From the NCBI RefSeq assembly GCF_003725535.1, contig NZ_RJSF01000019.1, positions 1-32,135 on the forward strand: a DNA stretch of 32,135 nt, read 5' to 3'. This stretch comes from Nocardioides pocheonensis. Lineage in GTDB: Bacteria > Actinomycetota > Actinomycetes > Propionibacteriales > Nocardioidaceae. A model generated the notes under the pieces. The model was not told where the DNA came from and made no database searches. It saw nothing but the letters and a program-made list of their open reading frames with translations. Below, one piece after another: positions 1-32,135 of the stretch. How positions within the stretch are numbered: position 1 is the first letter of the stretch; every line of letters starts with the position of its first letter. The translations under genes were made by a program, and so were the position numbers.

Positions 1-102
1 GCGCTCGCACCTCAACCACCAAGCGCACCACAGACCGACACCCGACAGCAGAAGCGCCACGCGCCGTACCGCGTCGTCGCTGCCCGTTCCCCGGCACAGA
101 CC
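1..102. repeat. Imperfect direct repeat, copy A
   Basis: This stretch shares the block GCGCTCGCACCTCAACCACC with position 185 and then stays alignable, with substitutions and small gaps, to a shared CCGGCACAGACC at 91-102. No gene is credible here. Because the copy starts at base 1, it may extend beyond the window. The CCTCAACCACC part belongs to the interspersed family also seen near 119, 11076 and 27278. Confidence 0.6.
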
Positions 103-112
103 GCGACCCGAC

Positions 113-147
113 GAGCCTGGTTTCGGCAGGCTCAACCAGCGGTGGTG
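113..147. repeat. REP-like stem-loop with GGTTTCGGCAGGCTCAACCA core
   Basis: GAGCCTG (113-119) and CAGGCTC (127-133) form a perfect 7-bp inverted repeat around a 7-nt loop. The 20-nt core at 119-138 is identical to 27278-27297 inside gatB. Short, mostly intergenic palindromes of this kind are familiar to me from Nocardioides-type genomes; that is recollection, not a search. Confidence 0.6.
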
Positions 148-184
148 GTTTCCCTGCCAAGCAGCGTGGTCTCGAGGCTCGCTG

Positions 185-282
185 GCGCTCGCACCTCAAC
201 CACCGACCCACAAAGCTGCCGCCGACAGCAGACCCGGCCACGCGCCGCACCGCATCGCCGCCGCCCATCCCCGGCACAGACC
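185..282. repeat. Imperfect direct repeat, copy B
   Basis: This is the second copy of the element at 1-102. The first 20 bases are identical, the middle has diverged, and the end (CCGGCACAGACC at 271-282) matches again. With 113-147 between the two copies, the whole 1-282 region looks like decayed interspersed repeat ending just upstream of the VOC gene. Confidence 0.6.
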
Positions 283-319
283 CCGGCCGACAACAGCGCG
301 CCTCTGGGACGATGCCGGC

Positions 320-697
320 ATGATCGGCCGAGCCCACCACGTGATCATCGACTGCCCGGAGCCGGAGCGGCTGGCGGAGTTCTACAGCGAGCTGATCGGC
401 CTGCCGGTGACCTACCGGTCCGCCGACTTCGCGGTGGTGTCCGTCGACCAGACCACCTCGGGTTTCGGGTTCCAGCGCGCGCCGGATCACCGGCCGCCAC
501 GGTGGCCCGATCCCGAGCACCCGCAGCAGATGCACCTCGACGTCATGGTCGACGACCTGAGCGTCGCCGACGAGGAGGTGCTCCGGCTGGGCGGACGGCC
601 GCTTCCCGGTGGGGAGCACGTGTACGCCGACCCAGCGGGACACCCGTTCTGCCTGATCCCGCGCCCGTCGTGGGCGCCACCGATCGACTCCGACTGA
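320..697 (+). CDS. VOC/glyoxalase-like protein
   Basis: A 125-residue protein with the layout of a single vicinal-oxygen-chelate (glyoxalase/bleomycin-resistance) unit. It opens with a beta strand carrying HHVIID, continues with the helix PEPERLAEFYSELIGLPV, and has HLDVMVDD in the middle and YADPAGHPFCLIP at the end. These place the usual metal-site His/Glu candidates, but substrate and metal cannot be read from sequence. The length fits the small actinobacterial glyoxalase-like family, in which two chains normally complete the fold. The ATG is preceded by GACGAT and a 6-nt spacer (308-319), a weak leaderless-type start. It converges on the SigK operon, with 8 bp between the stop codons. Family assignment is firm; function is unknown. 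Confidence 0.85.
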   Translation: MIGRAHHVIIDCPEPERLAEFYSELIGLPVTYRSADFAVVSVDQTTSGFGFQRAPDHRPPRWPDPEHPQQMHLDVMVDDLSVADEEVLRLGGRPLPGGEHVYADPAGHPFCLIPRPSWAPPIDSD

Positions 698-709
698 GCG
701 GCCGCTCAG
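694..709. terminator. 16-bp palindrome shared by two convergent stop codons
   Basis: CTGAGCGGCCGCTCAG is a perfect palindrome. It contains the TGA stop of the VOC gene (695-697) and, on the other strand, the TGA stop of the small lipoprotein gene (708-706). It could be a compact bidirectional terminator, but the arms are short and no T tract follows. Confidence 0.4.
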
Positions 710-936
710 CGGTTGTCGACGCACATGCCGATCGCGTAGTCGCGGTCGGACCGCGGGATGGTCCGGGAGTCGATCAAGGCGTCGACACGGGCGGCGCAGT
801 CGCCGATGCCCGGGCCGCTGGTCGCCGCGCTCGGCGACACCCGCGGCTCGGAGCGTCCCGTCGCGGGGTCGGTCCCGCAGCCGGCGGCGAGCGCCAGGAA
901 CGCGCAGACGGCGACCGACCAGCGGACAGTCGTCAT
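706..936 (-). CDS. Small putative lipoprotein
   Basis: A 76-residue protein with a short charged N-terminus, a hydrophobic stretch and a lipobox ending LAAGC (Cys20), so it is predicted to be exported and lipid-anchored. The mature part has a Thr/Ser/Pro linker and then two cysteines about 25 residues apart (GDCAAR ... GMCVDNR), which could form a disulfide. The ATG overlaps the TGA of the upstream DUF1295 gene by 4 nt (ATGA at 936-933), so translation is probably coupled. It is the last gene of the apparent SigK operon. I recognise no family, and whether it functions in lipid modification is unknown. Confidence 0.7.
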   Translation of the reverse strand: MTTVRWSVAVCAFLALAAGCGTDPATGRSEPRVSPSAATSGPGIGDCAARVDALIDSRTIPRSDRDYAIGMCVDNR

Positions 937-1715
937 GGTCGTCGCTTCGGAGGCAGCGGCACGAACATCGAGGTGCGGGCGGCGTACTCGGGGTAGCCCG
1001 GACGCTTCATCATGGTCTCCTCGAGGAGCCTCGCGCCGGTGGCGAAGACCAGGAAGTAGGTCATCACCACGGGGGACGGCACGGTGAGCACTCCGGGCCA
1101 CGCGGACGCGGCGACCAGCCAGATGCCCCACCAGACGCAGGCGTCGCCGAAGTAGTTGGGGTGGCGCGTGAAGCGCCACAGTCCGCGGTCCATCACCGGC
1201 CCGCGGTTCGGGTCGCGCTTGTACGCCGCCAGCTGCGCGTCGCCGACCGACTCGAAGAGCACGCCGACCAGCCAGACGAGCGCCCCGAGCGCCACCACGA
1301 GACCGACGCCGCCACCGGTGACCGCGGACACCTGCACCGGCAGCGAGACGAACCAGATCGCCGCTCCTTGCGGGATCCACACGCGCACGAGAGGCCCTCC
1401 CCGCCCTGAGCCGAGCAGCTCGGTGTAGCGCGGGTCCTCGCCGTGACCCTGCCCATGAGAAGGCACGGTGCGGCGCCAGATGTGCCAGGACAGGCGCAGC
1501 CCCCACAGGCCGACGAGCGCCAGCAGCAGCCAGCGCCGGAGCGCGTCGCCGTCGCCGAGGAGTGCGCAGACCAGCGCCACGGCAGCGAGGGCGAGGCCCC
1601 AGGTCACGTCGACGACCGAGACCCTCCCGGCGCGCCGGGCGGCGTACGCCGTGACCAGCATCGCCACGACGCAGACCGCGACCGAGGCACCGCTGACGAG
1701 GAGGAAGTCGGTCAC
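933..1715 (-). CDS. DUF1295 membrane protein (steroid 5-alpha-reductase-like fold)
   Basis: A 260-residue polytopic protein with about six or seven hydrophobic segments. It carries the family hallmarks: SWHIWRR early, DPRY after the first helices, then RHPNYFGD followed by WWGIW, and near the end GARLLEETMMKRPGYPEY. DUF1295 proteins belong to the steroid-5-alpha-reductase/ICMT-like superfamily; their chemistry is not settled. In Mycobacterium tuberculosis (from memory) a DUF1295 gene, Rv0446c, sits beside sigK and the fatty-acid methyltransferase ufaA1, and the same neighbours are present here. The GTG start overlaps the upstream CFA-synthase stop by 4 nt (GTGA at 1715-1712). A role in processing the lipid products of the neighbouring enzymes is inference. 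Confidence 0.85.
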   Translation of the reverse strand: MTDFLLVSGASVAVCVVAMLVTAYAARRAGRVSVVDVTWGLALAAVALVCALLGDGDALRRWLLLALVGLWGLRLSWHIWRRTVPSHGQGHGEDPRYTELLGSGRGGPLVRVWIPQGAAIWFVSLPVQVSAVTGGGVGLVVALGALVWLVGVLFESVGDAQLAAYKRDPNRGPVMDRGLWRFTRHPNYFGDACVWWGIWLVAASAWPGVLTVPSPVVMTYFLVFATGARLLEETMMKRPGYPEYAARTSMFVPLPPKRRP

Positions 1716-3007
1716 CAGGAACGCACCGCCGGCAGGTCGTGCGGTCCGGGACGGACCGCGAGGATCTGGTCGACACCCATCCTGCCGTCCCGGAAGGCCA
1801 TCGCGCCGCCGACGAGGTACAGCCGCCACACGCGCAGCACCTCGTCGGGGACCAGGGTGCGCAGGTAGGCCTGGTGCCGCTCGAACCGGGCGATCCAGCT
1901 CTCGACCGTGCGCACGTAGTGCTCGCGCATCGCGTGCACGTCGCGCACCTCCAGCCCGCCGGCCTCGACGAGCGCCACGGTCTCGCCGACCGGCCGCATG
2001 TGCATGTCGGGCGCGATGAACGCCTCGATGAACGGACCGCCGCCCGGGTGCTTGCCCTGCCTCGACATCTGCTGGACCAGCACGCGGCCGCCCGGCCTGA
2101 CCGCGCGGCGCAGCACCTCGACGTACGTCGGGTAGTTCTCCTGGCCGACGTGCTCGCCCATCTCGATCGACGCCACGGCGTCGAAGGAGGTGTCGGGGAT
2201 CTCGCGGTAGTCCTGCAGCCGGATCTCGACCCGGTCCGCCAACCCCCGTGCGGCGATCCGGTCGTCGATGAACGCCTTCTGCTCGCGCGAGATGGTCACG
2301 CCGACGACGCGAGCACCGAAGTCCTCGGCCGCGTGCAGCGAGAGCGACCCCCACCCGCACCCGACGTCGAGCAGGCGCATCCCGGGCGCCAGCCCGAGCT
2401 TGCGGCAGACCAGCGAGAGCTTGTCGCGCTGCGCGTCGGCCAGCCCGTACGCCGGGTCGCTGCTCGTCCAGTACGCCGAGGAGTACGCCATGGTCTCGTC
2501 GAGGATCGCGGCGTAGAAGTCGTTCGACAGGTCGTAGTGGTGGCTGATCACGGACCGGTCGCGCGCCGGGCTGTGCAGCCGACCCCGGACCCGCGCCTGC
2601 GAGGCCGGGGGAGCGGGTCGCCGGCCGAGCGCTCCGAGCCGGGAGGCCGTGCCGGCCGCGCGCGCGACCGACGCCGGTGTCGGCCGGACGCCGCCGAGCC
2701 CGCGCGCCGCGACCTCGGACCAGACGTGCGTGAGCGCCGCGTCGAGGTCGCCGGGCACGTCGATCTCGCCGAGCACGTAGGCCTGGGCGGCGCCGAGCTC
2801 CCCGGGGCTCCACAGCAGTCGGGTCAGCGCCCTCGGAGTGTTGAGCACCACGAGCGGAGCGTCCGCCGGCCCGGCCTCGGACCCGTCCCACGCCCGCAGC
2901 CGCACCGGCAGCTCGCCTGCCACCCACGGCCGGAGGGCCTGCTCCAGCGCCTGGGCGGCACCGGTCGACCGTCGTGCCCCGACCGGGCGGCTCTCGAGCG
3001 CGGTCAC
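1712..3007 (-). CDS. CFA-synthase-type SAM-dependent fatty-acyl methyltransferase (copy 1)
   Basis: A 431-residue member of the cyclopropane-fatty-acyl-phospholipid synthase family. An N-terminal domain of about 150 residues precedes the catalytic part: HHYDLSNDFY (156-165), the SAM-binding motif LLDVGCGWG (212-220), EMGEHVG (282-288), and a C-terminal VWRLYLVGGAMAF. The family transfers a methyl group from SAM onto unsaturated acyl chains, giving cyclopropane or methyl-branched chains. Where E. coli CFA synthase has YSCAYW this protein has YSSAYW, so the bicarbonate-site Cys is Ser177, and the later Cys region reads VGGAMAF with no Cys. The product may therefore not be a classical cyclopropane. 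The GTG start overlaps the upstream paralogue by 4 nt (3007-3004). Confidence 0.85.
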   Translation of the reverse strand: MTALESRPVGARRSTGAAQALEQALRPWVAGELPVRLRAWDGSEAGPADAPLVVLNTPRALTRLLWSPGELGAAQAYVLGEIDVPGDLDAALTHVWSEVAARGLGGVRPTPASVARAAGTASRLGALGRRPAPPASQARVRGRLHSPARDRSVISHHYDLSNDFYAAILDETMAYSSAYWTSSDPAYGLADAQRDKLSLVCRKLGLAPGMRLLDVGCGWGSLSLHAAEDFGARVVGVTISREQKAFIDDRIAARGLADRVEIRLQDYREIPDTSFDAVASIEMGEHVGQENYPTYVEVLRRAVRPGGRVLVQQMSRQGKHPGGGPFIEAFIAPDMHMRPVGETVALVEAGGLEVRDVHAMREHYVRTVESWIARFERHQAYLRTLVPDEVLRVWRLYLVGGAMAFRDGRMGVDQILAVRPGPHDLPAVRSW

Positions 3008-4326
3008 CGGATGCCTCGCGTGAAGGTCAGCTGCTGGACGTCGAGGTAGTGCGACGCGAACCCCGCGCGGGAGTACTCCAGGTAGAAGTGCCACATCCGC
3101 AGGAAGGTCTCGTCGAAGCCGAGTGCCAGCACCCGCTCCCGTGCCGCGACGAAGGTCTCGTCCCACTGGCGCAGGGTCTCGGCGTAGTGGCTGCCGAACG
3201 CGGTGCGACCGACCAGCCGCAGCCGGGTGTGCGAGCGCGTGACGTCCTCGATCGCCTCGACCGAGGGCAGGAAGCCGCCGGGGAAGATGTACTTGTGGAT
3301 CCACGTCCACGTGCGGCGCGTGGCGAGCATCCGCTCGTGGCTCATCGTGATCGCCTGGATCGCGACGCGGCCGCCCGGCGCGAGCACCCGGTCGATGGTC
3401 TCGAAGTAGCTGGGCAGGTACTCGTAGCCCACCGCCTCGATCATCTCCACCGAGACCACCGCGTCGTAGCTGCCCTCGACCGCGCGGTAGTCGAGCAGGT
3501 CGATCCGCACCCGGTCCTCACTCCACCCCTCGAACCGGGCGGCCTCCGCCACCCGCTGACGGGCCAGCGCCTGCTGCTCGCTCGAGAGCGTGACCGAGCG
3601 GATGGTCGCTCCCCGGCGCGCGGCGCGCACGGCGAGCTCTCCCCAGCCGGTGCCGATCTCCAGCACCCGCGACCCGGCCTTGACCCCCGCGGCGTCGAGG
3701 ATCGCGTCGATCTTGCGGGCCTGCGCCTCGGCGAGGTCGCCGCCGAACACGGGCCGGTCGAGCCGGGTGACCGGCACGCCACCCTCCTGCGCCGTGATCG
3801 AGTCGGTCCGGAACATCGCTGACGAGTAGCTCAATGTCGGGTCCAGGAAGGCCGCGAACAGGTCGTTGGACAGGTCGTAGTGACGCGCGATGTTGCGCCG
3901 GGTGTTGTGCTCGGTGTTGCGCTCGTCGCGCGGCGGCCGGGCGACGTACGCCGCCCGCAACCGCTGCATCCACGGCGGCACCAGGTCGGTGATCTGCTCG
4001 CAGAGGACGGTCAGGGTCGCCCCGAGGTCGTCGGCGTCCCAGGCGCCGGTGAGGTAGGACTCGCCGAACCCGATCAGCCCGTCGCTGCCGAGCCGGGCGA
4101 AGAACTCCTCGGGTCGGTGGAGGACCAGGTCGGCCCCCGACCCGGGGTCCGTCGAGACCACGAGCCCGAGCCGGTCGGTGACCCGCCGGAAGATCCGCTC
4201 CGCGATCGCGGCGGACAGACGGGCGCGGGGACCGCGACGGACCGGGGTGATGTCGGCCCAGCGGTCGAGGTCGTCCAGGGGGCGGTCGAGGGGGCGGTCG
4301 ACGGTGCGGTCGGCAGTGGAGGTCAT
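3004..4326 (-). CDS. CFA-synthase-type SAM-dependent methyltransferase (copy 2, UfaA1-like position)
   Basis: A 440-residue CFA-synthase-family protein. Visible motifs are RHYDLSNDLF (148-157), VLEIGTGWGE for SAM (221-230), VEMIEAVG (293-300) and KYIFPGGFLPS (345-355). The C-terminus reads YLEYSRAGFASHYLDVQQ, with Ser where many family members have Cys; the YSCA motif is likewise YSSA (Ser169). Its place directly after the FAD/DUF1365 gene matches M. tuberculosis ufaA1, which is reported to make 10-methylstearic acid from oleate. That makes a methyl-branched rather than cyclopropane product a reasonable guess. The ATG overlaps the upstream stop (ATGA, 4326-4323). The two copies are only moderately alike, so this is either an old duplication or independent recruitment. 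Confidence 0.87.
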   Translation of the reverse strand: MTSTADRTVDRPLDRPLDDLDRWADITPVRRGPRARLSAAIAERIFRRVTDRLGLVVSTDPGSGADLVLHRPEEFFARLGSDGLIGFGESYLTGAWDADDLGATLTVLCEQITDLVPPWMQRLRAAYVARPPRDERNTEHNTRRNIARHYDLSNDLFAAFLDPTLSYSSAMFRTDSITAQEGGVPVTRLDRPVFGGDLAEAQARKIDAILDAAGVKAGSRVLEIGTGWGELAVRAARRGATIRSVTLSSEQQALARQRVAEAARFEGWSEDRVRIDLLDYRAVEGSYDAVVSVEMIEAVGYEYLPSYFETIDRVLAPGGRVAIQAITMSHERMLATRRTWTWIHKYIFPGGFLPSVEAIEDVTRSHTRLRLVGRTAFGSHYAETLRQWDETFVAARERVLALGFDETFLRMWHFYLEYSRAGFASHYLDVQQLTFTRGIR

Positions 4327-6353
4327 CGGACACCTTCCTGGTGGTGGGTGGGTCGGGGCTGGATCGGCAGCCGCCGCGCCCAGAGCCAGACACCCTGCAT
4401 TCGGATCAGGAGGGCCCCCCGGATTGCCGCCGGGGCCGTCCGGATCGGCCGGGCCGCGGACCGGGTGCCACGCAGCGAGGCGTCGAAGACGGCACCGGCC
4501 GCGGTGACGAGCCGGACCGTGACGACCAGCCGGTCGGTCGGCGCCGGCGCGGTCACCTCGTAGTGGCCGTCGACTCCGTGGAACGGCGAGACGTACATCG
4601 CCTTGTCGACGCGCCCCCGGCCCTCGGGGTCGGCACGGAGCAGGTAGGCGTGCCGGTCGCCGTAGGTGTTGTGCACCTCCACGACCGTGGCTGCCGGGCC
4701 GCCGGACGCGTCGTAGCACCAGAACAAGCTGATCGGGTTGAAGCAGTAGCCGAGGGCGCGTGCGTTGGCGGCCATGAGGATCCGGCCGACCGGGACGTCG
4801 ACCCCCTCGCGCGCCAGGAACGCCTCGACGTTCTCCCGGATGCTGCGCGACGGGTCGCCGAGGTGGTCGTGCGCCTCGAACCGTCCCCACAGGCCGTGGT
4901 CGGGCAGGTCGTCGAGGTCGACCAGCCAGAAGGACGAGCGGTTCGAGAACCGGTGCTCCAGCGGCTCGCGGCGGGTGTGCCGGATCGTCGTCGCGTAGAC
5001 CGCGGGAGCTTCGACGGCAGCGGGCGGCGCGACCCACGTGAAGCCGAGCCGCTCGGCGGCGGCCAGGCCGGAGCGCGCGCCGTCCTCGTGGAAGCCCCAG
5101 CCCTTCCAGGCCCCGGCGAAGGCCAGCCGGTCGCTGTCGAGCTCGGCGGCCCGTCGCTGCGCGGCGACCGACTCCGGTGTGTAGAGCGGGTGCTCGTAGT
5201 GCCGCGTGGCGATCACCGTCGCCGGGTCGACGAGGTCGGGGGCGCCGAGCGTGACCAGGTAGCGGGTGCCGTCCTCCCCGTCGGTGCGATCCTGCGGCAG
5301 CCGCATCAGGCGGGTCAGGTCGTAGGTGACCGTCACCCGGTCGCTGCCGGGGCGGGTCCACTGGTTCCACGACGCCCAGGCACCCCGATGGCGGGGGAGG
5401 AGCGAGGTGTCGGTGTGCAGCTGCGCGACGTTCTGCGAGTACGGCATCGCGCCGAGCACCTCACGCTGGGCACCACTCGGGTCCGCCAGCATCGCCAGCG
5501 CCTGCCCCGGGTGGGCGGCGAGCACGACCGCGTCGAAGCGGTGCACCGTGCCGTTGCCGTCGGTGACCTCGACCCCGTCCGCGGTCTCGAGCACCGAGGT
5601 CACCTTGGTCTCGAGCAGCACCCGGCTGCCGCGGGCAGCGAGCGCGGCGGCGACGCGGTCGACGTACTGGCGCGAGCCACCGGTCACGGTGCGCCACTGG
5701 GGCGACCCGAAGACGCTGAGCATGCCGTGGTGGCGCAGGAACGCGAACAGGTAGCGGGCCGGGTACTCCAGCGACACCGCCGGGTCGCAGGACCAGACGG
5801 CGGCCACGAGCGGCGCCATGAAGTGCCGGCGGAAGTACGCCGAGAAGCGGCCCTCCTCGAGGAACGCGCCGAGCGTCTGGCCGTCCGCCCCGGCCTCGGC
5901 CGAGCCGTCGGTCTGCTCGAGCAGCCGACGGGCGCGCCGGTGGAACCGCGGGATCTCCACGAGCATCCGCAGGTACGCCGGCCGCACGGCGTTGCGCCAG
6001 GTCGGGAACAGGCCACGCCGGCCGAGCGCTCCGGCCCACTCCAGGCCCGCGCCACCGTGGGCCTCGTCGGTGCGCACCGACATCGACATGTCCGACGGCT
6101 GGGTCGGCACGCCGAGCTCCGCGAACAGCCGCATCAGCGTCGGGTAGGTCTTCTCGTTGTGCACGATGAAGCCGGTGTCGATGTGGGTGACGCCGTGTGC
6201 GGTCGGCACCTCGTGGGTGTCGGCGTGGCCGCCCAGGCGGTCGTCGGCCTCGATCAGGGTGACCTCGGCCGAGGCCGAGATCACGTACGCCGAGGTGAGC
6301 CCGGCCACGCCGCTGCCGATGACGCCGACGCGGCGGGTGGTGGGGGTGCCCAT
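4323..6353 (-). CDS. Fused FAD-dependent amine-oxidase-like oxidoreductase and DUF1365 protein
   Basis: A 676-residue protein made of two proteins that are often separate. Residues 1 to about 435 are an FAD/NAD-binding amine-oxidase-type oxidoreductase: the dinucleotide motif VIGSGVAGLTSAY (11-23), Glu35 at the end of the second strand, then GGHADTHE and HIDTGFIVHN. After a short Pro/Ala linker, residues from about 450 to the end are a DUF1365 domain, recognisable from RHTRREPLEHRF, ANARALGYCFNPISLFWCYD, VHNTYGDRHAYL and KAMYVSPFHGVDGHY. In M. tuberculosis the equivalents (Rv0449c and Rv0448c, from memory) are two genes. The fusion suggests the two activities act together on the same acyl substrate. 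The reading frame runs through without a stop and the GC-rich codon use is even, so a sequencing artefact is unlikely. Only 2 nt separate it from rskA. Confidence 0.9.
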   Translation of the reverse strand: MGTPTTRRVGVIGSGVAGLTSAYVISASAEVTLIEADDRLGGHADTHEVPTAHGVTHIDTGFIVHNEKTYPTLMRLFAELGVPTQPSDMSMSVRTDEAHGGAGLEWAGALGRRGLFPTWRNAVRPAYLRMLVEIPRFHRRARRLLEQTDGSAEAGADGQTLGAFLEEGRFSAYFRRHFMAPLVAAVWSCDPAVSLEYPARYLFAFLRHHGMLSVFGSPQWRTVTGGSRQYVDRVAAALAARGSRVLLETKVTSVLETADGVEVTDGNGTVHRFDAVVLAAHPGQALAMLADPSGAQREVLGAMPYSQNVAQLHTDTSLLPRHRGAWASWNQWTRPGSDRVTVTYDLTRLMRLPQDRTDGEDGTRYLVTLGAPDLVDPATVIATRHYEHPLYTPESVAAQRRAAELDSDRLAFAGAWKGWGFHEDGARSGLAAAERLGFTWVAPPAAVEAPAVYATTIRHTRREPLEHRFSNRSSFWLVDLDDLPDHGLWGRFEAHDHLGDPSRSIRENVEAFLAREGVDVPVGRILMAANARALGYCFNPISLFWCYDASGGPAATVVEVHNTYGDRHAYLLRADPEGRGRVDKAMYVSPFHGVDGHYEVTAPAPTDRLVVTVRLVTAAGAVFDASLRGTRSAARPIRTAPAAIRGALLIRMQGVWLWARRLPIQPRPTHHQEGVR

Positions 6354-6355
6354 CT

Positions 6356-7111
6356 CTACGTGGCTCTGGAGAAGTCGAAGAGCGCGATCGGCTCGGTGGT
6401 GGGCGACTCCGAGCCGCCCTTCGGCTCCACCGTGATCCCTGCGCCGGTGGCGCTGGTGGCATCGCCCCGGAGCAGCACGGTGCGGCTGCCGCCGTCGGTC
6501 ATCGTCCCGGCGGGCACCATGGCTCCGCCCGGCGTCTGCAGCCAGAGCTCGTAGATCCGGCCGGAAGGGGCCGGCGGCATGTTGCGGGTGACCAGGACGG
6601 CCTTGCCCTCGGTGAGCGAGCGGACGACGCTGGCCCGCACCCCTCCGGTGAGGGTCACGTTGACCCGCTTGGCGTCGGCCGCCTGAAGCACTCGGTCGAC
6701 CGCGGACAGCTGGGTCTGGTGCTGGCCCGAGTCGGACACCTGCTGCCAGACGACGGCTCCTCCGCCGACCACGGCGACCACCGCTGCGGCGGCGGCGAGC
6801 AGGGTCCGGGGACGGCGGCGCGACCGGAGGGTGACGACCTCGCTCGGGCCCGCTACCGGAGTCTCGGGCGGCAGCGGTCGCACGGTGGCGATCTGGGCGA
6901 GCACCCGGTCGCGGAGGGCCGGGGGCGGCTCGGTCGCCGTGGTCTCGGGGAGCAGGGCGGTGGCCTCACGCAGGCTGGCGACCTCCGCGCGGCAGGTGGC
7001 GCACGCGGCGAGGTGCTCCTCGAACTGTGCCTTCTCCGCCGGGTCCAGCGCGTCGACCGCGTAGGCCCCGGAGAGGGCGTGGATCTCGTGGTCGTTGGCC
7101 GAGGCGTTCAT
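6356..7111 (-). CDS. rskA: Anti-sigma-K factor RskA
   Basis: A 251-residue membrane anti-sigma factor. The N-terminal cytoplasmic anti-sigma domain carries the zinc-finger-type motif HLAACATC (His33, Cys37, Cys40). A linker leads to a single transmembrane segment after RSRRRPRTLL (about 100-125), and an extracytoplasmic RskA domain of about 125 residues follows (ELWLQTPGGAMVPAGTMTD, ending in ALFDFS). RskA holds SigK at the membrane, and in M. tuberculosis it is cut by regulated intramembrane proteolysis to release SigK. The ATG overlaps the sigK stop by 4 nt, the usual arrangement for matched production of a sigma factor and its inhibitor. Assignment is strong because of domain order and pairing. 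Confidence 0.92.
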   Translation of the reverse strand: MNASANDHEIHALSGAYAVDALDPAEKAQFEEHLAACATCRAEVASLREATALLPETTATEPPPALRDRVLAQIATVRPLPPETPVAGPSEVVTLRSRRRPRTLLAAAAAVVAVVGGGAVVWQQVSDSGQHQTQLSAVDRVLQAADAKRVNVTLTGGVRASVVRSLTEGKAVLVTRNMPPAPSGRIYELWLQTPGGAMVPAGTMTDGGSRTVLLRGDATSATGAGITVEPKGGSESPTTEPIALFDFSRAT

Positions 7112-7722
7112 TGCCCCACTCCCATCGCGTCACGCAGCCGGATCAGACCGTCCCGGATGCGGGTCTTGGCGGTGCCGACCGGTAGGTCGAGCATCGTCGC
7201 CACCTCGGTGTGCGTGTAGCCACCGAAGTAGGCCAGCTCCAGCGCCTCGCGCTGGATCGTGGAGAGCTCGGCGAGCGCGGTGCGCACCCGCCGGGCCTCC
7301 ATCGAGGACTCCGCGGCCTCGGCCGTGGCGTCGTGCGGCACCACCTGGGTGCGCTGGTGGTACGTCGTGTCCTGGCGCGACGCCGCCTCGGCGGCGCGGA
7401 CCCGGTCGACCGCGCGGCGGTGGGCCAGGGTCATCAGCCAGGACAGCGCGCTGCCCTTCGCGGCGTCGTACCGGGCACAGGTGCGCCACGCCTGGAGGTA
7501 GACCTCCTGGGTGACCTCCTCGGCCTGCGCCGGGTCGCGCACGACGCGCAGCACGAGGCCGTGGACGCGACGGGCGGTCGCGTCGTACAGCTGCGCGAAC
7601 GCCTGCTCGTCACCGCGCGAGCACCGTGCCAGCAGAGCGGAGAGCTGCTGGCCGGGGTCGAGGGGCGCGCCCGTTCCCTCCGGCGAGGTCTCGCCGGAGG
7701 GAACGGGGTTCAGGTGGGACAC
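7108..7722 (-). CDS. sigK: ECF RNA polymerase sigma factor SigK
   Basis: A 204-residue ECF sigma factor. Region 2 spans about 41-110 (FAQLYDATARRVHGLVLRVV, then EEVTQEVYLQAW and AHRRAVDRVR). Region 4 spans about 145-200 (LSTIQREALELAYFGGYTHTEVA and VGTAKTRIRDGLIRLR). Pairing with an RskA-type anti-sigma, a fasciclin neighbour and lipid genes identifies it as SigK. The GTG at 7722 is preceded by GAAGG with a 9-nt gap, and no closer in-frame ATG, GTG or TTG lies between it and region 2. The N-terminal extension is encoded by a perfect hairpin (7671-7706). The only cysteines are Cys34 and Cys82; region 4 has none. It probably transcribes its own operon from the elements at 8432-8459 and 10014-10040. 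Confidence 0.92.
   Translation of the reverse strand: MSHLNPVPSGETSPEGTGAPLDPGQQLSALLARCSRGDEQAFAQLYDATARRVHGLVLRVVRDPAQAEEVTQEVYLQAWRTCARYDAAKGSALSWLMTLAHRRAVDRVRAAEAASRQDTTYHQRTQVVPHDATAEAAESSMEARRVRTALAELSTIQREALELAYFGGYTHTEVATMLDLPVGTAKTRIRDGLIRLRDAMGVGQ
7671..7706 (-). promoter_or_regulatory. Perfect 17-bp hairpin at the 5' end of sigK
   Basis: CCGTTCCCTCCGGCGAG (7671-7687) is the exact reverse complement of 7690-7706, separated by only 2 nt. In the mRNA it lies about 14 nt after the sigK GTG and 54-89 nt after the fasciclin stop. It could limit sigK translation or act as an intra-operon attenuator/terminator. No T run follows. Its existence is certain; its function is inferred. Confidence 0.6.
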
Positions 7723-7759
7723 GTGTCTCAGCCTTCGCTGTCGGTCGGTGTCAGTCTGG

Positions 7760-8386
7760 TCAGGGGACCAGGACGGTGTCGATGACGTACACGGTCGCGT
7801 TCGCAGTCGGGACGTTGCCGCAGAGGACCTGGGCGTCGCCGACCTTGAAGCTGTCGCCCGAGCCGGTGACCGTGATCGTGTCGCCGGCGAGCGTCTTGTG
7901 GGTGCCGGCGAGCTGGTCCGGAGAGAGCTTCCCGGCCACCACGTGGTGGGTCAGGATCGTGGTCAGCTGCTTCTTGTTCGCCAGGATGCCGTTCAGCGTG
8001 TCCGAGGGGATCTTGGCGAACGCGTCGTCGGTCGGGGCGAACACCGTGAGCGCGTCGGCGGAGTTCAGCGTGTCGCCGAGGCCGGCCTGGCCGACGGCCG
8101 AGACCAGCGTCTTGAGCAGCGGGTTGTTGCTGGCCGCGGTGGCGACCGGGTCGCTCGCCATGCCGTTGAACGAGCCCTTGCCGTCCTTGGGGATGAGCTT
8201 GCAGCCGGGGCCGAAGGTGTCGGAGCCCGCATTCATCGGGGAGTCCACGCTCGCCGACGTGTCTGAGCCGGCCGTGGCGTCGGAGGCCTTCGACGAGGTG
8301 TCGCTGCCGCAGGCGGCGAGGCCCAGGCCGAGGGTGAGCGACAGCGCCGCGAGGGCGCCGGTGCGGCGGAGGAGGGAGGTGGTCAT
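7760..8386 (-). CDS. Fasciclin (FAS1)-domain lipoprotein, MPT70/MPT83-like
   Basis: A 208-residue exported lipoprotein. It has an Arg-containing N-terminus, a hydrophobic stretch and a lipobox ending LAAC (Cys26), then a Ser/Thr/Asp-rich linker to about residue 60. A FAS1 domain fills the rest, with TVFAPTDDAFAKIP, ILTHHVVAGKL and a closing YVIDTVLVP. Two further cysteines (GPGCKLIP and VLCGNVP) could form the disulfide typical of MPT70-type proteins. In mycobacteria the MPT70/MPT83 genes are major SigK targets but lie away from sigK; here the gene sits 37 nt upstream of sigK and has its own SigK-like promoter (8432-8459), giving a leader of about 40 nt. Role: a surface adhesion-type protein of unknown ligand. 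Confidence 0.9.
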   Translation of the reverse strand: MTTSLLRRTGALAALSLTLGLGLAACGSDTSSKASDATAGSDTSASVDSPMNAGSDTFGPGCKLIPKDGKGSFNGMASDPVATAASNNPLLKTLVSAVGQAGLGDTLNSADALTVFAPTDDAFAKIPSDTLNGILANKKQLTTILTHHVVAGKLSPDQLAGTHKTLAGDTITVTGSGDSFKVGDAQVLCGNVPTANATVYVIDTVLVP

Positions 8387-8431
8387 CGGAGGTGCCTTCC
8401 GTCGGGTTCGGTGGGTCGAGCTTCAGGAGTG

Positions 8432-8459
8432 GTTCGGGGCCGGGCGCCGGCCGGATTGG
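8432..8459 (-). promoter_or_regulatory. Candidate SigK promoter of the fasciclin gene
   Basis: On the minus strand CCAATCC (8459-8453) is followed by 15 nt and CCGAAC (8437-8432), then CCAC. It matches 10040-10014 in both boxes, the spacing and much of the spacer. Reported mycobacterial SigK promoters are close to CCATCC-N16-17-CCGAAT (from memory). The start site would fall about 40 nt before the fasciclin ATG. Confidence 0.6.
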
Positions 8460-8473
8460 TCGGGTCGCGTGGT

Positions 8474-10006
8474 TCAGGTCACGTTCACGACGAGCTCCTG
8501 GATGCCGCTGGACCCGGCCGGGAACGACGACGCCCGCACGGCGGTCTGCACGGTGCCGTCGCGGCCGGTCGCCCGCACGGCGAGCTGGTGGCTGCCCGGA
8601 CGGGCGTCCCAGGGCAGGTACCACTGCCGCCAGTAGTCGACGCCGGCGTCGGGGCCGAGCGTCGCCGGCTGCCAGGCGCCGCCGTCGATGCGGACCTCGA
8701 CCTTCGCCACGCCGTTGTGCTGGGCCCAGGCCACGCCGCCGATCGCGTGCGTGCCCGCGCGGATCGTGGACAGCGGCCGGGGCGTGTCGATCCGGCTGGA
8801 GAGCTTGATCGGGGCGTCGGTCGCCCAGTCGCGGCGGGTCCAGTAGGCCCGGTCCTCGGCGTACGTCGTGACGGTGAGCCGGGCCAGCCACTTCGTGGCG
8901 CCGACGAAGCCGTACAGCCCGGGAGTCACCAGCCGGGCGGGGAAGCCGTGAGCCCGCGGCAGCGGCTCGCCGTTCATGCCGATCGCGACGAGCGCCGGCC
9001 GGCCGTCGGTGAGGACCGCGAGCGGGGTGCTGATCGTGAAGTCGTCGACGTCGACGGAGAGCACCTGGTCGGCGCCTGCCTTCGGTCCTGCCATGTCCAG
9101 CAACGTCGCCACCGGTACGCCGAGCCAGCGGGCCGCACCGACCAGCTTCCCGCCGACGGTGTTCGACACGCAGGTCAAGGTGATGTCGTGCTCCTCGACC
9201 GCCAGGTCGCGCAGGTCGTCGTAGCTGAACGACAGCTCGCGGTCGACCATGCCGTCGACGCGGAGCCGCCACGTGCGGTGGTCGACGATCGGCACGGTCA
9301 GCTTGGTGTCGACGCGGTAGAAGCGGCCGTTGGGGGTGCGGAACGGCGAGATGCCGGGGTGGTCCGCCTCGAGCCCGGTCGGGAGCGGGGAGAGCGACGT
9401 GGAGGGACGCGGCAGCACGATGTCCGCGATCCGCGACCGGGCGCGCACGATCAGCTGACCGGCTCCGGCGGCCACCACACCGCCGAGGAGCAGAACGCCG
9501 GAGCCGGCCAGGATCGCCCGGCGGCTGGCGCCGGGCCCTGCGGTGGTGTCCTCGGGCGCACCCGTCCGCGGGCCCCGCGGGCGCGCCAGCCACCACAGCG
9601 CGAGGAGGCCGCCGACGGCGGCGACCAGGGAGGGCACGACGTCGCGCGGCGTCGCGTCCGGACGGTGGAGGGCCGCGGCGCCGGCCAGGGCCACGAGCGC
9701 ACCGAGCAGACCCAGGCCGGCGCCGAGCCGGCGTCGGGCGAGCACGCCGGCCAGGGCCGCCGCGAGGAGCGTGACCAGCAGGACGTTGCCGATCAGGATG
9801 GTCTTGTCCGCGGTGCCGAAGTGCCGCACCGCCCACTCCTTGACCGGGGTGGGGGTCGCGTCGATCACGGTGCTGCCGACGGCGAGCACCGGCGACGCGG
9901 CGGGGTCGGTCAGGGCGGCGACCAGGTGCGCGAGCGCCATGCCGAAGGACGCCGCCAGGACCCCGGCACCCGCGTGGACGAACGTCGGTCCCGCGCGTCG
10001 CCTCAT
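8474..10006 (-). CDS. Membrane molybdopterin-dependent (sulfite-oxidase-like) oxidoreductase
   Basis: A 510-residue protein. The first ~190 residues hold about five hydrophobic segments, the last after SRRAILAGSG; the rest is an extracytoplasmic sulfite-oxidase-type Mo-cofactor domain. The cofactor Cys is in ITLTCVSNTVGG (Cys279), followed by ARWLGVPVATLLD and HGFPARLVTPGLYGFVGAKW-like text (here GATKWL). A C-terminal dimerisation-type Ig-like domain contains GVAWAQHNGVAKVEVRIDGG. These enzymes oxidise or reduce small substrates such as sulfite, sulfoxides or nitrate; the substrate is not evident. It is the first gene of the operon, and its ATG is 7 nt downstream of a SigK-like -10 box, implying a leaderless mRNA. 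Family is strong; substrate unknown. Confidence 0.9.
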   Translation of the reverse strand: MRRRAGPTFVHAGAGVLAASFGMALAHLVAALTDPAASPVLAVGSTVIDATPTPVKEWAVRHFGTADKTILIGNVLLVTLLAAALAGVLARRRLGAGLGLLGALVALAGAAALHRPDATPRDVVPSLVAAVGGLLALWWLARPRGPRTGAPEDTTAGPGASRRAILAGSGVLLLGGVVAAGAGQLIVRARSRIADIVLPRPSTSLSPLPTGLEADHPGISPFRTPNGRFYRVDTKLTVPIVDHRTWRLRVDGMVDRELSFSYDDLRDLAVEEHDITLTCVSNTVGGKLVGAARWLGVPVATLLDMAGPKAGADQVLSVDVDDFTISTPLAVLTDGRPALVAIGMNGEPLPRAHGFPARLVTPGLYGFVGATKWLARLTVTTYAEDRAYWTRRDWATDAPIKLSSRIDTPRPLSTIRAGTHAIGGVAWAQHNGVAKVEVRIDGGAWQPATLGPDAGVDYWRQWYLPWDARPGSHQLAVRATGRDGTVQTAVRASSFPAGSSGIQELVVNVT

Positions 10007-10013
10007 GCAGGTG

Positions 10014-10040
10014 GTTCGGCGCGGCCGCCGGACCGGATGG
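10014..10040 (-). promoter_or_regulatory. Candidate SigK promoter of the nine-gene operon
   Basis: Minus strand: CCATCC (10040-10035), 15 nt, CCGAAC (10019-10014), then 7 nt to the ATG at 10006. It shares boxes, spacing and flanks (GACC before, CAC after) with 8459-8432. It also overlaps the promoter region of the divergent gene at 10062. Confidence 0.65.
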
Positions 10041-10049
10041 GTCCTGCTC

Positions 10050-10055
10050 TAGATT
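10050..10055 (+). promoter_or_regulatory. -10 element of the MetE-like gene, leaderless
   Basis: TAGATT lies 6 nt upstream of the GTG at 10062. The same layout (TAGGAT, 7 nt, ATG) precedes gatC. No ribosome binding site is visible between the hexamer and the start. Confidence 0.5.
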
Positions 10056-10061
10056 GCCCGG

Positions 10062-11084
10062 GTGACCGAGGACAGCAGCCGCGTGGCCGTGGCGACCGGG
10101 GTCGGCTCGATGCCGGGCGAGGACATCCACGAGGCCGTGCGGACGGTCCTCGGCGAGCTGCCCGACCTGCCGCACCTGCCGGAGCTTCCCGGTCGCGGGG
10201 TGATCGCGGGGATGACCGGCCGCGCCCTCGCCCTCGTGGCCGACCTCGGCTTCGACCTCCAGCCGGCCGGGTGGCGGCTCACCGACGCGCCCGGCGTGGA
10301 CCACCGCAGGGCGCGCTCCCTGCTGGCGCAGGACCTGGACGCGCTCGAGGAGCGGGTGCAGGTCGGCGGGCTGTTCGAGGACGGCGGTGAGCTCAAGGTG
10401 CAGGTCACCGGGCCGTGGACGCTCGCGGCCACCGTCGAGCGACCGCGCGGCGACCGGCTGCTGGCCGACCACGGCGCCCGGCGCGAGCTCGCCCAGGCCC
10501 TGGCGGAGGGAGTGTCGGAGCACGTCGCCGACCTGCGCCGGCGGGTGCCCGGCGCGGCGCTCCTGGTCCAGGTCGACGAGCCGGCGCTGCCGGCCGTGCT
10601 CGGTGCGAGGATCCCGACCGCATCGGGCTTCAGCCGGCACCGGGCCGTCCACCCGCCCGCCGCCTCGGAGGCGCTGGAGCAGGTGTTCGCGGCGATCGCG
10701 GCCGCCGGCGCCACGCCCATGGCCCACTGCTGCGCCGCGGACGCCCCGATCGGCCTGCTGCGGGGCGCCGGCGCCCGCGCGGTCTCGGTCGACCTCGCGG
10801 TCCTGGAGGCCGCCGGGTACGACGACCTCGGGAACGCCCTGGACGCCGGCGACCGGGTGCTCCTCGGGGTGGTGCCCTCGACCGACCCGGTCCGGGTGCC
10901 GTCGGAGAAGCAGGTGGTCGAGCGGATCCTCCGGTTGCTCGACATGCTCGGCTTCGACCCCGAGGGGGTCGCCGGCCAGCTCGTGCTCACCCCGGCCTGC
11001 GGGTTGGCGGGCGCCTCGCCGTCGTACGCGCGAGAGGCGCTGGCCCTGGTCAGGGCCAGCGCCTCTCGCATCGCTGGTGGTTGA
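10062..11084 (+). CDS. MetE C-terminal-domain-like protein (Rv3015c-like)
   Basis: A 340-residue single-domain protein of the cobalamin-independent methionine synthase (UROD/MetE-like) superfamily. True MetE is about 750 residues with two barrels; this matches only the catalytic C-terminal barrel. It keeps plausible zinc ligands: the His-x-Cys of MAHCCAADA and a Cys near the end in LTPACGLAG. It also has VQVTGPWTLA and VQVDEPALPAVL, typical of the barrel. In M. tuberculosis a similar gene, Rv3015c, is next to ligA (from memory); here ligA is about 4 kb away. Stand-alone forms may use another methyl donor or act in a different thiol methylation, which is not decidable here. The GTG start is chosen from the leaderless -10 at 10050-10055. 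The 3' end carries a perfect hairpin, and the stop lies in a repeat. Confidence 0.85.
   Translation: MTEDSSRVAVATGVGSMPGEDIHEAVRTVLGELPDLPHLPELPGRGVIAGMTGRALALVADLGFDLQPAGWRLTDAPGVDHRRARSLLAQDLDALEERVQVGGLFEDGGELKVQVTGPWTLAATVERPRGDRLLADHGARRELAQALAEGVSEHVADLRRRVPGAALLVQVDEPALPAVLGARIPTASGFSRHRAVHPPAASEALEQVFAAIAAAGATPMAHCCAADAPIGLLRGAGARAVSVDLAVLEAAGYDDLGNALDAGDRVLLGVVPSTDPVRVPSEKQVVERILRLLDMLGFDPEGVAGQLVLTPACGLAGASPSYAREALALVRASASRIAGG
11031..11068 (+). terminator. Perfect 18-bp hairpin in the last codons of the MetE-like gene
   Basis: CGAGAGGCGCTGGCCCTG (11031-11048) is the exact reverse complement of 11051-11068, with a 2-nt GT loop. It ends 13 nt before the stop codon. It may act as a terminator hairpin reaching into the gene, although no T tract follows. 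It has the same architecture as the hairpin in sigK. Confidence 0.5.
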
Positions 11085-11147
11085 GCCTGGCTCGGGTTTC
11101 GAGCCGCCGTTGCGGGTGCGCAAGCTCGCCCGCAGGCTTCCTCAACC
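11076..11147. repeat. Interspersed REP-like element between convergent genes
   Basis: The element starts GGTGGTTGAGCCTG and ends CAGGCTTCCTCAACC, giving terminal inverted ends. Inside are two further inverted repeats, GGCTCG/CGAGCC and GCGGG/CCCGC. The TGA stop of the MetE-like gene (11082-11084) lies in the conserved GGTTGAG. It belongs to the same family as 113-147 and 27278-27300. Confidence 0.6.
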
Positions 11148-11161
11148 TCTTCGCGTCGGAT

Positions 11162-11182
11162 CCCCACTCGTTCCTCGTGGGG
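11162..11182. terminator. Stem-loop between convergent genes
   Basis: CCCCAC (11162-11167) and GTGGGG (11177-11182) form a 6-bp stem with a 9-nt loop, just beyond the MFS gene stop. There is no T tract. A bidirectional terminator role is plausible from position only. Confidence 0.35.
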
Positions 11183-11189
11183 CTCCGGC

Positions 11190-17273
<6,084 letters not shown>

Positions 17274-17287
17274 CGGGGCTGTCGGTC

Positions 17288-19603
17288 TCAGCCGGCGAGC
17301 TCCCGGTCGACGTCCGCCGCCTCCAGCTGGTCGGCCGGCGCGGGACGCGCGATGTGGAAGCCCTGCACGTACTCACAGCCGATCGCGCGAGCGAACGCCA
17401 GCTCCTCCTCGTTCTCGACGCCCTCGGCGACCACTTCGGCGCCGAACGCGTGCGCGGCCTTCACCATGAGCTCGAGGAGGCTGCGAGCCGCGGCCGAGCT
17501 GGTGTCGACGAAGCGGCGGTCGATCTTCAGCACGTCCACGGGCAGCCGCGAGAGCTGGGCGCTGGACTGGTAGCCGGTGCCGAAGTCGTCCAGGCTGACG
17601 ATCACGCCGGTCTTGCGCAGCGCCTCGAGGTTGGTCGCGGCGACGCTGCCGTCCATCAGGGCGGTCTCGGTCACCTCGATCACCAGCTGGCCGGGGTCGA
17701 CGGTGCTGACCCGCAGCGCGCCGGCGACGTCGCTCTGGATCCGGTGCTGGCTGACGTGCCGGCCGGACACGTTCACGGCGACCTTGAGCTCGCGGTCGCC
17801 GCGCATCCGGTTCCACCGGGAGAGCTGGGCGACGGCCTCGCGCAGCACCCAGGTGTCGAGCTGGCAGATCAGGTCCGACGACTCCGCCACCGGCAGGAAC
17901 TCGTCGGGGGGCAGCAGCCCGAAGCCCGGGCGGTCCCAGCGCACGAGCGCCTCGAAGCAGTCCACCCTCCCGGTCTCGGTGTCGACGATCGGCTGGAAGT
18001 GCAGCACCAGCTCGTTGTCCGCGATCGCGCCGACGAGCGCGCGCTCGAGCTCGTTGCGCTCCTTGAGCGCGGCGCGTGCGGTCCAGCTGAACAGCTCGGC
18101 GCAGCCGCGGCCGGCGGCCTTGGCGCGGTAGACCGCGAGGTCCGCCTCGTGCAGCAGCGTCTCGACGTCGGTCTCGCCCCCGCGGCCGAGCGCGATGCCG
18201 ACACTGGCACCGACCTGGACGGTCAGGTCCTCGCTGACCTGGATCGGCTGCGAGATCGCGGCGATCAGGCGGTGGGCCAGCGTGACGACGGAGGCCTCGT
18301 CCAGGACGTCCTCGACGCCGACCACGAACTCGTCGCCGCCGAGGCGGGCGACGAAGTCGACCTCCCGGACCTGCTGGCTCATCCGGCGGGCGACGTGGCG
18401 CAGCACCTCGTCGCCGGTCCGGTGCCCGTTGTTGTCGTTGACGCCCTTGAAGCCGTCGAGGTCGATGAACAGCAGGCCGACCGTCGAGCGGCGGCGCCGC
18501 GCCCGGCCCAGCGCGCCGGCGAGGAGCCGCATCGACTGGGTCCGGTTGGCGAGCCCGGTCAGCGGGTCGTGCGTCGCCTGGACGGCGAGCTCGTCCTGCA
18601 GCTTCTCCAGCGCCTCGTGGGCGTAGGCGATCTGCTCGATCGCCAGGCTCATCCTGACCACGACCAGCAGGAACATCACCACGGACCCGATGATCACCGC
18701 CCACACGTCGACCGGGACACCGGTGACCTCGTGCATGGCCAGCAGGGACGGCGCGATCAGCGTGGCCAGCACGACCGCGAGCAGCCGCACGCCGCGGAAG
18801 TGCACGTCGGGTTTGCTGACGCTGTCCGAGAGCGTGGTCATCGACGGGTGGAGAGCAGCGGCCCCCCACGCGACGTACGAGAACAACCAGAGGTACTCCA
18901 CGACCGAGACCGTGTTGGTGGCGAACAGGTCGAACGCCACGGACAGCGTGTCCGCGGTGATCAGCAGGACGAGGGCCCCCAGCAGCATCCGGAACGCCGG
19001 CGAGCGGCCCCCGGGCGTGCTCAGCAGCCGTACCAGGGCTCCCACCAGCAGGATGTCCATCGCCGGGTACGCCGCGGCGACCGCGGCTGCACCCGGGGAG
19101 TGGTGCAGCGACGCGATCGTCGGGCGGGCCAGGAGGACCCAGGAGAGCAGGCACAGGCCCGCGGTCACGGTGGCGCTGTCGAGCAGCGGCCCGAGGTCGC
19201 GGCGGCTGTGTGCCCGGTCCTTGACCAGCATCCCGAGGCCGACGGCCAGCAGCGGGTAGCCGGCCAGGTAGAAGCCGTCGGAGAAGGTCGGGAAGGCATC
19301 GACGTGCATGACGTCCTGCTGCCAGTTGAACGTGGTGTCGGCGATGACCCACGACGCCTGTCCGCAGGCCATGAAGATCCACGCCTTGCCCGACCGCGGC
19401 GCGTAGCGCCGCACCCCGACCAGGATCGCCGCGACCACCGCCAGGCTCAGGATCGAGTAGACCGCGTCCTGGACGAGCCGGGGCGTCGGCAGCAGCTCCG
19501 AGGCGAGGACGGTGAGCCCGCCCACCACCAGGAACGCGTAGGACAGGCGCGCGGTGGGCACCGGCTTGGTGGCCCGGCGCCGCTCCATGACCCGCTCAGC
19601 CAT
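17288..19603 (-). CDS. Membrane GGDEF-EAL c-di-GMP turnover protein
   Basis: A 771-residue protein. Residues 20-320 contain about eight or nine hydrophobic segments forming a membrane sensor region. A short coiled linker leads to GGDEF (345-505) and EAL (520-765) domains. The GGDEF motif is intact (422-426), with an RxxD product-inhibition site (Arg413-Asp416). EAL landmarks are also intact: E551-A-L, Asn611, Glu643, DDFGTG at 672, LKID and AEGVE. Both synthesis and breakdown of c-di-GMP are therefore possible; which one dominates cannot be told. The start overlaps the end of the upstream GT2-PilZ gene by 8 nt, so the enzyme is made with a c-di-GMP receptor. A second in-frame ATG 15 nt downstream is an alternative. 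Confidence 0.93.
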   Translation of the reverse strand: MAERVMERRRATKPVPTARLSYAFLVVGGLTVLASELLPTPRLVQDAVYSILSLAVVAAILVGVRRYAPRSGKAWIFMACGQASWVIADTTFNWQQDVMHVDAFPTFSDGFYLAGYPLLAVGLGMLVKDRAHSRRDLGPLLDSATVTAGLCLLSWVLLARPTIASLHHSPGAAAVAAAYPAMDILLVGALVRLLSTPGGRSPAFRMLLGALVLLITADTLSVAFDLFATNTVSVVEYLWLFSYVAWGAAALHPSMTTLSDSVSKPDVHFRGVRLLAVVLATLIAPSLLAMHEVTGVPVDVWAVIIGSVVMFLLVVVRMSLAIEQIAYAHEALEKLQDELAVQATHDPLTGLANRTQSMRLLAGALGRARRRRSTVGLLFIDLDGFKGVNDNNGHRTGDEVLRHVARRMSQQVREVDFVARLGGDEFVVGVEDVLDEASVVTLAHRLIAAISQPIQVSEDLTVQVGASVGIALGRGGETDVETLLHEADLAVYRAKAAGRGCAELFSWTARAALKERNELERALVGAIADNELVLHFQPIVDTETGRVDCFEALVRWDRPGFGLLPPDEFLPVAESSDLICQLDTWVLREAVAQLSRWNRMRGDRELKVAVNVSGRHVSQHRIQSDVAGALRVSTVDPGQLVIEVTETALMDGSVAATNLEALRKTGVIVSLDDFGTGYQSSAQLSRLPVDVLKIDRRFVDTSSAAARSLLELMVKAAHAFGAEVVAEGVENEEELAFARAIGCEYVQGFHIARPAPADQLEAADVDRELAG

Positions 19604-21704
19604 GGCTCATCACCGCCGCCGCCGCTGCCGCCGGCCGGACCTTCGCCGCGGCCGCCCGGTTCTGCCGCACCGTGAGGCTGGGCGCAGGCGCTGTGGACGC
19701 TGCCGCTGGCACACCCCTGGGGAGGTCCGACGCGGCGCCGGTGGGGGTGTGGAACAGCCAGAGCGACAGCGTCCGCATCGCCGCCCAGTCCCCGGGCAGG
19801 ACCCGGAGGGACACGAGTCGGTCGTCCGGGTCGAACCCGTCCTCGACCGCAGCGCGGACGAGGGCGAGCTGCAGCCGGCCGGCGCCGGGAAGCCCGAGCT
19901 CGACCAGGCCCGGACCGGGCCCCTCGTGCGCGGGCATCCGGACGCTCACGCCTCCGACGGAGGCGTCGACCAGGTCGGTCAGGTAGCCGTCGACGGTGAC
20001 CTTGGCGGTCACCGCGAACCGGTGGGAGTTCCGACGCGACGAGGCGAACTCAGCGGCACGGATCCGGCGTACGCCGAACCCGACCGTGGTGGCCGCGACG
20101 ACCAGCCAGGCGCCGGACGCCACGGTGGCGCCGGGCGTGGCGCGCCAGGGAACCAGGCCCGCCAGGCCCGCGGCCGAGTAGCCCAGGATCAGCACGAGGG
20201 CGCCGAGCAGCACCAGCAGCACGCGGGGGACCCGACCGACGACCCGCGCGTCCGCGCCGCTCTTCGGGGTGACCTGGAACTCCAGCGTCCGCCGGGTCAC
20301 CAGCCACCACAGGCAGGAGAGGCCGACCGGGATCCTCAGGATCCGGAGGGCGAGCGCGTTCGTCCAGCTCAGCTGGTGGCGGTAGAGCCGCTTCGCCCCC
20401 CAGAGGCGCAGGACGAAGGTGCCGGCGAACACCGCGGTGAACGACAGCGGCCCGGCCGTGGAGGTCTGGGCACCGCTCAGCAGCAGGGCGACCGGGACCA
20501 TCAGCACGAGCACGGTCGCCGCACCCTCGAGCCACCACAGCGTCCCGGTCAGGTACTCGTAGTAGTTGCGCCACGAGAGCCAGCGCTTCGCGCCCCAGAG
20601 CCGCTCCTGGAGCAGGACCTGCATGGCGCCCAGGCCCCAGCGTCGCCGCTGGAGCAGGTACTGGTCGGCGGTCGCCGGCGCCAGGCCGACGGCAAGCGTC
20701 TGGTGGTGGTACACCGAGCGCCAGCCGGCGCGGAGGAGTGCGAGCGTCGTGTGCATGTCCTCGACGATGGTGTCGGTCGAGACGCCACCGATCTCGCGCA
20801 GGGCCCGGGTGCGCACCAGGGCGGTGGACCCGCACCAGAACGGACCGGCGCCCGGGTGGTTGCGCGCGGCCATGAGCACGTTGAAGAACAGGCCCTGCTC
20901 GCCGTTGACGCCGTCGTCGTCGAAGGCGCCGCCGTTGTAGAAGCTCTGCGGCCCCTGCACGAGCGCGATCTCCGGGTCGTCGAACCAGCCGAGCGTCGCG
21001 GTCAGGAAGGACGGCAGCGGCACGTGGTCGCAGTCGAGCACGGCCACGACGTCGATCTCCTCCGCGGTGCCCTCCGCGGCCTCGCGGGCCATCAGGTCGA
21101 GCGCGTGGTTGAGGTTGCCGGCCTTGGCGTGGTCGTGGACCGGGCGGGAGACGTAGCGGGCGCCGTACGCGCGACAGATCTCCGCGACCCAGGGCCGGTC
21201 ACCGTCGTCGAGCACCCAGGTCTCGTGAGCAGGCTGGAGCGCGCAGGACGCGGCGATCGTCGGGGCGATCACCTCGGCGGGCTCGTCGTACGTCGGGATC
21301 AGCACCGCGACGGTCATCCCGCGCGGCGCCTCGGTCACCGGTGCCGGCGCGGCGGAGTCGATGTTCCAGAGGGTCACGATCCGGAACGCCATCCCGACCA
21401 GCGGGACGGCCTCGAAGCCGATCAGGACCCAGGCGGCCACCCGGTTCGGCCCGGCGGCCGGCAACGTGTAGGCGATGCGCCAGGTCAGGTAGCCCACCAG
21501 CGCGCTGAGCGCGACGAAGCCACCGAGGTGGGCGAGGTCGCGCGAACGGACGGACTCGGCGCTGGGCGCGCCGAGCAGGTCGGCCCACCCCGCGGTCGTG
21601 GTGTGGCGACGGGACCTCGCGTGCAGGTCGGCGGCGTCGTGTTCATGTGCCCGGTTGATGCTGGTGCGGGTCAGGGCCGTGACGGCCACCGCGTTGCTGC
21701 TCAT
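19596..21704 (-). CDS. Cellulose-synthase-like GT2 glycosyltransferase with C-terminal PilZ domain
   Basis: A 702-residue processive-type glycosyltransferase. Two membrane helices (about 60-110) precede the GT2 domain, which has all key motifs: VLIPTYDEP (134-142), DDGD (166-169), DCDH (224-227), the catalytic VEDMHT (314-319) and QRRRW (352-356). Several membrane helices follow to about 545. A PilZ domain comes next, with its RRNSHR motif (557-562) and DASVGG (580-585), which bind c-di-GMP. This is the BcsA plan, in which c-di-GMP opens the active site, so the product is likely an exported polysaccharide; the sugar is unknown. The last ~40 residues are Ala-rich and disordered-looking. The ATG at 21704 follows GGGGAGAG with a 6-nt gap. 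It overlaps the GGDEF-EAL gene. Confidence 0.93.
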   Translation of the reverse strand: MSSNAVAVTALTRTSINRAHEHDAADLHARSRRHTTTAGWADLLGAPSAESVRSRDLAHLGGFVALSALVGYLTWRIAYTLPAAGPNRVAAWVLIGFEAVPLVGMAFRIVTLWNIDSAAPAPVTEAPRGMTVAVLIPTYDEPAEVIAPTIAASCALQPAHETWVLDDGDRPWVAEICRAYGARYVSRPVHDHAKAGNLNHALDLMAREAAEGTAEEIDVVAVLDCDHVPLPSFLTATLGWFDDPEIALVQGPQSFYNGGAFDDDGVNGEQGLFFNVLMAARNHPGAGPFWCGSTALVRTRALREIGGVSTDTIVEDMHTTLALLRAGWRSVYHHQTLAVGLAPATADQYLLQRRRWGLGAMQVLLQERLWGAKRWLSWRNYYEYLTGTLWWLEGAATVLVLMVPVALLLSGAQTSTAGPLSFTAVFAGTFVLRLWGAKRLYRHQLSWTNALALRILRIPVGLSCLWWLVTRRTLEFQVTPKSGADARVVGRVPRVLLVLLGALVLILGYSAAGLAGLVPWRATPGATVASGAWLVVAATTVGFGVRRIRAAEFASSRRNSHRFAVTAKVTVDGYLTDLVDASVGGVSVRMPAHEGPGPGLVELGLPGAGRLQLALVRAAVEDGFDPDDRLVSLRVLPGDWAAMRTLSLWLFHTPTGAASDLPRGVPAAASTAPAPSLTVRQNRAAAAKVRPAAAAAAVMSHG

Positions 21705-21754
21705 CTTGGACTCTCCCCTGGTCCGGCGATGTCTCCAGCATGGGGGAGGTATGA

Positions 21755-21784
21755 CCCGTTTCAGCCCGTTTGAGCCCTTTTCGG
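21755..21784. repeat. Three 10-bp tandem repeats upstream of the GT2-PilZ gene
   Basis: The plus strand reads CCCGTTTCAG, CCCGTTTGAG, CCCTTTTCGG back to back, 51-80 bp upstream of the synthase ATG. A 10-bp period places each unit on the same face of the helix. This suggests a regulator-binding or promoter-activating site for the minus-strand gene; no known operator was recognised. Confidence 0.5.
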
Positions 21785-21837
21785 GACCTTGGTCCTGCCA
21801 AACTCGCCTGAACGGTGCGGACGACCACCGGAACGGG

Positions 21838-22332
21838 TCACTCCGGTACTTCCACGGCGTCGCCCGCGAGGATCTGCTCGCGGAGGATGTCCGCGTGCCC
21901 GGCGTGCCGGGCGATCTCCTCGATCATGTGCAGGTAGAGCCAGCGCAGCGTCAGCGGGCCCCTCCGGTTGTGCACCGCCAGGTCGTCGAGCGCGTACGCC
22001 GCAGCGATCTCCCGCGCCTCGGCGCACACGCGCCGGTACTCGGCCACGACCGCGGCGACGGTGTCGTCCTCGTGGACGGTCCAGCTCGGGTCGTTCTCGA
22101 GCGGCAGGCCCAGCTCCTCCCGGGTGCGCCCGGCGAGACCGACGTGGAACCACACCTGCTCGGCCCAGGTCACGTGCTTGAGCAGCCCCAGCGGCGTGGT
22201 GAGCGAGGGCACCAGCCGCCGGCGGGCCTGCTCGTCGGTCAGCCCCTCGACCGCCTCGACGAGCTCGTCCCGGTTGGTGTCGAGGAACTGCTCGATCTGC
22301 GTGCGCTCGTCGGCGATGAGGACGGGTTCCAT
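21838..22332 (-). CDS. DinB-family (DUF664-type) protein
   Basis: A 164-residue four-helix-bundle protein. Metal-site histidines are visible as LLKHVTWAEQVWF in the second helix and HMIEEIARHAGHADILRE in the last. This is the actinobacterial DinB/DUF664 type, whose characterised relatives use mycothiol or similar thiols in transferase or detoxification reactions. The start is the ATG at 22332, with TACGCT six nt upstream (22344-22339), a leaderless layout. It stands alone on the minus strand between the two glycosyltransferase genes, with no evident functional link to either. Confidence 0.88.
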   Translation of the reverse strand: MEPVLIADERTQIEQFLDTNRDELVEAVEGLTDEQARRRLVPSLTTPLGLLKHVTWAEQVWFHVGLAGRTREELGLPLENDPSWTVHEDDTVAAVVAEYRRVCAEAREIAAAYALDDLAVHNRRGPLTLRWLYLHMIEEIARHAGHADILREQILAGDAVEVPE

Positions 22333-22338
22333 GGGCGC

Positions 22339-22344
22339 AGCGTA
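22339..22344 (-). promoter_or_regulatory. -10 element of the DinB gene, leaderless
   Basis: TACGCT on the minus strand, fitting TANNNT, is 6 nt from the ATG at 22332. No ribosome binding site lies between. Confidence 0.45.
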
Positions 22345-22396
22345 CGATCCGACCACTTGCACGCGTTTTCGGGGGACGGTGTCTCGGGAGGGACCC

Positions 22397-24700
22397 TTGT
22401 CTGCACTGATCGCCCAGCTGCTGGTGACCGCCCTGGCGCTCGCGGTCGCCGCGACCGCCTCGCTGTTCGTGGGCCGCGCGGCCCGCCCGAGGTTGCGCAA
22501 CGGCTACCGCGCGCTGCTCGGGGCCGGTCTCGCGGCGGGCACGGCTCTCGCCGGCGGCGCGCTCGGCGGTGCCGGCCCGTGGCGCAGCCTGGTCGTCGCG
22601 ACGGTCCTCGCCCTCGCGGTGGCCGGCTTCGGCCCGAGCGCCCGGCCGTGGGTGCTGCGCGGCCTGCTCGCGTGGTCTCTGACCGTGGTCGCCGCGGCGG
22701 CGTACCTGGCCTCCGTGGCGCTGTGGATCGCCGAGTCGGGCCTCGGCCCGGCGGCGCTGGTGGGCGGCGCCCTGCTCTGGGTGCTCCAGCTGTTCCTCTG
22801 CCTGGTCGCCCTGGCCCAGCTGTGGGAGACGGTCGAGGCGCTCGCGCGCTGGGACTGGCAGCGCCGCGGGGAGACCGACCGCGAGGTCGCGGCCGCGAGC
22901 GGACGCCGGAGCGGTCCCTTCGTCAGCCTGCACCTCCCGACGCACCACGAGCCGCCGGAGCTGGTGATCGAGACGCTGCGCCACCTGCTGGAGCTGGAGT
23001 ACGACGACCTCGAGGTGCTGGTCGTCGACCACGGCACCGACGATCCCGAGCTGTGGCGCCCGGTCGAGCGGTTCTGCCGCGCCGACGAGCGGCTCGGGTT
23101 CTTCCACCTGGACGACCGGCCGGGCCACCGGTCCCGAGCGCTCAACGTCGCGCTGGAGAAGGTCGACCCGCGCACCCAGCTCGTCGGCGTCCTCGAGGCC
23201 GGCCTCGAGGTCGAGCCCGACTTCCTGTCCCGCTGCGTCCCGCTGTTCGCCGACGAGGACCTCGCCTTCGTGCAGACGTCCCGGGACCACCGCTCCTGGA
23301 ACCTCGACCCCTACTTCCGGGGGCTGGACCGCTTCCACGCCGCCTCGTGCGACGTCCCGCAGCGGTCCCGCAACGAGCGCGACAGCGCGATGTTCACCGG
23401 CGCGATGGGCCTGGTCAGCCGGGACGCCCTCGTCGAGGCCGGTGGCTGGGACGAGCTCTGCGCCACCGAGGCGCCGGAGCTGGGCCTGAGGCTGCTCCAG
23501 GCCGGGTGGTCCGGCCTGCACGTCGACCGCTCGTTCGGCCGCTGGACCATGCCACCGACCTTCGAGGCGCTCAAGCGGCAGCGGTACCGGTGGTGCCTCG
23601 GCGGCGTGCAGGTGCTGCGCCGGCACTGGCGCTCGCTCCTGCCGGGGTCCCGCACGGAGACGAACCGGCTCACGCCCGCCCAGCGGTGGACCCACCTGGC
23701 CGGCGGACTCCGATGGTTCGGCGACCTCGCCGCCCTTCTCCTCACCGTGCTCCTGCTGGTCGGTGCGCTCGACGCGCTCGCGGGGGACGGCCGGTTCGTG
23801 CGGAGGTTCGGCGCGCCACTGCTGCTCGGCGTGTTCTGCGTGTTCCTGACCTGGGCGCGCTCGGTCGCGCTGCTCCGCCGGACCACGGGGACTGGCCGGC
23901 GCGGTGCGCTCGGTGCGTTCGGGCTGTCGCTCGCGCTCGGCTGGGTGGGGGCGTCGGCCTCCGTGCGGGCAGCGCTGGCGCGGGAGCCCCTCTCCCTCCC
24001 GACGCCCGAGCCGAACCGTGCGGCGACCTGGCGCGCTTCATTGCGGGGCAACCTCGTCGAGACCGGGCTCGCCGCTCTCTGCCTCGCGGGTGGCCTCGCC
24101 GGTCTGGCTGCGGCGGCGACCGGCAGCCCGACCGGGCTGGGCGTCGGCCTGCTCCTCCTCGCGCAGGGCGTCGCGTACGCCGCAGCGCCACTGAGCTCGC
24201 TGGCCGCCGCCCGCGCCGAGCTGACGCCCGAGCTGCGTCGTCTCCGGGAGATGTCACCTGTCCGCACCCGGCTGGCACCGGGCGGCCGGCGTCGCCGCGT
24301 CGGACCGGTGCTGGTCGCCGGTGCGGCGACCGTGGCGGTGCTGCTCGTCGGGGCCCGGGCGGGTGCACCACCGCTCGGCGGCCCGCCCGGGACGCGGCAC
24401 GACAGCGCCGGAACGTCGGCGCACGTGAGTGCGCCCGCGCTCGGCCCCACGCCCTCGGTGGGTTCGCCGCTGTCGCCGCTCTCGCCGCTGCTCACGTCCC
24501 GGACGACCCGGACCTCTCCGCCGGCCACGTCGGTTCCCGTGCCCGGCACGACCGCCCTCGCGCGACCGACGCCGACCCGCACGCCGACGACCCCGGTGGC
24601 CCTGACGTCGCAGCCGACGCCGACCCTGTCGCCCACCCGGGCGCACGGCCGCCCGACGACGCTCCCGACCAAGCCCCCGCGGACGAAGAAGCCGCACTGA
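22397..24700 (+). CDS. GT2-like polytopic membrane protein with degenerate active site
   Basis: A 767-residue protein laid out like a membrane GT2 transferase: four or five N-terminal helices (to about 150), a GT2-type domain (about 175-410), more helices (about 430-620), one further helix, and a Thr/Pro/Ser-rich tail of about 130 residues ending RTKKPH. GT2 signs are SLHLPTHHEPPELVIETLRH, LVVDHGTDD, EPDFL, a TGAMGLVSRDALVEAGGW acceptor region, and RQRYRW. But the DxD metal motif is replaced by EAG (267-269, in VLEAGLEVEPDFL), and the catalytic ED position reads TEAPELGLRL. It may be a pseudoenzyme or use a different mechanism. The TTG at 22397 is preferred for its GGGAGGGA ribosome site 4 nt upstream; a GTG at 22379 is possible. 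Confidence 0.8.
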   Translation: MSALIAQLLVTALALAVAATASLFVGRAARPRLRNGYRALLGAGLAAGTALAGGALGGAGPWRSLVVATVLALAVAGFGPSARPWVLRGLLAWSLTVVAAAAYLASVALWIAESGLGPAALVGGALLWVLQLFLCLVALAQLWETVEALARWDWQRRGETDREVAAASGRRSGPFVSLHLPTHHEPPELVIETLRHLLELEYDDLEVLVVDHGTDDPELWRPVERFCRADERLGFFHLDDRPGHRSRALNVALEKVDPRTQLVGVLEAGLEVEPDFLSRCVPLFADEDLAFVQTSRDHRSWNLDPYFRGLDRFHAASCDVPQRSRNERDSAMFTGAMGLVSRDALVEAGGWDELCATEAPELGLRLLQAGWSGLHVDRSFGRWTMPPTFEALKRQRYRWCLGGVQVLRRHWRSLLPGSRTETNRLTPAQRWTHLAGGLRWFGDLAALLLTVLLLVGALDALAGDGRFVRRFGAPLLLGVFCVFLTWARSVALLRRTTGTGRRGALGAFGLSLALGWVGASASVRAALAREPLSLPTPEPNRAATWRASLRGNLVETGLAALCLAGGLAGLAAAATGSPTGLGVGLLLLAQGVAYAAAPLSSLAAARAELTPELRRLREMSPVRTRLAPGGRRRRVGPVLVAGAATVAVLLVGARAGAPPLGGPPGTRHDSAGTSAHVSAPALGPTPSVGSPLSPLSPLLTSRTTRTSPPATSVPVPGTTALARPTPTRTPTTPVALTSQPTPTLSPTRAHGRPTTLPTKPPRTKKPH

Positions 24701-24717
24701 CCCCGGCTGCCCCGGGG
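24701..24717 (+). terminator. Weak stem-loop after the GT2-like gene
   Basis: CCCCGG (24701-24706) and CCGGGG (24712-24717) can pair around a 5-nt loop directly after the stop codon. It precedes the gatC promoter and has no T tract. Confidence 0.3.
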
Positions 24718-24744
24718 CGCCGTACCCCGGCGAGCGGAGCCTCC

Positions 24745-24750
24745 TAGGAT
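24745..24750 (+). promoter_or_regulatory. -10 element of the gatCAB operon, leaderless
   Basis: TAGGAT is followed by TGCCCGC and the gatC ATG at 24758, a 7-nt gap. The near-identical TAGATT-GCCCGG-GTG precedes the MetE-like gene. Confidence 0.55.
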
Positions 24751-24757
24751 TGCCCGC

Positions 24758-25057
24758 ATGCCGGAAATTTCCCGTGACGAGGTCGCGCACCTGGCGACGC
24801 TCGCCCGGATCGAGCTCTCCGATGCCGAGCTCGACCACCTTGCCCCGCAGCTCTCGGTGATCCTCGAGAGCATCGCGTCGATCGCCGAGGTGGCGGCCGC
24901 CGACATCCCGCCGACGTCGCACGCCGTGCCGCTGACCAACGTGTTCCGCGCCGACGAGCCGCGACCGGGTCTGACCGCCGAGCAGGCGCTCTCCGGAGCC
25001 CCGGAGGCCGAGCAGCAGCGCTTCGCGGTCCCGCGGATCCTGGGGGACGAGCAGTGA
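24758..25057 (+). CDS. gatC: Asp/Glu-tRNA amidotransferase subunit C
   Basis: A 99-residue GatC, the normal length. It begins [20 protein letters not shown] and contains the belt-forming region [16 protein letters not shown], ending with the typical RFAVPRIL. GatC wraps around GatA and stabilises its contact with GatB in the complex that turns Glu-tRNA(Gln), and often Asp-tRNA(Asn), into the amidated form. It is first in gatC-gatA-gatB, with a leaderless-type start. It overlaps gatA by 4 nt (GTGA). Confidence 0.96.
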
Positions 25058-26583
25058 GCGCCGCGGACCTGCTGCGCCGCAGCGCGGCCGAGCTCGCCGA
25101 CGCGCTCGCGTCGGGGGAGACCACGAGCGTCGAGCTGACCCGCGCGAGCCTCGACCGGATCGCCGACGTCGACGGCGCGGTGCACGCGTTCCTGCACGTC
25201 GACGCCGAGGGCGCCCTCGCGCAGGCGGCCGCCTCGGACGCACGGCGCGCTGCGGGTGCTCCGGCCTCCGCCCTCGACGGCGTCCCGATCGCGGTCAAGG
25301 ACGTGCTGGCGACCGAGGGCCTGCCGACCACCTGCGGCTCGAGGATCCTCGAGGGCTGGGTGCCGCCGTACGACGCCACCGTGGTCGCCCGCCTGCGGGC
25401 GGCCGGGCTGCCGATCCTCGGCAAGACCAACATGGACGAGTTCGCGATGGGGTCCTCGACCGAGCACTCGGCGTACGGCCCGACGCACAACCCGTGGGAC
25501 CTCGACCGGATCCCGGGCGGCTCGGGCGGCGGCTCCGCCGCCGCGGTGGCCTCGTTCGAGGCGCCCCTGGCGCTCGGCACCGACACCGGCGGCTCGATCC
25601 GCCAGCCCGGGGCGGTCACCGGCACGGTCGGCGTGAAGCCGACGTACGGCGGTGTCTCGCGCTACGGCCTGGTCGCGATGGCCAACTCCCTCGACCAGGT
25701 CGGCCCGGTGACCCGCACCGTGCTCGACAGCGCGCTGCTGCACGAGGTGATCGGCGGGCACGACCCGCTGGACTCCACCAGCATCGACCAGCCGCTGCCC
25801 GACCTGGTCGCGGCGGCCCGGCTCGGCGCGTCCGGCGACATGAGCGGCGTCCGGATCGGCGTGATCCGCGAGCTCGGGGGCGAGGGCTACCAGGCGGGCG
25901 TGCAGCAGCGCTTCGACGAAGCGGTCCGGCTGCTCGTCGCCGCCGGCGCCGAGGTGGTCGAGGTCTCCTGCCCCAGCTTCGTGCACGCGCTCGCGGCGTA
26001 CTACCTGATCATGCCCAGCGAGGCGTCCTCGAACCTCGCCCGCTTCGACGCGATGCGCTACGGCCTGCGCGTGATCCCCGAGGGCGTGGAGAACCCCAGC
26101 GCCGAGGAGGTCATGCGCGCGACCCGCGACGCCGGCTTCGGCGACGAGGTCAAGCGCCGGATCATCCTCGGCACCTACGCGCTGTCCAGCGGCTACTACG
26201 ACGCCTACTACGGCCAGGCGCAGAAGGTGCGCACCCTGATCAGCCGTGACTTCGAGGCCGCGTTCGCGCAGGCCGACGTGCTGGTCTCGCCGACGGCGCC
26301 GACCACGGCGTTCCGGATCGGGGAGAAGCTCGACGACCCGGTGGCGATGTACCTCAACGACATCGCCACGATCCCGGCCAACCTGGCCGGCGTACCGGGC
26401 CTCTCGCTGCCTGCCGGCCTCGCACCCGAGGACGGCCTCCCCGTCGGCTTCCAGGTGCTGGCCCCGGCGCTGGCCGACGAGCGGCTGTACCGCGTGGGCG
26501 CCGCGCTGGAGTCCCTGCTGGAGAAGGAGTGGGGCGGCCCGCTGCTCGACCGGGCGCCCGCCCTGGAAGGAGCCCGTCGATGA
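25054..26583 (+). CDS. gatA: Asp/Glu-tRNA amidotransferase subunit A (amidase)
   Basis: A 509-residue amidase-signature enzyme that releases ammonia from glutamine or asparagine for tRNA-dependent amidation. The Ser-cisSer-Lys triad is intact: Lys82 in GVPIAVKDV, Ser157 in [11 protein letters not shown], and nucleophile Ser181 in [25 protein letters not shown] and the C-terminal [13 protein letters not shown] are family-typical. The GTG start at 25054 overlaps the gatC stop. It overlaps gatB by 4 nt (ATGA), so the three subunits are made together. M. tuberculosis has pfkA between gatA and gatB (from memory); that gene is absent here. Confidence 0.97.
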
Positions 26584-28115
26584 GCACCCAGACCGCCGAC
26601 ACGCTGCTGTCGTTCGAGGAGGCGCTCGAGCGGTTCGATCCGGCGATGGGCCTCGAGGTCCACGTCGAGCTCAACACGGTCACCAAGATGTTCTGCGGCT
26701 GCAGCACCGAGTTCGGCGCCGAGCCGAACACGCAGACCTGCCCGACCTGCCTCGGCCTGCCCGGGTCGCTGCCGGTGGTGAACGGCAAGGCGGTCGAGTC
26801 GGCGATCCGGATCGGGCTGGCGCTGAACTGCGAGATCGCCGAGTGGTGCCGGTTCGCGCGGAAGAACTACTTCTACCCGGACATGCCGAAGAACTTCCAG
26901 ACCAGCCAGTACGACGAGCCGATCGCGTTCGACGGCTGGACCGAGGTCACCCTGCTCGACGGGGAGGGCGCCGGTGAGACCTTCAGGGTCGAGATCGAGC
27001 GCGCCCACATGGAGGAGGACACCGGAAAGTCGCTGCACGTGGGCACCTCGGGCCGCATCCACGGCGCGGACTACTCCCTGGTCGACTACAACCGGGCCGG
27101 CATCCCCCTGATCGAGATCGTGACGCGGCCGATCACAGGCGCCCGTGAGAAGGCGCCCGCGGTCGCCCGGGCGTACGTCGCGCACCTGCGCGACCTGCTC
27201 CTCGGCCTCGGCGTCTCCGACGTCCGCATGGAGCAGGGCTCGCTGCGCTGTGACGTGAACCTGTCGCTGGCCCCGCGGGTTTCGGCAGGCTCAACCACCG
27301 ACGTTCCGCTCGGCACCCGGACAGAGACCAAGAACGTCAACTCGCTGCGCTCGGTCGAGCGGGCCGCCCGCTACGAGATCTCCCGGCAGGCCGCGATCCT
27401 CGTCGAGGGCGGATCGGTGCTGCAGGAGACCCGCCACTGGCACGAGGACACCGGCATCACCACGTCGGGCCGCGAGAAGTCCGACGCGGAGGACTACCGG
27501 TACTTCCCCGAGCCCGACCTCGTCCCGGTGGCCCCCAGCCGCGCCTGGGTCGAGGAGCTGCGGGCCACGCTCCCCGAACCGCCCCGGGAGCATCGCGCAC
27601 GGCTGCAGGCGCTCTGGGGCTTCGCCGACCTGGAGATGCGTGACGTGGTCGCGGCCGGGGCGATCCCGGTCATCGAGGCCACGGTGGCGGCCGGCACGAC
27701 CCCGCAGGCGGCCAGGAAGTGGTGGCTCTCCGACCTCGCCCGTCGCGCCAACGAGCAGGGCGTCGACCTGTCCGACCTGCCGATCACACCCGAGCAGGTC
27801 GCCCGCGTGCAGGCGCTGGTCGACGAGGGCGCGCTCAACGACAAGCTCGCCCGTCAGGTCATCGACGGGGTGGTCGCCGGGGAGGGTGACCCCGACGCCG
27901 TCGTGGCGGCCCGGGGCCTCGCGATCGTCTCCGACGAGGGGGCGCTCGGTGACGCCGTCGACCGCGCGATCGAGGCGAACCCCGACGTCGCCGCGAAGAT
28001 CCGGGACGGCAAGGTCGCCGCGGCCGGCGCGCTGATCGGCGTGGTGATGAAGGACATGCGCGGCCAGGCCGACGCCGGCCGGGTGCGCGAGCTGATCATC
28101 GAGAAGCTGAGCTGA
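26580..28115 (+). CDS. gatB: Asp/Glu-tRNA amidotransferase subunit B
   Basis: A 511-residue GatB, which binds the mischarged tRNA, phosphorylates its acyl group and amidates it with ammonia from GatA. Visible features: [11 protein letters not shown], the zinc-site cysteines CGCSTEF ... [50 protein letters not shown], and a C-terminal YqeY-like tail domain (residues from about 365) ending [17 protein letters not shown] text. The ATG overlaps the gatA stop, with GGAAGGAG upstream. One oddity: residues 233-241 (RVSAGSTTD), just before LGTRTETKN, are encoded by a copy of the interspersed repeat core (27278-27300) and look like a short insertion. Confidence 0.97.
27278..27300. repeat. REP-like core embedded in the gatB reading frame
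   Basis: GGTTTCGGCAGGCTCAACCA (27278-27297) is identical to 119-138 in the intergenic repeat at the window start. Here it is translated in frame as VSAGSTT. Codons GTT, GCA and TCA in this stretch are A/T-ending, unlike the surrounding GC-ending codons, which supports an inserted origin. Confidence 0.75.
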
Positions 28116-28116
28116 C

Positions 28117-29295
28117 TCAGGGACGCACGAGCAGGATGCGGTCGTCCCCGGCTGCGGGGTCGCCGCGGCCGTCGCGGTTCGAGGTGGTGACCCACAGGTT
28201 GCCGTCGGGCGCGACGACGACCGTGCGCATCCGGCCGTACCTGCCGACGAAGAAGTCCGCCGGGCGCGAGGCGCGCCGTCCGTCGACGTCGACCCGCCAG
28301 AGCCGCTCCCCGCGCAGGGCGCCCAGCCACAGGTGCCCGTCGAGGTAGGCCAGCCCCGAGGGCGAGGCGTCGTCGGTGGGCCACACGACCTGCGGGTTGC
28401 GGAAGCGTGACGACGAGCCGCGGCCCTCGACCTCCGGCCACCCGTAGTTGGTCCCCTTCTCGATCAGGTTGAGCTCGTCCCACGTGTCCTGGCCGAACTC
28501 CGACGCCCACAGCCGCCCGGCGTCGTCGAAGGCGAGCCCTTGCACGTTGCGGTGGCCCAGGGTCCACACCGGTGAGTGCGGGTCCGGGTTGCCCGGCGCC
28601 GGCGCGCCGTCCTGGGTGATCCGCAGGATCTTGCCGCCGAGCGAGCCCTCCTGCTGGGCGAGCCCGGGGACGCCCGTCTCGCCGGTGGACACGTAGAGGA
28701 AGCCGTCGGGCCCGAACACCAACCGGCCGCCGTCGTGGATCGTCCCGTGGGGGATGCCGGTGAGGATCGCGGTCGGCCGGCCGAGACGCGTGCCGTCGTA
28801 CGTCATCCGCAGCACGCGGTTGTCGCGGTCCGTCGAGGCGTAGACGAAGACCCGGTGGTCCCCGGCGTACGACGGCGAGACGGCGAGGCCGAGCAGCCCC
28901 GACTCGCCCTGGGGGCGGGTCTGGTCGATCCGCCCCACCTCGCTGGTCCGGCCGCCGGCGACCCGCAGGACACGGCCGCTGTCCCGCTCGGTGACCAGGG
29001 CGGAGCCGTCGGGCAGGAACCCGATGCCCCACGGGACCTCGAGCCCGTTCGCCACCGTGCCGATCACCCGCGGAGGTCCCGACGGCGACGCCGACGGCGG
29101 CCCGGGCGAGGCGGAGTCGGACCCGGTGGCCGGAGCCGTCGGCGCGCCGGTCGTCGGGCTCGGCGACGCCGTCTCCGGAGCCGGGCCGGACGAGTGGGTG
29201 TCGAACGCGCCGGAGCCGCCTCCGCAGCTGGCGAGCAGGCCGCACAGGGCGCCCGAGAGGCAGACGGTCACCGGGACGGTGCGGAGGCGCAGCAC
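28117..29295 (-). CDS. PQQ-type glucose/sorbosone dehydrogenase-like lipoprotein
   Basis: A 392-residue exported protein. A lipobox ending LLASC (Cys24) and a Ser/Pro/Thr linker of about 45 residues lead to a six-bladed propeller of the soluble glucose dehydrogenase (GSDH) family. Landmarks: LEVPWGIGFLPDGSALVTER, GLLGLAVSPSYAGDHRVFVY, HDGGRLVFGPDGFLYVSTGE, GHRNVQGLAFD, FGQDTWDELNLIEKGTNYGW and LYLDGHLWLG-like blades (here LAYLDGHLW). The family oxidises aldose sugars with PQQ, though many actinobacterial members are untested. The GTG start is supported by TAGTCT 7 nt upstream. It converges on gatB with one base between stop codons, and no separate terminator is visible. Confidence 0.9.
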   Translation of the reverse strand: MLRLRTVPVTVCLSGALCGLLASCGGGSGAFDTHSSGPAPETASPSPTTGAPTAPATGSDSASPGPPSASPSGPPRVIGTVANGLEVPWGIGFLPDGSALVTERDSGRVLRVAGGRTSEVGRIDQTRPQGESGLLGLAVSPSYAGDHRVFVYASTDRDNRVLRMTYDGTRLGRPTAILTGIPHGTIHDGGRLVFGPDGFLYVSTGETGVPGLAQQEGSLGGKILRITQDGAPAPGNPDPHSPVWTLGHRNVQGLAFDDAGRLWASEFGQDTWDELNLIEKGTNYGWPEVEGRGSSSRFRNPQVVWPTDDASPSGLAYLDGHLWLGALRGERLWRVDVDGRRASRPADFFVGRYGRMRTVVVAPDGNLWVTTSNRDGRGDPAAGDDRILLVRP

Positions 29296-29302
29296 CTCGC
29301 CC

Positions 29303-29308
29303 AGACTA
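29303..29308 (-). promoter_or_regulatory. -10 element of the sugar dehydrogenase gene, leaderless
   Basis: TAGTCT on the minus strand (TANNNT type) is 7 nt from the GTG at 29295. The gap to the upstream hydrolase stop is only 39 bp, so this promoter would overlap that gene's 3' end. Confidence 0.45.
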
Positions 29309-29334
29309 GCCAGCGGGGGAGGTCTCGACGCGGC

Positions 29335-30270
29335 TCAGACCTGGTCGAGCAGGTCCAGCAGGAGCTCGTGCACCTCGTCGGGGCGCTCCATCGCCACGAA
29401 GTGGCTGGCGTTGAGACGCTCGTACCGCGCGCCGGGGATGCGCTCCGCGGCGGTGCGCATGTCCTCGGCCGAGGCGAGCACGTCCCAGCGGCCGGCGACG
29501 AAGGTCGTGGGCACGCGGATGCCGCGCAAGGAGACGCGGACGTGCCGCGAGGTGGTCACCGCGAGGTGCATGTACCAGTCGATCGGGGTGGTCAGGAACT
29601 CCTTGATCGCGCGGCGGGCCAGCTCGGTGTCGGGGACGGGGAGCATGAAGCCGCTGTGGGTCAGCACGGCCGCGGTGAGCGGGCCGACCGGCAGCCTGCG
29701 CGTGACCAGGGTGGCCGGCTTGCCGAGCACGCCCATGACCCGGGCGAGGTTCACCGTGATCGCGGCGCGCGCGAACCGCGGGATGCGGAGGGGAGCCAGC
29801 ATCGAGGCGAACGTGCCACCGGGCACACCGGCGACGGCGAAGAGGCCGGTGACCCGGTGCGGGTGCAGGTAGGCCAGCTCGAACGCGGTGTTGACGCCCA
29901 TGGACCAGCCCATCACCGGACAGGCGTCGAGGCCCGCGGCGTCCATGACGGCGAGCGCGTCCTCCACGAAGTGCTCGATGCCGACGTGGTGCCGGTTCGC
30001 GGGGCGACCGGAGCCGCCGGTGCCGCGGTGGTGCCACGAGATCACCCGCACGCCGCAGTCGGGGTCGAGCAGTGCCGGCCACGAGTAGGGGCTCGTGCCG
30101 AGGCCGTTGCAGAGCAGCACCGTGGGCCCGTCCACGTCGTTGGTCCAGGCGCGCAGCTCGGTGCCGTCGCGGGCGATCACCGTGAAGTGACGCAGGGCCA
30201 GACCGGGCTCCGGCTCGGCCGGATCCGGGACGACGTGCAGCGCGACGGGGGCCGCGGACTCGGCAGACAT
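29335..30270 (-). CDS. Alpha/beta hydrolase
   Basis: A 311-residue alpha/beta-hydrolase-fold enzyme. The nucleophile is the Ser of VMGWSMGVNTAFE, the acid is likely Asp in AGRWDVLAS, and the His is in NASHFVAMERPDEV. LLCNGLGTSPYSW and ISWHHRGTGGSGRP form the oxyanion and early-loop regions. A cap domain lies between about 170 and 245. It resembles esterases, haloperoxidase-like or epoxide-hydrolase-like enzymes; the substrate is unknown. The start at 30270 is favoured over an upstream in-frame codon because CACACT lies 6 nt before it, as for other leaderless genes here, and because the extra residues would be unlike the family. Confidence 0.87.
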   Translation of the reverse strand: MSAESAAPVALHVVPDPAEPEPGLALRHFTVIARDGTELRAWTNDVDGPTVLLCNGLGTSPYSWPALLDPDCGVRVISWHHRGTGGSGRPANRHHVGIEHFVEDALAVMDAAGLDACPVMGWSMGVNTAFELAYLHPHRVTGLFAVAGVPGGTFASMLAPLRIPRFARAAITVNLARVMGVLGKPATLVTRRLPVGPLTAAVLTHSGFMLPVPDTELARRAIKEFLTTPIDWYMHLAVTTSRHVRVSLRGIRVPTTFVAGRWDVLASAEDMRTAAERIPGARYERLNASHFVAMERPDEVHELLLDLLDQV

Positions 30271-30276
30271 GCCCAA

Positions 30277-30282
30277 AGTGTG
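30277..30282 (-). promoter_or_regulatory. Possible -10 element of the hydrolase gene
   Basis: CACACT on the minus strand is 6 nt from the ATG at 30270. It is a weak hexamer, supported mainly by the repeated spacing seen at other genes in this window. Confidence 0.35.
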
Positions 30283-30288
30283 CCCCAG

Positions 30289-30307
30289 CCCTCCTGCGTG
30301 AGGAGGG
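30289..30307. terminator. Perfect 7-bp stem-loop between the small gene and the hydrolase
   Basis: CCCTCCT (30289-30295) and AGGAGGG (30301-30307) pair around a 5-nt loop. It lies 62 nt past the stop of the small minus-strand gene and just upstream of the hydrolase promoter. It may be a terminator without a T tract, or an operator. The remaining 30308-30368 shows nothing distinct. Confidence 0.4.
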
Positions 30308-30368
30308 ATTTGGTGGCTGAGATCACCCGAGAGTGGCCTCACCACGGCGGGACTGGGTCACACGTGGG

Positions 30369-30578
30369 TCAGCCGACTCCGGCGATGCTGCTGGCCGGCT
30401 GCGCGGCAGCCGCGCGGCGGGCCATGAAGTCGGCGATGAAGGCCTCCACGTCGAGGCGCTCGAGGCGTCGGGCGGCCAGGTCGGTGCAGGCGGCCATCGC
30501 ATTGCGACGGGCCTGCTCCTGGCTGCGGGTTGACCACTGCGTCACGAGGACCCACGGCTGAGTAGCGACCAGGCTCAT
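30369..30578 (-). CDS. Small protein of unknown function
   Basis: A 69-residue protein with no family I recognise. The N-terminus is mildly hydrophobic (SLVATQPWVLVTQW) but too short and polar for a clear membrane anchor. The middle is helical and charged (QEQARRNAMAACTDLAARR, then LERLDVEAFIADFMARR), and the end is Ala-rich. Gene reality is supported by a strong ribosome site, GGAGGAG, 4 nt before the ATG, and by a TAGATT hexamer about 40 nt upstream (30623-30618). It is divergent from the Asp-box repeat gene. No functional guess is justified. Confidence 0.65.
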   Translation of the reverse strand: MSLVATQPWVLVTQWSTRSQEQARRNAMAACTDLAARRLERLDVEAFIADFMARRAAAAQPASSIAGVG

Positions 30579-30617
30579 CCGTCTCCTCCTCCCACTGAGT
30601 TCGGTTCCGTGTCCCCG

Positions 30618-30660
30618 AATCTAGGAGGCCCGGACGTCACCGCGGTCACACTCGTGTGAC
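30618..30660 (-). promoter_or_regulatory. Promoter and palindrome upstream of the small gene
   Basis: TAGATT (30623-30618, minus strand) fits a -10 box. Upstream, GTCACAC (30645-30651) and GTGTGAC (30654-30660) form a perfect inverted repeat with a 2-nt centre, near where a -35 box would lie. A repressor site is plausible. The rest of the 179-bp divergent region shows nothing clear. Confidence 0.45.
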
Positions 30661-30757
30661 GAGTGCGTGAACGTCACCTCACGACGGGGCCGGGGGACGG
30701 GGCCCGGGAAGGCGGAAAAGTCTTGAGGGCGGGATCGGCCAGGAGCATGCTCGGCAG

Positions 30758-31834
30758 ATGGCAGACACGATCCTGATGGTCGGCACCCGCAAGGGACTCT
30801 GGGTCGGCCGCTCCGACGCCCGGCGTACGGACTGGTCCTGGAGCGGCCCGCACTTCGACATGACCGAGGTCTACTCCTGCATGGTCGACACGCGGGGCGG
30901 CCGTCCACGGCTGTTCGCCGGAGCCTCCTCGCCGTGGACCGGGCCGCAGATCCAGGTCTCCGACGACCTCGGCGAGACCTGGCAGCCGACCAGCGGCGCG
31001 CACTTCCCCTCCGACCTCGACACGTCGGTGGAGCGGGTCTGGCAGCTGGTCCCCGCCGGCGATAGCACCGTGTACGCCGGCACCGAGCCCGGAGCGGTCT
31101 TCCGCTCCGACGACGGCGGTGAGACCTTCGCGCTGGAGCGCGCGCTGTGGGACCACCCGCACCGGCCGCAGTGGGGCGCCGGCTTCGGCGGGCAGGCGTT
31201 CCACACGATCCTCCCGCACCCGGACGACCCGTCGTCGGTGACGGTGGCGATCTCGACCGGCGGCTGCTACCAGACCTCCGACGGCGGCGCGTCCTGGGAG
31301 CCGCGCAACCACGGGATCCGGGCCGACTTCCTCCCCGAGGACCAGCGCTACCCGGAGTTCGGCCAGTGCGTGCACAAGGTGACTCGCCACCCCGCCCGGC
31401 CCGACCGGCTCTTCCTGCAGAACCACGGTGGCGTCTACCGCTCCGACGACCACGGCGACACCTGGGAGTCCATCGCCGACGGGCTGCCCGTCGACTTCGG
31501 CTTCCCCGTGGTGGCCCACCCGCACGACCCTGACACCGTGTACGTCTTCCCGCTCAACGGCGGCGACCGGCGCTACCCGCCCGACGCTCGCGCCCGGGTG
31601 TGGCGCTCGCAGGACGCCGGCGCGTCCTGGGAGGCGCTGGACGAGGGCCTGCCGGACCAGTTCTACGTCGGAGTGATGCGCGACGCGATGTGCGCGGACA
31701 CCCACGAGTCGGCCGGGGTGTACTTCGGGGCCCGCAACGGCACGGTGTGGGGCTCCTCGGACAGCGGCGAGAGCTGGCGCCAGGTCGTGGCGAACCTGCC
31801 GGACGTGATGTGCGTCCGCGCGGCGGCGATCTGA
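30758..31834 (+). CDS. BNR/Asp-box repeat beta-propeller protein
   Basis: A 358-residue protein without a signal peptide. It carries at least six Asp-box (BNR) motifs of the S-x-D-x-G-x-T-W type: SDDLGETW, SDDGGETF, TSDGGASW, SDDHGDTW, SQDAGASW and SSDSGESW, spaced as blades of a propeller. It starts ILMVGTRKGLWVGRS. Such proteins are annotated as sialidase-like, VPS10-like or photosystem-stability (YCF48)-like, but the sialidase catalytic Arg triad and Tyr are not evident, so enzymatic activity should not be assumed. The ATG at 30758 has AGGAG about 12 nt upstream, which is rather far; an in-frame ATG at 30776 is a less likely alternative. Confidence 0.88.
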   Translation: MADTILMVGTRKGLWVGRSDARRTDWSWSGPHFDMTEVYSCMVDTRGGRPRLFAGASSPWTGPQIQVSDDLGETWQPTSGAHFPSDLDTSVERVWQLVPAGDSTVYAGTEPGAVFRSDDGGETFALERALWDHPHRPQWGAGFGGQAFHTILPHPDDPSSVTVAISTGGCYQTSDGGASWEPRNHGIRADFLPEDQRYPEFGQCVHKVTRHPARPDRLFLQNHGGVYRSDDHGDTWESIADGLPVDFGFPVVAHPHDPDTVYVFPLNGGDRRYPPDARARVWRSQDAGASWEALDEGLPDQFYVGVMRDAMCADTHESAGVYFGARNGTVWGSSDSGESWRQVVANLPDVMCVRAAAI

Positions 31835-31865
31835 CCCCCCGGCTTCCGCGTCGGCCAGCATGGTC

Positions 31866-31887
31866 AATTGGGATGTTTTGTCCAATT
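31866..31887. promoter_or_regulatory. AT-rich inverted repeat upstream of the terminal gene
   Basis: AATTGG (31866-31871) and CCAATT (31882-31887) flank a 10-nt spacer in an unusually AT-rich patch (about 31862-31902) within very GC-rich DNA. Centre-to-centre spacing is 16 bp. It lies about 85 bp upstream of the ATG at 31972 and may be an operator or promoter region. Confidence 0.35.
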
Positions 31888-31971
31888 ATGTATGGCTTTT
31901 TGGCGGTGGATCGCCGATGATGAGGTCCAGGCCGGGCCGTGGGGTCCGGTGATCTCGACCGGAAGGACCTC

Positions 31972-32135
31972 ATGCGCACGCTCGGGCTGCTCGCCGTCTC
32001 CACCGCTCTGGTCGCCGCGCCGGTGCTCGGCATCGCATCGTCGGCCGACGCCGCGATCCTCCGCCACACGGGCCATTCCGCGATCCTCCGCGACGCGGGC
32101 CACTCCGCGATCCTGGGTCACTCCGCGATCCTGGG
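31972..32135 (+). CDS. Secreted short-repeat protein, truncated by the window end
   Basis: The first 54 codons of an open frame that runs off the window. A GGAAGGA ribosome site 3-4 nt before the ATG supports the start. The N-terminus is a clear Sec signal peptide (MRTLGLLAVSTALVAAPVLG, then a likely cleavage after SSADA). The mature part begins with AILRHTG and then repeats the unit HSAIL: HSAILRDAG, HSAILG, HSAILG. The repetition is also exact at DNA level (CACTCCGCGATCCTGGGT-type units). I recognise no family. The His in each unit could bind metal, or the repeats may be structural. The opposite strand is also open here but lacks a ribosome site and a sensible protein. Confidence 0.65.
   Translation, partial: MRTLGLLAVSTALVAAPVLGIASSADAAILRHTGHSAILRDAGHSAILGHSAIL

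Follow-up and report, generated by a model that had tools for sequence, protein, structure and literature searches.

A SigK-RskA operon of Nocardioides pocheonensis that groups envelope genes with a putative furan fatty acid pathway

The window, a 32,135-nt stretch of Nocardioides pocheonensis DNA (NZ_RJSF01000019.1, positions 1 to 32,135), carries nine minus-strand genes (706-10006) that we read as an autoregulated SigK-RskA envelope-and-lipid operon with furan fatty acid chemistry and a signal that is probably photo-oxidative, a reading to which we assign a probability of about 0.6. Gene layout, sequence motifs and gene coupling are read from the sequence itself, while from homology we infer the regulation, the chemistry and the signal. 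In 5' to 3' order of the operon the features are:

10014-10039, minus strand: SigK-type promoter P1, CATCC-N16-CGAAC, 7 nt before the first-gene ATG (near-leaderless)
8474-10006, minus strand: Mo-dependent oxidoreductase, sulfite oxidase family (PF00174), about five N-terminal TM segments
8432-8457, minus strand: SigK-type promoter P2, AATCC-N16-CGAAC, 45 nt upstream of the start codon of the fasciclin gene
7760-8386, minus strand: fasciclin (MPT70/MPT83-like) lipoprotein (PF02469)
7108-7722, minus strand: SigK, ECF sigma factor (NF007228, 260.6 bits, cut-off 226)
6356-7111, minus strand: RskA anti-sigma factor, HxxxCxxC zinc-finger motif, one TM segment, RskA_C
4323-6353, minus strand: fusion of an FAD amine-oxidase-type (UfaD-like) and a DUF1365 (UfaO-like) domain (PF01593 and PF07103, 676 aa)
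4399-4425, minus strand: SigK-like sequence AATCC-N17-CGAAT inside the fusion gene
3004-4326, minus strand: CMAS-family methyltransferase A (PF02353), occupying the position that UfaM has by gene number in R. palustris
1712-3007, minus strand: CMAS-family methyltransferase B (PF02353)
933-1715, minus strand: DUF1295 membrane protein (PF06966), weak PEMT and steroid 5-alpha-reductase matches
706-936, minus strand: small lipoprotein-like ORF, 76 aa, joined by a 4-nt overlap
320-697, plus strand: VOC/glyoxalase gene, convergent

All nine ORFs of an earlier note on this DNA are present at these places and on this strand, and the domains it named were recovered by profile matches in 8 of the 9 proteins; the ninth, which it called a lipoprotein, does have a lipobox but no Pfam match in its 76 aa. 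By a simple lipobox test the window is alone among 72 loci in having this last gene, which is not a conserved operon member. Five of the eight junctions are 4-nt overlaps, as had been said of most of them, and the other three are gaps of 2, 37 and 87 nt. The 5' boundary is marked by P1 and the 3' limit by the VOC/glyoxalase gene; an intrinsic terminator scan found nothing.

The window has three copies of the consensus MATCC-N16-CGAAY, where 0.19 would be expected. The whole genome (4.92 Mb) has 13 such sites, two of them in the operon, and none for the reversed control. Only those at a secreted protein of unknown function (L172; homologues in 3 of 24 genomes of the genus, its own included) and at an alpha/beta hydrolase (window 14378-15040) were, by eye, the other well-placed genomic sites. 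Across 2.83 Mb of loci the SigK motif gave 293 matches against 25 in the reversed control, 188 of the 293 with a spacer of 16, and with the window included 174 of 297 matches lie no more than 900 nt before a gene of the operon families (control, 0 of 26), 156 of the 174 preceding the oxidoreductase, fasciclin, SigK or FAD gene. By matrix, a P1-type site stands before the oxidoreductase gene in 44 of 59 loci and a P2-type site before the fasciclin gene in 44 of 65, counts that hold partly by construction because the matrix was trained on oxidoreductase and fasciclin sites, these loci among them. Sites before the FAD gene were outside the training set and their counts are free of this. Against the 99% level of null windows, which came from the same loci and have some real sites among them, the FAD gene has its own SigK-type site in 5 of 6 blocks before sigK, 4 of 4 divergent from sigK, 2 of 6 convergent to it and 6 of 24 unlinked blocks (17 of the 40 placed other than after rskA), and in 0 of 34 blocks after rskA. 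The sequence inside the fusion gene recurs in some relatives, possibly through coding conservation alone (I-R-M codons). Neither P1 nor P2 appears in the earlier note.

The oxidoreductase, whose TM segments were estimated by crude hydropathy, matches sulfite dehydrogenases and oxidases in the PDB and falls below the cut-offs of the SorA and SoxC models. The fasciclin has MPT70 (1nyo, E 4.5e-42) as its best PDB match and is the single PF02469 match in the genome. As in the mpt83-sigK-rskA cassette, a fasciclin gene with a SigK site lies directly upstream of sigK-rskA, whereas here the Mo-oxidoreductase with its own SigK-type site precedes and a lipid block follows. The main target gene does lie inside the operon, as had been proposed, and adjoins sigK; it is no novelty, since this part has been described before under the name 'mpt83-sigK-rskA cassette' (Veyrier 2008, cited in PMC7509140).

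The FAD, DUF1365 and CMAS proteins resemble UfaD, UfaO and UfaM in domains and gene order. In R. palustris the FAD enzyme UfaD, the DUF1365 protein UfaO and UfaM are numbered RPA2571, 2570 and 2569 (PMC7380195), and the three families stand together here in that order. At every locus with the block after rskA except L014 (33 of 34, the window included), FAD and DUF1365 share a single open frame, as they do in one unlinked block (L145). A fold search for a calycin- or lipocalin-type barrel in DUF1365 gave weak barrel matches only, and no match to DUF1365 turned up on plasmids when these were searched. In alphaproteobacteria the furan fatty acid pathway is reported to be tied to the singlet-oxygen system RpoE-ChrR (PMC7074977, PMC6852236), its genes belonging to the core targets of RpoE-ChrR and being required for the turnover of ChrR (PMC6852236). 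The R. sphaeroides UfaD and UfaO genes lie immediately upstream of rpoE-chrR and are required for full RpoE activation, and the fasciclin RSP_1409 is among the RpoE targets (PMC7074977). The Rhodobacter sphaeroides regulon resembles the operon described here in pairing an ECF sigma factor with an anti-sigma factor, in the UfaD/UfaO genes that adjoin the pair and in having a fasciclin and a UfaM/CfaS gene among its targets; it differs in that ChrR belongs to another anti-sigma family and its targets lie in several loci, not in one operon. This genome has no ChrR (TIGR02451) match over cut-off (22 bits vs 124.5). A literature search found no link between SigK and furan fatty acids in the excerpts it returned, PMC7074977 having both terms, unjoined.

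On this homology, the membrane-bound anti-sigma factor RskA, whose zinc-finger motif is intact, would hold SigK until a signal inactivates RskA, whereupon SigK would drive transcription of all nine genes from P1 and P2. The outputs would be an exported Mo-oxidoreductase, a fasciclin lipoprotein and a pathway acting on phospholipid acyl chains, in which the UfaM-like methyltransferase A may methylate unsaturated chains, the UfaD-like FAD domain desaturate next to the branch and the UfaO-like DUF1365 domain insert oxygen derived from O2, so that methyl-furan chains result; methyltransferase B and DUF1295 would be tailoring steps. The furan lipids would serve to quench singlet oxygen or photo-oxidative damage of other kinds and, as in RpoE-ChrR, they might act back on the turnover of RskA. 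A bolder and more tentative version makes SigK-RskA the actinobacterial counterpart of RpoE-ChrR, with furan lipids that both quench and sense singlet oxygen and trigger RskA loss, Nocardioides having packed sensor, switch, envelope proteins and lipid enzymes into one transcript with a fused desaturase-oxygenase.

The same operon and lipid chemistry could instead answer redox stress on thiols or zinc, sensed by the zinc finger of RskA, a doubtful though serious competitor to a singlet-oxygen signal. RskA carries RskA_C (PF10099, 92.9 bits vs cut-off 29.4) and a TM segment at 102-123; at its N-terminus RskA_N (PF22618) is below threshold (24 bits vs cut-off 27) and zf-HC2 (PF13490) fits (32.7 bits vs cut-off 22.2). 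HxxxCxxC is kept in all 34 loci with the block after rskA, the window included. The Nocardioidaceae block loci have a SigK without the C133/C183 pair (Ala/Ala here in the alignment to 4nqw) that is reported as the source of redox sensitivity in M. tuberculosis SigK (PMC7509140), which would favour RskA as the redox sensor. Against this, the motif is present in 103 of 121 SigK loci examined (at 6 of which no RskA was found) and, being common to most of them, singles out no signal, while reports that light induces MPT83/70 homologues in M. kansasii (PMC9861118) and that UV lowers RskA in another actinobacterium (PMC8965627) point elsewhere. The idea of a sensor swap, in which SigK cysteines exclude the RskA zinc motif, was rejected: the motif is kept in 48 of 56 loci with both cysteines, 47 of these 48 having no DUF1365 gene in the locus. 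In family f7 the RskA zinc motif is missing from all 5 loci that have DUF1365 next to sigK.

It is rather unlikely that the block's products are 10-methyl (tuberculostearic-type) or cyclopropane chains rather than furans, as proposed for M. tuberculosis Rv0447c (UfaA1). In crude extract UfaA1 is reported to have yielded 10-methyl stearate (PMC5660069) and the CMAS family includes cyclopropane synthases, but the described 10-methyl operon is bfa, distinct from ufaA1 (PMC7791843). The bfaAB (tms) operon likewise combines an FAD enzyme with a CMAS methyltransferase acting on acyl chains; it differs in its FAD family and has no DUF1365, for which we know of no role in the 10-methyl pathway. We take the BfaA domain to be FAD_binding_4 (PF01565). 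The operon has PF01593 beside its CMAS genes, and a separate PF01565-PF02353 pair in the bfaAB layout lies elsewhere in the genome (contig C40, 448645-451253), which makes the 10-methyl reading less likely. Moreover, both methyltransferases of the window have Gln at the position equivalent to H266 of CFA synthase, a residue shared by 138 of 140 A proteins and 99 of 100 B proteins; His stands there in the cyclopropane synthase of E. coli and in the bfaB-like protein of this genome.

The furan-type block of the main reading is the steadier partner of sigK in the genus: it is kept in 20 of 21 loci, against 9 of 21 for oxidoreductase plus fasciclin. The rskA stop lies less than 60 nt from the FAD domain in 76 of 77 loci (in the 72- and 77-locus and H266 counts, a locus occurring in both collections with the same DUF1365 DNA enters a single time). 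Of the 44 sampled genomes that have sigK as well as the FAD-DUF1365-CMAS-(CMAS)-DUF1295 block, 28 carry the two within 10 kb of each other, where random placement in 6-Mb genomes predicts about 0.23, and this linkage recurs in four arrangements and four actinobacterial families. The linkage, together with the SigK-type sites that other blocks carry of their own, is new here.

It is improbable that these nine genes represent an ancestral form of the SigK circuit which was broken up later in mycobacteria. The comparison of gene order around sigK that the earlier note had called for showed the same block differently placed in other families: upstream of sigK, in divergent or convergent orientation to it, or at a large distance. 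The order here is common in the genus and typical of Nocardioides/Marmoricola. A Mo-oxidoreductase-fasciclin-sigK-rskA run is widespread, both genes lying upstream and co-directional in 43 of 120 SigK loci (hand-chosen, starting from close relatives and then taking mostly a single representative of each genus, with two loci from some genomes, so that shares are not rates for the class), and the tree is unrooted. Within these samples, however, the block follows rskA in Nocardioidaceae only (f7, f20 and f21 are arranged differently), and on a 74-row tree (6 of 80 DUF1365 loci, without FAD, left out) this needs one change, with support of only 63 on the key branch, beside unlinked and mycobacteria-type blocks. 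The downstream position fits one origin, for which reason 'ancestral' is not supported, and so few genus loci keeping oxidoreductase and fasciclin tells the same way. 'Self-contained' is supported by the one genomic fasciclin, the sites before oxidoreductase and fasciclin and the tight rskA-FAD spacing, as is a single switch over surface and lipid genes. The M. tuberculosis fasciclins presumably lie elsewhere, away from the sigK operon, and we take Rv0449c-Rv0446c to encode FAD, DUF1365, CMAS and DUF1295 proteins. The mycobacterial operon, like the one here, has these four families together with sigK-rskA, and several f7 loci have a SigK-type site before the first gene; unlike here, its lipid genes are upstream, FAD and DUF1365 are separate, there is one CMAS, SigK has the Cys pair and RskA lacks HxxxCxxC. 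The sigK-rskA operon of mycobacteria is reported to be autoregulated from the Rv0449c promoter (PMC7509140). Chance clustering, with functionally unrelated lipid genes expressed separately behind rskA, is very improbable: the operon is known here from sequence rather than from transcripts, but the rskA-FAD spacing, the linkage in four families, the SigK-type sites on unlinked copies and a simple scan that found no sigma-70-type promoter (a weak test at this G+C) all speak against it.

The signal answered by SigK has been called obscure (PMC9861118). The role of the SigK lipid genes is unsettled, and the composition of the operon suggests a purpose for this poorly understood switch. The furan reading makes both signal and role directly testable in a harmless soil organism; if it is true, two different anti-sigma systems would converge on one common set of targets, and in each of them the lipid genes would adjoin the switch.

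The SigK operon of the window (G+C about 73%) is real, well bounded and usual for its genus. As the earlier note had described, nine minus-strand genes are mostly joined by 4-nt overlaps. They run from 10006 to 706, and the overlaps occur at five of the eight junctions, the remainder being gaps of 2, 37 and 87 nt; the 3' limit is marked by a convergent gene of glyoxalase type. The ninth ORF (76 aa) had no match in a Pfam search, and the other eight genes were assigned with Pfam/NCBIfam profiles.

Operon genes with profile assignments and SigK-type promoter sites
Minus strand, Mo-oxidoreductase, PF00174
Minus strand, fasciclin lipoprotein, PF02469
Minus strand, SigK, NF007228 (260.6 bits vs a cut-off of 226)
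Minus strand, RskA, PF10099
Minus strand, fusion protein of 676 aa, FAD amine-oxidase domain and DUF1365
Minus strand, two CMAS methyltransferases (CmaA, CmaB)
Minus strand, DUF1295 protein
10014-10039, SigK-type site CATCC-N16-CGAAC, 7 nt upstream of the first ATG
8432-8457, SigK-type site AATCC-N16-CGAAC, 45 nt upstream of the fasciclin ATG

The two promoter sites explain the layout of the operon, which is apparently autoregulated. The 4.92-Mb genome holds 13 copies of the pattern MATCC-N16-CGAAY and none of its reversed form, while a similar pattern with a spacer of 14-18 gave 293 matches in 2.83 Mb of fetched loci (188 with spacer 16) vs 25 for the reversed control. With the window included, 174 of 297 motif matches lie within 900 nt upstream of a gene from the operon's families; none of the reversed-control matches in the fetched loci do so. 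A third site in the window (15098-15123, minus strand) lies 57 nt upstream of an alpha/beta hydrolase gene (14378-15040, minus strand), a possible further regulon member. Elsewhere in the genome, a site on contig C43 (166617-166642) precedes a secreted protein of family not known, with matches in just 3 of 24 genus genomes, its own counted.

The first half of the operon corresponds to the already published mpt83-sigK-rskA cassette. SigK scores above cut-off in 22/24 genus genomes, 84/117 of the order sample and 110/196 of the class sample, from which 120 SigK loci were chosen for gene-order comparison. Oxidoreductase and fasciclin genes lie upstream and co-directional in 43 of these, and the lipid block (FAD-DUF1365-CMAS-DUF1295, with one or two CMAS genes) lies downstream in 33. 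Within the genus the block is downstream in 20 of 21 loci, the exception being a 4.1-kb contig on which tblastn finds the start of the FAD gene, while oxidoreductase and fasciclin are kept in only 9 of 21. Among 80 loci of named relatives the unit is present in Nocardioides, Marmoricola and Pimelobacter; pooling both sets gives 82 distinct loci with the block after rskA, and in 53 of them the full set of conserved domains lies in one orientation. Of 72 loci screened with a simple lipobox test, only the window showed the ninth gene.

The lipid block is a module that associates with SigK. Of 196 class genomes, 55 have DUF1365 and 44 of those also SigK, the two lying within 10 kb in 28 and within 20 kb in 30; random placement in 6-Mb genomes predicts about 0.23 linked genomes vs the 28 observed, which belong to four families. 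Gene order around sigK, the comparison the earlier note had proposed, resolves into four arrangements.

Arrangements of the lipid block, by family
After rskA, f1 (Nocardioidaceae)
Before sigK, f7 and two f21 loci
Divergent from sigK, f21
Convergent to sigK, f20

On an unrooted FAD+DUF1365 tree of 74 loci, five states (including unlinked) require 7 changes vs a shuffled mean of 34.2, and the block-after-rskA state is one change (branch support 63). An own SigK-type site upstream of FAD, scoring above 99% null, is found in 5/6 blocks before sigK, 4/4 divergent, 2/6 convergent and 6/24 unlinked, together 17/40 of blocks not read from rskA, and in 0/34 blocks downstream of rskA. Later block genes almost lack such sites upstream (CmaA 1/72, CmaB 0/52, DUF1295 0/61). 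Other regulators exist, since a SigK search at E 1e-50 found no match in 11 class genomes that carry DUF1365 (G143, G150, G155, G182, G194, G215, G224, G233, G256, G292, G304). In G224 (locus L141) a weaker SigK-like/RskA-like pair runs divergently to the block. In Nocardioides sp. Iso805N (L221) the block is divergent from an oxidoreductase-fasciclin-sigK-rskA run, a natural rearrangement inside the group, and L038 and L042 have a second SigK-like ECF sigma match after DUF1295 (tblastn, 26-32% identity). Five f7 loci (L079, L094, L165, L166, L167) carry DUF1365 and a SigK-type site directly upstream of sigK with no FAD gene alongside; in L079 a conserved DUF1365 motif looks eroded on visual inspection, which would suit a pathway in decay.

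Where M. tuberculosis SigK has its redox-active Cys pair, the window SigK has two Ala residues, while the window RskA retains HxxxCxxC, a combination (no Cys pair, HxxxCxxC present) found in 34/34 Nocardioidaceae block loci. All five f7 loci examined in which DUF1365 adjoins sigK possess the SigK Cys pair and lack HxxxCxxC in RskA. No ChrR-type anti-sigma factor scores above cut-off in the genome.

The block matches genes for methyl-furan fatty acids, which excerpts of PMC7380195 attribute in R. sphaeroides and R. palustris to UfaM (methylase), UfaD (FAD desaturase) and UfaO (DUF1365), encoded in R. palustris by RPA2569, RPA2571 and RPA2570. Gene order is the same in the window, except that the UfaD- and UfaO-like domains are fused, as in 33/34 loci with the block after rskA (window included) and one unlinked block (L145); the fused domains would perform consecutive steps, which fits substrate hand-over. 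The DUF1365 domain is predicted to form a beta-rich barrel (pLDDT 88.4), in which a structure search suggests weak likeness to lipid- and haem-binding barrels. In both operon CMAS proteins the residue aligned with E. coli H266, which belongs to the bicarbonate site, is Gln, as it is in 138/140 A and 99/100 B proteins. That the block instead makes 10-methyl chains is possible but less likely, because the genome's third strong CMAS, on contig C40, has His at this position and is paired with an FAD_binding_4 oxidoreductase in the layout of the 10-methyl operon bfaAB (448645-451253), apart from the SigK operon.

New here are the recurrent link of the lipid block to SigK, the SigK-type sites on blocks placed elsewhere and the match to furan fatty acid genes; searches of a limited literature collection found no publication tying SigK to furan fatty acids.

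As to the signal, excerpts of PMC7074977 place the R. sphaeroides UfaD/UfaO genes immediately upstream of rpoE-chrR, the singlet-oxygen switch, report that they are required for full RpoE activation, and list a fasciclin in the RpoE regulon. Furan fatty acid genes belong to the core RpoE-ChrR targets, and under singlet oxygen the turnover of ChrR depends on them (PMC6852236, in part). The singlet-oxygen-induced R. capsulatus RpoE and ChrR are nearer to SigK and RskA than to the R. sphaeroides pair; however, R. capsulatus lacks homologues of both the furan operon and the fasciclin according to the same excerpts, which counts against a photo-oxidative signal (PMC7074977). Partial accounts also describe light induction of the M. 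kansasii MPT83/70 homologues (PMC9861118) and lowering of RskA by UV in an actinobacterium (PMC8965627). Together, these indirect lines of evidence from other bacteria favour a photo-oxidative signal as the probable input to the SigK operon.
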